This document shows, piece by piece, positions 1 to 64,000 of a DNA stretch of 64,000 nucleotides. The stretch's first letter is position 1. Each line of letters starts with the position of its first letter. Source of the stretch: Phycisphaerales bacterium (GTDB lineage: Bacteria; Planctomycetota; Phycisphaerae; UBA1845; UTPLA1); the NCBI GenBank assembly GCA_022360095.1, contig JAKSDK010001569.1, positions 62,001 to 126,000 on the forward strand, in the 5' to 3' direction. The notes under the pieces were generated by a model. The model was not told where the DNA came from, made no database searches, and was given only the letters and a program-made list of their open reading frames with translations. The translations under genes were made by a program, and so were the position numbers.

Positions 1-1416
1 GAGCCCGTGTTCCTGCACCTCAAGTTGGTTCGGATGTTGGGCCATGCCGGCAGTGACATGGAAGCGTCCTACCGGAGTCTGGAGGAAATCGAGGCGGCGG
101 AGGCGGAAGATCCTCTATTGCAATCAGCGCGAACAGTCCTGAAGCACGGCCTAATGACCGCGACTCAAATACTCGCTCAGTATGAGGCGATTCGCGAACA
201 GACGTCCTCGGCGGCAACCAAGGCCGCTTCCCGTCCACGACTGAACAGCGCGGCAGAGGTGATGGAGGCGCTGGCCCCCTGCCATCCGGAACGCGTACAC
301 CAAGAAGCGACTCGCGCGGACTATCAGGCGCGCCGTATCGATGTTTTTGGAAGCGAGGAAAGGTTGCCTGAGAAGTCGCAGCCACGGCATTTGGCCGTAC
401 AAATCAATCACGCGCTTTTCGATGTGATGGCCAAGTATCCGGAGTGTGTCGTCTTCGGCGAGGATGTTGCGACCAAAGGCGGCGTTTACCATGTGATGGC
501 CGGCCTGCACAAGCGCTTCAAGTTCGGACGCGTCTTCAATACGCAGCTGGACGAGCAAACGATTCTGGGACTCGCCCAAGGCGCCGGTTATATGGGCCTC
601 CTTCCGATTCCCGAGATTCAATACCTCGCTTACTTTCATAATGCCTGCGATCAGGTTCGCGGCGAGGCCTGTTCGATGCAGTTTTTTTCGAACGATCAGT
701 TTCGTAATCCGATGGTCATTCGCATCGCCTCGCTGGCCTATCAAAAGGGGTTTGGCGGACACTTCCACAACGACAACAGCATCGCCGCCCTTCGGGATAT
801 CCCGGGGCTGATTCTCGCGTGCCCGTCGCGAGGCGACGATGCTGCAGGGATGCTTCGGACTGCCGCAGCCCTGTCAAAAATAGACGGCCGTGTTGTTGCA
901 TTTCTGGAGCCGATCGCTCTGTATATGACGAAGGACCTTTATGAAAAAGGAGATAGCGGCTGGTTGTTCCCCTACCCGGAGCCGGACCGAGCCGTTCCGT
1001 TGGGTGAAGGCCGGGTTTATCACGAGGACGCGAGTGATCTTGTGATTATCACTTTCGGGAACGGCGTTCATCTGTCTTTGAGGGCCGCGAAAGTGCTGAA
1101 GGAGCGATATGATATCAATGCGAGAATCATCGACCTGCGATGGTTGGGTCCCCTGAATCACAAGTTTATCGCACAACATGTAGATGATTGTCGATATTCA
1201 CTCGTCGTCGATGAGGGGCGCCGGACGGGTGGCCTCTCCGAAGCAATCATTACGGGGGTTGTAGAGCACTGCCGAACGCAGCCAATCATCCGTCGTGTCA
1301 CCGGCGAGGATACCTATATTCCGTTGGGGCCCGCAGCCGACAACGTGCTGCCGTCTGAAAATGGAATCATTGATGCCGCGAGGCGTTTGGTGGGGAATCG
1401 GGCCGGTACCGCGTAG
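1..1416 (+). CDS. Fused 2-oxoacid dehydrogenase E1 (alpha tail + beta), 5' partial
   Basis: Thiamine-diphosphate-dependent E1 component of a pyruvate or branched-chain 2-oxoacid dehydrogenase complex, which decarboxylates the 2-oxoacid and passes the acyl group to E2 lipoate. The reading frame is already open at base 1. The first ~65 residues resemble the end of an E1-alpha chain (RMLGHAGSDMEASYRS, then DPLLQSA). After a variable linker of about 60 residues comes a complete E1-beta domain: pyrimidine-binding part with VVFGEDVATKGGVYHVMAGL and TQLDEQTILGLAQGAGYMG, then the transketolase C-terminal domain with VDEGRRTGGLSEAI. Alpha and beta are usually separate genes, so this is a fused form; the thiamine-binding GDG motif would lie upstream of the window. 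Substrate cannot be decided from this part. No E2 or E3 gene follows. High confidence in family. Confidence 0.88.
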   Translation, partial: EPVFLHLKLVRMLGHAGSDMEASYRSLEEIEAAEAEDPLLQSARTVLKHGLMTATQILAQYEAIREQTSSAATKAASRPRLNSAAEVMEALAPCHPERVHQEATRADYQARRIDVFGSEERLPEKSQPRHLAVQINHALFDVMAKYPECVVFGEDVATKGGVYHVMAGLHKRFKFGRVFNTQLDEQTILGLAQGAGYMGLLPIPEIQYLAYFHNACDQVRGEACSMQFFSNDQFRNPMVIRIASLAYQKGFGGHFHNDNSIAALRDIPGLILACPSRGDDAAGMLRTAAALSKIDGRVVAFLEPIALYMTKDLYEKGDSGWLFPYPEPDRAVPLGEGRVYHEDASDLVIITFGNGVHLSLRAAKVLKERYDINARIIDLRWLGPLNHKFIAQHVDDCRYSLVVDEGRRTGGLSEAIITGVVEHCRTQPIIRRVTGEDTYIPLGPAADNVLPSENGIIDAARRLVGNRAGTA

Positions 1417-1432
1417 GTGGCGGGTTTAGTTG

Positions 1433-1759
1433 TTATCGGTAGTCGTCTCCCTCTTCCAGGTCTTCGTCTTCTTCATTGGTGCCGTGTTTCCATGAGTCCG
1501 CCTCGTCCACTTCGTCAATTTCGCGCTCCATGTGCTTGAACATCTTTTCTTGGAGCGGCTGCATGCGCCGGTAGATGTCGAGCGTGGCTTCATAGGCCTT
1601 CACGAGCCGGTCCATCTTGTGGGTCAACTCGCCGGTCTTGAGGAGTTGCCACTTTGCCAGGCACTCCGGCTCCTTGATGTTCGTGAAGGGGTCGCATTTG
1701 AATGTGGCCTGGCCTGTCGGGCCCCGCACGAAGAGTTCGCAATCATGGCACTGCATCAT
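1433..1759 (-). CDS. Small acidic protein with N-terminal CxxC, hypothetical
   Basis: A 108-residue soluble protein that I do not assign a function. It begins MMQCHDCELFVRG and carries further Cys in TFKCDPF and EPECLAKW, so four Cys in the first 35 residues could form a small metal site. The middle is helical and charged (a possible coiled coil around residues 45-80). The tail is very acidic (NEEDEDLEEGDDYR). The start was placed at tandem ATG codons because this gives an N-terminus that begins directly at the Cys motif; a longer frame reaches 1834 but adds an unconvincing tail. It converges on the E1 gene and follows a lipoprotein gene on the same strand. Function unknown. Confidence 0.6.
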   Translation of the reverse strand: MMQCHDCELFVRGPTGQATFKCDPFTNIKEPECLAKWQLLKTGELTHKMDRLVKAYEATLDIYRRMQPLQEKMFKHMEREIDEVDEADSWKHGTNEEDEDLEEGDDYR

Positions 1760-1796
1760 TATATACTTCCGTCTATATTTCAATCCGCGCGGCGAA

Positions 1797-2054
1797 TTAC
1801 CAGAAATAATCTCCGAGGGTGGGCATTCTGTCATTAAATTTTTTGATGTCGGAGCGCCACCACGAATTTATCGCCTCAATTTTTTGGTCAAGCTGCGAAG
1901 GGGCTCTTTCTTCTCGTTTGGCAAGGTCTTGCACGGTCATTTGGAGATGTGCTTCTCTCATTTGGATTCGCCTCTGAGAATAAGGGTCATTTGCGCAGCC
2001 CGAAAGACTGCCACAAAGACCGGCCAAAACAAGAATGACGAACCATCGTTGCAT
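1797..2054 (-). CDS. Small lipoprotein, hypothetical
   Basis: An 85-residue predicted lipoprotein. MQRWFVILVLAGLCGSLSGC gives a basic N-terminus, hydrophobic core and a lipobox ending in Cys20, so it should be lipidated and membrane-attached. The mature part is short, charged and probably helical (REAHLQMTVQDLAKREER), ending in GDYFW. AGGAG lies seven bases before the ATG, which supports this start over a longer frame. It is transcribed toward the CxxC protein gene, 37 bases away, and the two may be co-transcribed. No domain is recognised. Confidence 0.6.
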   Translation of the reverse strand: MQRWFVILVLAGLCGSLSGCANDPYSQRRIQMREAHLQMTVQDLAKREERAPSQLDQKIEAINSWWRSDIKKFNDRMPTLGDYFW

Positions 2055-2347
2055 ATTGGTCTCCTGAATTGGGCCCCGTCGCGGTTTCCGGATTATGTTA
2101 GCACGAAAGAGTTGATTCCGGCCGAGATCGTAGATATTTTTCTCGGATTCGTCTTGTTGGCGCAAAAACAGCGCCTGCTCGATTCCATTTAGTGGCTGTG
2201 ATTGTTATCGGGCCATCTTTTGTTTTTTGTGAAAAGGATTGTTGGTGGAGGATTTGTGGGCCCTGCTTTCTTGGCCCCCTCTCTGGCAGTATTGATAATG
2301 ACAATGGCCGTGACTAGGATGGTGGCCGCTTGCGAATACTCGCGGCT

Positions 2348-2363
2348 TGTTCCACGTGGAACT
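2348..2363. promoter_or_regulatory. parS: parS-like centromere site upstream of parB
   Basis: TGTTCCACGTGGAACT contains a perfect 14-bp palindrome (GTTCCACGTGGAAC) and matches the gamma-proteobacterial form of the parS site at 15 of 16 positions. It lies 43 bp before the parB start. ParB binds such sites, loads with CTP and spreads to build the partition complex. Identification rests on the sequence and on its position beside parB. Confidence 0.85.
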
Positions 2364-2406
2364 TGCGTGGAATTACATTGGTTTCTCCCACCACGGAGGG
2401 CGTCTC

Positions 2407-3357
2407 ATGTCTAAAGCGAATAAGCGACTCGGGCGAGGCTTGTCGTCGTTGATCTCCGGAGATTTGGGGCACACAAGTCCTGCTGGTGCCGTTATTCCCA
2501 GCCAGCAAGCAGAACCAGCGGCGGTCGGTTCAATGCTTAGCCAGGAAGGTGGCGCCACACCTCAACGGCTGCTCATGATCCACGTGGAACGTATTCGTCA
2601 AAACCCAATGCAACCACGAAAGGAGTTTGACCCTGATCTACTCGCCACACTTGCTGACTCACTAAGGCGCCGGGGGGCCCTGCAGCCGGTGGTTGTCCGT
2701 GCTGTTGGGGACGGATATGAGCTGGTCGCGGGTGAACGCCGTCTTCGTGCGGCCCGTTTGGCGGAGTTGTCGGAGATTCCCGCCATTGTCCGCAGTGTCC
2801 CCGATGATCAGCTTCTTGAGCTTGCGCTCGTCGAAAACATTCATCGTGCAGACCTAAACCCCGTGGAACGTGCAAGAGCCTATCAAATGCTCCACCAAAA
2901 GCACGCCCTTTCTCATGAGGAAATCGGGGCCCGGGTGGGGGAGGATCGTGCCACGGTCACCAACTACATTCGGCTGCTGTCGCTTCACGAAGATGTTCTC
3001 GAAATGGTGGCCAAAGGTGAACTGACGGCCGGGCATGCCAAAGCGATTCTGGGATCGTCGGACAGGAATGCCCAGCGGCAGTTCGCTCACCAGATTGTCC
3101 GCGAAAGCTGGTCCGTGCGCAGGGCAGAAGCCGAAATCTCGCAGGCGTCCAAGAAAAGCAAGGGAGAGAAGATAAAAGCCGAGAAGCGGCCCGCAGTTGT
3201 TGACATGGAGCATCGCCTGAAGGCCGCCGTTGGGACACGGGTGTCAATTTTGGAAGGTCGTCGGCGGAATGCAGGCAAGCTGGTCATAGAGTATTACAAT
3301 CTAGATGATTTTGAGCGGATTACGAAACTGCTGGGGGTTGATGCGGAAGGTCCGTAG
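2407..3357 (+). CDS. parB: Chromosome partitioning protein ParB/Spo0J
   Basis: CTP-dependent DNA clamp that binds parS and spreads to build the chromosome partition complex. 316 residues, normal for the family. It has the ParA-stimulating N-terminal peptide (RLGRGLSSLI, residues 7-16), a long linker, the ParB nuclease-like/CTPase domain with HVERIRQNPMQPR (59-71), the GERRLR box (109-114) and ENIHRADLNP (143-152). A helix-turn-helix follows (about 168-190), then LTAGHAKAIL and a C-terminal dimerisation segment (KLVIEYYNLDDFERITKLLG). The start is ATG after GGAGGG; the frame is open further upstream but the extra residues run through the parS site and are not ParB-like. ParA is not adjacent: the preceding genes are on the other strand, so parA must be elsewhere. 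A second parS-like palindrome lies inside this gene. Confidence 0.95.
   Translation: MSKANKRLGRGLSSLISGDLGHTSPAGAVIPSQQAEPAAVGSMLSQEGGATPQRLLMIHVERIRQNPMQPRKEFDPDLLATLADSLRRRGALQPVVVRAVGDGYELVAGERRLRAARLAELSEIPAIVRSVPDDQLLELALVENIHRADLNPVERARAYQMLHQKHALSHEEIGARVGEDRATVTNYIRLLSLHEDVLEMVAKGELTAGHAKAILGSSDRNAQRQFAHQIVRESWSVRRAEAEISQASKKSKGEKIKAEKRPAVVDMEHRLKAAVGTRVSILEGRRRNAGKLVIEYYNLDDFERITKLLGVDAEGP
2576..2591. promoter_or_regulatory. parS: Second parS-like site inside parB
   Basis: TGATCCACGTGGAACG has the 12-bp parS core TCCACGTGGAAC and differs from the upstream site at two of 16 bases. It lies in the codons for residues 57-62 of ParB (MIHVER), a segment that is conserved for protein reasons. 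The site may therefore be functional or partly a by-product of coding. A parS inside or near parB is known in other bacteria. Confidence 0.6.
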
Positions 3358-3413
3358 AAACGACCCGCAAGATTTATACAAATGTCTATTTTTCGCCGTC
3401 GAAGGGCAGAGTT

Positions 3414-4193
3414 TTGAATCGTTCCAAAGCAGAGAATGTCAAGCCTTCAAGATCGGGAGGGTTTTGGGGGCCGGTGCTTGTGTCGCTTTGCGCCTGCGTA
3501 TTAACGGTGTCCATCGCAGGTTCCGCCGTGTTTTTGGCCTGGCGCGCCTACAGTCACCATCAACTTAAGAAAGACCTTGAGGTCATTATTTCATCGCTTG
3601 AAAATCGAACGGCCGCAGAGCTTGAGGATCGGGTGACCCTTCTCAAGGCCCGCCCGAAGTTGGCCGCGTATGTGCTTCCGGAGGTGGCCGGCAGCATGGT
3701 CGCTTCTCGTTCGGAACGGCAGCAGTGGGCGACCATTCAGATTTCGCGCGCATTCCTGGACAATCCGCAAATAGAGAAGGCCCTGCTCCAGCTTCGTCAC
3801 GACGCCCGAGAAAACATCGCGGCGGCGGCGGTCGAGGCGCTCAGCGAGCTTGAGCCGCCGTCTCGGGCGGCCAAAGTGATGGGGCAATGTCTGGTGGAGG
3901 GGCAGGCCGCGGCTGCGGATGAGGCATGTGCCGCGCTGTATCGGTTGGGCTCCGCAGGCCGAGCGGAAATGGAAAGGCGACTGCCCGAAATTTCGGTCGG
4001 GAGGCGGATCTGGTTGGTCCGATATATTGTTGCAGTAGAGGGTCCGCATCAACACGTTTGGCTAAGGATGTTGAGTGCGGATCAAGAAGAGCGAGTACGC
4101 ACGGCTGCCGATGAAGCACTGGGGCGTCTTGTTTCGAGCCCAAAGGCCTTGAGTGATGAAGCCGAACCGTCGCTCGTGGCTGCCCCCGGTTGA
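3414..4193 (+). CDS. Membrane-anchored HEAT-like repeat protein
   Basis: A 259-residue protein with one N-terminal membrane segment (about residues 17-43, WGPVLVSLCACVLTVSIAGS) and a helical body made of Ala/Leu/Glu-rich pairs (ENIAAAAVEALSELEPPSRA; AADEACAALYRLGS; ERVRTAADEALGRLV). This pattern fits HEAT/PBS-lyase-type repeats, a protein-binding scaffold. The body probably faces the periplasm. TTG was taken as start, preceded by GAAGGG; no better start lies before the membrane segment. It follows parB by 56 bases and precedes a DedA gene on the same strand. No enzyme motif is visible. Confidence 0.6.
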   Translation: MNRSKAENVKPSRSGGFWGPVLVSLCACVLTVSIAGSAVFLAWRAYSHHQLKKDLEVIISSLENRTAAELEDRVTLLKARPKLAAYVLPEVAGSMVASRSERQQWATIQISRAFLDNPQIEKALLQLRHDARENIAAAAVEALSELEPPSRAAKVMGQCLVEGQAAAADEACAALYRLGSAGRAEMERRLPEISVGRRIWLVRYIVAVEGPHQHVWLRMLSADQEERVRTAADEALGRLVSSPKALSDEAEPSLVAAPG

Positions 4194-4231
4194 CGCAGGT
4201 TCTTGTTTATTTTCGATCACCGGAGTGATCC

Positions 4232-5020
4232 GTGGAAGGGATATTTCTGGATTTTCTGAGCCGCGCCTCCTACTTGGGTCTTTTCGCGGTTCTTATTGCG
4301 GCCGGATTCGGCCTGCCGCTTCCCGAAGACATTCCTCTGATCATCGCCGGCCTAATCGTTCGGCATACCCACGGAGATGACATCCAGCCCCTGGTGTTGA
4401 TGATCCTCACCGGCTTTGCAGGAGTGATGATTGGAGACTCCTGTCTATTTTATTTGGGCAGGAAGTACGGCGCCGGAATTGTTGAAAAACGATGGTTTCG
4501 GAAGATCGCCAAGCCCTGGCTGCTGGAGAAGGCCCGGGACAAATTTGAGAACCACGGCGCCAAAATCCTGTTTGCGGCGCGCTTCATGCCCGGGATTCGC
4601 GCGGTCATGTTCCTCACGGCCGGTGTCTTTCGCGTGCCTTACTGGAAGCTTCTGGTATTCGACGGCTCGGCCGCTTTGTTTTCCGTGCCGGCCTGGATCT
4701 GGGCCGGTTGGTATTTCAGCGAAAAGATCAAAGTGGTCTTCGACAGCGCTCGGATCGGCTCGTTCGTGCTCGGCGGCGTGTTGGTCGGCAGTTTGATCGC
4801 CTGGGGATTCTGGGAGTATTACCATAATCTGAGGAAGAAAAACCGACCTCCGGAGATCTTGGTCGAGTCGCCTTCGGGCATTCTTGAAGAAGCGACGGCG
4901 TCACTTGAGAGCCAGTCGGGCCCCGGAGAACCGGCGGAAAACCATCCGGAGCTGTCGGCCGCCGGGAATTCGATCATCGACAACAAAACCCGCCCATCAA
5001 AAGTCGCCTCGGGTTCATAA
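4232..5020 (+). CDS. DedA family membrane protein
   Basis: Polytopic inner-membrane protein of the DedA/SNARE-associated family, whose characterised members flip or transport lipids such as undecaprenyl phosphate. 262 residues. Recognisable features are GFGLPLPEDIPLIIAG near the N-terminus, GVMIGDSCLFYLGRKYG (about 68-84), and FAARFMPGIRAVMFLTAG (about 113-131) with the conserved Arg residues, then two further membrane spans ending about residue 197. The C-terminal ~65 residues are a hydrophilic, Glu/Ser/Pro-rich tail beyond the usual length. GTG start with GGAG upstream. It follows the HEAT-like gene by 38 bases. Exact substrate unknown. Confidence 0.88.
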   Translation: MEGIFLDFLSRASYLGLFAVLIAAGFGLPLPEDIPLIIAGLIVRHTHGDDIQPLVLMILTGFAGVMIGDSCLFYLGRKYGAGIVEKRWFRKIAKPWLLEKARDKFENHGAKILFAARFMPGIRAVMFLTAGVFRVPYWKLLVFDGSAALFSVPAWIWAGWYFSEKIKVVFDSARIGSFVLGGVLVGSLIAWGFWEYYHNLRKKNRPPEILVESPSGILEEATASLESQSGPGEPAENHPELSAAGNSIIDNKTRPSKVASGS

Positions 5021-5202
5021 GACGCGCGACATGTTGACCAAACGCTGTGCCCAAGCGTTCCGGCGATCAACGTGAGTCTCGTTCGCTGCGCCCGTGACGG
5101 GCAGCTTCCCCCTGTCATGAGCTTGTTGTATGATTTGTCAAAAGATAAAAGACTACCGAGTGGTTGGCTTGATCGAGTGACGGCGATGGGAAGGAGATTC
5201 AG

Positions 5203-5490
5203 TTGCCGACGCCTGCGGACAAAATCATGTTTGAAATCTATCGCGAAGCCGAGTACGACCGGCAGTTTCGCGTCGTGTATTTCACCGAGCTTGACGACCA
5301 TAACAAGGAGAAGGAAATCGGCCGGGCCATGGCGGGGGAACATTTCTACGACGGCTTCATCCGGGAGCTTCGCAAGGAACCGGGAAAACGTAAGATCGAC
5401 GAAATCATTCAGCGCATGAACGACGGCGAGTCCTTGAGTGTTTCCGACGTGGAGCGAGAGCTTGCGGAAATCGACGTCTTATCAAGTTAG
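5203..5490 (+). CDS. Conserved-looking small protein, hypothetical
   Basis: A 95-residue, strongly charged soluble protein (MPTPADKIMFEIYREAEYDR). It starts at TTG, with AGGAG eight bases upstream in GAAGGAGATTCAG, a clear ribosome site that decides the start. Residues 20-40 may form beta strands (FRVVYFTELDDHNKEKEIGRAM), followed by helices with many Glu and Lys. No Cys, no membrane segment and no recognised domain. It lies 99 bases before the transaldolase-like gene on the same strand. Function unknown. Confidence 0.6.
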   Translation: MPTPADKIMFEIYREAEYDRQFRVVYFTELDDHNKEKEIGRAMAGEHFYDGFIRELRKEPGKRKIDEIIQRMNDGESLSVSDVERELAEIDVLSS

Positions 5491-5589
5491 CGGGGCGACA
5501 CCGATTCGCATTCTTTTTCCGACGCGTTAAAATAACGAATGAAATATTCATGAAAGCCAACGCCTGGAATCCGGGAGTGATCTGAAGCC

Positions 5590-6234
5590 ATGAAATTCTT
5601 TCTCGATACGGCGAATCTGGATGAGTTGCAGGCCGGCGCGGCCATGGGCATCGTCGACGGCGTGACGACAAACCCCAGCCTGGTGGCCAAAGAGGGTAAG
5701 GACTTTAAGACGCTCGTCGGGCAGATCTGCGAGATCATCCCGGGTCCGGTGTCGGCGGAAGTCGTGTCAACGGATTGTGAGGGGATGGTCAAGGAAGCGC
5801 GCGAGCTGGTCAAGATCGCGGATAATATCATCATAAAGCTGCCGACCATTCCCGAAGGCGTCAAGGCTTTGAAGATCTGTGTGGAAGAAGGCATGAAGGT
5901 CAATTGCACGTTGATCTTCCAGCCGCTCCAAGCGCTGATTGTGGCCAAGGCCGGGGCGACCTATTGTTCGCCGTTCCTCGGCCGGCTGGACGACATCGGT
6001 CATGATGGGATGGGACTGATCGAAGAAATCCGTTTGATCTACGACAACTACGGCTTTAAGACCGAGATTCTTGCCGCGAGTCTTCGACATCCGTTGCACG
6101 TTGTGCAAGCGGCCAAAGCCGGGGCGGACATCGGGACGATGCCTTTCAAGGTTTTCGGCCAGATGTTGAACCATCCGTTGACCGACATCGGTCTGGAGAG
6201 GTTTCTCGCCGATTTCAAGAAGCTGCAATCATGA
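5590..6234 (+). CDS. Transaldolase / fructose-6-phosphate aldolase-like protein
   Basis: Small class I aldolase of the TalC/FSA/MipB group, 214 residues as usual for the family. It has [13 protein letters not shown] at the start, [14 protein letters not shown] (23-36), the Schiff-base lysine Lys83 in [12 protein letters not shown], and [35 protein letters not shown] barrel fold is expected. Family members act either as transaldolase in the non-oxidative pentose phosphate pathway or as fructose-6-phosphate aldolase. The QPLQA segment (usually FSxxQA) cannot by itself separate the two, and I would call it probable transaldolase. Cytoplasmic. It is a single-gene unit; the next 230 bases downstream hold no convincing gene. 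Confidence 0.9.
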
Positions 6235-6404
6235 CAGCATGATTGTTTGCGCGACTGTTCCAAAAGATTGAGATCGCGACGGTCCTGTCTTCGCGTGAAT
6301 CCGATGGCCCAATCTGCTAACACCGACGGACTTTACCGTGCACGGTGGATCTAAGAACGCCGCTCAAGCCTGAGAGAGTGCTAGGTGGCGGAATGGAGTA
6401 AGTT

Positions 6405-6425
6405 GGTGGCGCCTCCGGCGCCACC
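6405..6425. repeat. Perfect 9-bp stem-loop
   Basis: GGTGGCGCC-TCC-GGCGCCACC forms a perfect 9-bp GC-rich hairpin with a three-base loop. No T-run follows on either side (CAAGAAGG to the right, AACTTACT on the reverse strand), so it is not a standard intrinsic terminator. It lies between the transaldolase gene and a decayed membrane-protease gene. The rest of 6235-6463 holds nothing else I recognise. Confidence 0.5.
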
Positions 6426-6463
6426 CAAGAAGGAGTTAGTTATTTCCGGCATTTCTGATTGCC

Positions 6464-6901
6464 GTGTTGATCACTGTTGCAATCGTACTGATTCCGTTTC
6501 GCGGAATCTGGGACAGCCCTGCGAGTCTGCTGCTCGCCGGCATTTCAGCGGTCCTGCTTGGGATTCTGACGTTCACCGTCAAGCAGCTCCGCGCTTTGGC
6601 GGCCGTCGCATTGGTGATGATCGCCTGGCAGGCGATGATGGCTGTCGAGCAGCGCCATCTTCCGGAAGGCTTTCAGGGGCTCGCTCCGCATCGCGTCAAT
6701 GACCTGTCTTCCGGCCTTTAACTTCTCGCGCTACGGTTCGCGATGTTAGGCGGTTTTCCGAACGGCTGGTTTGGCACATCGCTTCTTTCGCTTGGCGGGT
6801 TCTTCCTTGGCTACTTCGTCCTCGTCCAAAGGGGCATTTCCGCGGCCGTGCTCTGGCACATGCTGATGGACATCGTGATTTTGTCGTTCGTACTGAAGTG
6901 A
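6464..6901 (+). pseudogene. Remnant of a CPBP-type intramembrane protease
   Basis: Two hydrophobic stretches lie in one frame, split by a TAA at 6719-6721. The first (85 codons) has three membrane-like segments (ITVAIVLIPF, LLLAGISAVLLGIL, AAVALVMIAWQAMM). The second continues LLALRFAMLGGFPNGWFGTS and then LLSLGGFFLGYFVLVQR and ISAAVLWHMLMDIVI. The last part looks like the C-terminal half of a CPBP (Abi/CaaX-type) glutamic protease, including the HxxxD-type end motif. The first catalytic motif (EExxxR) and the usual spacing are missing, so besides the stop codon there has probably been a deletion. No good ribosome site precedes the second part. The assignment to CPBP rests on the C-terminal 50 residues only. 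Confidence 0.4.
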
Positions 6902-7010
6902 ACGCGCGTGGTGTCGGAAAAAGGCCGTTGGGTGGGTTCTACGCGCCTCGGTCTACTCGGAAAAATATTTGAAGGGGCCTACAATGGCCGGGGTTTAGGA
7001 GAACGATGTT

Positions 7011-7394
7011 ATGTCGAAGAAGACCGTTGCCATCATCGGTGCGTCCGCGGACCGGCGCAAATTCAGCAACAAATCGGTTCGCGCTCATGTGCAGCAGAAC
7101 TGGGAGGTATACCCTGTCAATCCGAAAGGCGGAGAAATAGAGGGCCTCAAGGCCTATTCGTCGGTTTCGGATATTCCTGTTTCATTGGATCGTGTCACGA
7201 TCTATCTTCCGCCGAAACTGGGTGTTCAGCTGCTGCCGTCCATCGCGTCGGTGGAGCCGGGGGAGTTCATGGTGAACCCCGGCGCGGAAAGCGATGAATT
7301 GATTCAGGAATCCCGGAAACTCGGGCTGGAGCCCAAACTGGCATGCAGCATCGTGAACATCGGGCTGTCGCCGGCGCAGTTTCCGGATGAGTAA
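7011..7394 (+). CDS. CoA-binding domain protein (YccU-like)
   Basis: A 127-residue protein consisting of one Rossmann-type CoA-binding domain. It starts MSKKTVAIIGASADRRKFSNKS, in which VAIIGASADRRK is the nucleotide-binding loop. Further marks are YPVNPKGGEIEGLKAYSSVSDIP, DRVTIYLPP and FMVNPGAESDELI, all typical of the stand-alone CoA_binding_2 family. AGGAG sits eight bases before the ATG. The family is widespread; its cellular role is poorly defined. It has a Cys in the C-terminal segment (KLACSIVNIG). Followed 74 bases later by a zinc-ribbon membrane protein. Confidence 0.85.
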   Translation: MSKKTVAIIGASADRRKFSNKSVRAHVQQNWEVYPVNPKGGEIEGLKAYSSVSDIPVSLDRVTIYLPPKLGVQLLPSIASVEPGEFMVNPGAESDELIQESRKLGLEPKLACSIVNIGLSPAQFPDE

Positions 7395-7468
7395 ATGGCC
7401 GTTTGAAACCTGGCGGAGTAAACTGATGGGCGATCAAAGTTGGCGACCACTCCATTGAACGGTGTCAT

Positions 7469-7945
7469 GTGGGTATCTTCGGAATTGTCATCGCCGTGAT
7501 ATTGTTCGGCTGCCTTGCCGGCGGTGTGTATCTGATCGTGACATCGCGCCGCCAAACCGGGTCCGTGCATGCTCCGCGTTGTGGCCGTTGTGGCTACAAC
7601 TTGACGGGCTCGCCGTCGAATCGTTGTCCTGAGTGTGGTTGCTTGTTCATTGAAGCCGGCGTTGTCGTCAGTTCGCGCGCGCGCTCGGGAGGTCGGCGCG
7701 TGGTCGGGTTTGTGTTGGTGATCGCTTCGTTGTTCATGCTTGGTTTGGGCAGCTTCTCCGCGGTGCTTTACCTAAGGGCCTCAAGAGCGCAGGCCAGGGC
7801 CGTACAGCAACGGGCAATTGCAACGCAACAACTTCTGGACTATCAGCAACAGTTATTATCCGATGCAAAAGCCGCGCGGGGCGAGCCCTCTACGACATCT
7901 GCGCCGGCCGACGACGCCGAATCCATTCAAAATTCTACCCCATGA
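7469..7945 (+). CDS. Membrane protein with zinc ribbon (CGRCGYNL type)
   Basis: A 158-residue protein with an N-terminal membrane segment (residues 3-24), then a four-Cys zinc ribbon CGRCGYNLTGSPSNRCPECG (about 38-57), then a second membrane segment (about 78-102), then a helical tail rich in Ala and Gln that may form a coiled coil (about 105-135). The ribbon on a membrane protein is very common in planctomycetes; its function is not known. GTG start, no strong ribosome site. Its TGA overlaps the ATG of the next gene by four bases (ATGA), so the two are translationally coupled. Confidence 0.65.
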   Translation: MGIFGIVIAVILFGCLAGGVYLIVTSRRQTGSVHAPRCGRCGYNLTGSPSNRCPECGCLFIEAGVVVSSRARSGGRRVVGFVLVIASLFMLGLGSFSAVLYLRASRAQARAVQQRAIATQQLLDYQQQLLSDAKAARGEPSTTSAPADDAESIQNSTP

Positions 7946-8748
7946 TTATTATTATTCTGACCCTCGCTGCGCTTGTCACCGCGACGATCAGCGGAATCAT
8001 CGGTATGGGCGGTGGAATTCTGCTGCTGGCCGTGATGTTTGGTTTCATGGCTCACGCGGAGGCCATCCCGTTGCACGGCGCCGCGCAATTGGTGAGCAAT
8101 GGATCTCGGGTGGTGGCCTATTGGAGCGCGGTGGATTGGAAGACGGTCGGGCAATTTTTCATGGGCACATTGCCCGGGGTCGCGGTCGCCGGGCTCATCT
8201 TGTGGATGTTGGGCGTGTCAGGGGAACCGGGCGCGGCGGATACATCGGTTGGATCGGCCGAGCCGTACCTCAAGATCGTCATCGGCCTTTACATCCTCGT
8301 GGTGGTCGTTCTTCCAAAGCCCAAGAAGACCGTGCGGCCGGGGCATGGTTATGATTTCACGCTGCTCGGGTTTGTGGCAGGGGCGGCGTCGCTGACCGTC
8401 GGGGCGACGGGGCCTTTGATTGCCCCGTTGTTTGCCCATCGCAATTTTGTCAAGGAGCACCTGATCGCCACGAAGGCGATCTGTCAGGTATCGACCCACG
8501 CCTTGAAAATCATCGCCTTTGCCGCGCTCGGGACCATTGAGTTCATGGAATTCTCGTCGCTCTTGATACCCATGTCGATTGCTGCAGTGATCGGCACGTT
8601 TTTGGGGAAGCGCATTCTCCGCCACGTTTCGCGAGAGGCCTTTGTAAAGCTCTATCGTGTGGCGTTGACGGTGGCCGGTACGAAGGTTCTTATTGTCGAC
8701 GGCCTATTGAAAGCGGTCGGATGGACTTTTTTTGAAATCTCCCCTTGA
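7942..8748 (+). CDS. TauE/SafE family sulfite/anion permease
   Basis: A 268-residue polytopic membrane protein of the TauE/SafE (DUF81) family, which includes exporters of sulfite and sulfoacetate. It shows the repeated family signature: TATISGIIGMGGGILLLA near the N-terminus, and GFVAGAASLTVGATGPLIAP in the second half, each at the start of an inverted half-repeat. About eight membrane segments are visible. Translation is probably coupled to the upstream zinc-ribbon gene through the ATGA overlap. The transported anion cannot be read from the sequence. The following 190 bases hold no gene. Confidence 0.88.
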   Translation: MIIIILTLAALVTATISGIIGMGGGILLLAVMFGFMAHAEAIPLHGAAQLVSNGSRVVAYWSAVDWKTVGQFFMGTLPGVAVAGLILWMLGVSGEPGAADTSVGSAEPYLKIVIGLYILVVVVLPKPKKTVRPGHGYDFTLLGFVAGAASLTVGATGPLIAPLFAHRNFVKEHLIATKAICQVSTHALKIIAFAALGTIEFMEFSSLLIPMSIAAVIGTFLGKRILRHVSREAFVKLYRVALTVAGTKVLIVDGLLKAVGWTFFEISP

Positions 8749-8941
8749 CGGTCCCGGCGCAGCAATCGTTCCTAAAGCCAAAATATACATATGGTAAAAT
8801 GACACAGCCTTATTTGCCGAGTGGGTGCGAGTGGGCGATTTGTGCGCGATCTTCATCTTGAGTTCCGTCGAGTTTTTGCGTTACAATCAAAGTTTTGAGG
8901 GTTGTTTGGCGAGCCGTGTCCAGGGGGAGAGGAGCTGTACG

Positions 8942-10840
8942 ATGGAGAGAGTTGGGAATTATGGTAAGCCGTATCTAATCATTTGTTTGGCCGGGCTCTT
9001 GCTCGGGCCCGCGGCCGCACTTGCACAGCCCGCTAACGACGATTGTGTCGATGCGATTCCAATCAACGACGGTTCAACGGCATTCAGTACCTCCGACGCG
9101 ACGACGGACGGGCCGGCTCATGGAACATGCGAACACGACGGCCAGACCTACAACGACATCTGGTTCGTTTATACGGCGACGTGCACGGGCGATTTGACCG
9201 TGAGCACGTGCGGCACGGCCTTCTATGACACGGATCTCGTGGTTTATGACGGTTGTGACTGTGGCAGTCTCACGCTCTTGGGGTGCGATGATGATACGTC
9301 CGGATGTCCAGGCTTTACGTCTGAAGTGACGGTCTTCGTGACAGAGGGAAATTGTTATCTGATTCGTGTCGGTGGTTTCCAGATCAATGACCAAGGAAGT
9401 GGAAACATCGTGTTGACCTGCGACAACGGGGAGCCCTCCGGGGCGTGTTGTCTAATGGATGATTCATGCGTCGTCGTTGGGTCCGAAGGCGAATGTCAGG
9501 CCATGAGCGGCGATTGGCGTGGATTGGGCACCGATTGTGCATTCAATCCGTGCGGCAGCAGCAACGGCGCGGACGTGGTTTACAGCAATTGTCAGGGAAT
9601 CGAAAACTGGGGCGCCATCGGCGGCATTCGAGGTTATTCCCTCGGGACTTACACCTGTAATATCGGCGACGTGAATCTGCAATGGGGTGGTGTGACGCCC
9701 CTGTTCGGCATGAATGCTTATCGCATGGATCTTGACACCGGTCGGTTGGAACAGATCGGCATGTCTTGGCTCAAGAACGGGACCACGGCGGCGGCCGGAT
9801 CCGGATGTGGACTCCCGTGCAGCGGGCAGGGCGGAAGTGTGCTCGGCGCCGGATGCCTGGATGTCTACGGCCCATTTTACAACGGCGGTCACAGTCGGTT
9901 TGGGCCAAGGTCGGACGTCAACGCCTTCACCGGCGACTATCCGGGACCATCCGGAGGAAGTGGCAATGCGATCTATAAACGATTGCAAATTCGCGAGGCG
10001 GATCTGGACCATTCAAATGCTCTTTACTTTCTCGAAGGTGTTTACGTTGCGCCGGATGATGCCGCAAACGGCAACGCGATGAATAATGCGTCTTATCAAC
10101 GCTTTGTGGTCGGGAACAATTTTGACCTGACACCGACCGACGCGATGCAACAGGGCATTGGCGCGATCTTTGCATGGCAGGACCACGGCGGCGGCCTGAA
10201 CGTCCCGGATGCTTCCGTCGAGATCGTGAACGCGGACGTTCCGAATGAAGGCCGATTCCACGTTGCTTCCAAGGTCACGGATCTGGGCGGCGGGCAATGG
10301 CGCTACGATTATGCCATCTTCAATCTGAATTCTCATCGTTCCGCAGGCTCGGTGAAGGTTCCCATTGCCGCCGGAACCAATGTGACGAACATCGGTTTCC
10401 ACGATGTGGACTATCATTCCGGGGAGCCGTTCGATAACACGGATTGGAACAACGCCGTCAACCCCACCAGTGTCATTTGGTCGAGTCCCCAGTCGTTCGC
10501 ACAGAATCCAAACAGCAACGCTTTGCGCTTCGGCACGATGTATAACTTTTCGTTTGACGCGGACAAGGCGCCTGCCCAGGGCATCATGACCATCGGCCTT
10601 TTCCGGCCGGGCAGTCCGACCGATGTCTTCGTCGACGTTCCATTGCCGCTCGGCGGCGGTTGTCCGGGCGATTGCGTTGCCGACGGATCGGTGGATGGCA
10701 ATGACATCCAGTCATTTGTTAACTGCATACTCGGGTTGGGCGGCAATTGTTTGTGTGCAGACCTGGACGGCGGCGGCGCCGGCGCGTCAGACATCCCCGT
10801 TTTTGTCAACGCCCTTTTGGCAGGGTCGGGTTGTCCATAG
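8942..10840 (+). CDS. Secreted Cys-rich protein with dockerin-like C-terminus
   Basis: A 632-residue exported protein. A signal peptide is clear (KPYLIICLAGLLLGPAAALAQ), with a mature start near PANDDCVDAIPI. Residues ~30-155 form a beta-rich Cys-containing domain with DIWFVYTATCTGDLTVSTCG and LVVYDGCDCGSLTLLGCDDD, a motif seen many times in Phycisphaerae surface proteins. A short Cys knot follows (GACCLMDDSCVVV through AFNPCG). A ~400-residue body has no recognised domain. The last ~60 residues are dockerin-like: CPGDCVADGSVDGNDIQSFVNC followed by CADLDGGGAGASDIPVFVNALL, two calcium-loop-like repeats. The start was chosen because GGAGAGGAG precedes this ATG; an upstream GTG gives a longer frame without a signal peptide. 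It probably acts at the cell surface or outside. Partner unknown. Confidence 0.75.
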   Translation: MERVGNYGKPYLIICLAGLLLGPAAALAQPANDDCVDAIPINDGSTAFSTSDATTDGPAHGTCEHDGQTYNDIWFVYTATCTGDLTVSTCGTAFYDTDLVVYDGCDCGSLTLLGCDDDTSGCPGFTSEVTVFVTEGNCYLIRVGGFQINDQGSGNIVLTCDNGEPSGACCLMDDSCVVVGSEGECQAMSGDWRGLGTDCAFNPCGSSNGADVVYSNCQGIENWGAIGGIRGYSLGTYTCNIGDVNLQWGGVTPLFGMNAYRMDLDTGRLEQIGMSWLKNGTTAAAGSGCGLPCSGQGGSVLGAGCLDVYGPFYNGGHSRFGPRSDVNAFTGDYPGPSGGSGNAIYKRLQIREADLDHSNALYFLEGVYVAPDDAANGNAMNNASYQRFVVGNNFDLTPTDAMQQGIGAIFAWQDHGGGLNVPDASVEIVNADVPNEGRFHVASKVTDLGGGQWRYDYAIFNLNSHRSAGSVKVPIAAGTNVTNIGFHDVDYHSGEPFDNTDWNNAVNPTSVIWSSPQSFAQNPNSNALRFGTMYNFSFDADKAPAQGIMTIGLFRPGSPTDVFVDVPLPLGGGCPGDCVADGSVDGNDIQSFVNCILGLGGNCLCADLDGGGAGASDIPVFVNALLAGSGCP

Positions 10841-10854
10841 GCTCGGCACGAATC

Positions 10855-12054
10855 TCATTCGAGCGTGGAGCTGTCCGCCGCAGGAGGGTAAACACGCTTA
10901 GGCTCGATTTCGCGCATCGGTGAATTGGCGCGCTCTTTGGATAGCGCGTGCTCGCGGAGTAGCTGCGCTTGGTGGTTGCCAGGATCATAGCGCAAGGCCT
11001 GATTTAGAGACTCGATGGCCTCGTTGTGGCGCCCTCCGAAGTATCTGAAATAGCCCAGAAGCATGTGTGCATCCGGGTCTGAAGGATTCTTGCGGGCGTG
11101 ATGATGCAGCGCATAAAGCAGACGGTCGAACTCCTGCGCGTCGTGATATAGATCCTTCATCCCCGGCATGACCGTATCCAGGTCGATTCGAATGAGGGCG
11201 CGTCGAATGGCATAAGCGGCGTAGCCGTAGTCTCCGGCCGCGGCCAGTGCATGGCCGAACAGGAGTTTCGGCAGTCCGGCTTCCGTGTCCGCTCGCACGA
11301 CCTGCAGCAACGCGTCGGCGGCTCGGTCATATTCTCTGTTCCTGATCAACTCGCGCCCAATCTCCAGTGACGGTTCGAGTTGTCTTGCGTCGATCACAAC
11401 GGGTGGGCCACCGACGTAAACATTGTTTATAGGATATTCTCGGTAAACGGGGTATGGGGCCACATAGCCAACGCTGCCGCCGAAGCCGACGCCGAAGCTG
11501 CGGAACGGTTTGCCGTATTTGTAATGACCATATCCACGGTGGGAGGAAAATCCCTGACGTCGAGGAAAACAAAACTTGGAATGATTGCGACGATAGCGAT
11601 GCCCGTTGTAGTGACGTCTGTTATGGTGGCGCTGAAATCCTCTGCCGAAATTCTGTCGAATGCCGCCTCGGTTGAATCGGCGATGGCCGCTTCGATTGAA
11701 GTTCCGGCAGCCGCCGCGGTTGAAGCGTCGCTGTCCGGATCTGTTGAAACGCCGAAAGCCACGGTTCCCGAAACGTCGAAAACCTCGGTTGCTGAAACGA
11801 CGGTTTCCTGATCGGCGATGGCCGAAGTGGCGACGCCCGATGTTTCGGCGACCGAAGCCGCGGTTGAAGCTGTGCCCTCGGCCTCCACGGCTAAAGCTCG
11901 ATCGACCGTGACCACGCCCTCCTCGGCGCTGGGCCTCGGCAAGATCAGCAAAACAAAGCAATGCTGCCAGTGCCGGAAGGAAGAAGAAGATCAAAGGGCG
12001 TCGTGAGAAAAGTCTATGCCGGAATGTTTTGGTAGGTGTGGCATGCATCATCAT
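10855..12054 (-). CDS. Exported TPR protein with Arg/Asn/Phe/Gly-rich repeats
   Basis: A 399-residue protein. It begins with a signal peptide (residues ~14-42, PLIFFFLPALAALLCFADLAEAQ). Residues ~43-190 are a low-complexity, very basic region built of short units such as RRFNRGG, RNFNRSG and RRFGNRG. A Gly/Tyr/Pro-rich linker follows (YGHYKYGKPFRSFGVGFGG). The C-terminal ~180 residues hold TPR-like helices (AADALLQVVRADTEAG; AHMLLGYFRYFGGRHNEAIESLNQALRYDPGNHQA). AAGGGAG before the ATG supports the start. The basic region could bind polyanions at the envelope; that is inference. It converges with the dockerin-like gene, with only 14 bases between the stops. Confidence 0.7.
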   Translation of the reverse strand: MMMHATPTKTFRHRLFSRRPLIFFFLPALAALLCFADLAEAQRRGGRGHGRSSFSRGGRGHSFNRGFGRRNIGRRHFGHRRSGNRRFSNRGFRRFGNRGFRRFNRSGQRRFNRGGCRNFNRSGHRRFNRGGIRQNFGRGFQRHHNRRHYNGHRYRRNHSKFCFPRRQGFSSHRGYGHYKYGKPFRSFGVGFGGSVGYVAPYPVYREYPINNVYVGGPPVVIDARQLEPSLEIGRELIRNREYDRAADALLQVVRADTEAGLPKLLFGHALAAAGDYGYAAYAIRRALIRIDLDTVMPGMKDLYHDAQEFDRLLYALHHHARKNPSDPDAHMLLGYFRYFGGRHNEAIESLNQALRYDPGNHQAQLLREHALSKERANSPMREIEPKRVYPPAADSSTLE

Positions 12055-12161
12055 ATGCTCCCTTACAAAAGTATAATCTCGCCGACGAACAACGGCATTG
12101 CATAATCTCGGGGCGATCGAAACGGCCGTTCTCAGAGACGTTGGATGGATTATGTCGATTC

Positions 12162-12379
12162 ATGCGGCCCACAGCGGCATTGGCGGCAATTTTTATCGGA
12201 CTTTTTGGTTGTTTTCTTGTGCCCCAACCCGTTTCAGGAAGACGACAACGGGTGATGGCGTCGGCAGCGCGTGCGATGTGACAGCGGGCCAGCCCTGTCC
12301 CGGCACCGGCATGATGACCATGTCGATGACGATGTTGGGGGTTGGTTGCATGAGGTATCGAAGAGTACGGCGGCGCTAA
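12162..12379 (+). pseudogene. Possible frameshifted small exported protein with C-terminal sorting tail
   Basis: In one frame an ATG after GGATGG opens MRPTAALAAIFIGLFGCFLV, a good signal peptide followed by PQPVSGRRQRV. In the frame shifted by two, the DNA a few codons later reads TTTGDGVGSACDVTAGQPCP and then a short hydrophobic stretch and basic end (MTMLGVGCMRYRRVRRR), which looks like a C-terminal sorting tail. Joined by one frameshift near 12235-12245 these would make a ~72-residue exported protein. As it stands, the first frame stops at 12279-12281. It could be a pseudogene, a sequencing error or chance. The rest of 12055-12375 holds nothing else. Confidence 0.3.
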
Positions 12380-13191
12380 AGTCCCTGGACGGCGGTCACC
12401 ATCGCTTGGACGCGAGACGAGTCGGGTTCGTTTTCCCAGTGCCCGTCGCGCTTGAGGTAGCTTCCGACGATCAAGGCGTCGGCGTGCTGCGCCAATGACG
12501 CCACGCTTTCCGGACTGACGCCTGAGCCGACGAAGACGGCCTGGTCCACGGCTTTCGCTACCTTGGCGACGTCCTGAGGCTGTGTCGGTTCGCCGGTGGA
12601 CGCGCCGGTGACCACGATCCCGTCGGCGCCGAAGAGGGCCGCGGCCTTGGCCGTTTGCCCCAGGTCGACGTCGGATGTGATCGCATGCGACGAATGCTTC
12701 TTTTTCACATCGGCAAGCACGGCCACACGGTCGGCCCCGATCATCTTACGGTAACGGAGCAGCGGCCCGGCATCGGCGTCGGGCATCAGACCTTCATCCG
12801 CGACGTGAGAGAAGACGAACCCTTCACAGCGTACGAACTGGCAGCCCGTGGCGTATGCGACGGCGATCGCCTCACGATTCGCGCCGGCCAGAATTTGAAC
12901 ACCCAACGGCAAGGACACGGCCGCGCGAACGGCCGAGCAGATCGACGTCATGGCCGCAACGATCTCGGGCCCGACGCAACGGTTCAGATAAGGCACGTCG
13001 TGCATGTTCTCAAGCATGATGGCATCAACACCGCCGTCGGCCAGGACGGCCGCTTCCGCGACGGCCTGTTGCGCCAACTCGCCGACTTTCATGGTCGATC
13101 GAGGCGTGCCCGGCAGCGCGCCGACGTGAATCATTGCGATCAATCCCGGTCGCTTGAGTGTTTGCAGAAAAGTCAATCCGTCGTCAGCCAT
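12376..13191 (-). CDS. BtpA/SgcQ family TIM-barrel protein
   Basis: A 271-residue protein of the BtpA/SgcQ family, predicted TIM barrels related to phosphate-binding enzymes. Visible marks are GLIAMIHVGALPGTPRS (family N-terminus), GGVDAIMLENMHDVPYL, LPLGVQILAGANREAIAVA, FVRCEGFVFSHVADEG, VLADVKKKHSSHA, GADGIVVTGASTGEPT and FVGSGVSPESVASL. BtpA was named for stability of photosystem I in cyanobacteria, but the biochemical role of most members is unknown. The start follows GGAG and is the one matching the family N-terminus; the longer frame overlaps the permease gene. It lies 56 bases downstream of an NCS2 nucleobase permease on the same strand, so a role with nucleobases or nucleosides is a reasonable inference. 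Confidence 0.85.
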   Translation of the reverse strand: MADDGLTFLQTLKRPGLIAMIHVGALPGTPRSTMKVGELAQQAVAEAAVLADGGVDAIMLENMHDVPYLNRCVGPEIVAAMTSICSAVRAAVSLPLGVQILAGANREAIAVAYATGCQFVRCEGFVFSHVADEGLMPDADAGPLLRYRKMIGADRVAVLADVKKKHSSHAITSDVDLGQTAKAAALFGADGIVVTGASTGEPTQPQDVAKVAKAVDQAVFVGSGVSPESVASLAQHADALIVGSYLKRDGHWENEPDSSRVQAMVTAVQGL

Positions 13192-13247
13192 GAATTTTCT
13201 CCAAGGAGGGAGGTATGGCCGAGCGAAGCACAGCCATATGTTGTGTG

Positions 13248-14834
13248 TTATCGTTTGCCGACCGGTCCGCCTTCCGTGGCATCGGCGGCCTCCGGCACCA
13301 AAAGGCTTGGAATTTCCAAGCCCCGTTCCTCCGGTGTGCCCGGGATGATATTGTCCAGGATGATCCCGATGATGGCGGCTACGCCCATGCCGGTCGATCC
13401 GATCGATTCCAGAATCGTCTTCATGGATTGCGCCCAGGCCTTGGGTTCGCGTATCACAGAAAACTTCGACAGAAACTGCTCGGCGGATTGAACCAGACTG
13501 ATGCCATGTGCTTCCCAGCCGGGAGCGTATGGCGCCCATCCGCCGAAATAAGCCGGCACGCTTAGTCCCATGAACAAACTGAAGCCGGCGATGAACAGGT
13601 TCCGATCACTCGAAAGGTCGGCTTTGGCGAGCTGCTGCACGCCGATGGCGGAGATCAGTCCGAACAGGACGCAATACAGACCTCCGACGACAGGTCCGGG
13701 GATGGTGGCGGCAAATGCGCCGAACTTTCCGAACAGGCCGAGCAAGATGAGGATGATCGAAGCGATCTGCACGACGTAGCGTGAGCCGACCTTGGTCAGA
13801 CCCACGAGACCGATGTTTTCCGAATAGGACGTGGAGCTGAAGCCGCCGAGGACACCGGTGAGCATGCAGCCGACGCCCTCGCACCCGATTCCGCGAGAGA
13901 TCTGCCGCGGTGTCGGGTCGCCGCCGCCGGCCATGTGCGAACAGGCATGGTAGTCGCCGAAAGACTCGATCATGGAGGCGAGATAACCCGCCAATCCGGC
14001 GATGATGAAGCCTGTCGCAAACTTGGGTAAGCCCCAGGGGAAGAATAGCTCACCCGGGTCATAACGAACCCAGGTGCTGTGTTGGATTGAGTCGAAGTCG
14101 ATCCTCGCAGGGTGGCCCTCGCTAAAGATGCCTGTCTTCGTCAAAAGCCAACAAGCGAAACACGCCACCACAAGGGCGCTGAGTATGGGAAAGATTCGGA
14201 AGAACCTCGACTTTCGTGACAGGATCATGGAAAACAGGATGACCAGCAGAATCGTCATCGTGCTGGTCGGCCAATGCGTTCCGGCTTTCGGCGCGCCGTG
14301 AAGAAACAGGGCCAGTCCGATCAGCATAATCACCGGACCGACGACGACCGGCGACAGGATGCGCCGCAGCCAGCCCATCAAACCGCTGAATCCGATGGTC
14401 ATTTCAACAAGCGCCCCGGCCATGATCGTGCCTGCGATGTATTGCATCATCGTCGCGGGTCCCCATCCCACGGTTTTTCCATAGCTGATGATCGCAAAAA
14501 ACGCGGCGAGGAAGGAAAACGAAACGCCTTGAATGATCGGCAGCCGTGAGCCGAAGGTCGATTGAACGAGCGTCGCCACGCCACTGCACAGCATGACCGA
14601 TGAGATCAGGACGCCGATCTGTGCTCGGTCCATGCCCATTTCGGGCCCGAGCAAAAGCGGTACGGAGACCGTTGCGCCAAACATGGTCAGCGCGTGTTGC
14701 AAGGCCAGTACGAACGCCCGGGCCGCTGGTGGGCGATCATGGAGCCCATACACGATGCCATTGTTTGTCACGATGAGCCCTCGATCATTCGTTTCATTGA
14801 AGCGATGGCTGGAACCGTCGGGTAGCTTAATCAC
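13248..14834 (-). CDS. NCS2 family uracil/xanthine permease
   Basis: A 528-residue polytopic inner-membrane transporter of the nucleobase:cation symporter-2 family (UraA/UapA/PbuX). It has about 12-14 membrane spans, RAFVLALQHALTMFGATVSVP at the start, IIQGVSFSFLAAF, FIIAGLAGYLASMIESFGDYHA (with the family Glu), and GVGCMLTGVLGGFSSTSYSENIGLVGLTKVGSRYV, close to the NCS2 signature with its conserved Asn. It probably imports uracil or xanthine with protons. The GTG start is uncertain because a GAAG ribosome-like motif is too close; a few residues may be missing or extra. It is likely co-transcribed with the downstream BtpA-family gene, and lies a few kb from pyrimidine-degradation genes. Confidence 0.88.
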   Translation of the reverse strand: MIKLPDGSSHRFNETNDRGLIVTNNGIVYGLHDRPPAARAFVLALQHALTMFGATVSVPLLLGPEMGMDRAQIGVLISSVMLCSGVATLVQSTFGSRLPIIQGVSFSFLAAFFAIISYGKTVGWGPATMMQYIAGTIMAGALVEMTIGFSGLMGWLRRILSPVVVGPVIMLIGLALFLHGAPKAGTHWPTSTMTILLVILFSMILSRKSRFFRIFPILSALVVACFACWLLTKTGIFSEGHPARIDFDSIQHSTWVRYDPGELFFPWGLPKFATGFIIAGLAGYLASMIESFGDYHACSHMAGGGDPTPRQISRGIGCEGVGCMLTGVLGGFSSTSYSENIGLVGLTKVGSRYVVQIASIILILLGLFGKFGAFAATIPGPVVGGLYCVLFGLISAIGVQQLAKADLSSDRNLFIAGFSLFMGLSVPAYFGGWAPYAPGWEAHGISLVQSAEQFLSKFSVIREPKAWAQSMKTILESIGSTGMGVAAIIGIILDNIIPGTPEERGLEIPSLLVPEAADATEGGPVGKR

Positions 14835-14902
14835 CTTCGTGCTTCAAATCAAAATTTCGGGATACGAGATGGATTGGGGCGGCACCGGGGGTGACGATTC
14901 GC

Positions 14903-16252
14903 CTATAGAGCACGTCGCGTTGTCAGGTTGGCATCTTCTTCCGTCGGCAGTAATGATTGCATCGGGACTTCGGCCTGCTGAAGCGGCTCGACTTCTTTCC
15001 CTGTGCGTGCGCCCAGGTCTCTTAGCTTGCGAACGCTTGGCAGGGTGCGCCTTTCCCAGCTGCCGGCGGCTTTGTTATAGGCTTCAGCCGCTTTTTCGAT
15101 TCCGATGCGAATCGAATCCAAATGCGTGACAAACGTGCATAATCGATCATAGAGCTCTCGACCGGAATCTGCGATCTTTTCCGCATTCTCCGCCATCCGA
15201 TGTTGTTGCCAGCCGTGCCGCACGGCCAGCAGCAGCGCGATTAGAGTCGTCGGCGACGCCAGCAGCACCTTTTTCTCAACCCCTTCAGTCAGCAGATCAC
15301 GATCCTGCGAGAGCGCGGCGGCGAAGAACGCTTCGCCCGGCATGAACATGATGACGAACTCAGGCGCCGCCGAGAATGTCTTCCAATACTCCTTGCTGCT
15401 CAACTCCCTGAGGGTCTTTCGGACGTCGTTGCAGTATTTGGCCAAAAGTCTTTTTCGCTCGGCTTCATTCGTTGCGTTCATGGCGTCCAGATAGTTCGAC
15501 GTGTTGACCTTTGAGTCGACGGCGAGCATGCGACTCCCCGGAAGGTGCACGACCAGGTCGGGCCGAAGGCCGCCGGTTTGCGTGGCCTGTGTTTGGAAAT
15601 CGCAATGTTCACTCATGCCGGAAAGCTCGACGATGCGTTGAAGCGTGACCTCGCCCCATTTGCCCTTGGCTCCGCTCTGCCGCAGGGCCGCGACGAGTTG
15701 CCCGGTTTCTTTTCCAAGTTGTTCGCTACGAATTTCCAGAGAGGCCAAATGCTTGCTTAGTCCGCCGTATGCTTCGGCTCGTGTTTTCTCCATTTCTTTG
15801 ATGTGTTTCTCATAACGCTCCAATTGATCTCGAAGTGGTTTAATTTTCGCATCGGCCAGCGTGATGAATTGCTCGTTGCTGTTTTGGAGCGCCCTCGCGG
15901 AGAGGGCCTGAAATGTATCCTTGACCTTCTTTTCCATTTCTTCGATCTGTCGCCGTTGCTCCGCAAAATGTTCCCTGGCGGACTCCAGCCGCTCACCTGC
16001 TTTGGCGTGATTGATCTTTTGGGTTTCCAGGGCGTCTCGCAATGAACTCAGTTCCTCGTTCTTTGTCGCGAGCTGGTTTCGCACTTCGTTCAACGTTGCC
16101 TCAAGCGCAGGGACCTGTTCGGAAGACGTGGCACGGCCGCGCATGTTTCCAATGTAAACGCCGACAAGACCGCCGATGATCAGTCCCAGGATGATGAGAG
16201 CCGCTTCGATCAATGATCTAATCCAAAGAAGGTCAGGGCGTGACTTCGCCAT
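14903..16252 (-). CDS. rmuC: DNA recombination protein RmuC
   Basis: A 449-residue protein: an N-terminal membrane anchor (about residues 9-32, LIEAALIILGLIIGGLVGVYI), a long coiled coil (about 50-200, with LEATLNEVRNQLATKNEELS), then the RmuC nuclease-like domain: GKWGEVTLQRIVELSGM, RPDLVVHLPGSRMLAVDSKV, PEFVIMFMPGEAFFAAAL and SPTTLIALLLAVRHGWQQ. The aspartate/lysine pairs in RPDLVVHLP and AVDSKV resemble a PD-(D/E)xK core. RmuC limits inversions and recombination in E. coli. Start chosen at the ATG just before the anchor; in-frame starts up to 16327 are possible and no candidate has a strong ribosome site. Divergent from the glycosyltransferase genes. Confidence 0.9.
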   Translation of the reverse strand: MAKSRPDLLWIRSLIEAALIILGLIIGGLVGVYIGNMRGRATSSEQVPALEATLNEVRNQLATKNEELSSLRDALETQKINHAKAGERLESAREHFAEQRRQIEEMEKKVKDTFQALSARALQNSNEQFITLADAKIKPLRDQLERYEKHIKEMEKTRAEAYGGLSKHLASLEIRSEQLGKETGQLVAALRQSGAKGKWGEVTLQRIVELSGMSEHCDFQTQATQTGGLRPDLVVHLPGSRMLAVDSKVNTSNYLDAMNATNEAERKRLLAKYCNDVRKTLRELSSKEYWKTFSAAPEFVIMFMPGEAFFAAALSQDRDLLTEGVEKKVLLASPTTLIALLLAVRHGWQQHRMAENAEKIADSGRELYDRLCTFVTHLDSIRIGIEKAAEAYNKAAGSWERRTLPSVRKLRDLGARTGKEVEPLQQAEVPMQSLLPTEEDANLTTRRAL

Positions 16253-16443
16253 TGCGTCTCGACACATGGGAGACGCGAATTTCGTACATCTCCAAGAGTT
16301 CGTGGCTGATTGACCGGCGGCGGGCAAGCATCCATGCTCGATTCTCCTGTCAACTGCGAGGAGAGGTGAATTACAAGGACATTACCACACTTCGCTTACA
16401 GTCACAACATGAGGCCGGGACTGTGAAATGACAGAGGGGCCTT

Positions 16444-17757
16444 GTGCTAAGTCCGGTGACGGCAATTGCCGATATTTTGCGCATGTCCTCCGGTCTAGGA
16501 AAATTACGCCACGGCATCGATTCGAATGGAGTTTTTGGCTCTCAGTGTCTGCCGGATGATCAGGGGGCGGGGCGCCGGGTCGCGGTCCTGGCCGCCCATC
16601 ATGTGCGAGCACAGGGTTGGAACGCGACGGGAGGAGCGGAAAAATACACGCTGCTGGTCATCGACGCGCTACTCAGGGCGGGGGCCGATGTGCGCGTCGG
16701 CTATAGCGGAAATAGCATCTACGACATGCTGGCAAATCATCCGCAGGGCGCGCACCTGGAGTTGGAGCGTTTGGATTGGGTGAATGAGTCCATGTCCGGT
16801 GACGCCAGGTTGTATCCCGGAACAGTGCTCGCCCGTCGTCGTTGGCTGCGCGATACACGCGCCGAGACTCTTTTCGTGGTGCAACAAGGTGGAGGCGGAG
16901 CTTTTGGGGCGGCTTTGGTCGCCGGGCGATTGCTTGGGATGCGGGTCGTCTCGTCCATACGCCAGTTGCCGGTCACGATGCCGGCGCCGACCGGCAAGCG
17001 ATGGCTCAAGGTGATCCCGTCGCCGGAATTGTGGCGCCGCCGCCTAATCTGGCGTCGACGTATACCGGCATGGTGTTGTGACGCGATCATTTTCAACAGC
17101 GAGCGCGTGGCAAAAGCCCACTTTGATCAGGCCAGGCACCCGCGACACCGAGTCAGGATCATCTACAACGGTGAGCAGGCATGCTTTGGCGGTCACGAAA
17201 CAAACGGACTCCCCTGTCGCATCGCCAGCGTGGGGCGGGTGACGGAAGCCAAGGGCGCGGATTTGCTGCTCTCTGCGTTCGGCCGCATCGCGGACCGTCA
17301 TCCGCGAGCATCGCTGACGTATTACGGAGAAGGGCCGTTGGTTCCGGCGCTTCGGGTCAAGGCCGACACGATGGGACTCGGCGATCGTATCATGTTCGCC
17401 GGGTACGAGCCGAATCGCGATACAATTTACAAAAATATTGACATTTGTGTTCAACCGTCGCGCCGGGAGTCGATGTCAAACAGCGTGGTTGAAGCCATGG
17501 CTCGTGGAATTCCGTGCATCGTTACGGATGTGGGCGGACTGCCGGAAACCGTGCTGGACGGGCAGACGGGGTTCGTGGTGCGGCCGGATCAGCCGGAAGC
17601 ATGTGCCGAGGCGATCTCGCGTTTATTGACGGACCGAGAGACCTACGCGCGTTTCGCCACAGCGTCGTTGGATCGGGTGCAATCCGTGTTTTCCTTAGAT
17701 CGTATCATGGAGGATACCGTAAATACGATTCTGGGGCTGGCGCCGGAAGCCAAGTGA
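16444..17757 (+). CDS. GT4 family glycosyltransferase (first of pair)
   Basis: A 437-residue GT-B glycosyltransferase of family 4. The N-terminal domain opens with RRVAVLAAHHVRAQGWNATGGAEKYTLLVIDALL, where GGAEKY is the acceptor-side glycine loop. The C-terminal donor-binding domain has IASVGRVTEAKGADLLLSAF, LTYYGEGPLVPAL, VQPSRRESMSNSVVEAMARG (the EX7E-type motif; the first acidic residue is Glu in RRES) and DVGGLPETVLDGQTGFVV. It transfers a sugar from a nucleotide-sugar to an unknown acceptor in the cytoplasm, probably for cell-surface glycan or glycolipid. GTG start with GAGGGG five bases upstream. The next glycosyltransferase starts 22 bases after its stop, so they form an operon. Confidence 0.85.
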   Translation: MLSPVTAIADILRMSSGLGKLRHGIDSNGVFGSQCLPDDQGAGRRVAVLAAHHVRAQGWNATGGAEKYTLLVIDALLRAGADVRVGYSGNSIYDMLANHPQGAHLELERLDWVNESMSGDARLYPGTVLARRRWLRDTRAETLFVVQQGGGGAFGAALVAGRLLGMRVVSSIRQLPVTMPAPTGKRWLKVIPSPELWRRRLIWRRRIPAWCCDAIIFNSERVAKAHFDQARHPRHRVRIIYNGEQACFGGHETNGLPCRIASVGRVTEAKGADLLLSAFGRIADRHPRASLTYYGEGPLVPALRVKADTMGLGDRIMFAGYEPNRDTIYKNIDICVQPSRRESMSNSVVEAMARGIPCIVTDVGGLPETVLDGQTGFVVRPDQPEACAEAISRLLTDRETYARFATASLDRVQSVFSLDRIMEDTVNTILGLAPEAK

Positions 17758-17779
17758 AAACGGCGGATTAGGAGCAGTG

Positions 17780-18895
17780 ATGCGAATCGGGATTCTGACG
17801 CTTGACTGGCCGCCTCATGGTGGAGGAATGTCGCGCTTCTGTTGCGAAACCTTCGCGGAGCTCGCGAAGCGAGGACACACCGTGACCGCCCTCTCGTGGC
17901 ATCGTGCTCAGAGCAGTGTCGAAGGCATTCGGGTGGAACCGATTTTGAACGGCGATCTTTCCACAGATCGGTCTGCCTTGCGCCGTTTCGATGGCGACGT
18001 CGACTTATGGCACGCATGGGAGTTCGGATACGGAGGGCTGGCCCATCTCACCTCTCGGCCGATGATTGTGACCGTGCATGGCAATGATCTGATGCGCCCC
18101 AAGGCATATTACCGTTTTACGCGCACACCTGCGCTGCATCGCCTCGCGCCGCGATTGTCAAAGCCGCGATGGCAGGCACGACTCTGTAAACCGGGATTAA
18201 AGCGAGTGACTTGCTTTACGCCGAACAGCTCGAATACGGAAAAGCTGCTGCGCAGAAGCTGGCCGAACTGCCGTCGAATTGAAGTCGTGCCCTGTGGCGT
18301 CGGCGATCAGTTTTTTCAACGTCACGAACGGCATGACGGCCCCCCGCGACTGCTTACCGTGTGTAGTCTTTCCACCCTGCGGCGTCGCAAGAATGTTACA
18401 GGTGTGATCAAGGCCCTGGCGCGCCTACGGCATGAGTTTGCGTTTCGATATGACGTATGTGGTGACGGAGACATGATTGACGAGTTGCGCGACTTTGTGA
18501 CCCGCCTGGAGATGGAAGACCGAGTCTGCCTGCACGGCAGCGTCGAGGACGAACGACTCGCTGAGTTCTATCGGGCTGCAGATCTGTTTGTTTTGGCGCC
18601 GTATGAGCGGGAAGACGACGTAGAAGGGTTCGGCATCGTCTATCTGGAGGCCAACGCAGCAGGCACGCCTTGCCTCGCGGTTCGCACCGGCGGGATCGAA
18701 GATGCCGTGCGGGACGGTATCAGCGGCTTCTTCGCAGCATCCCCGGAACCTGCCGACCTTGCCGACGCCTTGCGACGCTTCTTGAGCGGGAAGGTTCGGC
18801 TCGATCCCGATGCGGCTCGAGACTGGGCCGGGCAACATCGTTATCCCAACATCGTTGACCGGCTCGAAGCCGTTTATCAAAGTCTTCTTGCCTGA
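17780..18895 (+). CDS. GT4 family glycosyltransferase (second of pair)
   Basis: A 371-residue retaining GT-B glycosyltransferase. MRIGILTLDWPPHGGGMSRF is the usual N-terminal beta strand and glycine loop. MIVTVHGNDLMRPKAYYR marks the middle of the N-domain, TPNSSNTEKLLRR the hinge region, and LLTVCSLSTLRRRKNVTGVIKAL begins the donor domain. FVLAPYEREDDVEGFGIVYLEANAAGTPCLA carries the EX7E motif (EGFGIVYLE), followed by GGIEDAVRDGISGFF. ATG 17780 was chosen over the GTG three bases upstream because AGGAG is then at better spacing. It works with the preceding glycosyltransferase, probably on the same surface glycan. Substrate not determinable. Confidence 0.85.
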   Translation: MRIGILTLDWPPHGGGMSRFCCETFAELAKRGHTVTALSWHRAQSSVEGIRVEPILNGDLSTDRSALRRFDGDVDLWHAWEFGYGGLAHLTSRPMIVTVHGNDLMRPKAYYRFTRTPALHRLAPRLSKPRWQARLCKPGLKRVTCFTPNSSNTEKLLRRSWPNCRRIEVVPCGVGDQFFQRHERHDGPPRLLTVCSLSTLRRRKNVTGVIKALARLRHEFAFRYDVCGDGDMIDELRDFVTRLEMEDRVCLHGSVEDERLAEFYRAADLFVLAPYEREDDVEGFGIVYLEANAAGTPCLAVRTGGIEDAVRDGISGFFAASPEPADLADALRRFLSGKVRLDPDAARDWAGQHRYPNIVDRLEAVYQSLLA

Positions 18896-18975
18896 GTCAC
18901 ATCGATCAGGGTCCCGCTCGGGCTCGTCGAGCGGATTCCACCCGCCTTCGTTGACTTCTAGTGATCCAGACCGCG

Positions 18976-19539
18976 CTATTTCGCCGGCATCGGGCAATAC
19001 GCGCCCTCGGAAAAACCCTCCGACTCAATCCCAAAGGCATGATCGAAACGGGCACGATAGTTCTCCCAGGCGACGGCGGACGTCAGCTCGACAAGTTGTT
19101 CTTCATTGAGGTGTTTTTTTAGGTCTTCAAATAGATCCTGGGGAACATTGACAGGCGTCTTCGTCATCTCGACGGCGTAACGCAAGACCAATTTTTCGAG
19201 ACCACTCAGGGCAGGCGAGCTTTCGAAGTCATCCAGGGCCTGGAGTTTCTCTTCGGACAAGCCCTGTTGTCTGCCGACCGCAGACCCGATGTCGATTCAG
19301 AACGGGCAGCCGATTCGCCGCGCCACCTCCACGCTTGCAAGCGTTTTCAACTGCGGTTCGATCGACTGGGCCGCTTCCTGCCCCATTTCCATGTGGGCGT
19401 AGGCCCTCAACAGACGGGGATGATGTGCATAAATCTTGACTGGAGTGACGACGCGCCCAACCTTGCGGCGAGTCATAAAGTAAGCCAGGCGGACGAGGAA
19501 CCCTGCTTTTTTCTTCTCGACACCTTGGATTCTGGCCAT
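18976..19539 (-). CDS. Probable selenoprotein, carboxymuconolactone decarboxylase / AhpD-like, CPFU motif
   Basis: A 187-residue protein if the TGA at 19299-19297 is read as selenocysteine (residue 81). The N-terminal part (MARIQGVEKKKAGFLVRLAY) ends RRIGCPF; the same frame continues after the TGA as IDIGSAVGRQQGLSEEKLQAL, then LSGLEKLVLRYAVEMTKTP and NYRARFDHAFGIESEGFSEG. In ordinary members of this alpha-helical family the motif is CPxCIDIGSAVGR, so the stop codon stands exactly at the second redox Cys of CxxC. No other frame damage is seen. A stem-loop directly downstream fits a bacterial SECIS. Such proteins act as peroxidase-like or thiol-disulfide redox proteins; the partner is unknown. 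The ATG follows the TAG of the beta-ureidopropionase by one base, so translation is coupled. The alternative is a single nonsense mutation (TGC or TGT to TGA). SelA, SelB, SelC and SelD are not in this window. Confidence 0.75.
19269..19299 (-). promoter_or_regulatory. Candidate bacterial SECIS element
   Basis: Reading the minus strand, the TGA is followed by 11 bases, then GTCTGC-GGTCG-GCAGAC: a perfect 6-bp stem with a 5-base apical loop starting GG. The loop begins 17 bases after the TGA. Published models of bacterial SECIS elements ask for a small apical loop with a G among its first two bases, roughly 16-37 bases after the UGA, so this fits. The lower stem is weak. SelB binding is inferred, not shown. 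Confidence 0.6.
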
Positions 19540-19540
19540 G

Positions 19541-20410
19541 CTACAACTGCACAATTTCTTCGTAGGTCTCGGGCCGTCGATCGCGGAAAAACTGCCACGT
19601 GTTTCGCACCTCTCGGATCAAATCGAGATCGAGATCGGCAAGTACGATGTCGTCCTCCAGGCGTTTGCCTTCGGCCATGATCTGGCCGCGAGGGTCGCAG
19701 AAATAACTCGTGCCGTAGAACTCGCCCATGCGCCACGGTTCCTCGTAGCCCGGCCGATTGATCGCACCGACAAAGTATTGATTCGCTACCGCGTGCGCCG
19801 GCTGTTCCAGTTTCCAGAGGTATTCGCTCAACCCCGCGACCGTCGCCGACGGATTGAAAACGATTTCCGCACCATTCAGTCCCAGGCAGCGAGCGCCGTC
19901 CGGAAAGTGCCGGTCGTAACAGATATAGACGCCCACTCGCCCGACGGCGGTGTCGAAGACCGGATAGCCCAGGTTGCCGGGACGGAAGAAGAATTTTTCC
20001 CAGAAGCCGGGTGCGACGTGCGGGATGTGATTCTTGCGATAGGTGCCCAGGTACGAACCGTCCGCGTCGATGACCGAAGCCGAATTGTAATAGACGCCGG
20101 TTATTTCCTCCTCATACATCGGCACGACCATCACGACGCCGTGCTTCTTGCACAAGTCCTGCATCAATTGAGTCGTCGGGCCGTCGGGGATCCTCTCCAC
20201 GAGCTGGTACCACTTCGTATCCTGATCGCAGCAGAAGTAGGGTCCGTAGAATAGCTCCTGAAGGCAGATCACCTGCGCCCCTTCGCCCGCGGCCTTTTCG
20301 ATCAAGGCCACGTGCTTGTCCATCATCGACTTCTTGATTTTTTCGATGGATGAGGTTCCCGGTTCGGACAGCGTTGCTTGAATCAAAGCGCCTCGAACAA
20401 TGCGTGCCAT
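19541..20410 (-). CDS. Beta-ureidopropionase-like nitrilase superfamily amidohydrolase
   Basis: A 289-residue carbon-nitrogen hydrolase with the full catalytic triad: Glu in VICLQELFYGPYF (near residue 50), Lys in GTYRKNHIPHV (near 125) and Cys in VGVYICYDRHFPDGAR (near 160). The stretch NGAEIVFNPSATVAGLSEYLW, with AINRPG and EFYGTSYF, matches beta-ureidopropionases more closely than general nitrilases; N-carbamoylputrescine amidase is the main alternative. The predicted reaction is hydrolysis of N-carbamoyl-beta-alanine or N-carbamoyl-beta-aminoisobutyrate to the beta-amino acid, CO2 and ammonia, the last step of reductive pyrimidine breakdown. The start is the ATG nine bases after GGGAG. 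It is divergent from methylmalonate-semialdehyde dehydrogenase, which would handle the downstream product of thymine breakdown, and is coupled to the selenoprotein gene. Confidence 0.85.
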   Translation of the reverse strand: MARIVRGALIQATLSEPGTSSIEKIKKSMMDKHVALIEKAAGEGAQVICLQELFYGPYFCCDQDTKWYQLVERIPDGPTTQLMQDLCKKHGVVMVVPMYEEEITGVYYNSASVIDADGSYLGTYRKNHIPHVAPGFWEKFFFRPGNLGYPVFDTAVGRVGVYICYDRHFPDGARCLGLNGAEIVFNPSATVAGLSEYLWKLEQPAHAVANQYFVGAINRPGYEEPWRMGEFYGTSYFCDPRGQIMAEGKRLEDDIVLADLDLDLIREVRNTWQFFRDRRPETYEEIVQL

Positions 20411-20594
20411 CGCAAACATCTCCCAGTAAAGATTTCAGTTCATCTATTGGCGACCAGCCGACAATGCCTCTGGTTCGCGAACCATTTTACTGCCAATCAA
20501 GGACTTTTGCACATACGTTCCGATGCCGAATCTAGACGCTGCCTGCTCAATTGAATACGATATTCCATGGCAATTTGATATAGGAGGCGACAAC

Positions 20595-22103
20595 GTGACA
20601 ACTGCAACCGCCACAGAAACGGTCAAACTCTTCGTCAACGGCGATTTCGTCAAATCCAAGGCGACTCAATTCAGTCCCGTCTACAACCCTTCCACGGGTG
20701 ACCAGATCGCTCAGGTGCCGTTTTGCTCCGCTGAGGAAACGGGTCAGATCGTGCAGGCGGCACACGACGTATTTCCCGCTTGGCGAGACACACCTGTCGT
20801 CGAGCGGGCACGAATCATGTTTCGCCTGGTTTCGCTGCTGGAGAAAAACGCGGATGATGTCGCGCGCATCATTTCGCGAGAACATGGGAAGACCCATGCC
20901 GAGTCCCTGGGTTCGATCCGTCGTGGCATCGAAATGGTCGAGTTCGCCTGCGGCATACCGACGCTGACCATGGGCGACACGGTCCATAATCTTGCTCAGG
21001 ATGTCGACTGTGAAACCTACCACCATCCGCTCGGCGTTTGTGTCGGCATCACGCCGTTTAACTTTCCATTCATGGTTCCGCTGTGGATGATCCCCGTTGC
21101 GATCACGTGCGGTAATACGTTTGTCTTAAAACCCAGCGAGAAAGTGCCTCTCAGCGTAATGCGCCTGGCTGAATTGCTGCAAGAGGCCGGGCTGCCGCCG
21201 GGTGTATTCAACATTGTCCATGGAGACAAGACATGTGTTGATACGCTTCTGAAGCATCCGCTGGTCAAGGCCGTCAGTTTTGTCGGGAGCACGCCGATTG
21301 CGAAGTATATTTATGAAACGGCGGTTCAGAACGGCAAACGATGCCAGGCCAACGGTGGAGCAAAGAATCACATTTTGATCATGCCCGATGCCGATATCGA
21401 CCGCTCCGTTGCGGCGTTACAAACCAGCGCCTTCGGTTGTTCGGGCCAGCGGTGCATGGCCGGCAGTTTGGCCGTGGCCGTCGGCGAAGCCGGCGAGCCT
21501 GTGGTCGAGCGCCTTGTCGCCAGTGCCGACAAAATGAAGGTCGGCCCCACAGATCGAGACTCGGGCGCCGACATGGGTCCGGTGATTACCCGTCAACATC
21601 TCGATGGCTTGCTGGCCAACATCGACCAGGGCGCGAACGAAGGCGCGAAGCTGGCGCGTGACGGCCGAAGCGTCAAGGTGTCTGAAACGCCCGATGGTTT
21701 TTACCTCGGCCCGACCATTTTCGATCACGTCGAGCCTGAGATGCATGTTGCCAAGACTGAATTGTTCGGCCCCGTGTTAAGCGTTGCACGCGTGAAGGAC
21801 CTCGACGAGGCGATCAACATGACCAACAGCCACCCTTACGGCAACGGTGCGGTGATCTACACCCGCAGCGGCCGGGCCGCTCGCGAGTTCAAACACCGGG
21901 CCGGGGCCGGCATGATCGGCATCAACGTCGGTGTGCCCGCTCCGATGGCGATGTTCCCCTTCACGGGCCACGATGCCAGCTTCTTCGGCGATCTGCACAT
22001 CCAGGGGCGGGAAGGCATCGCGTTTTATACACAGCAAAAGATGATCATGACCCGCTGGCACGACGGCGGCGGAGCCGGTGAATTTGTGACGACGAGGGGA
22101 TAA
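20595..22103 (+). CDS. mmsA: CoA-acylating methylmalonate-semialdehyde dehydrogenase
   Basis: A 502-residue aldehyde dehydrogenase. Family marks: PSTGDQIAQVPFCSAEE, GITPFNFPFMVPLWMIPVAITCGNTFVLKPSEK, NGGAKNHILIMPDAD, the catalytic Cys in AFGCSGQRCMAGS, and NVGVPAPMAMFPFTG with SFFGDLHIQGREGIAFYTQQK at the end. The NGGAKNH motif (in place of the usual glutamate general base in ELGGK) is diagnostic for the CoA-acylating MMSDH subgroup, which makes propionyl-CoA or acetyl-CoA from methylmalonate or malonate semialdehyde with NAD+. Pathways served are valine, inositol and thymine/uracil breakdown. GTG was chosen because AGGAGG lies seven bases upstream; the frame also opens at 20523. Divergent from the beta-ureidopropionase with 184 bases between them, likely holding both promoters. 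Confidence 0.93.
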   Translation: MTTATATETVKLFVNGDFVKSKATQFSPVYNPSTGDQIAQVPFCSAEETGQIVQAAHDVFPAWRDTPVVERARIMFRLVSLLEKNADDVARIISREHGKTHAESLGSIRRGIEMVEFACGIPTLTMGDTVHNLAQDVDCETYHHPLGVCVGITPFNFPFMVPLWMIPVAITCGNTFVLKPSEKVPLSVMRLAELLQEAGLPPGVFNIVHGDKTCVDTLLKHPLVKAVSFVGSTPIAKYIYETAVQNGKRCQANGGAKNHILIMPDADIDRSVAALQTSAFGCSGQRCMAGSLAVAVGEAGEPVVERLVASADKMKVGPTDRDSGADMGPVITRQHLDGLLANIDQGANEGAKLARDGRSVKVSETPDGFYLGPTIFDHVEPEMHVAKTELFGPVLSVARVKDLDEAINMTNSHPYGNGAVIYTRSGRAAREFKHRAGAGMIGINVGVPAPMAMFPFTGHDASFFGDLHIQGREGIAFYTQQKMIMTRWHDGGGAGEFVTTRG

Positions 22104-22192
22104 GGCTGCTGCTGCATGCTGCCGGAGGAAATTGACGTGGCGAATCATGGCTTGCCGGCGTGGGGCTGCATCATCTCACCAGTTTGGCGGCC

Positions 22193-24565
22193 TTAAGTCG
22201 CTGGTTCCTTCATGGATTCGATGAAAAATTGCAACTGCGCCAGGCCGGTGATTTCGAAGTATTCCACACGAATCGCATGGTCGTCCCCTGGAGAATCGAA
22301 GACGGCCGTATCTTCCGTCGGGATATGCCAGGTCCAATTGTTGATGACGCGCTTGTTGTCGACGTAGACTCGGATACCGTCATCGGAAATTGTTCGGATG
22401 CGCCAACGGCCCCGGGGAAGCGCCAAAGTCGTCGTCGCCACTGCCGCGAAGTAGTCAGGTGATATTTTTTGGGTCGGTCCGCGCATGCTCCAGTTGTACC
22501 CGAGTTTGTCGGCGATCTCTCGGTGAATCGGATCGGCGGCGATGATCCGCCGCCATGCGTCATCACCGTCCAACGGGCTCATGTCCTTGGACCAGCGGTA
22601 AAAGGCGACATCCCAGTTTGTATGAACTAACAGGCCTTCAAACTCGCTCATGTTCAACGTTGTTGAAACTCGAACTTTGTATGGGGTCATGCCCGGCTCG
22701 TCTTGAGCTCTGCGAATTTTGATGAGCCCGGGCGCGACGCCCGTTTGCGGGGATACATCGATTTCGCCGCTTACGACGCAGACGCCGAATGGAAGATGGG
22801 GTGCGACGATCTGGACGATGGCCTCGTCTCCCAGGTTGAAGTGTCGCGCAAGCTGGAGTCGGTTGTCCAGACCAAAGTCATAGGGACCCCATTCCGTGAT
22901 GATGATGTTTTTCTTTCCGTGGAGTGTTTTCCGAAATCGGTCGTCATGCCGCTTCCGACACTGTTGACGGCGGCATGGCTTTGATCCCAAGGTCGTGTCC
23001 ACGGCCGGCAGACCGGTGTCTTCCAGCATTCTGCTTATTTCGAAGTTGTTCGCAACGTTGCAACGATTGCGCGCCCACGAAATCGAGCGATCATCGGCCG
23101 GTGATTGCCACTCAATGTCACCGACCCATTGAACCGATTCGGTGAGATGATTCCCGACGCATCGCCAGGGCGTGTTCGTTTCGTTCGCGATCGTGCCGCC
23201 GAGGACCGCGTTTCTCGCAAAGCCTTGCAACGTCGTCGAGCCCGTCGCCAAAACAACCTGGCGACAGACTTCGAACCGATTTCGCTCGACGGATAAGGCT
23301 TGGCTGCCCACTGCTCGGACGGCCACCCTGCAGTGCCTGAACTCGTTCTCCCGGATTGTTTCATTTTGGGAAGCGTCACCGTTGCGTTTGCAAAAGGGGT
23401 ACTTGAAAAGATGGTCGTCACGATCCCACCAGATATGTACACCCTGTTCGCAAGTATTGAAGACATTTTTCTTGATTATGTTGTTTTGGCCATGCTCGAT
23501 CGAAATTCCATCTTTGCAGAATGCGAAGTTATTAAAGCCAATCAGGGAGTTTCTGGAGTAACCTGCCCAGATTCCCCGTTTGCAGTTGAGGAGTGTATTG
23601 TTAACGAAGACGTTCCGATCGGAGAACGTCGCCTCGATACCGTTCACGACGGCATAAGAGAAATCGTTCCCAAAGACGAGATTTCGGTTGCACCCGCCCT
23701 CGCCGGTATGCATGAGCGTTTCGTGGCCCGCATAGAGGAAGAATCCGTCTCCGCCGTGAGTGGCGCTGTTGTGGGCAAAAAGGTTGTCGCTGCACTGCTC
23801 GTACACGAGGATTCCGGCGGAGTCCTGCCCGCGGGCGTAGACACCGTGGCTGTAGCCGCGGACGCAGAAATCGAAATGGTTTCCGATCACGCGGCAGAAG
23901 TTCGATCTCCACATGGCCAGTCCCCAACCCGACATGAACGACATGTCATTGTGTTCGACAATGGCGTTGTTGGTGCTGACGACGCAGAGGCCGTTCTGGC
24001 CGTTTCGGGCGCGGTTGTGGATGACGTTTGCGCCGTCACATCGTAGAAGGTAAATGCCCGCGCCATAGCGCAGCCACTCGTTGTCATCATTCTTATGGCC
24101 GTGGAGCCAATCATCGTAATGTTCGAGCATCGGCGTGCTTTTGAGATGACCGCGATAGTTTTCGGAGACGTCGCAATTTTCGATGGTCAAACCGGGGGCG
24201 TCTTCGGCGTAGATGGCGACCTTGAAGCCGTGGACCTTCGCGTTGCGAATCGTGACGTTCCTGGCGTTTCGGACGACAATGCCCCGCCCGATGAACTGGT
24301 TCGGGTCTTGGGACGCGTCGGAAATTTTGAGGCTCGAGCCTCCGAGGTCCAGGACAACGCCGTCTTTCTCGACAATCAATGCGCCTTCGTCGGAAGGTTC
24401 GTGAACGAGAATGTCCCGACGATCGAAGCGGCGATCGACGGTGACCCGCTCCGGTGCATTGATATTAATTGCCTGAAGGTGGCGGGATGGTGCGCAACCC
24501 AGCGCCATCGCCTGAGGCAAGAATGCGACGACGAATAAAAGTGTTTTTCTGAATGAATGCTCCAT
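22193..24565 (-). CDS. Parallel beta-helix lipoprotein with C-terminal PA14-like domain
   Basis: A 790-residue exported protein. The N-terminus (MEHSFRKTLLFVVAFLPQAMALGC) is a lipoprotein signal with lipobox Cys24. Residues ~60-450 are a right-handed parallel beta-helix of the NosD/pectate-lyase type, built of short repeats such as VTIRNAKVHGFKVAIY, NLFAHNSATHGGDGFFLY, NVFVNNTLLNCKRGIWAG and NIIKKNVFNTCEQGVHIW. The last ~110 residues (LPRGRWRIRTISDDGIRVYVDN, VINNWTWH, HAIRVEYFEITGLAQLQFFIE) look like a PA14/GLEYA carbohydrate-binding domain. A carbohydrate-binding or polysaccharide-processing role at the cell surface is likely, but no catalytic residues are assigned. ATG chosen eight bases after a GGAAAG motif. 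It lies 24 bases downstream of rfbB on the same strand and may share its transcript. Confidence 0.75.
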   Translation of the reverse strand: MEHSFRKTLLFVVAFLPQAMALGCAPSRHLQAININAPERVTVDRRFDRRDILVHEPSDEGALIVEKDGVVLDLGGSSLKISDASQDPNQFIGRGIVVRNARNVTIRNAKVHGFKVAIYAEDAPGLTIENCDVSENYRGHLKSTPMLEHYDDWLHGHKNDDNEWLRYGAGIYLLRCDGANVIHNRARNGQNGLCVVSTNNAIVEHNDMSFMSGWGLAMWRSNFCRVIGNHFDFCVRGYSHGVYARGQDSAGILVYEQCSDNLFAHNSATHGGDGFFLYAGHETLMHTGEGGCNRNLVFGNDFSYAVVNGIEATFSDRNVFVNNTLLNCKRGIWAGYSRNSLIGFNNFAFCKDGISIEHGQNNIIKKNVFNTCEQGVHIWWDRDDHLFKYPFCKRNGDASQNETIRENEFRHCRVAVRAVGSQALSVERNRFEVCRQVVLATGSTTLQGFARNAVLGGTIANETNTPWRCVGNHLTESVQWVGDIEWQSPADDRSISWARNRCNVANNFEISRMLEDTGLPAVDTTLGSKPCRRQQCRKRHDDRFRKTLHGKKNIIITEWGPYDFGLDNRLQLARHFNLGDEAIVQIVAPHLPFGVCVVSGEIDVSPQTGVAPGLIKIRRAQDEPGMTPYKVRVSTTLNMSEFEGLLVHTNWDVAFYRWSKDMSPLDGDDAWRRIIAADPIHREIADKLGYNWSMRGPTQKISPDYFAAVATTTLALPRGRWRIRTISDDGIRVYVDNKRVINNWTWHIPTEDTAVFDSPGDDHAIRVEYFEITGLAQLQFFIESMKEPAT

Positions 24566-24589
24566 GCTTCTTTCCACGCATGGGGGCGT

Positions 24590-25624
24590 TCATCGTCCGG
24601 CATACATTTCTTCGTAGTATTTCTGATAAGCGCCGGTAACGATGTGGTCCAGCCAGTCCAGGTGGTTGAGATACCATTGAATCGTGTGCTTCAATCCGGT
24701 GTCGAAATCCACGGCCGGTTCCCAGCCGAGTTCCTTGTGGATTCGTGAACTGTCGATGGCATAACGAAAATCGTGCCCGGGTCTGTCTTTGACGAACGTG
24801 ATCAGTGATTCCGGTTTTCCCAGGTGCCGCAGGATCGTCTTCACGACGTCGAGGTTGGCGCGTTCGCTGTTGCCGCCGATGTTGTAAACGCGGCCCGGTT
24901 GCCCGTTGATGAGGACGGTCCACAACGCGCGGCAATGGTCTTCCACGTAAATCCAGTCCCGAACGTTCGCGCCGTCACCGTAGACCGGCAACGGCTTGTC
25001 CTGCCGTGCATTGTTGATCATCAGGGGGATCATCTTTTCGGGAAATTGGTAGGGACCGTAGTTGTTCGAACAGCGCGTGATGAGCACGGGCAATCCATAG
25101 GTCGTGCCGAATGCGGAAACGAGATGGTCTGCCGCGGCCTTGGAAGCGCTGTATGGCGAGTGCGGATCGAGTGGTGTGGTTTCGGTAAATTGCCCGGTCG
25201 GTCCGAGCGATCCGTAGACTTCGTCCGTACCGATCTGAAGGAAACGTAGGTCTCCACAGCTTCGCGCGGCCTGAAGCAGGCTCAATGTGCCGTCGACATT
25301 GGTCCGAACAAACTCGCGCGGTCCGACGATCGATCGGTCCACGTGACTTTCCGCGGCAAAATGTATGATCGAATCAACGCCGTGCTTCCGGCAGATTTCG
25401 ATGACGGCTTCGGTCTCGCAAATGTCCAGTTTTTCCAGAGTGTATCGGGGGTCGCCGGCAACGTCGGCGAGGTTCTCGAGATTGCCGGCATAGGTCAGGC
25501 CATCCAGATTGATCACGCGCACATCGTCCCAATTCGAGAGGACGAACCGTACGAAGTTGGAGCCGATGAAGCCTGCGCCGCCGGTGACGAGCACGGCCTT
25601 TGGGGAAAAGTCGCCGCTACTCAC
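24590..25624 (-). CDS. rfbB: dTDP-glucose 4,6-dehydratase
   Basis: A 344-residue short-chain dehydrogenase-like enzyme that converts dTDP-glucose to dTDP-4-keto-6-deoxyglucose, the second step to dTDP-rhamnose and related deoxysugars. It has the Rossmann loop VTGGAGFIGSNFVRFVL, FAAESHVDRSI, the catalytic TDEVYGS segment, the YSASKAAADHLV motif with YxxxK, and RCSNNYGPYQFPEKMIPLMI. Length is normal. Its start overlaps the end of rfbA by eight bases, so the two are coupled. rfbC and rfbD, needed to finish dTDP-rhamnose, are not in the window, so the final sugar is open. Divergence from the nearby glycosyltransferases does not preclude a shared glycan pathway. Confidence 0.95.
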   Translation of the reverse strand: MSSGDFSPKAVLVTGGAGFIGSNFVRFVLSNWDDVRVINLDGLTYAGNLENLADVAGDPRYTLEKLDICETEAVIEICRKHGVDSIIHFAAESHVDRSIVGPREFVRTNVDGTLSLLQAARSCGDLRFLQIGTDEVYGSLGPTGQFTETTPLDPHSPYSASKAAADHLVSAFGTTYGLPVLITRCSNNYGPYQFPEKMIPLMINNARQDKPLPVYGDGANVRDWIYVEDHCRALWTVLINGQPGRVYNIGGNSERANLDVVKTILRHLGKPESLITFVKDRPGHDFRYAIDSSRIHKELGWEPAVDFDTGLKHTIQWYLNHLDWLDHIVTGAYQKYYEEMYAGR

Positions 25625-26351
25625 CGGTCGGGCTCTCCTGCACCAGTTGTTGAACCTTGCCCAACGACTCGAAAGTCCCGGCGTCGCTCCACCAGCCTTC
25701 GAGCAGACCGTAGGTCAGTTCGCCGCGCTGGATATAGGCGTTGTTGACGTCGGTGATCTCCAGCTCCCCCCTACCCGAAGGCTTGAGCGAACGGACGATA
25801 TCAAACACCCGGGCGTCATAAAAATAGACCCCGGTCACGGCATACGAAGATTTTGGATTCTTAGGTTTTTCCTCGATCCCGAGGACTTGCTCGCCCCGCA
25901 GTTCCGCCACGCCGAATCGATGCGGATCGGGGACTTGCTTGAGTAAAACACGGGCCCCAGACGTCTGCTCCCGAAAACGGTTCGCGTCGTTTCGCAAACT
26001 GTCTTCGAAGATGTTGTCACCGAGAATGACCGTCAAACGGCTGCCGGCCGCAAAGTTCTCCGCCAGCCCGAGCGCCTGCGCGATGCCGCCGGCCTCGTCC
26101 TGGACTTTGTAGGTAAACCTCGCCCCGAACGCTTTCCCGGACCCGAGCAGCCCGACGACGTCGCCCATGTGCTCGACCCCCGTGACGATCAGAATTTCCT
26201 CAAGACCGGCCTGGATCAGCCTCTCGATCGGATAATAGATCATCGGCTTCCGGCCCACGGGCAGCAGGTGCTTATTGGTGACCTTGGTCAACGGCAACAG
26301 CCGCGAGCCGGTCCCCCCGGCCAGAACCACGCCTTTCATCGGTGCGTCCAT
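25617..26351 (-). CDS. rfbA: Glucose-1-phosphate thymidylyltransferase
   Basis: A 244-residue nucleotidyltransferase. GVVLAGGTGSRLLPLTKVTNKHLLPVGRKPMIYYPIERL is the nucleotide and sugar-phosphate binding N-terminus; LTVILGDNIFEDSL carries the metal-binding Asp, and VLGIEEKPKNPKSSYAVTGVYFYD and YGLLEGWWSDAGTFESL complete the active site. It makes dTDP-glucose from glucose-1-phosphate and dTTP. It is shorter than E. coli RmlA (about 290) and lacks that enzyme's C-terminal extension, as in the compact RmlA-like group. GGAAGG precedes the ATG by 11 bases. Four codons later there is a second ATG, which gives the commoner N-terminus MKG. Operon with rfbB. Confidence 0.92.
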   Translation of the reverse strand: MDAPMKGVVLAGGTGSRLLPLTKVTNKHLLPVGRKPMIYYPIERLIQAGLEEILIVTGVEHMGDVVGLLGSGKAFGARFTYKVQDEAGGIAQALGLAENFAAGSRLTVILGDNIFEDSLRNDANRFREQTSGARVLLKQVPDPHRFGVAELRGEQVLGIEEKPKNPKSSYAVTGVYFYDARVFDIVRSLKPSGRGELEITDVNNAYIQRGELTYGLLEGWWSDAGTFESLGKVQQLVQESPTGE

Positions 26352-26439
26352 CAGATATCGTTCCTTCCGCGAGACTTCCTATTGTTGGCGAGTTTGGGCC
26401 AGGTTTCAAATGTCGGCGGTCAATCGATGCTCCCTAAGC

Positions 26440-26550
26440 CAAGGCGTTCCGGCCTCCGGCCCAGGGTTGCCTCGCAACGGCTACCCTGGGAAGGTGTATT
26501 CATCGAACCCTGAAATGAAAGGGTTGTGTTTGGGGAGATTGTGCCGCAAC
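26440..26550. repeat. Probable dispersed intergenic repeat with hairpin
   Basis: Core 26460-26490 has CCCAGGGT and ACCCTGGG as outer arms and an inner GTTGC-CTC-GCAAC hairpin. The surrounding text (AAGGCGTTCCGGCCTCCGG before it, TTCATCGAACCCTGAAATGAAAGGGTTG after it, with CAACCC-type arms) resembles a dispersed repeat I associate with planctomycete genomes, but I could not compare copies. The element lies at the edge of the AT-rich block. The remaining bases of 26352-26588 hold no gene. Confidence 0.4.
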
Positions 26551-26588
26551 CCGTTGGGGGTATAGGAGAAAACTCTTACTCGGCTAGG

Positions 26589-27011
26589 TTAGAGTGCTTC
26601 CGATATTGTATTCTCATGTTCGCGTAGTGATTCTTTAAGTGCGTCATAGCTTGACCGAAGTTCGCGCGATTCTATTCTCTCTTCTGCTCTCTCAATTGCA
26701 TTCGAAGCTAATTCCACAATCCTCAGTTTGATATTGTCCACATTGTGTTTGTCGACCTGCAATTCTATGCCTAGAAGACGACCTGTAGTTTGACCAATCT
26801 CGAGGGTGACTATGTTGTCACTCTGTTTCCTTCTTGGTTCATTCGCATCGTCCAAATACTTGAATTGAAATATGAACACCCCATTATCTTTGTCATAACC
26901 ATATCTCAAGTATTCTGGAAAGAAGTACGGAGATATTGCAACAAGGAACTCTATGCCTTTAATCTTCTCTTTATGAACTGATCTTGCCAACTCTAATTCT
27001 ATCTTCTTCAT
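26589..27011 (-). CDS. Hypothetical protein in AT-rich island
   Basis: A 140-residue soluble protein I do not recognise. It starts MKKIELELARSVHKEKIKGI, has a probable beta-rich part (FLVAISPYFFPEYLRYGYDKDNGVFIFQFKYLDD; IVTLEIGQTTGRLLGIELQV) and ends in a charged helix (NAIERAEERIESRELRSSYD). Base composition and codon use are clearly more AT-rich than in the flanking rfb genes, which suggests recent transfer. Its ATG overlaps the TGA of the upstream membrane-protein gene by four bases, so the two are coupled and probably work together. Confidence 0.6.
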   Translation of the reverse strand: MKKIELELARSVHKEKIKGIEFLVAISPYFFPEYLRYGYDKDNGVFIFQFKYLDDANEPRRKQSDNIVTLEIGQTTGRLLGIELQVDKHNVDNIKLRIVELASNAIERAEERIESRELRSSYDALKESLREHENTISEAL

Positions 27012-27799
27012 GGTTTCACCTTGTCAAGATAAGAACCGAGCATTGCAAGCGTGCGTTGCATGTTCTTGTTGTTGAGTTTGATTGCGTCGACAGCCAGAGG
27101 GTCACTTGAATCAACTACAATAACACCCCAGCGCTCCTGATCTAAGTAAATTGTAACCCCTCCAATTCTTCGAGAGTGGTCACAACGTTTCTTGGCAATT
27201 TTCCACTTATCATTCGTGAGCTCAGCCCAATTCTTAAAGACTTCGTCTGTTACTCCTGGGGAGTGAAGGTTTGGTAGTGGTTCTGAAACCATCACTGTCT
27301 TTCCGTTATGAAAGACTAATCCGGCGACACCTTCGCAATATTCCGCGTCTCGATGGTTGACACGAAAGGTCCGTTGTGGTCTCGGACCGGATGGTGGGAT
27401 CCGTGTTCTTGGAACCAAAATGTGAGTCCAGCAAGGTGTAAATACTCTTTTCCACCATCGTCTCCGCTTTAGTTGAAAGAGAGTTATTCTGTGTTGCTGC
27501 AATGGTCCTGATAGTTTATCTCGATTCCAAACGAGTTCATCAAGTCCACAAAGTATAGAATCAATACAATCCTTTTCATTGCTATAATATCGTTCAAAAC
27601 ACTCCCTAATTAACATCACCGTCAAGGCAACCAGTGCGATAGCGATTTGTATATTTAGCCATTTATCTATGTCTTGCGAGGGTTTCCTTGCGTACAAACC
27701 TATAATAGCAATGCATGTGGGAGCACCAAACTGAATAAGAATGAAGACAAATTTCCACGTTGTTGATATCTTTGGCCGCTTTCTCCATAAATGACCCAT
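27008..27799 (-). CDS. Two-TM protein with C-terminal GAF-like region, AT-rich island
   Basis: A 263-residue protein. Two membrane segments lie near the N-terminus (about residues 15-37, FVFILIQFGAPTCIAIIGLY, and 49-66, IQIAIALVALTVMLI). A cytoplasmic region follows; its last ~120 residues (RVNHRDAEYCEGVAGLVFHNGKTVMVS; RRIGGVTIYLDQERWGVIVVDSSDP) have the strand pattern of a GAF-type sensor domain, closing with a helix (NMQRTLAMLGSYLDK). The GAF suggestion is structural impression, not a firm match. Codon use is AT-rich. First gene of a two-gene unit with the 140-residue protein. A signalling or defence role is possible but unproven. Confidence 0.6.
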   Translation of the reverse strand: MGHLWRKRPKISTTWKFVFILIQFGAPTCIAIIGLYARKPSQDIDKWLNIQIAIALVALTVMLIRECFERYYSNEKDCIDSILCGLDELVWNRDKLSGPLQQHRITLFQLKRRRWWKRVFTPCWTHILVPRTRIPPSGPRPQRTFRVNHRDAEYCEGVAGLVFHNGKTVMVSEPLPNLHSPGVTDEVFKNWAELTNDKWKIAKKRCDHSRRIGGVTIYLDQERWGVIVVDSSDPLAVDAIKLNNKNMQRTLAMLGSYLDKVKP

Positions 27800-28012
27800 C
27801 TATATAACATTAGACGTATGAGGCTCTTTTAGCAACGTTTTTTATCGCATTTGGCCGTTTGGCAACAAAATACTGACTGCATATAGCGATAATCCACAAC
27901 AACAGACGCGCAGAAACCGCTGCCTCCACAGCCTGTCGATGTCGATTGATGCTCTGCATGCAAAGAATTGTATGGTCGCCTGAGGTGACTTGGCATAATC
28001 ATGCTCTACAAA

Positions 28013-28261
28013 TCATTTAGGCTTAAACTTCTTATTCGGCATTAGCTTTCGCAAACTCGGGGGTGGATTTTTCGTGTCGGCACGACCTTCTGAGATAGCC
28101 CTAGCCCATTCTCGATAAATCCACTGTTTTTCTTCGTCGCATTCAAAATACAGCAGCAGCCCAGCTGCACAAGCAAGCTGCTTTTGCCCGTGATCGAGCC
28201 CTGCATACATCTTGTGGATCGCGGCAGGCAGTTGGGACGCAATTTTCACATTGCTGGCCAT
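28013..28261 (-). CDS. Small hypothetical protein
   Basis: An 82-residue protein, mostly helical: MASNVKIASQLPAAIHKMYAGL, then DHGQKQLACAAGLLLYFECDEEKQWIYREWARAISEG and a basic tail ending PNKKFKPK. No domain is recognised. A TTG start ten codons upstream is possible; neither start has a clear ribosome site. It is on the same strand as the two AT-rich genes, 214 bases upstream of them. The region before its start (28294-28368) is rich in inverted repeats. The 213 bases between it and the membrane protein hold no gene. Confidence 0.45.
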   Translation of the reverse strand: MASNVKIASQLPAAIHKMYAGLDHGQKQLACAAGLLLYFECDEEKQWIYREWARAISEGRADTKNPPPSLRKLMPNKKFKPK

Positions 28262-28293
28262 TGCCAAATTAGATGGGAGAAAAACGGGCAAAT

Positions 28294-28388
28294 CTACCCA
28301 GAAATAAACTAATAAAAATCAAGATATTGGCTTGATTCTTGAAAATGATGATATATATTTCTAGGTAGTCATCGCTGTAGGCAGCGAT
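28294..28388. promoter_or_regulatory. Cluster of nested inverted repeats upstream of a small gene
   Basis: Three paired elements: CTACCCAGAAAT (28294-28305) against ATTTCTAGGTAG (28357-28368), 11 of 12 bases complementary; inside it AATCAAG-ATATTGG-CTTGATT (28317-28337), a perfect 7-bp stem; beyond it ATCGCTG-TAGG-CAGCGAT (28371-28388), another perfect 7-bp stem. The position just before the start of the 82-residue protein suggests an operator or mobile-element end. No protein is assigned to it. Confidence 0.4.
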
Positions 28389-28733
28389 CAATCGGACATC
28401 CTCTGGGAGGCAATTCCTTCTCAGAGAGTTTGTCTTGGCAAGCAAGCCGTCAAGCCAATGCGAACAGCGGTTTGGCCGTAACCGCGTTGGTGCTCAGTTC
28501 AGCCAAGGCATCCTCGCCCGGGTCAGGGTCCGCGCTTATCATGCGGACGCTGCCCGGTGCGCGGGTCGTGTGGACTGAGCTTGACGGCTTGCTCGCGACT
28601 TTGCGCATCGGGTGGCGTCCGTTTTCTTGCGCCGTTTCGGCGACGCCTCCGGATGAAGGGAGAAATCAGAATTTTGCATTTGAGAAAGACGGAGATGGTG
28701 CGCGCGGAAACGAAGAATGACGCGGTTGTGGGG

Positions 28734-28834
28734 AAAGCCCCGGGCAGCATCAAGATTGTCGTCGATCGCTACCGGTTGTAGCTCAGAAAGAAACGATGCT
28801 TGAAAAACATCATCTTGATGCTGCCCGGGGCTTT
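28734..28834. repeat. 23-bp perfect inverted repeat with 55-base spacer
   Basis: The arm at 28734-28756 (AAAGCCCCGGGCAGC through AAGAT) is repeated exactly in inverse orientation at 28812-28834. The outer AAAGCCCCGG is the same as in the terminator at 41202-41235, so one reading is a long-looped terminator; another is a small mobile-element footprint. The spacer holds nothing recognised. The wider gap 28389-28881 shows short open frames on both strands (for example a 42-codon frame ending at 28781) but none is convincing. Confidence 0.5.
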
Positions 28835-28881
28835 GGGGGGAGAACTGGGATCGTGATGGCGAGGTGATGTGGGTGACGGAA

Positions 28882-29547
28882 ATGAGCGACAGCGCATTGT
28901 TTATATGCAAATGTTGCAGAAGCGATACGGCGGGGAGCGAGATCGAGGGGCAGGTCGTTGCGTTCTGTCCGACGTGTCGGGCGGCATGCGGCGAAATTTA
29001 CGCGGGACCGCCGGAACAACGGCGGCGGCTGTTGCGGCTGCTCGGTCGGCTCGACGAGGACGAACGGCATGCGCTGTACTGGAACGAGGACCGACGGGCG
29101 GCGTGGAGCGCGCTGCGCGGGGTCGAGCGGGTGATACTTTGTGCGATCTGCCATCTGTGCGACGTCTGGCCGGGCGAAAAGTTCAAGCGCGTCACGCTGC
29201 CGATGGCCGTTTCCGATTGCATTCTCGACACCTCACGGTCGGCGCTGTTTACGACCCTGTATTTCTGCGTGTTCCGAATCTGCGGCCACCTCGACCGGAT
29301 GGACCTGATCCACGGCCTGTTCGACGGGGAAGACTTCGAGGAGCAGTATGCGGACGAGCCGTTGGGTTCGTTCGCCGAGGTCTGCGAACGGGATGCGCTG
29401 CCGGCCGTGGTGTACGAATGCCTCGATGTGCTGTTCGGAACGTATTCGCTGCCACGGATCAGGAAGAACGTACGACGGGGCGAGTTCACCGAGATATTCC
29501 GCGGAGCTTACCGACTGCCTGGGATGAATAAGGAGATTGGATCATGA
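28882..29547 (+). CDS. Hypothetical protein with zinc-ribbon-like N-terminus
   Basis: A 221-residue protein of unknown function. Residues ~8-34 hold CKCC and CPTC pairs (FICKCCRSDTAGSE, VAFCPTCRAACGE), a likely zinc ribbon. The rest is helical, with a long segment rich in Arg, Leu and acidic residues, another Cys pair in ILCAICHLCDVWPGEKFKR, and FRICGHLDRMDLIHGLFDGEDFEEQY. In-frame GTG 28864 and ATG 28867 are alternative starts; none has a strong ribosome site. An overlapping frame gives an Arg-rich product that does not look like a protein. The stop overlaps the next start (ATGA). It is more GC-rich than the neighbouring AT-rich genes. No homologous family comes to mind. Confidence 0.55.
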   Translation: MSDSALFICKCCRSDTAGSEIEGQVVAFCPTCRAACGEIYAGPPEQRRRLLRLLGRLDEDERHALYWNEDRRAAWSALRGVERVILCAICHLCDVWPGEKFKRVTLPMAVSDCILDTSRSALFTTLYFCVFRICGHLDRMDLIHGLFDGEDFEEQYADEPLGSFAEVCERDALPAVVYECLDVLFGTYSLPRIRKNVRRGEFTEIFRGAYRLPGMNKEIGS

Positions 29548-30368
29548 CGGAAACGATGGAACGAAACGAAGCGCAGGTGGCCGAGGTCGATCTGACGTCG
29601 ACGATTCTCGGTCTGGCCAAACACACGGAACTCGACGTGAGGAAGCTCCAGGGCTGTGCCGACGATTCCGACTCGGCCTGGGAGCGCGAGGAACACGAAG
29701 AGTCCATCAACGCCGCGAGGGCATTGCTGGGTTGGCTGGTCAAAGGCATCGCGCTGGACATGCGACGGCCGGTCGGGGAATCGGTCGAGATGTTTCGGGC
29801 CAGGGATCGTCATCCGGGCGGTTTTCATCAGTGCTGCCGATTTCTGCAACAGAAGCTGTTCTTCGGCCATGAGGAAAAGAACAACGCCAAACGGGCGTTC
29901 GGGGCCGCGAGCGTGCCTGCGGAGGACAGTGGGGTGAGCGTCGAGGCGTGGGGGCGGATTGCCCGACGAATGGTGTTCACGACCGTGAAGCTGATCACGG
30001 CGCGTTACGACGACTGGAAGACCGGCTGTTCGTGTGAACTCAGTCCGGTCGAAGTGATTTTGTTTCAACCGGTGGGTGGCGCTTCGGTCTATCACCGTTC
30101 GATCTGCCGCCAGTGCCGTTGTCCGCGAGAGCCTTACCACCAAGAACGGGCAATGACAGCATGTGACGGAGAAGCGGCCGGTGAGGATGGAGTGCGTCCC
30201 GCGACATCCGCCGACGGCAGCGCGGGAGTTTCGAACGTACCGTCGGAACTCCTGCGTTCGCCTTTTGATCTGCCGTCGGAATTGTCCGAAGCGCTCAACG
30301 GTCTCGACACGCCGAAGCTGATGAGCGCGTGCGTGCGGAGCGTGCAGTTGCTTTGTGAACGGAGGTGA
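29544..30368 (+). CDS. Hypothetical protein, partner of the zinc-ribbon protein
   Basis: A 274-residue protein that I cannot assign. AGGAG is eight bases before the ATG and the start overlaps the preceding stop by four bases, so it is translated with the zinc-ribbon protein. The first ~130 residues are helical (STILGLAKHTELDVRKL; SINAARALLGWLVKGIALDM). A Cys-rich patch lies at about residues 158-194 (WKTGCSCELSPVE, HRSICRQCRCPRE), possibly a second metal site. The C-terminus is acidic/Ser-rich and ends LPSELSEALNGLDTPKLM. GGAGGT-GAAAG-ACCTCC (30361-30377) folds across the stop codon. Both members of this pair appear to carry Cys clusters, which suggests a joint metal-binding or nucleic-acid role, as inference only. 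Confidence 0.5.
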   Translation: MTETMERNEAQVAEVDLTSTILGLAKHTELDVRKLQGCADDSDSAWEREEHEESINAARALLGWLVKGIALDMRRPVGESVEMFRARDRHPGGFHQCCRFLQQKLFFGHEEKNNAKRAFGAASVPAEDSGVSVEAWGRIARRMVFTTVKLITARYDDWKTGCSCELSPVEVILFQPVGGASVYHRSICRQCRCPREPYHQERAMTACDGEAAGEDGVRPATSADGSAGVSNVPSELLRSPFDLPSELSEALNGLDTPKLMSACVRSVQLLCERR

Positions 30369-30523
30369 AAGACCTCCATCAATTTGGAGTGAAAGGGGCA
30401 GGTGTTCATTGCCTGCCTCGGCGCCCCGGGCGTGGGGTATGTCCTTCGGGGCATGCCCTGCGTTTTATTTCGCTTGGACGCCCACCGCTTCCTTACGGGC
30501 GCGGCTTTGTTCGCGGAGTACGG

Positions 30524-30787
30524 CTATGCGTATTTCGCGCGGAGCTTGCGGCGAAAGTGTGAAGGGCGGCGCATCTTCGAATCCTCGGATGCTTCGACCG
30601 GTTTTCGCGTTCGCGTGGTCGGCTTGGCCTGCGGTTTGCTCTTCGGTGCGACGTGTTGCGGCGTGGGTTCTGTTTTCGTTTTCGTGTTCATCTCGAACAT
30701 CTCGGCCTGACAGCCGACCATGCCGGCGAGAAGGAAACTCACGACGAGGCCCCAGAACACACTGCGGCGTAGTTTGAACGTACACAT
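30524..30787 (-). CDS. Small lipoprotein with basic, Pro/Thr/Lys-rich mature part
   Basis: An 87-residue predicted lipoprotein. MCTFKLRRSVFWGLVVSFLL leads to a lipobox AGMVGC with Cys26. The mature part is disordered and strongly basic (KTKTEPTPQHVAPKSKPQAKPTT) and ends in FRRKLRAKYA. GGAAAG before the ATG supports the start. A 102-codon frame on the opposite strand overlaps it but lacks a signal or protein-like composition. A basic lipid-anchored tail could bind the peptidoglycan or DNA; this is inference. Confidence 0.5.
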   Translation of the reverse strand: MCTFKLRRSVFWGLVVSFLLAGMVGCQAEMFEMNTKTKTEPTPQHVAPKSKPQAKPTTRTRKPVEASEDSKMRRPSHFRRKLRAKYA

Positions 30788-31034
30788 GCTTTCCACCCCC
30801 ACGAATGCTGTTTTCCCGCAACACTAGTTTGTCCGCGCTTGCCTCTCGAAAACGGCGCGCGGAATCGTCGGTTAGCCGTTCCAGCGAGTTCCAAGATCTC
30901 TGTTCTGGAAGCCTTTCGATCACCCAGGAATGTATTTTTCCGACGGGTGTTGATTCGAAGATCGAACCGTTTGCGTCGCTACCTGAGTTAAGACCCGGCG
31001 CATGCCATCGGCTCCGTCGAAAAGCCCGTTCTTA

Positions 31035-31054
31035 GCCCTGAAAAGGGCGTTTTT
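31035..31054 (+). terminator. Probable intrinsic terminator
   Basis: GCCCT-GAAA-AGGGC followed by GTTTTT on the plus strand. No plus-strand gene is recognised in the 650 bases before it, so it may end read-through from the gene pair at 28882-30368 or a small RNA. The rest of 30788-31266 holds no convincing coding frame. Confidence 0.5.
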
Positions 31055-31180
31055 GCCGGACAACAGATCTTTGGCAGTGTTGATAAACCATCCATGGAAC
31101 CGGACGGTCTGCCGGCGGCTTTTCAGCCCTCTCAAGAATGATCTTGACGCCTTCCGATAAGCTCCGATAAATCGCAGGCC

Positions 31181-31234
31181 GTCCGTTGAGGACGTAAGAG
31201 CGTCGCGTTTAAGGCTGGTGTTTGTAACGCGATG
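31181..31234 (+). other. Possible structured leader of the TPR gene
   Basis: GTCC-GTTGA-GGAC (31181-31193) is followed by CGTCGCGTT (31201-31209) pairing with AACGCGATG (31226-31234), eight Watson-Crick pairs and one G-T. Two CCGATAA direct repeats, ten bases apart, stand just before. It lies 33 bases ahead of the TPR gene start. It could be an untranslated-region structure; no known riboswitch fits. Confidence 0.3.
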
Positions 31235-31266
31235 TCCACCCTAACCCAGAGAACGGCTTAGAACGA

Positions 31267-32634
31267 ATGATGGAGGTCCAAGGCATTTCAGCCTATCGTC
31301 AGGTACATTCTTTTCTTTGCATTGTCCTCGGCGCGTTGTTGGCATCCGCGCCGATCACGGCCCGTGGTGAAAACCAGAACGGTCATTCAACCCGTCGGGC
31401 AGATTTCGATGACTTCAAAATGGATGTGGAAGTCATCTCATCGTCTCGAGTGCTGATCGGTTACAAGGTCGCCGCTGATGCAGATCCTGTGACGCAGGTG
31501 GAGTTGTGGTATAGCCGGGATCGAGGTCAGACTTGGCATAAAGCTCCGCAGGTGGACAAGCTTCAGAATCCCATCACCTTCGATGCGCCAGGCGACGGGC
31601 TTTATGGTTTTTACATCGCGCTTCGCAGCGCTCGGGCCTCGATGCCGCCTCCCAAGTCACGCGATATGGCGCATCGATGGGTCAGGGTCGATCGAACCGT
31701 TCCCGCGGTGCAGGTCTTGAGTCTCTCACCGGACGATCGATTTGACCTGAACCGTGAGATTCATATACGGTGGGTTGCTGAGGATGACAGCTTCAGCGGG
31801 AGGCCCGTCTCGTTGCATTATCGCACCGGGGAGACGCGGAGTTTTCAGCCGATTGCCGATTCGCTCGCGACGGATGGCTCCTATCGATGGACCGTTCCAG
31901 AGGATGTTTCAGGTCGAGTTGAAGTGAAGGTCTCTGCGACGGATCAGGCGGAGAACCGTGGACACTATGTCGCCGACTGGCTCAGGATTGAAGATGGCAA
32001 GGTCGTGCATGTGCGGGGGGCCATTGTCAAGAAGACTGAGGGAGGCTCCATTTCACAGGCGCCGTTTCGTAGCGCCGTCACGACAATTCACAGCGAGCCT
32101 GATGCCGGGCGCGATCGCGTTTCCGATCGGGCTGCCATCGAGGCGAAAAAACAGTATGATATCGGCGTGCGGCACCGACTGCGCGGCGAGTATGCCGTCG
32201 CGGTCGCGCGGTATCGCGACGCGCTCCGGTATGATCCGGAATTGGTCGCCGCTCGGAATGACCTTGCGGAGCTATTGCTCCTGCAAAATAAGGTGGAAGA
32301 TGCGGAAAAGGAGTTCCAGCGTATTCTTGCCGCAAATCCAGACCATCGTTCTGCACTCAAAGGGTTGGCGTTCGGGCAAGCCAAGCGGCGTCAATATCGT
32401 TCCGCGCATAACACCCTGCAAAAACTGTTGTCGCTTGAGCCGAAGGACGCGGAGGTGTGGTTGAATTTCGGCGATGTGTGCCTATTTATGGGAGATCGCT
32501 CCTTGGCCAGGGACGCGTGGATGAAAGCAAGCAATCTGGAATCCGCTTCGGCGGAAATTAAGAAGCGAGCCAGGAAACGTTTGGGAATCTATCGATCGAA
32601 TCGCCTGGCCATCGACAGTCCGGTCGAATGGTAG
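31267..32634 (+). CDS. Exported protein with Ig-like and TPR domains
   Basis: A 455-residue protein. A signal peptide is visible (FLCIVLGALLASAPITARG, residues ~16-35). Residues ~50-245 look like two beta-sandwich units with patterns such as VELWYSRDRGQTWHKAPQ, GLYGFYIALRSAR and SLHYRTGETRSFQP, similar to sheets found in planctomycete periplasmic proteins. Residues ~295-435 are TPR repeats (KKQYDIGVRHRLRGEYAVAVARYRDALRYDPELV; VEDAEKEFQRILAANPDHRSALKGL). It likely works as a periplasmic scaffold. It is followed 51 bases later by holA on the same strand. Function not determined. Confidence 0.65.
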   Translation: MMEVQGISAYRQVHSFLCIVLGALLASAPITARGENQNGHSTRRADFDDFKMDVEVISSSRVLIGYKVAADADPVTQVELWYSRDRGQTWHKAPQVDKLQNPITFDAPGDGLYGFYIALRSARASMPPPKSRDMAHRWVRVDRTVPAVQVLSLSPDDRFDLNREIHIRWVAEDDSFSGRPVSLHYRTGETRSFQPIADSLATDGSYRWTVPEDVSGRVEVKVSATDQAENRGHYVADWLRIEDGKVVHVRGAIVKKTEGGSISQAPFRSAVTTIHSEPDAGRDRVSDRAAIEAKKQYDIGVRHRLRGEYAVAVARYRDALRYDPELVAARNDLAELLLLQNKVEDAEKEFQRILAANPDHRSALKGLAFGQAKRRQYRSAHNTLQKLLSLEPKDAEVWLNFGDVCLFMGDRSLARDAWMKASNLESASAEIKKRARKRLGIYRSNRLAIDSPVEW

Positions 32635-32685
32635 GGGTTGCGATGCAAGAGAGCGGTTTCGCACAGGAATCTGGAATCGTCAAGA

Positions 32686-33681
32686 ATGGTTGCGGCTAAC
32701 AACATCTCGGAAAATCAGCATCCTTTGCCGGTCTATGTCATTTTCGGCAGCGACGATTTTCTGCGTGCGCGGCGGCTGGAGGAAGTGTTGGGCCGCCTTC
32801 TGGGCGATGATCGTGACAACATGGCCCTCGCGATGTTCGAGGGCGCCACGGTCGAACTGGCCGAGGTCTTGGACGAATGTCGGACGCCGTCGTTGCTGGC
32901 GCCGATCCGCGTGGTCTGCGTGCAGGAGGCTGATGCCTTTGTCTCCGCACATCGAAAAGTGCTTGAGGACTACATTCAGTCCCCCAGTCCGACCGGCATC
33001 CTGCTCTTGGTTTGTCGAAAGTGGCCGAAGACCACGCGTTTGTACAAGCAGGTTGATAAGTTGGGGGGGCATCTTGACTGTGAGCCTCCCAAGAAGCGAT
33101 ACGAGTTCGTGGCCTGGGCAGCTGATCACGCTCGGAGTGAGTACGGCTGCACGTTGATGTCCGGGGCGGCCGACCGTCTGGTTGATCTGGTCGGGGACCA
33201 TCTGGGTCTGCTCAACATGGAACTGGCCAAGTTGGCGACTTACGTCGCGCCAGGTGGCGAGATTCGGCTGGAAGACATCGAAGAAATGGTCGGTGCGTCT
33301 CGCGCGGAGACCGTTTTCAGGATTACGGATGCGGTGGCTCAGCGGGATGTCGGCCAGGCCTTGGCCCTGTGGGATCAGGTGCTGGCGACGGATCGTGACG
33401 CCTCGTTCCGAGCAGTCGGGGGGTTGGCGTATGGTTTTCGTCGTTTGGCTGAGGCCAAGAGGATGGTGTCCCAGGGCGTGCCATTGGGTGATGTCAGGGC
33501 ACAGTTGAGAATCTGGAGTGAACCGACAAGTCTGGCCCGACAACTGGACCGATTTTCTATGGACCAATGGCAGGGTCATCTTGTTAAACTGTTACAGATC
33601 GATATGGGGGCGAAGGCCGGGCTCGGTACGGTCAAATCGTCCGTGGAAAAATTTATCGTGGAATTGTGTGCGGCGTCGTGA
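32686..33681 (+). CDS. holA: DNA polymerase III subunit delta
   Basis: A 331-residue AAA+-like clamp-loader subunit. It starts with PLPVYVIFGSDDFLRARRLEEVLGRLL, and continues ALAMFEGATVELAEVLDECRTPSLLAPIRVVCVQEAD, the N-terminal HolA pattern. Next comes GILLLVCRKWPKTTRLYK, and the lid and collar region has DHLGLLNMELAKLATYV, IEEMVGASRAETVFRITDAVAQRD and AVGGLAYGFRRLAEAKRM. Delta opens the beta sliding clamp for loading on DNA. Like other delta subunits it lacks a working ATP site. ATG 32686 was chosen because the family N-terminus begins just after it; the frame extends to 32638. Between a TPR gene and a lipoprotein gene, as is common for holA near envelope genes. Confidence 0.88.
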   Translation: MVAANNISENQHPLPVYVIFGSDDFLRARRLEEVLGRLLGDDRDNMALAMFEGATVELAEVLDECRTPSLLAPIRVVCVQEADAFVSAHRKVLEDYIQSPSPTGILLLVCRKWPKTTRLYKQVDKLGGHLDCEPPKKRYEFVAWAADHARSEYGCTLMSGAADRLVDLVGDHLGLLNMELAKLATYVAPGGEIRLEDIEEMVGASRAETVFRITDAVAQRDVGQALALWDQVLATDRDASFRAVGGLAYGFRRLAEAKRMVSQGVPLGDVRAQLRIWSEPTSLARQLDRFSMDQWQGHLVKLLQIDMGAKAGLGTVKSSVEKFIVELCAAS

Positions 33682-33716
33682 AGTCATGGCGCCCGGCAAA
33701 TGTAAGGGATTACACA

Positions 33717-35408
33717 ATGCGAATCACAGGAAGATTATCAGCGTGTTGCCTGGGCTTGGCGGTCACGGCCCTCGTTCTGACGGGATGTGCGAATACGCAC
33801 GAGGAGCGCGTCAAGGCGTGGAATGATTTCTGGAGCGTCGACAAGAAAAAGCAAAGACCCGTGGCTAAAAGGGAAAGGGCGAAGCGGGCCGCTCGCAAAC
33901 GGGAACCGGCGCCGAAATCCTCACGCCCGCAAGCACAGACTTCCAAAAAACAAGAAACTGAAAAGGTCGATCGCGGCGATCCTCAGGCGATCGAGGACTA
34001 TGCCAATAATGCACAGCCGCGACGCTACGGCGACTATCAACCCAACGATCACGTTTCCAAGATTGAAAGGCAGCAGCAACCTCATCGAGCGTCGCACGAT
34101 CATGGCACCATGACGGGTGGTGAAGAAGTCGCGATGGGCGATCCGGGGACACGGGGCTCAGAATCGTCCCAGCCGACTCCGGGCGATTCGCTTGAGTGGC
34201 CCGACAGCCTGGAAAACGGCCCAGTGGTCCACACCTCCGCGGAGTCGGATGCCGGTGGTGATATTCAGACGTGGTCGTCGGAATCACCGTCTGATCCATC
34301 AACGGACCACGCCTCGTCCTTCAATTCCGAGACGGTCACGATCACGTCTGAAGGTCAGCCGCCCGTCGAACCACTTCCGGTGGTCGAATCTTTTGCGGAC
34401 TCGACGTCCGCCAATGAGCCGGCCGCTGACAGTTCGCCTGTTGATGCGACATCTTCGTCGTCGCCACCCTTCATTGAGGCGGACGACAGCACGGGACGTG
34501 TTACCGCCAACGATGAAGCGGCGGCGGCTAGCATTCATGAAGCCGAAGATCATCCGCTAGAGACGGCGGAGCTTAGCGATCTTGCGCCGTCACTGGCCGA
34601 GGTCAACATTTCCGCCGGACCGGAACCGGTGGAGCCGGAGTCGACGTTGCCGGAGACGGTCGAAATCACGACAGATACGGCCAAGGCCAATGAAACGCCC
34701 GCGCCGGTCGAGCCGGTGGATACGTTCGCGATTCACCTGAAGACGCAGGAAGAACTGGTTGCGAAGGATCCGAACAACGTCGAAGAGCAGTATCGCTTAC
34801 GCATGATGTATCTGATCAACGGGCAGGATGAAAAGGCGCTGGCACCAGCCGAAGGTGTGGACGCCGACATTCAGGAGATCATTCAGGCTCAGATTAAGGC
34901 CTTGATCGATGCACGGTCCAGCACCGGCCGCGATTCCGCTGCCTGGGCGAATCGCCAGCTTGAGTCCGTCGAAGAGTTGCGTCGTCGAATGCGGTCTCGC
35001 GCGGACCTGGCCGTGCCGAAGGTGACGCTTTGCACGGCGATCGAAGGATTTGGACGTTACGATCCGATCGAACCCACGGAGTTTCCCGCAGGCCGCAAGA
35101 ACCTGGTGCTGGTTTACATCGAAGTGGACAATTTCAGCAGCGAGCAAACGACGTCGGGTTTGTTCCGAACGTTGCTGTCGGTTCGTCAGGAGTTGTTCAA
35201 TAAGGCTGGCGAATCCCTGTGGAACAAGAAAGACGAAAACATCGAGGACCTGGCCCGTCAGAAACGACGCGATTTTTATCTGACGATCGGCCCGATTGCG
35301 ATTCCGAAGACCCTGCCGCCCGGTGAATACAGCCTCAAGATCGAAGTCGAGGATGTGCTTGCCGGCAAGCTCAACAGTCGAGCGGCCAAGTTCACGATCG
35401 TTCCGTAA
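33717..35408 (+). CDS. Large lipoprotein with low-complexity middle
   Basis: A 563-residue predicted lipoprotein. MRITGRLSACCLGLAVTALV ends in lipobox LTGC (Cys24). The N-terminal mature part is basic (KRERAKRAARKREPAPKSSR). Residues ~120-350 are a Ser/Asp/Glu/Pro-rich low-complexity region. The C-terminal ~200 residues are ordered: AIHLKTQEELVAKDPNNVEEQYRLRMMYLING, then a beta-rich domain (NLVLVYIEVDNFSSEQTT; LPPGEYSLKIEVEDVLAGKL). The last domain has the look of an immunoglobulin-like or WG-type fold. AAGGGA lies eight bases before the ATG, which fixes the start. It overlaps nothing and follows holA by 35 bases. Function unknown; location is an envelope membrane. Confidence 0.6.
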   Translation: MRITGRLSACCLGLAVTALVLTGCANTHEERVKAWNDFWSVDKKKQRPVAKRERAKRAARKREPAPKSSRPQAQTSKKQETEKVDRGDPQAIEDYANNAQPRRYGDYQPNDHVSKIERQQQPHRASHDHGTMTGGEEVAMGDPGTRGSESSQPTPGDSLEWPDSLENGPVVHTSAESDAGGDIQTWSSESPSDPSTDHASSFNSETVTITSEGQPPVEPLPVVESFADSTSANEPAADSSPVDATSSSSPPFIEADDSTGRVTANDEAAAASIHEAEDHPLETAELSDLAPSLAEVNISAGPEPVEPESTLPETVEITTDTAKANETPAPVEPVDTFAIHLKTQEELVAKDPNNVEEQYRLRMMYLINGQDEKALAPAEGVDADIQEIIQAQIKALIDARSSTGRDSAAWANRQLESVEELRRRMRSRADLAVPKVTLCTAIEGFGRYDPIEPTEFPAGRKNLVLVYIEVDNFSSEQTTSGLFRTLLSVRQELFNKAGESLWNKKDENIEDLARQKRRDFYLTIGPIAIPKTLPPGEYSLKIEVEDVLAGKLNSRAAKFTIVP

Positions 35409-35434
35409 CGTCGTCGGCCGTCTGAGGGGAAAGA

Positions 35435-36046
35435 GTGTTTGATCCGGTTGGATCCACCTCATGGCATAACCGGCACCTTGCTTCTTTCCGTCATTTGAAC
35501 GAGTTGTTGCGCGCCGAGAACACGGCCGACATTACCGTGATGGTCGTCGGACCCGGTGGCGTGACTCGTCTGGCTTCTCTTTTGCTGAACGATGCGGCCG
35601 CCGAGGGCGCATCCGTGATCAGGCGACTCATCGGTGACGGTGCTCGGTACGGCGATCAGCTTTTTCGTCGTGTGCCAGGCGTGCCGTTGCGCTCGCTTGA
35701 GCCTTTGGAGTTGACCGGGGCCCTCACCGTGCCGCATAAACTCGTGGTTGCGGATCGGTCACAACGGGTGTTGGCCGCGGTCTCCCGAGATCTTCCGGAT
35801 ACAATCTGTCATTGTGTCGATATCAGCTTCCAGCCGATTCCGCAAAAGGCCGAAGTCGTCGTCGCATTCAATGTCGTGTGCCGCCTCGAAGAGAAGGCCC
35901 CGGACGGCATGTCGCGCGTGGTGGAGGCCGTGCTTCCCAACGGTTGGTTGTTGATCGACGATCGTTCCGCCCGGGCCCATTTGGGTCTGTACCCGGAGTT
36001 TGTCCAGGTTGCACCGAAAACCTATCGACGTCGAGAAGCGCCCTAG
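35435..36046 (+). CDS. SAM-methyltransferase-like protein, hypothetical
   Basis: A 203-residue protein. The segment ITVMVVGPGGVTRLASLLLN could be the glycine-rich SAM-binding loop, followed by HKLVVADRSQRVLAAVSRDL (acidic end of the second strand) and AEVVVAFNVVCRLEEKAPDGMSRVVEAVLPNGWLLIDDRS, which is like motif IV and the post-motif of class I methyltransferases. The match is weak and no catalytic residue can be picked. GTG start with GAGGGG upstream. Its TAG is one base before the ATG of the ABC ATPase, so it is probably coupled to it. Inference: an accessory protein made with the ATPase. Confidence 0.5.
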   Translation: MFDPVGSTSWHNRHLASFRHLNELLRAENTADITVMVVGPGGVTRLASLLLNDAAAEGASVIRRLIGDGARYGDQLFRRVPGVPLRSLEPLELTGALTVPHKLVVADRSQRVLAAVSRDLPDTICHCVDISFQPIPQKAEVVVAFNVVCRLEEKAPDGMSRVVEAVLPNGWLLIDDRSARAHLGLYPEFVQVAPKTYRRREAP

Positions 36047-36047
36047 C

Positions 36048-37106
36048 ATGTTGCGCGCGAGAATGAGAAAACGACTCGGCGAGTTCGTGCTCGATCTTGA
36101 CATTGAGTGCCGCCGGCGCGTCACCGGGGTGTTCGGACCGTCGGGTTGCGGGAAAACGACGTTTCTGAATTGCCTGACCGGTGTGCTTCCGCCGGATGCA
36201 GGGCGGATTCAGTTGGGGCAGGCGGCCTGGTTTGATTCCGATCGCAAGACCGACGTCCACACGCGTCACCGGCGCGTCGGCTATGTGTTTCAGGACTCGC
36301 TGCTGTTCGATCATATGTCGGTGTTGAAAAACATCTTGTACGGTCGCAAGGCCGACGCAGGCGGCCCTCGATTTGACGACGTTGTTCAAGTGCTCGAACT
36401 CAAAGAACTTCTTAAGCGCGGCCCGAATGAGCTTTCCGGCGGTCAGCAGCGGCGCGTGGCGATTGCCCGTGCGCTTCTTAGCAATCCGTCCCTCCTGCTG
36501 TTTGACGAGCCGCTGACCGGGTTGGATGCCGGGCTTGCTGGGCGGGTCTTGGTCTATTTGAAGCGCGTCCTGGATGCGTTCGAGATCATGGCCGTTTATG
36601 TTTCGCATTCCATCAGTGACCTCGTCTATCTTTGTGACGAAGCCATTGTGCTGCATGACGGAAAGGTGATCGCACAAGGGGCACCGACCTCGGTCGTGAC
36701 CCATCACGGTGTCTTGGATGATCGCCATCTCGCGGAACTTCAAAACGTTTTTCCCGCTCGTTTGCTCGCGGTGGACGCCGAAGAAGGGGCGGTTCGCTGT
36801 CAGGTCGGAGAACAAATGCTACTTGTTTATGGTGCGCTGGAGAACTCTCCGGATGAACTCACCCTGGCCGTCAACGCCTGCGATGTGGTGCTGGCCACGA
36901 AGACTCCGGAGGGAATCTCGGCTCGGAACGTCCTGGTCGGAACGGTGGAGAAGGTGGAGCGGGTCGGGTCCAAAGTGCTTGTTTTTGTGGACGTCGGCAT
37001 CTTGTGGATGGTGGAAGTGGGGCGGGCCGCGGTGAAGGAGTTGGATCTCAAGCCCGGCGCACGGATTCATACCATCGTTAAGGCGACGGCGATTCACATT
37101 CTTTAG
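36048..37106 (+). CDS. ModC-like ABC transporter ATP-binding protein
   Basis: A 352-residue ABC ATPase. Walker A is GPSGCGKTT (about residues 29-37), signature LSGGQQRR, Walker B LLLFDEP with D-loop LTGLDAG, and H-loop in YVSHS. The C-terminus is a TOBE/MOP domain (NVLVGTVEKVERVGSKVLVFVDVG, PGARIHTIVKATAIHIL). The overall form fits molybdate ATPase ModC (MRKRLGEFVLDLDIECRRRVTGVFGPSG is typical of its start). No modA or modB lies nearby, so the partner permease and the actual ion are open; tungstate is possible. The ATG is one base after the methyltransferase-like stop. It is the last gene of a plus-strand run and converges on a polytopic glycosyltransferase. Confidence 0.8.
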   Translation: MLRARMRKRLGEFVLDLDIECRRRVTGVFGPSGCGKTTFLNCLTGVLPPDAGRIQLGQAAWFDSDRKTDVHTRHRRVGYVFQDSLLFDHMSVLKNILYGRKADAGGPRFDDVVQVLELKELLKRGPNELSGGQQRRVAIARALLSNPSLLLFDEPLTGLDAGLAGRVLVYLKRVLDAFEIMAVYVSHSISDLVYLCDEAIVLHDGKVIAQGAPTSVVTHHGVLDDRHLAELQNVFPARLLAVDAEEGAVRCQVGEQMLLVYGALENSPDELTLAVNACDVVLATKTPEGISARNVLVGTVEKVERVGSKVLVFVDVGILWMVEVGRAAVKELDLKPGARIHTIVKATAIHIL

Positions 37107-37117
37107 GTTGCCCGGCG

Positions 37118-38368
37118 CTACCAGATTGTGCCGAAGAAGATTCCCACGGACGAGATGATGCAAAGAGATAGGTACCAGATGGCGAGGTTTCTGGATTGCG
37201 TCGCGGGGTATCGAGTCAGGAGATTGGTGAGACAGACGGGAAGAATGTAGTACCTTGGTTCCACAAGGCTATGGGGGAGCAGGAACAGCACCGAGAATAT
37301 CCAGACTATGGTCAACATGAGGCGGGCAGGCTGCTCTCGCGTGAAACGCGCGACGAGCGCAGCCGCGATCAGCATCGTGACGCAGCCGACGCTTCTGGCA
37401 ATCGCCGAATCGGCCATGAGTCGCAACGGCCGGTTTCGTAGAATCGAGGGCGCCTGGTTCCACGGATGCGCGTTCTCGAAGCTGGCCGCCATTGTTGCGA
37501 CGATTCCTGAGGCGATGATCAGGATGATCGCGCTCATTCCCGGTTTGGTGCGTACCCAAAGAGCCAGTGCGCGCACGTCATCCCTCGCCCTGGAGATCCA
37601 GACGGGAGCCCATAGTCCAAGAACGAAAAGCGCAAAGACGAGGAACTGCCCCAGATTGAAGCGGGGGTGATTTTCCGGCACGTCGCCGAGGGTCAAACCG
37701 CGGTTATAGACGAAGAACAGGAGGGCGAGGCCGAGGACGATGCAGTGACCCCAGACTCGTTTCAGGCAATCTCGTGAAAATGATGTCCATGATTCGGCAC
37801 ACCGCTCTGAGGATGCGTCCGCGCGCTCCTGCCACAGGTTGATCACCGTCCATACGGCCATGAACGCGAGCCAGACAATGGTTGATTGTCGCACGAGACA
37901 GCCGACCGCCAGCATGACGGCAGACCATGCGTAACGTCTTCGTACATGCAACAGGATGCCGGCGACGACGCAAAGCACCGTTGCCATGTCGGTATAGGCC
38001 AGTGAGGTGAAAGTGAACATTAAGGGCAGCCAGGCGAAGTGGAGCAGTGCTTCCCCCGGATTCGTCGGCTGGAGCGATCGGACCACGCCCGCGAACAACA
38101 GGACCGTGCATATGGCCATGATTGATGTGACGGCTCGTGCAACGGTCAGTCCGGAACCGAACACTTTGCTTGCCAACGCGGCCAGGGCGTGATAGGTCGG
38201 TAGCATCGGCAGATCGGGGGGAAGGCGCCAGTCGCCCTGCGCGAAACGCTGGATGACGTCGTGGTGTTGTCGTTCGTCGAGGATCGCTCGCGGATGCAGA
38301 ATGGTCAGGACGCAGAACCAGAGGACGATGCTTCCGATTGCAATTCCGGTTGCCCTCATTACAGGCAT
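37118..38368 (-). CDS. Polytopic membrane glycosyltransferase, ALG10-like
   Basis: A 416-residue membrane protein with about ten spans. The N-terminal loop after the first span reads LDERQHHDVIQRFAQGDWRLPPDLPMLPTYHAL, like the DExxH-type loop of the eukaryotic ALG10/DIE2 glucosyltransferases, and SLAYTDMATVLCVVAG and LVRQSTIVWLAFMAVWT follow. Near the end LPHSLVEPRYYILPVCLTNLL again resembles ALG10 (which has a similar LxExRYxIxP stretch). GT-C enzymes of this type use a polyprenyl-phosphate sugar and act on the outer face. The donor is unknown. Assignment to an ALG10-like group is based on recalled motifs and should be treated as tentative; generic GT-C (GT39/GT83-like) is the alternative. 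Divergent from nothing; 24 bases after the APC permease. Confidence 0.65.
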   Translation of the reverse strand: MPVMRATGIAIGSIVLWFCVLTILHPRAILDERQHHDVIQRFAQGDWRLPPDLPMLPTYHALAALASKVFGSGLTVARAVTSIMAICTVLLFAGVVRSLQPTNPGEALLHFAWLPLMFTFTSLAYTDMATVLCVVAGILLHVRRRYAWSAVMLAVGCLVRQSTIVWLAFMAVWTVINLWQERADASSERCAESWTSFSRDCLKRVWGHCIVLGLALLFFVYNRGLTLGDVPENHPRFNLGQFLVFALFVLGLWAPVWISRARDDVRALALWVRTKPGMSAIILIIASGIVATMAASFENAHPWNQAPSILRNRPLRLMADSAIARSVGCVTMLIAAALVARFTREQPARLMLTIVWIFSVLFLLPHSLVEPRYYILPVCLTNLLTRYPATQSRNLAIWYLSLCIISSVGIFFGTIW

Positions 38369-38392
38369 GGCTTGTCCTTACCACGCAAACCC

Positions 38393-40228
38393 TCAGGCAT
38401 GGATCAGCAGTTTCGTTTCGGACGGTAAATGCGTGGCCACTTCCGCGATGACGTCTCCGCGCAACGCGCGGAACAGAGCGCCGCGACGGGTGACCCCCAT
38501 GATCACATAATCCGCAGCATAGGTTCCCGCATAGTCCAGGATCATTTCCGAGGTCGATCGGGCCACGCTGTAAATCGGCATGTAGGGAATCTTCATTTCT
38601 CGGGCGATTTTTGTGGCATGTGCGAACACGGCGAAGGCTTCGGGGTCCTCTTCAGGGCGATAGGCGTCCGCTGTGGGGGGGCCGTAGGCGAGTTTCAAGT
38701 CGCGCACCATCAGCACGATGAGGTTTGACTTTCGGGCGGCCGCCTCTTCGGCTGCAAATTCGATCAGCTCCGGGTTTCCGCGCGTGGCGACGAGGATTTT
38801 TCCGAGCCCGGGATCGAACGATTTGATCCCCGTCATCGAAAGACTGTCGCTCGACTCCGGGACGGGCGGCGGTTCGAACAGCTTGCCGACGCTTTCGGCG
38901 ACCTTGGGAAGATGTTTCTGCACCTCCGGCGCCTTGCGCATTCCCAAGCGAAGCAGATAGCCCCCGAGCAAGACGATGACCACGAACAAATCCGCGGCCC
39001 ATTGCGTCACGACGATTGTCAATTCCACCGCCACCAGAAACACGGCGAGGACGATGATGCCGATCCGCTCCCTTTTCTTGATGTCGACCTCTTTGTTGAA
39101 ATACGTCGAGATCAGATTGACCGCGATTGCGCCGACGACGCCGATGGCATAAAGGTGGCCCAGCTTGTCCACTTCTCCCGCGATCAATAAGACGACACAA
39201 CAGACGGCACACGCGGCCACGAGGGAGATCCAGGGGACGCCGAAGGCATTCAATCGAAGAAATGCGGGCGGCATCTCGTTGTCTTGAGCCATGACGTATT
39301 GGACGGAGATCATGCCGGCCACGGCCGTGTTGACCGCGGACAGTAGGAGCATGGCAAAGACGAACGAGGCCACATAGGCAAACCACTGGTATCCGAATTC
39401 GCGAGCGAGGACACTCAGGATCGTGTCGCGATACTCGGCCTGCTTTTCCGTAAGCTCCCCGCTGACGTCCGCAAGTGGTTGAGACAAAGGCAGTTCAGGG
39501 ATTGCCAGGATTGCCACGGCAAAGAGAAGATTAAAGAGCACCACCTCGCCCAAAACGGGCCAGATCGCCTTTTTGCTGGTCGTGCCCACAGGTTTGACCA
39601 TAACGCCGGTCATGTTGGCGATGGCCTCGACGCCCGAGAGCGCCAGAATGATGTGAACGAATCGGGCCCATTCCGTCCCGGCCGCTCGGGGTTGAAAGCT
39701 GACGTTTTGTAACCCTGTTGAGAGATGCGGGATGCAAAACGCGCCGAGGATCACCGTCACGACAAGCGTGGCGGCCGCGATGATCGTGGCGAACCGGCCC
39801 GCATGTTTTGGGCCGACAAAATTGATGGCCCCGATGAGCAGGATCGACAGGATCGCCAGTCGCGGCGCCCATTCGACGCTCGCGCCGAGGTATCGAAACG
39901 CGGAGACCGCCGAGATGGCGGCGGTGATGACGTAGCTGGCGAAAAGGAGCATGGCTCCAATGACCGCCACCCGCTGATTCACGGCTCTTGCCGCAGAATA
40001 GACACCGCCGCCGTCCTGAAAACAGCGACAGACGATCGTGTAGGCCCAGGCGACCGCCGTCATCAGCACGCACATCGCGATGACATGATAGAGCGATGCG
40101 CCGGCGCTATAGAATAAAGCCAGGCCCAGTACATAAAGGCGACTCGTTCCCCAATCGCCGAAAAGCATGCTGCTCGCGTGGAACCACTTGAGTTCGCGCG
40201 GGCGTTGTGAATGAACTTGAAGTTCCAA
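38393..40228 (-). CDS. APC-superfamily permease with C-terminal universal stress domain
   Basis: A 611-residue membrane protein. The first ~430 residues carry about 12 spans of the amino acid-polyamine-organocation superfamily: LKWFHASSMLFGDWGTSRLYVLGLALFYSAG at the N-terminus, DGGGVYSAARAVNQRVAVIGAMLL, and HIILALSGVEAIANMTGVM. The C-terminal ~140 residues form a universal stress protein (UspA-like) domain: KILVATRGNPELIEFAAEEAAARKSNLIVLMVRD, ending ADYVIMGVTRRGALFRALRGDVI. Such fusions suggest ligand- or nucleotide-regulated transport. Substrate unknown. TTG start; a Met at position 21 would remove part of the conserved N-terminus. The gene is 24 bases upstream of the glycosyltransferase gene. 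Confidence 0.85.
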   Translation of the reverse strand: MELQVHSQRPRELKWFHASSMLFGDWGTSRLYVLGLALFYSAGASLYHVIAMCVLMTAVAWAYTIVCRCFQDGGGVYSAARAVNQRVAVIGAMLLFASYVITAAISAVSAFRYLGASVEWAPRLAILSILLIGAINFVGPKHAGRFATIIAAATLVVTVILGAFCIPHLSTGLQNVSFQPRAAGTEWARFVHIILALSGVEAIANMTGVMVKPVGTTSKKAIWPVLGEVVLFNLLFAVAILAIPELPLSQPLADVSGELTEKQAEYRDTILSVLAREFGYQWFAYVASFVFAMLLLSAVNTAVAGMISVQYVMAQDNEMPPAFLRLNAFGVPWISLVAACAVCCVVLLIAGEVDKLGHLYAIGVVGAIAVNLISTYFNKEVDIKKRERIGIIVLAVFLVAVELTIVVTQWAADLFVVIVLLGGYLLRLGMRKAPEVQKHLPKVAESVGKLFEPPPVPESSDSLSMTGIKSFDPGLGKILVATRGNPELIEFAAEEAAARKSNLIVLMVRDLKLAYGPPTADAYRPEEDPEAFAVFAHATKIAREMKIPYMPIYSVARSTSEMILDYAGTYAADYVIMGVTRRGALFRALRGDVIAEVATHLPSETKLLIHA

Positions 40229-40692
40229 GGTGTTCGTCTACCTGAGAAAACCGAGCCTGGCCGTAGCTAATGTCGCATACCATAAGTGGCTTACGGAAAC
40301 GTGCAACCGTCCTTCACACCCAAAAAACGACGGCTTCTGAAGCGACTTGTTTCCATCAGGGGTTCTTATATAATCACAGCCCCATGGATGGGCACGCCGA
40401 CAAGACGAAGGAGCGTCAGGTGGTCCTGCGCTGTAATAACTCGTTGGCTGTCATCGTGGCAGCACGACGTCCCATACGTCGTGGTCGTTTCCCGTCCGTC
40501 CGGAAACGGCCTCGGAGGAGGAGACGCTGCGTCATTCCGTACGGCCCGGAAAAGTCGTTCGAATGGACGCTGGCATCAACTTTTTTCGAGAAAAGTGCGA
40601 TCAGAATCGCCGTGGATCGCCGATAGAGGTTGTAGTGTGGGGGATTGTTTGCGGTTCGTTCCCAAGAGGAACCTAACCTACGAGCGAACAAC
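40229..40692. other. Non-coding gap with a perfect 8-bp hairpin
   Basis: This 460-base gap between divergent genes shows open frames without protein-like composition on both strands. CACGACGT-CCCAT-ACGTCGTG (40463-40483) is a perfect 8-bp stem. A promoter for the downstream amidase-like gene probably lies here, but no clear -35/-10 pair was found. Confidence 0.35.
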
Positions 40693-41172
40693 ATGCCGTC
40701 CGGCTCCGTGCGACATCAAAACCGACATTTCAAGACCTTGATTGTGTTGGTCCTTGCCATGACGAGTGGCACGTTTCTCCTTTTTTGGGTTGCCCAGGTT
40801 GCACCGGTCACGCCCCTGAAGGGCAAAACGCTTTCGACGAAAGCCTGGACGGAGATTTCGGTTCGGGCGAACGCCGCCAGCGCGCCTCGCGGTTTCTTTC
40901 ATTATCGGATTGATCACACCGGTCGCCTGTTTCAGAGCAATGCATGGACGGCTGGTCAACACGATCGGGGCCATCCAGGCGCGATTCACGTTCTGCTGAC
41001 CTGTCCCGACTACGATATGCGTGTTTCGCCGTCTCAGGCTAAAACGCTGTCGCAGATCATCTCCAAGCTTCGGCATGACCATGCCATTGCTTCCGACAAA
41101 GTCCAGGTGGATGCCACGGAGGGTGTCGTTGACTCATCTCAGCCGCTCCCTCGTCGCCTGCGACGAACTTGA
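40693..41172 (+). CDS. Amidase_2 / PGRP-like protein, possibly degenerate
   Basis: A 159-residue protein with one N-terminal membrane anchor (about residues 14-35, LIVLVLAMTSGTFLLFWVAQV). The periplasmic part reads FFHYRIDHTGRLFQSNAWTAGQHDRGHPGAIHVLLTCPDYD followed by SPSQAKTLSQIISKLRHDHAI, which follows the order of N-acetylmuramoyl-L-alanine amidase type 2: strand YHYxID, GxRxxQ..., IHVxL, and the helix with SxxQ...L. Zinc ligands of active enzymes (first His, C-terminal His and Cys or Asp) are not all visible, so it may bind peptidoglycan without cutting it. A TTG start 48 bases upstream is possible. A strong terminator follows at 41202-41235. Confidence 0.5.
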   Translation: MPSGSVRHQNRHFKTLIVLVLAMTSGTFLLFWVAQVAPVTPLKGKTLSTKAWTEISVRANAASAPRGFFHYRIDHTGRLFQSNAWTAGQHDRGHPGAIHVLLTCPDYDMRVSPSQAKTLSQIISKLRHDHAIASDKVQVDATEGVVDSSQPLPRRLRRT

Positions 41173-41201
41173 TCTAACGTTTATCCAGAAAAAAGCTTAG
41201 A

Positions 41202-41238
41202 AAAGCCCCGGTCAGGCATGCCTGTCCGGGGCTTTATT
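41202..41238 (+). terminator. Intrinsic terminator
   Basis: AAAGCCCCGG (41202-41211) pairs with CCGGGGCTTT (41226-41235); an inner stem CAGG-CATG-CCTG completes a long hairpin with two opposing T bases, followed by ATT. It ends the amidase-like gene. The arm sequence recurs at 28734-28834 and, in part, at 45608-45629. Confidence 0.85.
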
Positions 41239-41276
41239 GTGACGGTCGAGCCCCTGATTGCGATATACTCCCCGCC

Positions 41277-42509
41277 ATGCAGGCCCTCGTGTATGACATC
41301 TCGCCACATCGTTGGTTGATGTGCAAAGTTGCCTCAGCCTTCTCAAAACAGGCTTTCCACGGTCCGCTGTCGGGTTTACGGCTGGTCGAGCGGCCCGTGC
41401 CTGAGATTCCCGGGCCTGGTTGGGTCCGGTTGAAGACGATTCTCGGTGGGGTTTGCGGGACGGATCTCGCCCTGATCATGCAACGCAACCATCCTGCAAC
41501 GATCCTGCGGAATTTTGCGGGTTTTCCGGCTGTGCTGGGCCACGAGAACGTTGCCCTGATCGATGAGGTCGGTGCTGATGTACCGGATTGGCGACCTGGG
41601 CAGCGTGTCTGTGCGGACCCTGCTTTGGGTTGCCTGGGACGGGGAATCGAACCCTGCTCCCAATGCGCGGCCGGGCGAAGCTCGATTTGCGAACATCCAG
41701 GCAACAAGATGTACCCACCACGCGCCTTGCTGGGCTTGAACCCCCAAACGGGGGGAAGCTGGGCCGGCTATTTCCTTGCCCATCACACGCAACTTCATGC
41801 CGTTCCGGAGGGGCTGTCCCATGAGGCAGCGATTCTGGTGGACCCGATCGCTTCGGCCGCCCACGCCGTTCTAAGACGGCCGCCGGAGCCCGGTGAGACC
41901 GTGCTGGTGAACGGGTCGGGGATCATCGCTCTTGGTGTGATTGCATCCATCCGCAGCCTCGGGTGCGATAACCCCGTGACGGCAATCGTGCGGCATCCGT
42001 TTCAAGCCGAACTGGCGCGCGAGATGGGCTCGACGACGGTGTTACGGCATCCTCGTGGCCTAGGCAAGCTCGATCGTTATGAAACCGTGGCGAAGGATTG
42101 CCAAGGCGTGCGATTGAGCGGGAGCTTTGGGAACCAGATCTTGATCGGCGGTTACGATCTTGCGTATGAGTGCACCGGCGACAGACGAGGCTTGACCGCG
42201 GTTGTGAAGTGGACGCGCGGCCGTGGCACCGTGGTCGCAGCAGGCACGACCGGGATTGCTCGGATCGATACGACACCGATCTGGTTTGACGAATTGACGC
42301 TCATCGGCGCGAACGGCCGGCAGGTGGAGGATGTGGACGGAGTGCGCCGCCATTCTTACGATCTGGTCTTGGACTGGTTGGCGAAGGGCCGTCTTGATTT
42401 GTCAGCTTTGCGGGTCGCTCGTTATTCCCTGTCCCATTATCGCGGGGCCCTGCGTGATCTCATGAATCGCTCTCGAAATTCCATCGTGAAGGCTGTTTTC
42501 GAACCATAG
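41277..42509 (+). CDS. Zinc-dependent MDR family alcohol dehydrogenase
   Basis: A 410-residue medium-chain dehydrogenase/reductase. The GroES-like N-domain has VRLKTILGGVCGTDLALI with the catalytic zinc Cys, VLGHENVALIDEVG (GHE motif), and a structural-zinc-like Cys group (CLGRGIEPCSQCAAGRSSIC). The nucleotide-binding domain has VLVNGSGIIALGVIASIRSLG, with GSG in place of the usual GxGxxG, then RGTVVAAGTTG. The best comparison is with sorbitol/threonine-type dehydrogenases; the substrate is unknown. It stands alone after a strong terminator, with the next gene (zinc ribbon protein) 63 bases downstream. About 50 residues longer than standard members, partly by an insertion near residues 260-290. 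Confidence 0.8.
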   Translation: MQALVYDISPHRWLMCKVASAFSKQAFHGPLSGLRLVERPVPEIPGPGWVRLKTILGGVCGTDLALIMQRNHPATILRNFAGFPAVLGHENVALIDEVGADVPDWRPGQRVCADPALGCLGRGIEPCSQCAAGRSSICEHPGNKMYPPRALLGLNPQTGGSWAGYFLAHHTQLHAVPEGLSHEAAILVDPIASAAHAVLRRPPEPGETVLVNGSGIIALGVIASIRSLGCDNPVTAIVRHPFQAELAREMGSTTVLRHPRGLGKLDRYETVAKDCQGVRLSGSFGNQILIGGYDLAYECTGDRRGLTAVVKWTRGRGTVVAAGTTGIARIDTTPIWFDELTLIGANGRQVEDVDGVRRHSYDLVLDWLAKGRLDLSALRVARYSLSHYRGALRDLMNRSRNSIVKAVFEP

Positions 42510-42572
42510 GCGATTTTTCATCGGTCGCGTCAAGGCGGACGGGGATCGATCATTCGGCTATTATCATTGTAA

Positions 42573-43340
42573 ATGTCGTTTATTCTGGATTGTCCATCCT
42601 GCCGGAAAGCGGTGACCGCGAACAGCGAATTGATCGGTCGGGTGATGGCATGTCCGCACTGCGCGAATCACTTTACCATCCCACAGGATGGGGCCGAAGC
42701 AGTGCCCATTGCTACGCCGGACTATAATTACCCTGCACCGGGCGCTGCCATTCGTTTTACATTCTCGTGTCAGCGCTGCAGCTCGATCCTTGAAGCACGG
42801 GGTGATCTTGGCGGCAAGCAGGGTCGGTGTCCCACGTGCGGCGCCGTTTTCGTCGTCCCCCGCGTTGACCCAAGGACCGGGCTCCCGTTGAGCTCGGCGG
42901 CTGTGGAGGATGACGGTCAGCTTCCGACACCCATGCACGCCTATGCCACTGCCGGGAGTAAGGCGCCCACGATTCGTCGGCTTCCCACGGGGGAACAGGT
43001 GATCCACTGTCCGAGGTGCCGACGGGACATGCCGGTCGATTCCAACACGTGCACCGCATGTGGGATGCCGTTCACGATGGAGGGCGCGGCGGCCGTCACC
43101 TATACGAATTCGGGTAGCAATGGACTCGCCACGGCGTCTTTGACGGTTGGTATCATCGCCATGGTTGCGGCCTGCATTCCCGGTCTCGGGCTGGTGGCGA
43201 TTGGATTAGGCTATGGGGGGCTGAAACGGGCGGAAAAAATGGGTGCCGATGCACCCGGTCGAAGTATGGCCATTGCCGGGATTGTTCTGGGGGCCCTTTC
43301 CTTAGGTTGGATCGCGTTGTACCTATTGGGTGCTTTTTAG
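42573..43340 (+). CDS. Zinc-ribbon protein with DUF4190-type membrane domain
   Basis: A 255-residue protein with three zinc ribbons: CPSCRKAVTANSELIGRVMACPHC (residues 7-30), CQRCSSILEARGDLGGKQGRCPTC (67-90) and CPRCRRDMPVDSNTCTACG (about 147-165). A two-TM DUF4190-like domain follows (ATASLTVGIIAMVAACIPGLG; SMAIAGIVLGALSLGWIALYL), with GLGYGGLKRAEK in the loop. The ribbons face the cytoplasm if both spans return. Ribbon-plus-DUF4190 proteins are common in planctomycetes and their job is not known. ATG start without a strong ribosome site (GCTATTATCATTGTAA upstream). Confidence 0.7.
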   Translation: MSFILDCPSCRKAVTANSELIGRVMACPHCANHFTIPQDGAEAVPIATPDYNYPAPGAAIRFTFSCQRCSSILEARGDLGGKQGRCPTCGAVFVVPRVDPRTGLPLSSAAVEDDGQLPTPMHAYATAGSKAPTIRRLPTGEQVIHCPRCRRDMPVDSNTCTACGMPFTMEGAAAVTYTNSGSNGLATASLTVGIIAMVAACIPGLGLVAIGLGYGGLKRAEKMGADAPGRSMAIAGIVLGALSLGWIALYLLGAF

Positions 43341-43496
43341 TGATGAGAAAAGTCAGAAACAGAAACGGCGTGCGCTTTACGTAAGTCGTAGAGAAGAGCG
43401 CCAAGCGGTTCTCCTGTTGGATTCGCGAAAGTGACTTGTCCCTACGCATGATGTCCTTACAATCAACCCGATGCTTGTAAGACCAAGGATGCAACT

Positions 43497-45575
43497 TTGA
43501 CTCAGGACTACAACTTCGTTGATCGCCGTCGCTGTCAAGATCTTGAGGGCGGAAGATATCTGGAATGGCTCGTGACGAACGGTCGGGGCGGCTTCGGCAT
43601 GGGCACGGTTCATCAGATGCTCACTCGCCGGTACCACGGGTTGCTCGTGGCCGCGGTGGACCCACCCGTTCAGCGCTTTGTGCTTCTGGCCAAACTTGAA
43701 GCAACGGTGACGCTCGACGGTTTAACCTACGAACTGGCGACCAACGATTATCACGAGGCCGTTCACCCCAACGGTTACAAGCGGCTCGAATCCTTCACTG
43801 CGCAACCCTACCCGACTTGGCGCTGGCGAACCGGTGATGTTCTGGTCGAGCAGACACTGTGCATGGTTGAAGGCGAGGACACGACGTTCGTTCGATATCG
43901 ATTGATCGAGGGTGAGCGCGTGATGATGACGGTCCGACCGCTCGGCACGAGCCGACATTTTCATCACTTGACGCATTATCAGGATATGGGGCCGCCCAAC
44001 GTCGAGTCCAACGAGTCACTCCTGGCATTTCACTGGCGCGGTGATCGGCCGTCGTGGTACCTGTCTCACAACGGCCATTTTACACAGCGTTCTGATTGGT
44101 ATTATCGCTATGAGCTGGCTTTGGAGCGGGAACGAGGTTACGACGCCTCACAGGACTTGTTCATGCCCGGGCCTGTCACGGCGACGCTTGAGCGCGGTGA
44201 TCCGCATGGGCTGGTCTTTGCGGCTTCGACAGAACAGAGATCATGGCAGGATCATGCCTCCGTGTTTGCCGCCGCGTCGCGCGGCGCGCCGTCAGTTTCG
44301 GGAGATCAGGGGACCGGCGTCGAAGTGAGCACGAATGAGCCGTTGCTCGAACCGCTGCTCCGCGCGGCGAGTCATTTTATCGTTCGTCGTCGGGAAGACT
44401 TGAATACCGTGATTGCAGGCTATCCCTGGTTTGGAGACTGGGGGCGTGATACGTTCGTGTCCTTGCCCGGCCTATGTCTCGTGCCCGGTCGCTTCGAGGA
44501 GGCCCGAAAGATTATCCAGGCCTTCGCCACGTATGCGAATCAGGGCATGTTGCCGAACCGCTTTCCGCCTTATGGCGAAGAACCCGTATATGACACGGCA
44601 GACGCGGCATTGTGGTTCATTCATTCAACGGACCGGTATGTGGCCTATACGGGCGACTGGTCCTTCATTGCAGAGCATGTTTATGCCGTGATTATGAGCA
44701 TTCTCGAAGCCCATGAGCACGGGTCGCGTTACGGCATCAAGGTGGATGGAGACGGCCTCCTGGCCGCTGGCGAGCCGGGGTTTGCGCTGACCTGGATGGA
44801 TGCAAGAGTCTCCGGTCGTGCCATTACGCCTCGGATCGGTAAGCCGGTCGATGTCAATGCCCTTTGGTACAACGCCCTGCGTATCGGGGCCGAGTTTTCG
44901 AAACGAAGTCAGGATTCCAAGCGCGCCCAACATTGGACCGAACTCGCCGATCGGGCGCAGGAAGGGTTCAATGCCCGGTTCTGGAATGAGGAGAAGCGTT
45001 GTCTGTACGACGTCGTTGATGTGGACGGGCAATCAGGGCAAGACGATGCTGCAATTCGCCCCAATCAGTTGTTGGCCGTCAGCCTGACGCAGCCGGTGTT
45101 GGACGAATCGAAGTGGAAGAGTGTTGTCGAAGTGTGCGAGCAGCAATTGTGGACCCCATTGGGTTTAAGGACGTTGTCGCCCAACGACTCGGAGTATCGC
45201 CCGCGCTACGAGGGGGACGTGAGCGACCGAGATCAGGCCTATCATCAAGGAACGGTTTGGCCTTGGTTGCTGGGTCCGTTTGTGACCGGTTACGTTCGTG
45301 CGTTTGGTGAGTCAGAGACCGCCAAGACTCGTGCCAGAGCTTTTCTGGAAGGCTTAAGATCGCACTTGTCGGAGGCCGGTCTCGGAGGTGTCAGCGAAGT
45401 TGCCGACGGTGAACCACCCCATACGCCCGGCGGTTGCCCCTGGCAGGCCTGGAGCGTCGCGGAGCCGCTCCGAGTGCTTTGCGAAAACATTCTCTCTACG
45501 CATCCCCCGATTCCGCGCGAGAAGCAGGTGCCCGAGCGTGTGACAACTGCCGACGACGCGAATCGTGTTCCGTGA
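43497..45575 (+). CDS. Glycogen debranching enzyme (amylo-alpha-1,6-glucosidase type)
   Basis: A 692-residue protein of the bacterial GDE family (GH133-type). The N-terminal domain has YLEWLVTNGRGGFGMGTVHQMLTRRYHGLLVAAVDPP; the (alpha/alpha)6 catalytic domain has NTVIAGYPWFGDWGRDTFVSLPGLCLVPGRF, with ADAALWFIHSTDRYVAYTGDW, GLLAAGEPGFALTWMDARVSGRAITPRIGKPVDVNALWYNAL, and YHQGTVWPWLLGPFVTGYVRAFGE at the end. It removes alpha-1,6 branches from glycogen or limit dextrin in the cytoplasm. TTG start. It ends 87 bases from the convergent gdhA gene, with a shared terminator between them. It fits functionally with the alpha-glucan genes at 49-59 kb. Confidence 0.92.
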   Translation: MTQDYNFVDRRRCQDLEGGRYLEWLVTNGRGGFGMGTVHQMLTRRYHGLLVAAVDPPVQRFVLLAKLEATVTLDGLTYELATNDYHEAVHPNGYKRLESFTAQPYPTWRWRTGDVLVEQTLCMVEGEDTTFVRYRLIEGERVMMTVRPLGTSRHFHHLTHYQDMGPPNVESNESLLAFHWRGDRPSWYLSHNGHFTQRSDWYYRYELALERERGYDASQDLFMPGPVTATLERGDPHGLVFAASTEQRSWQDHASVFAAASRGAPSVSGDQGTGVEVSTNEPLLEPLLRAASHFIVRRREDLNTVIAGYPWFGDWGRDTFVSLPGLCLVPGRFEEARKIIQAFATYANQGMLPNRFPPYGEEPVYDTADAALWFIHSTDRYVAYTGDWSFIAEHVYAVIMSILEAHEHGSRYGIKVDGDGLLAAGEPGFALTWMDARVSGRAITPRIGKPVDVNALWYNALRIGAEFSKRSQDSKRAQHWTELADRAQEGFNARFWNEEKRCLYDVVDVDGQSGQDDAAIRPNQLLAVSLTQPVLDESKWKSVVEVCEQQLWTPLGLRTLSPNDSEYRPRYEGDVSDRDQAYHQGTVWPWLLGPFVTGYVRAFGESETAKTRARAFLEGLRSHLSEAGLGGVSEVADGEPPHTPGGCPWQAWSVAEPLRVLCENILSTHPPIPREKQVPERVTTADDANRVP

Positions 45576-45597
45576 CGATCGGTCTAGGAAGTGATTT

Positions 45598-45629
45598 GAA
45601 AAAAAAGCCCCGGCCAGGCCTGGCCGGGG
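45598..45629 (-). terminator. Intrinsic terminator of gdhA, perhaps bidirectional
   Basis: A perfect 22-bp palindrome (45608-45629: CCCCGGCCAGG and its complement) is followed on the minus strand by C and a run of eight or more T (A-run at 45598-45606 on the plus strand). It ends gdhA transcription from the right. On the plus strand only TTCT follows, so it is a weaker stop for the debranching-enzyme gene. Confidence 0.85.
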
Positions 45630-45662
45630 TTCTCGAGTTTGTTAATTGATTGACGACCTCGC

Positions 45663-46973
45663 TCAATATCGCTGTTGCGTGGCCTCCGCCAGCCGATCGA
45701 GCGCAGCGACGTACGCTGCAATTCGTAGAGGTACGCCTTGCTCCGTATGCGTCGCGTGCACGAGGCTCCAGGCTTTCATCATGTATTTTTCAAGTTCCTG
45801 ATTGACGTGATCGAGTTCCCAGCGAACCTGCTGAAGGTTCTGGACCCACTCGAAATAAGACACGGTGACGCCGCCGGCATTGACCAGAATGTCCGGCACA
45901 ACCGTGACCCCTCTGGATCGCAGCATTTCATCGGCCCGTGTCGTCACGGGCGAATTTGCAGCTTCGACAATCAGTTTGGCTTGAACGTCATCGGCGTTGT
46001 TTCGCGTAATGACGCCGCCGAGCGCCGCGGGAACCAGGATATCCACATCGAGCGTCAGGATTTCGCCCGACTGAAGTTCTCGGGTGCCGGGCATGTCGAC
46101 GACTGAGCCGGTTTCCTTCAGATGTTGCAGCGTGGCTTGGACATCGAGGCCGTCTTCTTTGAAGATGCCGCCTTGCACGTCGGAGACGGCGACAATCTTG
46201 GCCCCGAGTTCGGCCAAGAGGATGGCCGTCCAGGAACCGACGTTGCCAAAGCCCTGAATCGCGACCTTGGCTTTTTTCAGATCGATGCCCAGGGATTTGC
46301 AGGCTTCCCGGGTAATGATCATCGTGCCGCGTCCCGTGGCCTGCTCTCTACCGAGGGAACCGCCGAGGTTGACCGGTTTGCCGGTGACGATCGCAGGCGT
46401 GTATCCGTTTTTCTTGCCATACTCGTCCAGGATCCAAGCCATGACCTGCGCGTTGGTGTTGACGTCCGGTGCGGGAATGTCCCGATAGACGCCCAAGGCC
46501 ATGTCGATCTTTGAAGTGAAGCCGCGCGTCAGCGACTGCAATTCGAGGCGCGACATCCTTCGGGGATCGCAGGTCACGCCGCCTTTGGCTCCTCCAAAAG
46601 GAACGTCGACCAACGCGGTTTTCCAGGTCATCAGCGCCGCGAGTGATCGCACTTCGTTCAAATCGACCTCATGATGAAACCGAAGGCCACCCTTGTAAGG
46701 ACCGCGTACGGCGTTGTGCTGCACGCGATACCCGTGAAAGAGTTCCAGATGGCCGTCCTGCATTCGGACCGGAATCTGCACGACGAGCTCGCGGTAGGGC
46801 GTTCTCAGCAACATCTGGATGTCCGGATCAAGGTTCATGTGCTGCGCCGCGACGAGGAACTGTTTGTCGGTAATGCTGTTGAAGTCCATATGGTTCGCAG
46901 GCGGCTTGGTCTCGTGAGCGGGAGGCTTCTCAGCCTGCTTCTTCTTCGGCGCAGATTTCAGTTGCGTGGTCAT
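45663..46973 (-). CDS. gdhA: Glu/Leu/Phe/Val dehydrogenase, glutamate dehydrogenase
   Basis: A 436-residue NAD(P)-dependent amino acid dehydrogenase. The dimerisation domain has YRELVVQIPVRMQDGHLELFHGYRVQHNAVRGPYKGGLRFH; the catalytic Lys lies in VDVPFGGAKGGVTCDP; the nucleotide-binding domain has VNLGGSLGREQATGRG, AIQGFGNVGSWTAILLAELGA and LVNAGGVTVSYFEWVQN. It interconverts glutamate with 2-oxoglutarate and ammonia. ATG 46973 was chosen: GGAGG lies 12 bases upstream and the residues between 47033 and here are not conserved in the family. The N-terminal ~35 residues are Lys/Ala-rich. Probable single-gene unit with terminator at 45598-45629. Confidence 0.92.
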   Translation of the reverse strand: MTTQLKSAPKKKQAEKPPAHETKPPANHMDFNSITDKQFLVAAQHMNLDPDIQMLLRTPYRELVVQIPVRMQDGHLELFHGYRVQHNAVRGPYKGGLRFHHEVDLNEVRSLAALMTWKTALVDVPFGGAKGGVTCDPRRMSRLELQSLTRGFTSKIDMALGVYRDIPAPDVNTNAQVMAWILDEYGKKNGYTPAIVTGKPVNLGGSLGREQATGRGTMIITREACKSLGIDLKKAKVAIQGFGNVGSWTAILLAELGAKIVAVSDVQGGIFKEDGLDVQATLQHLKETGSVVDMPGTRELQSGEILTLDVDILVPAALGGVITRNNADDVQAKLIVEAANSPVTTRADEMLRSRGVTVVPDILVNAGGVTVSYFEWVQNLQQVRWELDHVNQELEKYMMKAWSLVHATHTEQGVPLRIAAYVAALDRLAEATQQRY

Positions 46974-47092
46974 ATGGACTTGTTCCTCCGGCAAGTTCAG
47001 CAGATTTCGATTCAGCTCACTCATAAGCCGCAATCGTGTATGAAGTATTATCGCCGAGTTAATGATCGACCTTGATGTCAGACATTATAACA

Positions 47093-47169
47093 GGAGCGTT
47101 GGCGGCCATGTAAGGTCCGCCGATGCCGAACAGCCGAGAAAAGCTCGAAATCCCGCGAGCTGATGCTCC
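47093..47169. ncRNA. Candidate three-way-junction RNA structure
   Basis: GGAGC (47093) and GCTCC (47165) can close a multiloop holding GGCGGCC-ATGTAA-GG(T)CCGCC (47101-47121) and AGCTCG-AAATCCCG-CGAGCT (47142-47161). It lies in the 307-base region between the divergent gdhA and ferredoxin genes. It may be a 5' leader structure of the ferredoxin gene, a small RNA, or chance. TATAAC stands directly in front (47086). The type and strand are uncertain. Confidence 0.3.
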
Positions 47170-47280
47170 GTTTTGGGTCCGTCCGGAGGACTGAAATCGA
47201 GACTCTTATGGCGGAAGACGATCGAATACCGTCTCCATATACTATGGCTTGTCCGGATAACCCGGCGGGGAATGCCAGTC

Positions 47281-47655
47281 ATGCCCGAGTTTGAGAAACA
47301 CGTTTTCGTTTGCACCAACACGAGGCCCGAAGGCCATCCGCGCGGCTGTTGTTCAACAAAATGCTCCAACGAAATCCGTGACCGCCTCAAAGCGTTGGCT
47401 GCACGGCATGGCCTCAAAGGCAAAGTGCGCATCAACGCCGCAGGCTGTCTCGACCAGTGCGAACATGGCGTGACACTTGTGGTTTATCCGGAGGCGGTCT
47501 GGTATGGATTTGTGACACCGGATGACGTGGATGAAGTTTTTGAATCGCACATCGTCGGCGGCGTTCCTGTGGAGCGCCTGAGGTTGCGCGCGGAATGTCT
47601 CAACACGAAGCAGTGCGAACACAAAGGCGCCGGGAACAAACAAAGTCTCCCTTAG
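47281..47655 (+). CDS. Thioredoxin-like [2Fe-2S] ferredoxin
   Basis: A 124-residue protein of the thioredoxin-like ferredoxin family. PEFEKHVFVCTNTRPEGHPRG begins the fold; Cys ligands are the first Cys of VFVCTN, one from RGCCSTKCS, and the pair in INAAGCLDQCEHGVTLVVYPE. The family carries one [2Fe-2S] cluster and is used in hydrogenases, as a NuoE-like subunit, or as a stand-alone electron carrier. The C-terminal ~20 residues (LNTKQCEHKGAGN) are extra and carry one more Cys. Start: ATG 47281, with GGGGAATG upstream; ATG 47272 is possible. It stands alone next to gdhA; its redox partner is unknown. Confidence 0.82.
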   Translation: MPEFEKHVFVCTNTRPEGHPRGCCSTKCSNEIRDRLKALAARHGLKGKVRINAAGCLDQCEHGVTLVVYPEAVWYGFVTPDDVDEVFESHIVGGVPVERLRLRAECLNTKQCEHKGAGNKQSLP

Positions 47656-47747
47656 TAGGGCGGGTTCCACCCGCCACCGTTGTCGACGCGTGCGCGCCCG
47701 TATCCGAATGCGCACATCGTCATCACGACGGGCGGAGTTCGTCTCCC

Positions 47748-48263
47748 TTAATCCGTGCTCGTACACGAATGCCAATGCCGCAACCAGACGACGATAAACC
47801 AGAGACCTCCGACGACGTAACCGATCGCCGTGTACCAATGGTCCCCGGGCCAATACTTGTGAATGCTCACCACCGCAAGACTCGCGCCGATGGCATAGAA
47901 CAACAGAAACACAAGGAGAAAGCTGGCGAAAAAGTACCGGTCCATGTCACGGAGTTTGTGGTTGCTCTCCAGCCATGATTCCCAGCTGACTTGCCCGTCG
48001 ATGTGCGGCTCGACGTGGTCCTTCAGATACTTGCCTGCCCGGAGAATGCTGTTCTGTTCCATGATGAAGGCCAGCATCAAAACGAGAAGAACGAACGGCA
48101 GGGCGGCACTGGCGAAGGCGCTCTCGAACAATTGCGCCGCGAAGAATACGGCGGGGACGAACAACGTGCCCAACACCAGGAGCATGAACACCCTTGCTTT
48201 GCTTGCTCGGATTTCATCCCGGAGCGTGAGGTATTGCTGCTTCATGAATTCGTCGGCAGACAT
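47748..48263 (-). CDS. Membrane protein, hypothetical
   Basis: A 171-residue membrane protein. It starts with a charged helix (MSADEFMKQQYLTLRDEIRASKAR), then spans of about residues 24-44 (VFMLLVLGTLFVPAVFFAAQL) and 50-67 (FASAALPFVLLVLMLAFI), a soluble loop (NSILRAGKYLKDHVEPHIDG), and spans near 110-130 and 145-162. The end is His/Trp-rich (WLRHWHSCTSTD). It resembles small membrane proteins found singly in planctomycetes; no family or function is recognised. It converges with the ferredoxin gene. Confidence 0.65.
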   Translation of the reverse strand: MSADEFMKQQYLTLRDEIRASKARVFMLLVLGTLFVPAVFFAAQLFESAFASAALPFVLLVLMLAFIMEQNSILRAGKYLKDHVEPHIDGQVSWESWLESNHKLRDMDRYFFASFLLVFLLFYAIGASLAVVSIHKYWPGDHWYTAIGYVVGGLWFIVVWLRHWHSCTSTD

Positions 48264-48483
48264 GGTTTACTCCTTCATAAGATCAGGACACGGCCGGACC
48301 AGAATGGTTGTCTATGACCGCAGTATAAGGGAACCGTCTGATTTTCGGCATAGGCTGGGCGAGAAATGCCCTTTCCGGTTGAGTTGATCGGCTCGGCCGG
48401 ATACCATCGTCCGAGGAGGGTTGGATCACTGGGGAGCGCGTGAATCGGAGTACGTTGGAATAGGAATCAACAGGAACAACGTG

Positions 48484-49401
48484 ATGAAGATTTTGCATGG
48501 ATTCAGAGCAGCGGCTGTTTTCTCGCTTTGCCTCCTGCCGTTGGGTTGTGACCTCGTCCAGCCGTTCGCGGGATCGGCCGAGGAAGACTTTGCTCTCAAC
48601 ACGTCCTTTGCCGATGTGGGTTCGCTGAGCATCAAATGGGTGAACGGAAACATCAAAGTGCGGATCAATCCGACCGCAACAGAACTCACCGCCACGGGAA
48701 CCAAGAAAATCGAGGCGAGTGATGACGCCGCGGCCGCCGCCCGTTTGGAGGAGTTCAAGGTCACACTCTCCGTGGCCGAGTCTTTCCCGCTGCAAGTGTT
48801 TCTGGTCGCCGATTTCCCCGAGGGGTCTCCCGTGACCGTGGCGGAGGCCGATCTCGAAGTCGTCATCCCCAGCGGGGTGAACCTGAACATTGAAAGCACC
48901 AACGGCCGCGTCGAAATTGTGGGCAACGAAGGCACATCGGAAGTTGGGCTCGTCAACGGCGAGATCATCATTCTTGAACAAGCTGGAAACGTGCTCGCGT
49001 CGACGGTAAACGGCCGTGTGAAGGTCAACAGCGAATCGGGCGGCGTCGAGGCTGACGTCACCAACGGTCTTATTGAGATCGACGCATCACCGGCCGCACC
49101 CGAGTCGATCGTCGCCAACACCGTCAACGGAAATGTCACGGTTTCCATACCGAACACGGCGGGGGCCAACGTCGATCTTTCCACGGTCATCGGCGGCATC
49201 AATCATTCATTCGGTGATTTTGCAACGATCGACCTGCGCATCGTCGACCTCGCCAGCGTCACGGCCGTCCTCAATGGCGGGGGTGCGACCGTCCAGGCCG
49301 GGGCCGTGACCGGCTTCGTCAATTTCGCCGGACAGAATTCGGCCGTGCTTCCTGATGACCCTGTTAATCCACAGGAACTTGATGATCAACAGGCGTTGTG
49401 A
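48484..49401 (+). CDS. DUF4097-type adhesin-like lipoprotein
   Basis: A 305-residue predicted lipoprotein with signal MKILHGFRAAAVFSLCLLPLGC and lipobox Cys22. The mature part is a regular beta-repeat region in which similar phrases recur about every 15-25 residues: SIKWVNGNIKVRI, NIESTNGRVEIVG, EVGLVNGEIIIL, ASTVNGRVKVNSESG, ADVTNGLIEIDAS, ANTVNGNVTVSIPN. The VNG turns mark the rungs of a beta-roll or beta-helix, as in DUF4097/adhesin-domain proteins. It is likely on an envelope membrane with the roll outward. AGGAA before the ATG; a GTG one codon earlier is possible. Overlaps nothing, and its stop abuts the GH31 stop (convergent). Confidence 0.75.
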   Translation: MKILHGFRAAAVFSLCLLPLGCDLVQPFAGSAEEDFALNTSFADVGSLSIKWVNGNIKVRINPTATELTATGTKKIEASDDAAAAARLEEFKVTLSVAESFPLQVFLVADFPEGSPVTVAEADLEVVIPSGVNLNIESTNGRVEIVGNEGTSEVGLVNGEIIILEQAGNVLASTVNGRVKVNSESGGVEADVTNGLIEIDASPAAPESIVANTVNGNVTVSIPNTAGANVDLSTVIGGINHSFGDFATIDLRIVDLASVTAVLNGGGATVQAGAVTGFVNFAGQNSAVLPDDPVNPQELDDQQAL

Positions 49402-51846
49402 TCAGGTTCTGGAGAGTGTCAAAGAGCCCGTGAGTTTCGCACGCGGCACGCGAACGGAGACCACCTTTTCGGCTTTGTCAAACCACCAGACGGCGGCGTT
49501 TTTTGAGAACGCCGGCTTTTCTTTTTTTCGAGAGATCGGTTCACCCGCAAGCGTCACCGTCTTTGGCGCCTTTTGGATCCCTTTAAAGACCAGCAGATAA
49601 GTCACCGGCGCGAAGTCTTCCGTCCCGGATCGGCTCGACGTCTGAAACGTCGTGACGCCCTTCGTGGTCGTGACGTCGTATTCCTCGAACGTAAAGTCGC
49701 CCGAGCGGTAGTCGTAGGACAGACCATCGTCGTTGTAGAACGAGCCTTGGCCCGACCCAGGGAAAACCATCAGAATCAGTTCTTTCAACGGCTTTTCGTC
49801 AACGTGTTGCGCCACTTCGCGCATGGGGATGACAGCGCCGGCTCGGGCGAACATCGGAATGGTCTTCAGCTTTACCGGCACTTCGATGTCTTCCTCACCT
49901 TGACAGGGCGTGGCGTCTTCGAAGTCATACCATTCGCCGGCCGGCAACCGGATCTTTCGAGTTTCCGCGCCTTCATGGACGACCGGTGCGACCAAGAGTT
50001 GACGTCCGAACAGAAACTCATGTTCACATCGGTGAACATTCGGATGATCCGGATAGTCGAGCAGCAACGGCCGAAGCAAGGGCAGTCCGGTCTCGGCCGT
50101 TTCTCGCAATTCGGTGTAGAGATAAGGCATCAGCCGGTATCGCAGTTCGATTGCTCGACGATTGATTCCCAGGTGCTTCTTTCCGAATGCCGTTGGATCT
50201 TGTTCGCGACCGCCTGCCGTATGTGTTCGGCAGAGCGGGTAAAAGATACCGAGTTGCAACCACCGGGTATAAAGCTCAGCAGAGGGGTAGCCGCGAAAGC
50301 CCCCGATGTCCGCCCCGCAAAAGGCGATACCCGAAAGGCTCATGTTCAGGAGCATCGGAATACTCATCCGAAGATGTTCCCAACTGGACAGATTGTCACC
50401 CGTCCAGATGGCGGCGTATCGCTGCACGCCCGAGTAGCCTGCCCTGGTCAGGACGAACGGCCGCACGTTTGGCCGAAGTTTCTGAAGTCCGTCGAACGTG
50501 GCTCGGGCCATTTGCATGCCATAGGCGTTATGCGCCTCGCGATGATCGGTCGGAACGCCGTCGTTGTCGTGGCGCAACGTCAGCGGCACGGTGCCGTGCG
50601 AAAAAGTGAAGTCTGCCGGCTCGTTCATGTCGTTCCAGATCCCGGTGACGCCGTCTTCGAGTAGGCCTTTGTAAAGTGTGCCCCACCACGAGCGTGTCGC
50701 GGGGCGTGTAAAATCGGGAAAGACCGTTTCGCCAGGCCAGACTTTGCCGACATAGTGTTTGCCGCTTCCGTCGTAGCAGAAATGATCGCCGGCGATGCCT
50801 TCGTCATAGATGGAATAGCCCGGTTCAGTCTTAATACCGGGATCAACGATGACCACAGACTTGAAACCTCGCTTGGCCAGGTCCTTCATCAATCGGTCGG
50901 GCTTGGCATACTGCTTGGGATGCCAGGTGAAGCATCGAAAGCCGTCCATGTAATCGATGTCGAGGTAGATGGTGTCGCAGGGGATACGATTTTCACGTAG
51001 TCGCTTGGCAATTCCGCGCACGCGCCGTGCCGATTCGTAGCTCCACCGACACTGCTGATATCCGAGCGACCACCGCGGCGGCAACGGCGTCGCGCCGACG
51101 AGCTTGGCATATCGGCGAACGACGTCCTTCGGTGTCGGGCCGGGGATGAAATAGTAGTTCATCTCTCCGCCCTCGGCGCCAAACGAATAGGTTCTGGTCG
51201 ACGTTTTGCCAAGATCGAACGTCGCCCGATAGGTGTTGTCGAAAAAGAGCCCGTGGGCTCTGCCCTGGTTCAGAACCAGGACAAACGGGTGGGACTGATA
51301 AAGTGGGTCCGTCCAGGGATCGTGTTCCGCGGCATCGTGATTCCAGTTGACGAGCACCGTGCCGCGCTTATCCAGCGGACAGCCGCGTTCTCCCAGGCCG
51401 AAGAAGTGATCGTGGCCGGAGAGTTTTTTCCAGCATCGGACTTCATCGCCGTCCCAGGCCATCCCTTTGTTGGGATCGTCGCCGGCCAGGTACTCACCTT
51501 CCGAATCGTGGAATGAGAGACGACAGGGTTCCCGCTGAATGTGGACGCGCAGGTTTTCGGTAACCAAACAGATCGCGTCGTCATCTTCCTCGACGCGCCA
51601 CGTTTGCGAATCGGACCCGTCCGAGACCAGCGCCCAGGAATGGTCACGACCGAACTGTCCTGAGGGCGCCAAACGGACCCGGATCGTGCCGTGACGTTCC
51701 GGGCTAATCAGGACCTTGGCATCGCCGCTTTCGACGATCAATCCATGTTTTTCGAGACTGTATCCGGTGACGGGGCCGAGGGACTGCCAGCCGTAGGCGG
51801 TGCGAAATTCAGTGCGGTCGATCTGGTGATCCGGCAAAGTGCTCAT
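49402..51846 (-). CDS. GH31 alpha-glucosidase
   Basis: An 814-residue glycoside hydrolase of family 31. The N-terminal beta-sandwich (residues ~1-255) precedes a TIM barrel. GIWNDMNEPADF (near residue 400) holds the nucleophile Asp, and IWTGDNLSSWEHL (near 480) the acid/base Asp. IAFCGADIGGFRGYPSAELYTRWLQLGIFYPLCRTH marks the end of the barrel. C-terminal domains include VPVKLKTIPMFARAGAVIP. It releases alpha-glucose from maltose or maltooligosaccharides. No signal peptide is seen, so it is cytoplasmic and works after import by the neighbouring transporter. A promoter with an operator palindrome over its -10 region lies 75-103 bases upstream. It is the last gene of the glucan locus and is transcribed from its own promoter. 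Confidence 0.93.
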   Translation of the reverse strand: MSTLPDHQIDRTEFRTAYGWQSLGPVTGYSLEKHGLIVESGDAKVLISPERHGTIRVRLAPSGQFGRDHSWALVSDGSDSQTWRVEEDDDAICLVTENLRVHIQREPCRLSFHDSEGEYLAGDDPNKGMAWDGDEVRCWKKLSGHDHFFGLGERGCPLDKRGTVLVNWNHDAAEHDPWTDPLYQSHPFVLVLNQGRAHGLFFDNTYRATFDLGKTSTRTYSFGAEGGEMNYYFIPGPTPKDVVRRYAKLVGATPLPPRWSLGYQQCRWSYESARRVRGIAKRLRENRIPCDTIYLDIDYMDGFRCFTWHPKQYAKPDRLMKDLAKRGFKSVVIVDPGIKTEPGYSIYDEGIAGDHFCYDGSGKHYVGKVWPGETVFPDFTRPATRSWWGTLYKGLLEDGVTGIWNDMNEPADFTFSHGTVPLTLRHDNDGVPTDHREAHNAYGMQMARATFDGLQKLRPNVRPFVLTRAGYSGVQRYAAIWTGDNLSSWEHLRMSIPMLLNMSLSGIAFCGADIGGFRGYPSAELYTRWLQLGIFYPLCRTHTAGGREQDPTAFGKKHLGINRRAIELRYRLMPYLYTELRETAETGLPLLRPLLLDYPDHPNVHRCEHEFLFGRQLLVAPVVHEGAETRKIRLPAGEWYDFEDATPCQGEEDIEVPVKLKTIPMFARAGAVIPMREVAQHVDEKPLKELILMVFPGSGQGSFYNDDGLSYDYRSGDFTFEEYDVTTTKGVTTFQTSSRSGTEDFAPVTYLLVFKGIQKAPKTVTLAGEPISRKKEKPAFSKNAAVWWFDKAEKVVSVRVPRAKLTGSLTLSRT

Positions 51847-51909
51847 CGGTGTCGTCCGTTGTAGTCCTCTCCATTTGCCGCTGCGTGGAGGCCATTCGGG
51901 AAAATTGGG

Positions 51910-51949
51910 CTAGGTAAAACAATTTACTAGATTCCGAGGCAGGGGTCAA
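51910..51949 (-). promoter_or_regulatory. GH31 promoter with LacI-type operator
   Basis: Minus strand: -35 TTGACC (51949-51944), 17-base spacer, -10 TAAATT (51926-51921). The -10 box lies inside an inverted repeat (51910-51931) with CTAG-TAAA and TTTAC-CTAG half-sites, read on the minus strand as CTAGTAAATTGTTTTACC. It matches the site at 60345-60366 closely. Repression by the LacI-type regulator at 59148-60188 is inferred. Confidence 0.65.
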
Positions 51950-51971
51950 TTCAACAGGATCTCAAACCTTT

Positions 51972-52832
51972 CTATCCCTTCACCGCCCCAAGCGTCAGGC
52001 CGCTGACGAACTGTCTCTGAGCCACAAAGAACAGCACGATACAGGGAATCATCGTCACAATGCTCGCGGCCATCAAAAAATGTGCGTCGCGAAAATCGCC
52101 GTACTGATTTTGGAAGGAATTCAAAGCCACAGCCAGCGTCATCTGATCTTCATTTTGCAGGTAAATCAACGGCCCCATGAAATCATTCCAGGTGAAAATG
52201 AACGTAAAGATCGCCGTGATCGCGATCACCGGTTTGCAGATCGGCACCATGATCTGGAGCCAGATTCGCAAATGGCCGCAACCATCGATTCGGGCGGCTT
52301 CGATCAGCGCCTCGGGCACTTGAGAGAAGAATTGACGAAACATGAAAATGAAGAACGGCGCCCCAAAAAACGCAGGCACGACGAGCGGCAGGATCGTATC
52401 AATCCATCCGAACGATCGAAACATGATGAACATCGGGATCATCGTCACTTGCATCGGCAGCATCATCGTCGCGATCATCAGGATGAAGGCGATCCTGCGT
52501 CCTCGGAACCGGAGCCGAGCGAAGGCGTAGCCCACGAGACTGCACGAGAGAACCTGGCCAATGACGACGAGTGTCGTGATGACGACCGTATTGGACAATG
52601 CATCGAGAAAACCGTACCAGGGCCTGCTGCCCATTTTGGCAAGCGCGGCGCCGTAGTTACGCCACTGCGCATCCTCGGGCCACCATCGAAACGTCCCGGC
52701 CGTCGCGGCCGCGCTGGCCTCGGCCGGTGTGGACAGGCTCGTGACGAACATCCACCAAAATGGGAACAGCATAACGAGGCTGCCGATGAGGAGCAGGATC
52801 ACTGTGACCGTGGTAGTGCCTTTGTTTTTCAT
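51972..52832 (-). CDS. Carbohydrate ABC transporter permease, MalG-like
   Basis: A 286-residue inner-membrane permease with six spans. It starts MKNKGTTTVTVILLLIGSLVMLFPFWWMFVTSLS, typical of MalG/CUT1 permeases, and has the EAA loop EALIEAARIDGCGHLRIWLQ for the ATPase contact, then MVPICKPVIAITAIFTFIFTWNDFMGPLIYL. It pairs with the MalF-like half in the upstream fusion protein. The ATG overlaps the TGA of the S23 gene by four bases (ATGA), so it is coupled to that gene; in a normal operon it would follow malF directly. No MalK-like ATPase is in the locus, so a shared ATPase elsewhere is needed. The extended frame upstream runs through the S23 gene in another phase and is not used. Confidence 0.92.
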   Translation of the reverse strand: MKNKGTTTVTVILLLIGSLVMLFPFWWMFVTSLSTPAEASAAATAGTFRWWPEDAQWRNYGAALAKMGSRPWYGFLDALSNTVVITTLVVIGQVLSCSLVGYAFARLRFRGRRIAFILMIATMMLPMQVTMIPMFIMFRSFGWIDTILPLVVPAFFGAPFFIFMFRQFFSQVPEALIEAARIDGCGHLRIWLQIMVPICKPVIAITAIFTFIFTWNDFMGPLIYLQNEDQMTLAVALNSFQNQYGDFRDAHFLMAASIVTMIPCIVLFFVAQRQFVSGLTLGAVKG

Positions 52833-53266
52833 GGTGTCGAGGTGGCCTGTGAGGTTTTGGGGATAGGGGACCGGGGGATAGGGGATGAGGCGGATGGGGA
52901 CTTCGTGCTCTTGGCTTCGAGGGAACGAATCATCGCGCGAAGCATGCGTTCGATTCGTGCGATATTGTCGAAAACCGGTTCGCATTCGGCGCTCGGTGCA
53001 TAGCCAAGTTCGCTGGCGAGTAAGAGCTGTGTGTCAAGTTCAGCAAGAGAGCCGTTTGAGATCCATAGAAATCGGATATAGTCTCGCGTTGCTCCTCGAT
53101 TGTAACCTTCTGCAATGTTGGATGGGACTGATACGGCACAACGTCGAGTTTGCGCGATCAACCCAAATCGCTCATCCGCCGGAAAACGACTTGAGAGTCT
53201 GTAAATGTCCTTGCATAACTCGAATGCTTTTTGCCAGACGTCGAGTTCTTTGTGAGATTTCAGCAC
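52829..53266 (-). CDS. Four-helix-bundle protein (S23/23S rRNA intervening-sequence type)
   Basis: A 145-residue protein. Residues 1-118 are the S23 family: MLKSHKELDVWQKAFELCKDIY, FPADERFGLIAQTRRCAVSVPSNIAEGYNRG, RDYIRFLWISNGSLAELDTQLLLASELGY, all hallmarks. Family members form pentameric four-helix bundles and are homologous to Avd of diversity-generating retroelements; they occur inside 23S rRNA intervening sequences or as free genes, with no proven function. The last ~27 residues (KSPSASSPIPRSPIPKTSQA) are low complexity, encoded by the G-rich repeat on the plus strand. GTG start, AGGAGA five bases upstream. The gene interrupts a sugar ABC operon and is framed by inverted repeats. Confidence 0.88.
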   Translation of the reverse strand: MLKSHKELDVWQKAFELCKDIYRLSSRFPADERFGLIAQTRRCAVSVPSNIAEGYNRGATRDYIRFLWISNGSLAELDTQLLLASELGYAPSAECEPVFDNIARIERMLRAMIRSLEAKSTKSPSASSPIPRSPIPKTSQATSTP

Positions 53267-53337
53267 CGTTGTCTCCTAATTTGTCGTGCCGTGTGTTTCA
53301 GAAACCTAAATCCCTGATCCCCAATCCCCAGGTCCCC
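52866..53337. mobile_element. Inverted-repeat-bracketed S23 cassette
   Basis: The left end (52866-52890, GGGGACCGGGGGATAGGGG and six more bases) and the right end (53313-53337) are inverted repeats of 25 bp, identical at 22 positions. They enclose almost all of the S23 gene and its ribosome site, 472 bp in all. The G-runs could also form quadruplexes, on opposite strands at the two ends. No transposase is inside. It could be a non-autonomous insertion; target duplications were not clear. Mobility is inference. Confidence 0.5.
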
Positions 53338-53346
53338 CTCTCTTCC

Positions 53347-55719
53347 TTACTTCAATCCCTCGTAATACACGAATCTCTTACTGCTCCACATTAAGAACAA
53401 CGTCAGTGCCAACACGATCAACAGCAGCATCCACGCCATGGCCGATGCATAGCCCATCTCATGAAAGTCAAAGGCCAGGTTGTAGAGGCGAACCACATAG
53501 AAGCGCGTGGCGTCGCCGGGGCCGCCGCCGGTCATGACGTGGGCCTGTGTGAAAACTTGAAACGAAGTGATGACCGCGATGATGACGTTGAAGAAAATGA
53601 CGGGGCTGAGCATCGGGAGCGTCACGTTGGCAAAACGCCGCCATCCCGTGGCGCCGTCGATTTCCGCCGCTTCGTACATGTCCTTCGGGATGCCCTTCAG
53701 TCCGGCCAGATAGATCATCATCGTGCCGCCGATCGCCCAGAGATTGATGATCGCAAACGCGGGCACGCCCCAGTCGTCGGCGTTTTTCTCAAACCATGCA
53801 GGCGATTCCAGACCGAAAGGCAGAATCGGGTCGACAAGCGTTTTGATCAGGCCGTGTTCGTGATGAAAAACCCATTTCCACATCACGGCCATGCCCACGC
53901 CGGCCAGAACGCTGGGCAAATACCAGATCGCTCGATGGACACCGATGGTTCTGGATTCACGATTCAGTAGCATTGCGGCGAAGAGCGCTGCAAGCTGACT
54001 GGTCGGCACCGCCAGCATCGCATACAAGGCAGTGACCTTAAGCGATTGTCGGAACGTTTCGTCGACAGCCCAGAGCGCACGGTAATTCTCGAGACCGACC
54101 CATTCGGCGTGGCCGAGCGTGGTCAATCCGTTCCATTTTGTGAATGCCAGCAACAGCGAGAGGACAATCGGAAACGCCGTAAAGACGAGAAAGCCGATCA
54201 CCCAGGGGCTGATCATCAAGCTGCCGGCGATTTCCTCCTGCAGCAGCAGCCCCCTTGGTCGTGAACGCCACCAGCGCCAGAGCGCCAACACGAAAAGCGC
54301 GATCAACGGTGTGACGACGAACCAGGTGACCGTCGCCCATGGCATCGGTTCTTGATCGCGTTCATGCTTTCGATTCTCAAGCCATTCCCGTTCCACCCGG
54401 TCCAGGTTCTCGCCGACAGGCTTGCCCTGCTTGAAGATGTCTTCGAGTCGAACCCGAAGTTGATGCAGGTACTTCGGGTCCGGTGGCCAGTCGATGGGTT
54501 GCGCGTGCTCGGCCGCGTCAAGAAAAACGCGATAGTTTCGAGGTTTTCGAGTGGAGTCGGAAAACGTCGGTCCTTCGGCAACGCTCTTCAAAACGGGAAT
54601 GGCGAGGCCGGCCTCACACATTAACGACTGGCTGTGTTTGCTGTTGAGATGTTTGATAAAACGCCAGGCTTCCTCCTTTTTGTGACTGTCTCTGGCGATG
54701 GCCCAGCCCACGGTGAAGACACCGTTGCGCGGTGGGTAACCTTCCGCGTGCGGTAGGGGGGCGAAGTCCCAGTCGAAGTCCTTGATCAAGCGATAGGTTG
54801 GAACCTTCCACCGACCAAATGGGCCGGCCATGCCGACGTTTCCCGCCAGAAACGGTTCCTGCCCGGTTTCGAGCTGGGTTTTTGCCGATACGAGCGTGCG
54901 CGCTTCGTCGTGAAACCAACTGCGCAGTTTCTTCATCACGGCTCTGAGTTCCGCGTCCCTGAATTTGAATTCTTCCCAGCCCGATGTGGCGAAGTCGTGT
55001 CCGTGGTTCCATAGGTACAACCGTACCATCGCTTCCCATGTGGCGAAATCCGCGCCATAGCAGTTCGGCAATCTGCCGATGGCTCGTGCGGCCGTGATGA
55101 ATTCATCCCACGTCCAGCCCTTCGGCGACGGCTCGGGCACGCCGGCGCGCCGGAAGAGGTCCTTGTTGTAATAGAAGCCGACGGTGGTGAAGTCTTTAGG
55201 CAGCCCGATCAATGTTCCGTTGCCGATACGTCGAGTCTCGGCATCGTAACGGAAACATCTCAGGACCGAGGGAAAGAAGTCATTCAGGTTGATGGTCGAG
55301 ATACACGCTGCGTTGTCTTGGGCGATGAACGCTTCCATGTCCGCAAGAAGGTTTTTCGACGCCAGGTCCGCAACTTTCTCAAAACCAAGATAGAACACGT
55401 CCGGAGGGTCTCCGGCGGCAAACATGGTCTGGAGTTTCGTGTTGACGGCCGCAGCCTGTCCGAGGTTGATACGCAAGATCCGGATGTCCTGGTTTTCGGG
55501 ACGCCGCTCGAAATCTTCGACAAGGTCCGCGACAATCTTGTCCTCATTTTTTTCACCCCAATGCAGGACGGTTAATTGGACCTGATCCTGGTCGAGTTGC
55601 TGCTGGCGAAACGGGCGCGATCCGACCCAGCAAAAGGAAAACGCCAACAAGGACGCGGTGAGCACTCCGACGATCCAGCGGAACGCACGTCCGATTCGAC
55701 TCAGGATTCCTCGCTTCAT
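53347..55719 (-). CDS. Fused sugar-binding protein and MalF-like ABC permease
   Basis: A 790-residue fusion. A first membrane span (about 14-33, WIVGVLTASLLAFSFCWVG) anchors residues ~40-440, which form an extracellular solute-binding domain of the sugar class: LTVLHWGEKNEDKIVADLVEDFERR, DPPDVFYLGFEKVADLASKNLL, LIGLPKDFTTVGFYYNKDLF, FTVGWAIARDSHKKEEAWRFIKHL. After a second span (about 458-477) six permease spans follow with ISPWVIGFLVFTAFPIVLSLLLAFTKW and EAA-loop DMYEAAEIDGATGWRRFANV. It is thus MalE and MalF in one chain, so each transporter carries its own receptor tethered at the membrane. Such fusions are seen in planctomycetes. It lies 80 bases upstream of the S23 gene and 53 bases after the GH13 gene, all minus strand. 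Confidence 0.88.
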   Translation of the reverse strand: MKRGILSRIGRAFRWIVGVLTASLLAFSFCWVGSRPFRQQQLDQDQVQLTVLHWGEKNEDKIVADLVEDFERRPENQDIRILRINLGQAAAVNTKLQTMFAAGDPPDVFYLGFEKVADLASKNLLADMEAFIAQDNAACISTINLNDFFPSVLRCFRYDAETRRIGNGTLIGLPKDFTTVGFYYNKDLFRRAGVPEPSPKGWTWDEFITAARAIGRLPNCYGADFATWEAMVRLYLWNHGHDFATSGWEEFKFRDAELRAVMKKLRSWFHDEARTLVSAKTQLETGQEPFLAGNVGMAGPFGRWKVPTYRLIKDFDWDFAPLPHAEGYPPRNGVFTVGWAIARDSHKKEEAWRFIKHLNSKHSQSLMCEAGLAIPVLKSVAEGPTFSDSTRKPRNYRVFLDAAEHAQPIDWPPDPKYLHQLRVRLEDIFKQGKPVGENLDRVEREWLENRKHERDQEPMPWATVTWFVVTPLIALFVLALWRWWRSRPRGLLLQEEIAGSLMISPWVIGFLVFTAFPIVLSLLLAFTKWNGLTTLGHAEWVGLENYRALWAVDETFRQSLKVTALYAMLAVPTSQLAALFAAMLLNRESRTIGVHRAIWYLPSVLAGVGMAVMWKWVFHHEHGLIKTLVDPILPFGLESPAWFEKNADDWGVPAFAIINLWAIGGTMMIYLAGLKGIPKDMYEAAEIDGATGWRRFANVTLPMLSPVIFFNVIIAVITSFQVFTQAHVMTGGGPGDATRFYVVRLYNLAFDFHEMGYASAMAWMLLLIVLALTLFLMWSSKRFVYYEGLK

Positions 55720-55772
55720 TGGATTTGACTGCTTGGAACTGTCTTATTGGATCGAAAAGCCCCGGACCGATC

Positions 55773-58700
55773 CTACCTTAACACGAATACGCCACCACTC
55801 CGCGGCAACAGCATCCCGCCTTGCAGACGCCCATCAACGACCTTGTATTTCGAGCGATGAGATTGCAGAGTCCGAATGACCGGTCGCGCCTTCGGAGCGC
55901 TGTCTGACGCCGGAATAAGCTTGCACGCCCTAGGGTCATCCAGGCGCAGGATGACTGAGTCGTTGGGCCATGACACGGGGACGTTGAGACGACGTGTCTT
56001 GTCGCTATTGTTCAGCACGACCACGATGTGCTCACGAACCGAGTCCACGCCATGCAGTGTTCGTGAAAATGCGAAAACCCCCAAACGATCATCGGTCAGC
56101 AATGTGTCAAATGAGCCTAGCTGCAGGGCTGGATAGGTATTGCGGATTGCGATCATGCGACGATGATGATCGAGCACATCGACCTCAATGCTCTCATCCG
56201 GATCATCGTACGGCATCAGGTCTTCCCACAACATCGGTTTTCGGCACGACGGATCGTCTGCACCGTACATGCCCACCTCGTCACCGTAGTAAACCATCGG
56301 GGCGCCGGGGAAGGTCATCTGGAACGTCACCATCAGCTTGAGTTTTTGATAGCAGTCGGGCGTCGGCTTGCCGGGGTCATAATTCGGACCGTTGTCCTGA
56401 AGCCGGTTGGCCTTGTCGTATTCCAGATCCGGATTCATGAACATGGATGCAGGTCGATCGGTATCGTGGCTGGCGAATAGATTCTGCAGGACATGGTTCA
56501 CCTGAGGCAGGTACCAGCCTAACATCTCCGCCAGCTCGCTCTTAAATACGCTGGGCTTGGCGGCCTTCTTCTGATTCACGAAAAATCGCTGACAGCGTTC
56601 GGCGAACGGATAGTTCATGACGGCGTCAAACGTGTTGCCGTCGAGCCATTCCCGAGATTCCTGCCACAGCTCGCCGACGATATACGCGTCCGGGTTGATC
56701 GACTTTACGAGCTTGCGCCAGTCTTTCCAGAAATTGGCGTTGATATCACCCGCAACATCCAAACGCCATCCGTCGATCCCGTCGGACGGATCACCGTCCC
56801 CGTTCGGGTCCATCCAACGTCGGGTCACCGCAAAGAGATGTTCGCGCACGGGCTCGCAAAGCCCCAGAGCTTCGTCGTGTTTCAATCGCGGCAGCGCGCC
56901 GTTGTCGCGATCCCAGGCGTTGAAGTGAAAAGGCAAACCTTCGTCCGTTTTTTCCCAGCTTGTGATCTCGAACCAGTTGACATACGGCGAGTCCTTTCCT
57001 CGCCGGATGACGTCTTGAAAGGCCCAAAAGCCTCGCCCCACGTGATTGAATACGCCGTCCAAGACGACTCGAAAGCCAAGGCGATGCGCCTCGTTCAGGA
57101 ATTCAAGGAAAACCTTGTCGCTCTCCGACCATTGCCAGGTTGTCGGGTCGGTCGTTTCGCCCTTTAACTTCTTGAGGCTGTCCTTGACTCCGAAATAATC
57201 ATCGATGTGTCGATAGTCGGACGCGTCATATTTGTGCAGCGATTCGGCCTGAAAGACCGGGTTCAAGTAGATTGCCGTCACGCCCAGACCGCGCAGGTAG
57301 GGAAGCTTATCAATCAAGCCCTGGAAGTCACCACCATAACGACGATCGTATATATAGTGGTAAAAGGAATCTCCGTCTTCCCTGAAATCCTGTGGAGATG
57401 CTTTTCCGGCATGGGGCCCCGGTTGATAAGGCTTGTACCATTCGTGTGTCCAGGGGACCGTCCGCGGCGGGTCATTGTTGGGATCACCGTTGCGAAATCG
57501 CTCGGGAAATATCTGGTACCATACGGCTCTTTTTGCCCAGTCGGGTGTTTCGAACGACATTTGAATGCGCTGCCTTATCGGTGAGACCTGCCCGTCGCGC
57601 CGGGCGCCCTCTGCGTCAAAAATTAGCGAAGACGTACCGTCGAGGAAGAGAAACCAATAGTCAAGCGAGCGAGTGCGCGTACGATATTGTGTGGCCCAAT
57701 AGTCGAAACCGTGGCGCGTCGACACGCGCCGCATGGGGATCTTCTTTTTCCCTTGACTGGTTAGCAATTGAACGCCTTCGACGTCGTCGGCCAAAGTGCG
57801 AACCGTCAGGCGGACCGTGTCTCCGGCGATGGCGGAGAAGAACAGAGCGCGAGTCTCGTCGTGGTCGATTGCTTCGGCTTTGATATCGTTCGGCTTGGCC
57901 GGGCCCAATTCCGCGGCATCAGGACCGATCAAGAGACCGCTGTTGAAGCCGCCTGCGCCGTCGGGTCGGCGATAGCGGCGATCAGCGGCACGGTCTTCGA
58001 GGTAAATACTGCCGTTCACCAGAAACTTGTAATGATGAACGCCGTCGGGCAGGGTGACCAGCGTCCGAAAGTGGCCCGGTTCAAGCCGCGGCATCCGTGT
58101 TCGACCCGCTTGCCATCCGTTAAAGCTGCCGACGAGATCAACGTGCTCGACGACCAGATTCCTGGGGAGCCTTGGATCATCTCTGATGTCCAGGTCGAAT
58201 TGGTGCCAACCCCGGTCCGTCAGGTGAATGTTCTGTGACGCGGCATCATATTGAACAAGGTATCGCCGCCCGGCTTCGACGGAATGTCGGTGTGCCTTCG
58301 ATAGGGGATCGAGGTCGTGACCACTCACGAAAAATGTTTGCTCGCCGCGTCGAGTCGGTTCATACACCGTCCACCAGGTTGAGCCGTCTAATCGATACAT
58401 CGGTTGGCCGAGGTCTGAAGGCTTCCGCTGTGTATGAAGCTCATAGCCCTCGCCGAGCTTCGTCGTGATCGTTGTTCGATCTTCGAAGTCGTCGTCTTCG
58501 ACGACCAACGTCACCTTGAATCGGCCCGGCTTTCGAATCTTCAAGTGGTCGCCCTTTGGCCTTCGATCCAAATCCCAGTCCGTGACGGCAAGATCCGGTG
58601 ATTCGATGTGCCAGGTATAGGATTGGATCGGATGCCCGGGGCGCGCAAGGCTAAACGAGTGATCCAATTGCACCTGATGTCGCGTGATGGGCCGAATCCT

Positions 58701-59138
58701 GAATCGGGCACGAGGTTTCGAAGGGCGTCTTTTCTTGACAATCCAACTTTTGCTCTCCGGGAAAAGCAGGATGGCATATTCTCCCGATTCCTTGATGGAG
58801 AGCGGGATGTTGTTTCCCGGCTGTGTCAGCGTGTTCTTGCCGGCCGAGCCCCAATGCCGTTTCCACGAGCCGTCGAAGACGAATTTGAATTCATAGCGAC
58901 CGCAGGGCCAGAAACGCACGATTTCGTAGTGGTCGTCGAACTTTCTGAGTTGATAGTCGGAATCGGAGGTCGCCCATCCGTTGAAGGTGCCGGCGAGGTT
59001 GATTCGTTGCTCGGCAACGGTCTGCTCTTCAGCGGCAAAAGGAACGGACCACAGTCCGGCAAGTGCAAGAACGGGAGCGAACCGTCGTCGAGCACGAATG
59101 TTGTTTCGAAAATTTAACACGGGATCGTGGGAGGGCAT
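55773..59138 (-). CDS. Exported GH13 alpha-amylase/neopullulanase-type enzyme with glycogen-binding domains
   Basis: A 1121-residue enzyme. Signal peptide-like start (RRFAPVLALAGLWSVPFAA, residues ~19-37). Two CBM48-like domains are visible: INLAGTFNGWATSD (about 46-110) and VDLVGSFNGWQAGRT with GVHHYKFLVNG (about 335-410); between them is a PKD-like part (LARPGHPIQSYTWHIE). The barrel begins near 540 (AVWYQIFPERFRNGDP). Motif I DGVFNHVG is near 692, motif II DGWRLDVAGD near 787 (nucleophile Asp), motif III VGELW near 819 (acid/base Glu), motif IV FASHDTDR near 886. The pattern fits the neopullulanase/cyclomaltodextrinase group. It would cut starch or glycogen outside the cytoplasm, feeding the neighbouring transporter. 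It starts nine bases after the regulator stop. Confidence 0.9.
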   Translation of the reverse strand: MPSHDPVLNFRNNIRARRRFAPVLALAGLWSVPFAAEEQTVAEQRINLAGTFNGWATSDSDYQLRKFDDHYEIVRFWPCGRYEFKFVFDGSWKRHWGSAGKNTLTQPGNNIPLSIKESGEYAILLFPESKSWIVKKRRPSKPRARFRIRPITRHQVQLDHSFSLARPGHPIQSYTWHIESPDLAVTDWDLDRRPKGDHLKIRKPGRFKVTLVVEDDDFEDRTTITTKLGEGYELHTQRKPSDLGQPMYRLDGSTWWTVYEPTRRGEQTFFVSGHDLDPLSKAHRHSVEAGRRYLVQYDAASQNIHLTDRGWHQFDLDIRDDPRLPRNLVVEHVDLVGSFNGWQAGRTRMPRLEPGHFRTLVTLPDGVHHYKFLVNGSIYLEDRAADRRYRRPDGAGGFNSGLLIGPDAAELGPAKPNDIKAEAIDHDETRALFFSAIAGDTVRLTVRTLADDVEGVQLLTSQGKKKIPMRRVSTRHGFDYWATQYRTRTRSLDYWFLFLDGTSSLIFDAEGARRDGQVSPIRQRIQMSFETPDWAKRAVWYQIFPERFRNGDPNNDPPRTVPWTHEWYKPYQPGPHAGKASPQDFREDGDSFYHYIYDRRYGGDFQGLIDKLPYLRGLGVTAIYLNPVFQAESLHKYDASDYRHIDDYFGVKDSLKKLKGETTDPTTWQWSESDKVFLEFLNEAHRLGFRVVLDGVFNHVGRGFWAFQDVIRRGKDSPYVNWFEITSWEKTDEGLPFHFNAWDRDNGALPRLKHDEALGLCEPVREHLFAVTRRWMDPNGDGDPSDGIDGWRLDVAGDINANFWKDWRKLVKSINPDAYIVGELWQESREWLDGNTFDAVMNYPFAERCQRFFVNQKKAAKPSVFKSELAEMLGWYLPQVNHVLQNLFASHDTDRPASMFMNPDLEYDKANRLQDNGPNYDPGKPTPDCYQKLKLMVTFQMTFPGAPMVYYGDEVGMYGADDPSCRKPMLWEDLMPYDDPDESIEVDVLDHHRRMIAIRNTYPALQLGSFDTLLTDDRLGVFAFSRTLHGVDSVREHIVVVLNNSDKTRRLNVPVSWPNDSVILRLDDPRACKLIPASDSAPKARPVIRTLQSHRSKYKVVDGRLQGGMLLPRSGGVFVLR

Positions 59139-59147
59139 GATCGCGAT

Positions 59148-60188
59148 TTAGCCCGTTGTCTTGGGAGGCGCCGTGGACTTGCGAATGGTCATCGTGACCG
59201 GATGCACTTCACTGAGCGTGTCCCTCTGACCGTTGATCAGTTCCATCAGGCATTCGCACGCGCGTTGGCCGACTTCATAGAGCGGCGTGTGTACCGTCGT
59301 CAGAGGAGGGTCGCAGAATTCGGCCTGATGCATGTCGTCGCATCCGACGACACTGACATCATCCGGTACTCTAAGGCCCAGACTTTTGAGGCCGCTGATG
59401 GCGCCGATGGCCATTTTGTCGTTTCCAGCCAGGATGGCCGTAATGCTCGGGTCTAGTTTCATCAGTGCGGCAGCCGCGACTGCACCGCCTTCTTCGGTGT
59501 AGAGGCCGTCGTTTGTGTGTTTTTTCGGCAGCTTGATCTTGGCACGATTGAGCGCCGCTTCGAACCCTTTTCGAAGGTCCGCAGTGGTTTGGACTTCCGT
59601 GGCGCCGTAAATCAACGCGATCTTCCGGTGGCCCAGGTCGACAAGATGTTCACCGGCGAGTCGTCCGGCTTGTTGATAGTCGCAAAGGACGTTATTTAAC
59701 TTTATGTCTTCTAAATAGTTATTGACGACCAACATCGGATGACGGCCGTGGTCGAAATCGCGCAGATACGTGTCACGGTTTGTGACGCCCAGGCAGAGCA
59801 GGCCGTCAATGTAATGGCGATGGAACAGCTCCAAGTACTGTTTCGTTTCAATGTAATCCTGGTTGGCGACCTCCAAGAGTACCTTGTATTGGTATCTTCC
59901 GGCCGCGGTTTCCTGGATGGCGCTGATAAGTTCGCCAAAATAGACGTCTGCGAAGGCATGGCGTATCTGCGGCACCAGAATGGCCAACAGTCCCGATTTT
60001 TGGGATTGCAGCCCCTGGGCCAGTCGGCTCGGTCGATAGCCCAGCCGGTCGGCGGTCTTGATCACGCGATTTCGGGTTTCTTCGCTGATTCTGCCTTCAC
60101 GACGGTTTAGCACCAGAGAAACGGTGGTGAGGGAGGCGTGACTTTCCCTCGCGACATCCCGAATGCTGACCGTTCTACGCTTTGCCAT
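59148..60188 (-). CDS. LacI family transcriptional regulator
   Basis: A 346-residue regulator. N-terminal HTH: VSIRDVARESHASLTTVSLVLNRREGRISEETRNRVIKTADRLGYRPSRLAQGL, containing the hinge helix. The sugar-binding domain follows: GLLAILVPQIRHAFADVYFGELI, HYIDGLLCLGVTN, DLGHRKIALIYG, ITAILAGNDKMAIGAISGLKSLGLRVPDDVSVVGCDD. As first gene of the minus-strand glucan operon it probably senses maltose, maltodextrin or glucose derivatives and represses the locus. Palindromes matching its class lie at 51910-51931 and 60345-60366. No strong ribosome site at the ATG. The inducer is inferred from context only. Confidence 0.92.
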   Translation of the reverse strand: MAKRRTVSIRDVARESHASLTTVSLVLNRREGRISEETRNRVIKTADRLGYRPSRLAQGLQSQKSGLLAILVPQIRHAFADVYFGELISAIQETAAGRYQYKVLLEVANQDYIETKQYLELFHRHYIDGLLCLGVTNRDTYLRDFDHGRHPMLVVNNYLEDIKLNNVLCDYQQAGRLAGEHLVDLGHRKIALIYGATEVQTTADLRKGFEAALNRAKIKLPKKHTNDGLYTEEGGAVAAAALMKLDPSITAILAGNDKMAIGAISGLKSLGLRVPDDVSVVGCDDMHQAEFCDPPLTTVHTPLYEVGQRACECLMELINGQRDTLSEVHPVTMTIRKSTAPPKTTG

Positions 60189-60313
60189 GGAAGAATGACC
60201 TTGATAATCCTTGAAGTCTACCGGTTTTACGATCCTCGGTGTCGAAAGTCCCTATTATACACCCAACGAATCGTCGTCTCTGTCGCGTCGCGAGTTCGCT
60301 GCTGGAAATCGGC

Positions 60314-60366
60314 TTGAATGTTCAGGCGTCTCGCACTATACTTACCTAGTAAAAGGTTTTATCTAA
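60314..60366 (+). promoter_or_regulatory. Sigma70-type promoter with overlapping LacI-type operator
   Basis: -35 TTGAAT (60314-60319), 17-base spacer, -10 TATACT (60337-60342) on the plus strand, upstream of the gene at 60410. The palindrome-like CTAGTAAAAGGTTTTATCT (within 60345-60366) covers the expected start point. Reverse-complementing the operator at 51910-51931 gives almost the same sequence (about 18 of 22). Repression of the plus-strand gene by the divergent LacI-type regulator is inferred. Confidence 0.65.
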
Positions 60367-60409
60367 GCATAATCAACGTTTTGATGGGAATCAACCGAAG
60401 GCGCTGATT

Positions 60410-61291
60410 GTGAACCGAAAAACTGGTACTCGGAATCTTATGGGGCTTTGTTCAAAAGATGTCGCCAGGAGTAGGTCAAAGACCGCTGCCTTCACTCTGA
60501 TCGAGCTTCTCGTTGTCATTGCCATCATCTCGCTTCTGATCTCGATTCTACTCCCTGCCATGTCCCGCGCGAGAGAAGTTTCTCGGCGTGCGGTTTGTGC
60601 CTCCAACCTCCGGCAATTCGGCATTGCGTTCATTCAATACAGCGAAGATTTTAACGGCTGGTTTCCGGCAAAGCCTCATCCCGATCAACCCGATGCACCG
60701 ATTCACGAACAGGCCGGCGCTCAGCATCTGGGGTCCGCGGATTGGGGACCGAACTTCACGGGCATGATTCGAGACATTGTCGAAAGGAAGCTGACTCGTG
60801 AGGGCGGCAGTTTTCCAACCTATCTGCCTGAGCCCAAGATCATGCTCTGCCCGAGTGACAGGCAGAACAACAAGCCGGAACTCACCGACATCTTGCCAAC
60901 CAAAGGCGTGGATCGCTTTGAAGAATTGCCCTTCAACCTGATCACTCAGTTCCAACTCAAGTTTTCCTACGTCAGTTATTTTTATATCGCCATGTGGCGA
61001 ACGGATGATCGTGGCGATTTTCTTCTGATGGCCGACCAGAGCAATCGAGTTGATACGGCGAAGTTGTCCTGGAGCACGGGGTTGACCCCTGAGGACAATC
61101 ACGGCGTACATGGCGTCAACGTGTTGTTCATCGATTCTCATGTGGAGTGGGGCAGGCCCAAGAGCGGAAGTCAGCAGGACGTTCAGACGCTGGCCTCGAA
61201 GTATTGGGGACCGATCATCGCCACGAGGCCACGCTATCCGGAAACGCCGTCCGGAACGAATCGTAGTTTTGAGGTCCGGACGATCGAGTAG
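60410..61291 (+). CDS. Pseudopilin-like protein with prepilin signal
   Basis: A 293-residue protein with a type IV prepilin N-terminus: a 27-residue basic leader, then the cleavage motif [25 protein letters not shown], so a type II-secretion/pilin peptidase would process it. The rest is the planctomycete pseudopilin (DUF1559-like) body: [33 protein letters not shown], then a small-residue rich domain with Cys ([11 protein letters not shown]), and [18 protein letters not shown] at the end. It is anchored in the inner membrane or built into a pseudopilus. GTG start; GAAGG upstream. It is the first plus-strand gene next to the regulator and carries the operator-controlled promoter. The role with glucan use is unknown. 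Confidence 0.85.
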
Positions 61292-61606
61292 GGACATGAG
61301 CCGATAAATTGGCCGAAAACGTGCGGTGAAGCGGGGGCGACGATGCGATACGGAGGGGGTGAACACCGACTCGCTATAATGGAGATTCAGTCGCGCACAA
61401 TCATAAAATCTTTCGAGTCTCCATTGCTCCTACAACATTCGCGATCGCTCACCGGGAGACTTCAGAGTCATCTATGTGACGGCGGCCGGTACAACTGCCG
61501 TCATTGAGCGACCCACTCGTAAAAAAACAGCGTGATGTCGAGTCTGAGGAATCAGCCGACGCGCTTTCGAGTTACGACTATGGCAATGATATTTCAGGAG
61601 GTGGAT
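61292..61606. other. Intergenic gap with hairpin and possible promoter
   Basis: TATAAT (61375-61380) is a perfect -10 box but no good -35 stands 16-18 bases before it. TGACGGC (61477-61483) and GCCGTCA (61497-61503) form a perfect 7-bp hairpin with a 13-base loop, with no T-run after it. No protein-like frame is seen. This gap holds the leader of the large secreted protein. Confidence 0.35.
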
Positions 61607-64000
61607 CTTGGCTTCTTGCACCCCAATCATCAAGAGCGTCGTCCTGACGCTTGCGATCGTGTCGGCGGCGGGACTCGTCACCGTGGGACGACCGGCGAAG
61701 GCCGGAACACTTGACTGCAGCACGCTTCCGACCATTGACGGCCGAAATCTTCAGACGCGCTTCAGTGGGGCGGTGACTGAAGTCCAAAACAACCCCACGC
61801 AGTTTGGAGATCAGGCTCCGGACCCCATGGACGACTCTCAGGGGAGCGAGTTGGATCAGCTGTTTCTGGCAAATGATGCGAACTTTCTGTTCATCGGGCT
61901 TACCGGGAATGCGCCGCGGGTGGACACGCTTCAAAACACCGTGTTGCTGTTCATCGACGTCGGCGATACGGGGACGACGTCGACTCTCAATACCGCCAAC
62001 CTGGACACCGATGCCCAGGCGGTCACGAACATCGACGGTGTTTCGCTGGATTTTGCCCCTGACTATGCGATCGCCGTTTGGAATGATGCCGGTGTCACCA
62101 ACAACGGCCGATTGCATGATTTGAGCCTGCCCATGAGCACGGCGACCTCGCTGACGGATGGTGTGGAATTCGCCGTTGATAATTCCAATCTGGACGGCGT
62201 CAACGCGGAGCCGGCCAGCGATCCTCTCCAGCAGGAATTCAATGCCGCAACCGCGACCACCGGTTTTGAGCTCAAGATTCCGCTCGGTTCTTTAGGCTTT
62301 ACGACACCGCTCATGGCGGATTCGCCGATCAGCGTCCAGGCCATCATTGTGAATGGCACCGGTTTCGTCAGCAACCAGTCGCTGCCTCCATTGGATCTCT
62401 CCGATGGTGGCGTGGAATGCCTCGGCGTTCACGATCCAGGCGGCTCGCCGCCCAACGTGATCGACATGGCCGTCTTTGCCGGGTCGCAATTTGTTAATTT
62501 CATCCTGGATGACGCGGGGACTGACCCGGGCGTTACGCTGGACGGCGCCAACATTCCCGGCGATTTCAACAGTCCCGCGGCCGCGACGCAAAACAACTTC
62601 ACCTGTTTTCAGGACGCTGCCGAATTCTCACCGGTTCCCAGTGAAGGAAGCGAGATCAACGAGCTTTACGTCACCAGCGACGGTTCCAAGTTGTACATCG
62701 GTATCACGGGGAACGTGCCCAATTTCGATTCTTTCAATAATACAATCGTCGTGTTCCTGGACATCGGCAACGGGTCGGGCAGCAATATCATTGTTCCCGG
62801 TCTGACCGGCGGCTCGGGCGCGATCCCCGGCATCGCGCTGCTCACGCTGCAATCGGGCTTTGCTCCGCGATACGCCATTCAATACTGGCGTCAAAACGGT
62901 CAGCACATGGCCACCATTGAGGACCTGGCGGCGGACAGTCCCGAAATCCCCCTTGAGTTCACGACCGACCCCGGTCGCCACTTGAATCCCAGTCTGAACA
63001 CTTTCGGGGTTAATCTGGACAATCTCGACGGCGTCAACAACATTCCCGGCGACGATCCGCAGGATGACAAGGCGGCCACGGCTCAACAAGGCATCCAATT
63101 CTCGATTCGGTTGACCGGGGCACCCCCGACGGGCCTCGGTTACAACATCCTGGGCGATCCCGGCATCAAGCTGGCCGCGGCCGTCATCAGCGGCAACGGC
63201 TTCATCAGCAATCAATGGCTACCCCCACTCGTAGAGACGACGGGCGCCACGTTGATGTCGAATGACAACGTCGCTGCAGCCCTGGCGATCAGTGACGCGC
63301 TCGCCGGTGATGTGCCTCAAACAATCGCCAGCAGCCTCAAGGCGACCGATGCCGCGGCCAACCTGCTGGAGCGAGTGACCGGCGTCGAAGTGACCGTGAA
63401 CATTACGCACCCTGCGATGGAGCAACTCGAAATAGACTTGTTCCATCCGAGTTCCGGTCGAACCGTTCGGCTTTGGGAAGGTGACGGCTCGGGCGCAAAC
63501 ATGAATACGACCTTCGTGAACGGCGGCACATCGCTAACGATGTGGGCCGCGCCGGGCGCAGGCATGTTCGATGTGCACGACCCTGCAAACAACTCGTTGC
63601 TGACTTTTAATGACGTCGATCCGACCGACGATGATCCCATGTTCAACGAGTGGATTCTGTTCGTGACCGACAATACGACGGGGTCCAGCGGCACGCTCGA
63701 TTCCTGGTCGCTCAAATTGTTCGAGGAGATCGGCGGCGGTGTCGATTGCATCGGTAACGTTGACGAAATGGCTCCGCTCAACATTGCCACGGAATTCCCG
63801 ACCGCGGATGTGATCACCTACAACGTGAACCCCGGCAATGAAGAAGGCGCGCCGAGCTTGGATCTTGTGAACCCCCCGGGCACCAATATCCCCGGCGTTT
63901 ATCCCAACATGCCTCAGACCGTCCAAAACAACCACACCTGTTTTGGAGACGCTCAAGCGCCCGGCCTTGTGATCAACGGCGGCAATGAGATGGATCAGTT
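61607..64000 (+). CDS. Large secreted repeat protein with P-domain, 3' partial
   Basis: At least 798 codons, open to the end of the window. AGGAGG lies six bases before a TTG start. Signal peptide: VVLTLAIVSAAGLVTVGRPAKAG. The mature part holds long repeats. Unit 1: TQFGDQAPDPMDDSQGSELDQLFLANDANFLFIGLTGN; unit 2 near residue 330: CFQDAAEFSPVPSEGSEINELYVTSDG; a third begins at the window end (CFGDAQAPGLVINGGNEMDQ). Between units 2 and 3 is a proprotein-convertase P-domain-like stretch (LEIDLFHPSSGRTVRLWEGDG, ending GTLDSWSLKLFEE). It is probably a surface or extracellular structural protein. No catalytic residues are seen in the visible part. It follows the pseudopilin-like gene by 315 bases. 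Confidence 0.8.

Follow-up and report, generated by a model that had tools for sequence, protein, structure and literature searches.

A predicted AhpD/CMD-fold selenoprotein with a SECIS hairpin inside its coding sequence in a Phycisphaerales bacterium

A 64,000-nucleotide stretch of Phycisphaerales DNA, referred to here as the window, carries a gene that is highly likely to encode a genuine selenoprotein in which the UGA at codon 81 is read as selenocysteine (Sec). The gene (18976..19539, minus strand) runs from an ATG to a TAG, 19539-18976, and its sole interruption is a TGA at 19299-19297. Translation through this TGA gives a protein of 187 amino acids containing the sequence IGCPF-U-IDIGSAVGR, with Cys78 and Sec81 forming a CPFU motif. 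A standard ORF finder yields two pieces of 85 and 94 amino acids, as the sequence-only reading of this DNA had anticipated for automated gene calling. Its proposal that these two in-phase minus-strand frames, parted by one TGA, are a single gene is confirmed by the reading frame, and the assignment draws further on a match to PF02627, on relatives and on an AlphaFold model. In the proposed mechanism, SelB and tRNA-Sec would read the UGA as Sec under the direction of a short hairpin starting 11 nt 3' of the UGA, and the product would be an all-alpha thiol-selenol oxidoreductase of the AhpD/CMD fold.

Relatives were sought in 84,980 species genomes. Twelve close relatives (L018-L029; 48-71% identity, aligned over all or most of the protein) were found in Acidobacteriota, Phycisphaerae and Gemmataceae, and all twelve, from independent assemblies of Acidobacteriota and Planctomycetota, share the TGA at the corresponding codon. 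One of them, L027, has a frameshift 5' of the TGA as well. Further searches, covering 61 relatives and 392 phylum genomes, gave more TGA genes in the phylum genomes. These include a tandem pair in one genome (L057, G063:C13:12450-13675), both copies having a TGA and a hairpin. A gene from a genome of the window's family (L038) is the same as L020 at all codons compared. The distant homologues L061, L067 and L072 have Cys, encoded by TGC or TGT, at the Sec codon (19297..19299, minus strand, in the window) and their frame is continuous. The TGA had been read as replacing the second Cys of an AhpD-like CxxC motif, with Cys or Sec expected there in homologues; this is borne out, Sec being found in the close relatives and Cys in the distant ones. 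Purifying selection was observed 3' of the TGA, with pN of 0.16-0.33 vs pS of 0.59-0.81. Nonsynonymous change is lower after the TGA than before it, which argues for in-frame translation of the sequence beyond it, and residues 82-90 just after the TGA, IDIGSAVGR, are conserved as protein. This sequence comparison supports both recoding and purifying selection.

A pseudogene that acquired a nonsense mutation, or a Cys codon misread in sequencing or assembly, would be in keeping with the splitting of the frame by gene calling and with the fragmented assembly of 1918 contigs. However, the presence of the same TGA codon in independent assemblies from two phyla makes a sequencing error very unlikely, the constraint persists 3' of the TGA, and the codon bias and covariation described below are specific to the hairpin. 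When relatives were checked for gene decay, a conserved Sec gene was seen instead, and this explanation can be given very little weight. Still harder to credit is the notion that translation really ends at the TGA and that what follows is a separate protein initiated, for example, at TTG 19260. The 94-amino-acid ORF is indeed present but the conserved IDIGSAVGR segment precedes this TTG and the Cys forms L061, L067 and L072 are uninterrupted.

The candidate SECIS element for Sec insertion at codon 81 is a hairpin (19269..19285, minus strand) with a 6-bp stem, GTCTGC/GCAGAC, and the loop GGTCG. Its stem begins 11 nt and its loop 17 nt from the TGA. Published criteria for bacterial SECIS elements specify a loop of 3-9 nt with a G within loop positions 1-2, a stem of 4-16 bp, a distance of 16-37 nt from the UGA and an energy <= -7.5 kcal/mol (PMC13188914). 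The loop GGUCG (5 nt), the 6 bp, the 17-nt distance and the folding energy of -8.9 kcal/mol calculated for the isolated hairpin GTCTGC-GGTCG-GCAGAC all lie within these ranges, although a longer segment has a competing fold. Thus sequence, spacing and published criteria agree with the earlier view that a hairpin of 6 bp and 5 loop bases falls within the bacterial SECIS range. Once the folded window RNA extends at least 38 nt past the TGA, another structure becomes the thermodynamic minimum, a weakness of the case, and in the 42-nt ensemble the SECIS hairpin has a probability of only ~3%. The 48-nt region taken by itself has an energy z-score of -1.33, which is not significant, and an Rfam search of 18900-19600 returned no match.

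It had also been argued that a nonsense mutation would rarely be accompanied by such a stem-loop. Random synonymous recodings using the codon usage of the window retain all six Watson-Crick pairs in only 0.55% of cases, so the exact stem is rare as claimed, but ~6% of the same recodings produce a Watson-Crick hairpin of 6 bp somewhere within the allowed zone and the stem by itself is therefore weak evidence. The case for a SECIS element draws its strength from the codon bias and covariation seen when 17 distinct subfamily genes are compared, in all of which the position of the hairpin is constant. The codon for Ser86 is TCT in 16/17 genes, compared with 9/146 of the remaining Ser codons of these genes, and that for Arg90 is AGA or AGG in 16/17, compared with 20/224 other Arg codons (Fisher p of 3e-14 and 6e-15, respectively, gene relatedness being ignored). 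The single exception, L059, uses TCG and CGG in place of TCT and AGA and yet keeps all pairs, U-A having changed to G-C with one U-G. The outermost stem pair has as its 3' member the opening base of a variable codon; even so, C-G occurs there in five genes, G-C in another five and U-A in three. Overall 96% of cells are paired, and the covariation of 0.238 exceeds that of shuffled alignments (0.096 +/- 0.020, 0/500 as high), a comparison inflated by relatedness, and also exceeds every slid control, in which relatedness is retained. Relatives have CGUGG or a similar loop where the window has GGUCG, in accordance with the published pattern. Judged across these genes, the hairpin is under selection at the RNA level. 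The near-fixed TCT and AGR codons, set against a strong opposite background, show clearly that a coding sequence has been made to carry a hairpin.

The window is part of one contig (C450) of an 8.5 Mb assembly which is 94% complete. The genome had been proposed as the place to look for selA, selB, selD and selC, and all four were found. The selB gene scored 307 + 28 bits, over the curated cut-off, and includes a C-terminal winged-helix match; selA (536 bits) adjoins it. The tRNA-Sec gene, selC, scored 70.6 bits against a cut-off of 47 and has the anticodon TCA. The selD gene (376 bits; L033, G000:C196:212251-213174, minus strand) carries its own in-frame TGA, CAG-U-AGK, and is thus a Sec-containing selenophosphate synthetase. 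The tetranucleotide composition of the sel contig matches that of the window (r of 0.959) no less closely than window-internal segments match each other (0.92-0.96) and its GC content also fits, so that the Sec machinery very probably comes from the same organism as the window. A second AhpD-like selenoprotein gene is present in this genome (L087, G000:C1030:307459-307920, plus strand); its motif is CHYU and, unlike the window protein, it retains the AhpD His. Its hairpin, GGAGCA-GGUC-UGCUCC, lies at almost the same distance from the TGA as in the window gene, and selD is able to form a hairpin with the loop GGUGC. Loops of the GGU type in all three genes would be expected if a single SelB reads them.

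If near-cognate readthrough or an altered genetic code placed another residue such as Trp or Cys at the TGA, the frame would also be open, as it is under any code with TGA as an amino acid. Given that the genome has a complete Sec machinery, that relatives have Cys at precisely codon 81 and that the SECIS hairpin is under selection, such decoding is very improbable and Sec is preferred.

The 48 rows of a tree divide into 37 with Sec and 11 with Cys, which requires at least four changes between Sec and Cys. The window protein falls in a group (support 99/98) whose other members are 16 Sec rows and a long-branched Cys row of uncertain position. The patchy presence of the gene and the occurrence of its nearest relatives in another phylum suggest acquisition by horizontal transfer. 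A sister group from the window's phylum (L066 and L068-L070, family f77) has Sec in the motif CPFU-xDI(T/S)(A/T)(H/Y)FARE and lacks the SAVGR hairpin sequence, so the SECIS of that group must differ. An unannotated match on a Cupriavidus plasmid (H2) has CEFC, i.e. it is a Cys form rather than a selenoprotein.

Upstream of the selenoprotein gene lies a CN-hydrolase gene (19541..20419, minus strand), whose stop codon TAG (19543-19541) is separated by 1 nt from the ATG at 19539. The hydrolase most closely resembles beta-ureidopropionases and N-carbamoylputrescine amidases, hence the earlier name beta-ureidopropionase is plausible but not settled. The claimed coupling of the two genes holds as adjacency and fails as a conserved link: among 17 genomes of the family the hydrolase, a family core gene, occurs in 15/17 and the selenoprotein gene in 2/17, and only in the genome of the window is the latter found 3' of the hydrolase. 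A divergent methylmalonate/malonate-semialdehyde dehydrogenase gene (MMSDH; 20523..22103, plus strand) adjoins the hydrolase in at least 5 of the 15 family genomes, and this pairing makes it context only. Elsewhere the 5' neighbour of the selenoprotein gene encodes an amino-acid permease in L024-L026 and a PLP-dependent enzyme in L020 and L038. A functional link to the hydrolase/MMSDH pair was rejected on these counts and neighbours, and the association with the beta-ureidopropionase-like gene is lineage-specific and probably without functional meaning. In one Acidobacterium selB lies immediately 5' of the selenoprotein gene (L023:2260-5054).

The protein is predicted to have the AhpD/CMD fold. 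Its AlphaFold model is all-alpha with a mean pLDDT of 75 and a core above 90, and matches Pseudomonas aeruginosa AhpD (7xw1) with a probability of 1.00 and a TM score of 0.90 by target. Cys78 and Sec81 superpose on the redox CxxC of AhpD-like structures, so that a CxxU redox pair is present within the predicted AhpD fold. The His found four residues past the second redox Cys of classical AhpD is replaced by Gly85. At this position L078, 2gmy and 2ijc have His, and most sister groups have Asn, Ser or Thr. The classical His, H137 of Mycobacterium tuberculosis AhpD, participates in a proton relay. In the mechanism envisaged, Cys78 and Sec81 would cycle via a selenenyl-sulfide bond, with reduction of peroxide or another small oxidised substrate as the probable role. 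Without the proton-relay His the chemistry may differ, and a peroxidase-like function, although slightly favoured, is less sure than the recoding. A reaction of the CPFU clade other than peroxide reduction, for example the reductive loss of a leaving group of the type catalysed by the same-fold debrominase Bmp8, with the low selenol pKa replacing the His, appears rather unlikely. The absent His makes these proteins a system for asking whether Sec assumes its role.

AhpD-like CxxU selenoproteins have been known since 2005, when 27 sequences plus four with the CMD domain were described from the Sargasso Sea (PMC1088965); hundreds were found in GOS data (PMC2398784) and a 2026 review includes them (PMC13188914). 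The window gene is thus new at the subfamily level only, an extra example and not a new phenomenon. The literature on YciW or groundwater selenoproteins yielded nothing specific to its group. What is added is a well-supported subfamily from Acidobacteriota and Planctomycetota which reaches none of the NCBIfam cut-offs, and since these curated models miss it the genes risk being split in annotation. The best family match of the window protein is NF053654, 'YciW-related (seleno)protein' (residues 1-174, 129.6 bits, E 1e-37), far under the cut-off of 310 bits, indicating a sister group rather than a member; the closest sequence to that model in this analysis is L071 (CVFU-QDIN, 265 bits). With the AhpD-like selenoproteins (COG2128/TIGR01926) it shares the CxxU motif, the AhpD likeness, a SECIS right after the UGA and widespread Cys homologues, but it scores 31 bits against the TIGR01926 cut-off of 81.8, and its group is distinguished by CPFU-xDIGSAVGR, by its hosts and by the lack of the motif His. 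The four marine CMD-domain selenoproteins (PMC1088965) share PF02627 (28.4 bits in the window protein, above the cut-off of 23) and CxxU, a likeness at the level of domain and motif. Among known structures, P. aeruginosa AhpD/PA0269 (7xw1, 2ijc), Atu0492 (2gmy) and the debrominase Bmp8 (6ohi) have the fold of the window protein with matching positions of the redox residues; 2gmy and 2ijc combine CxxC with His, whereas the window protein combines CPFU with Gly85.
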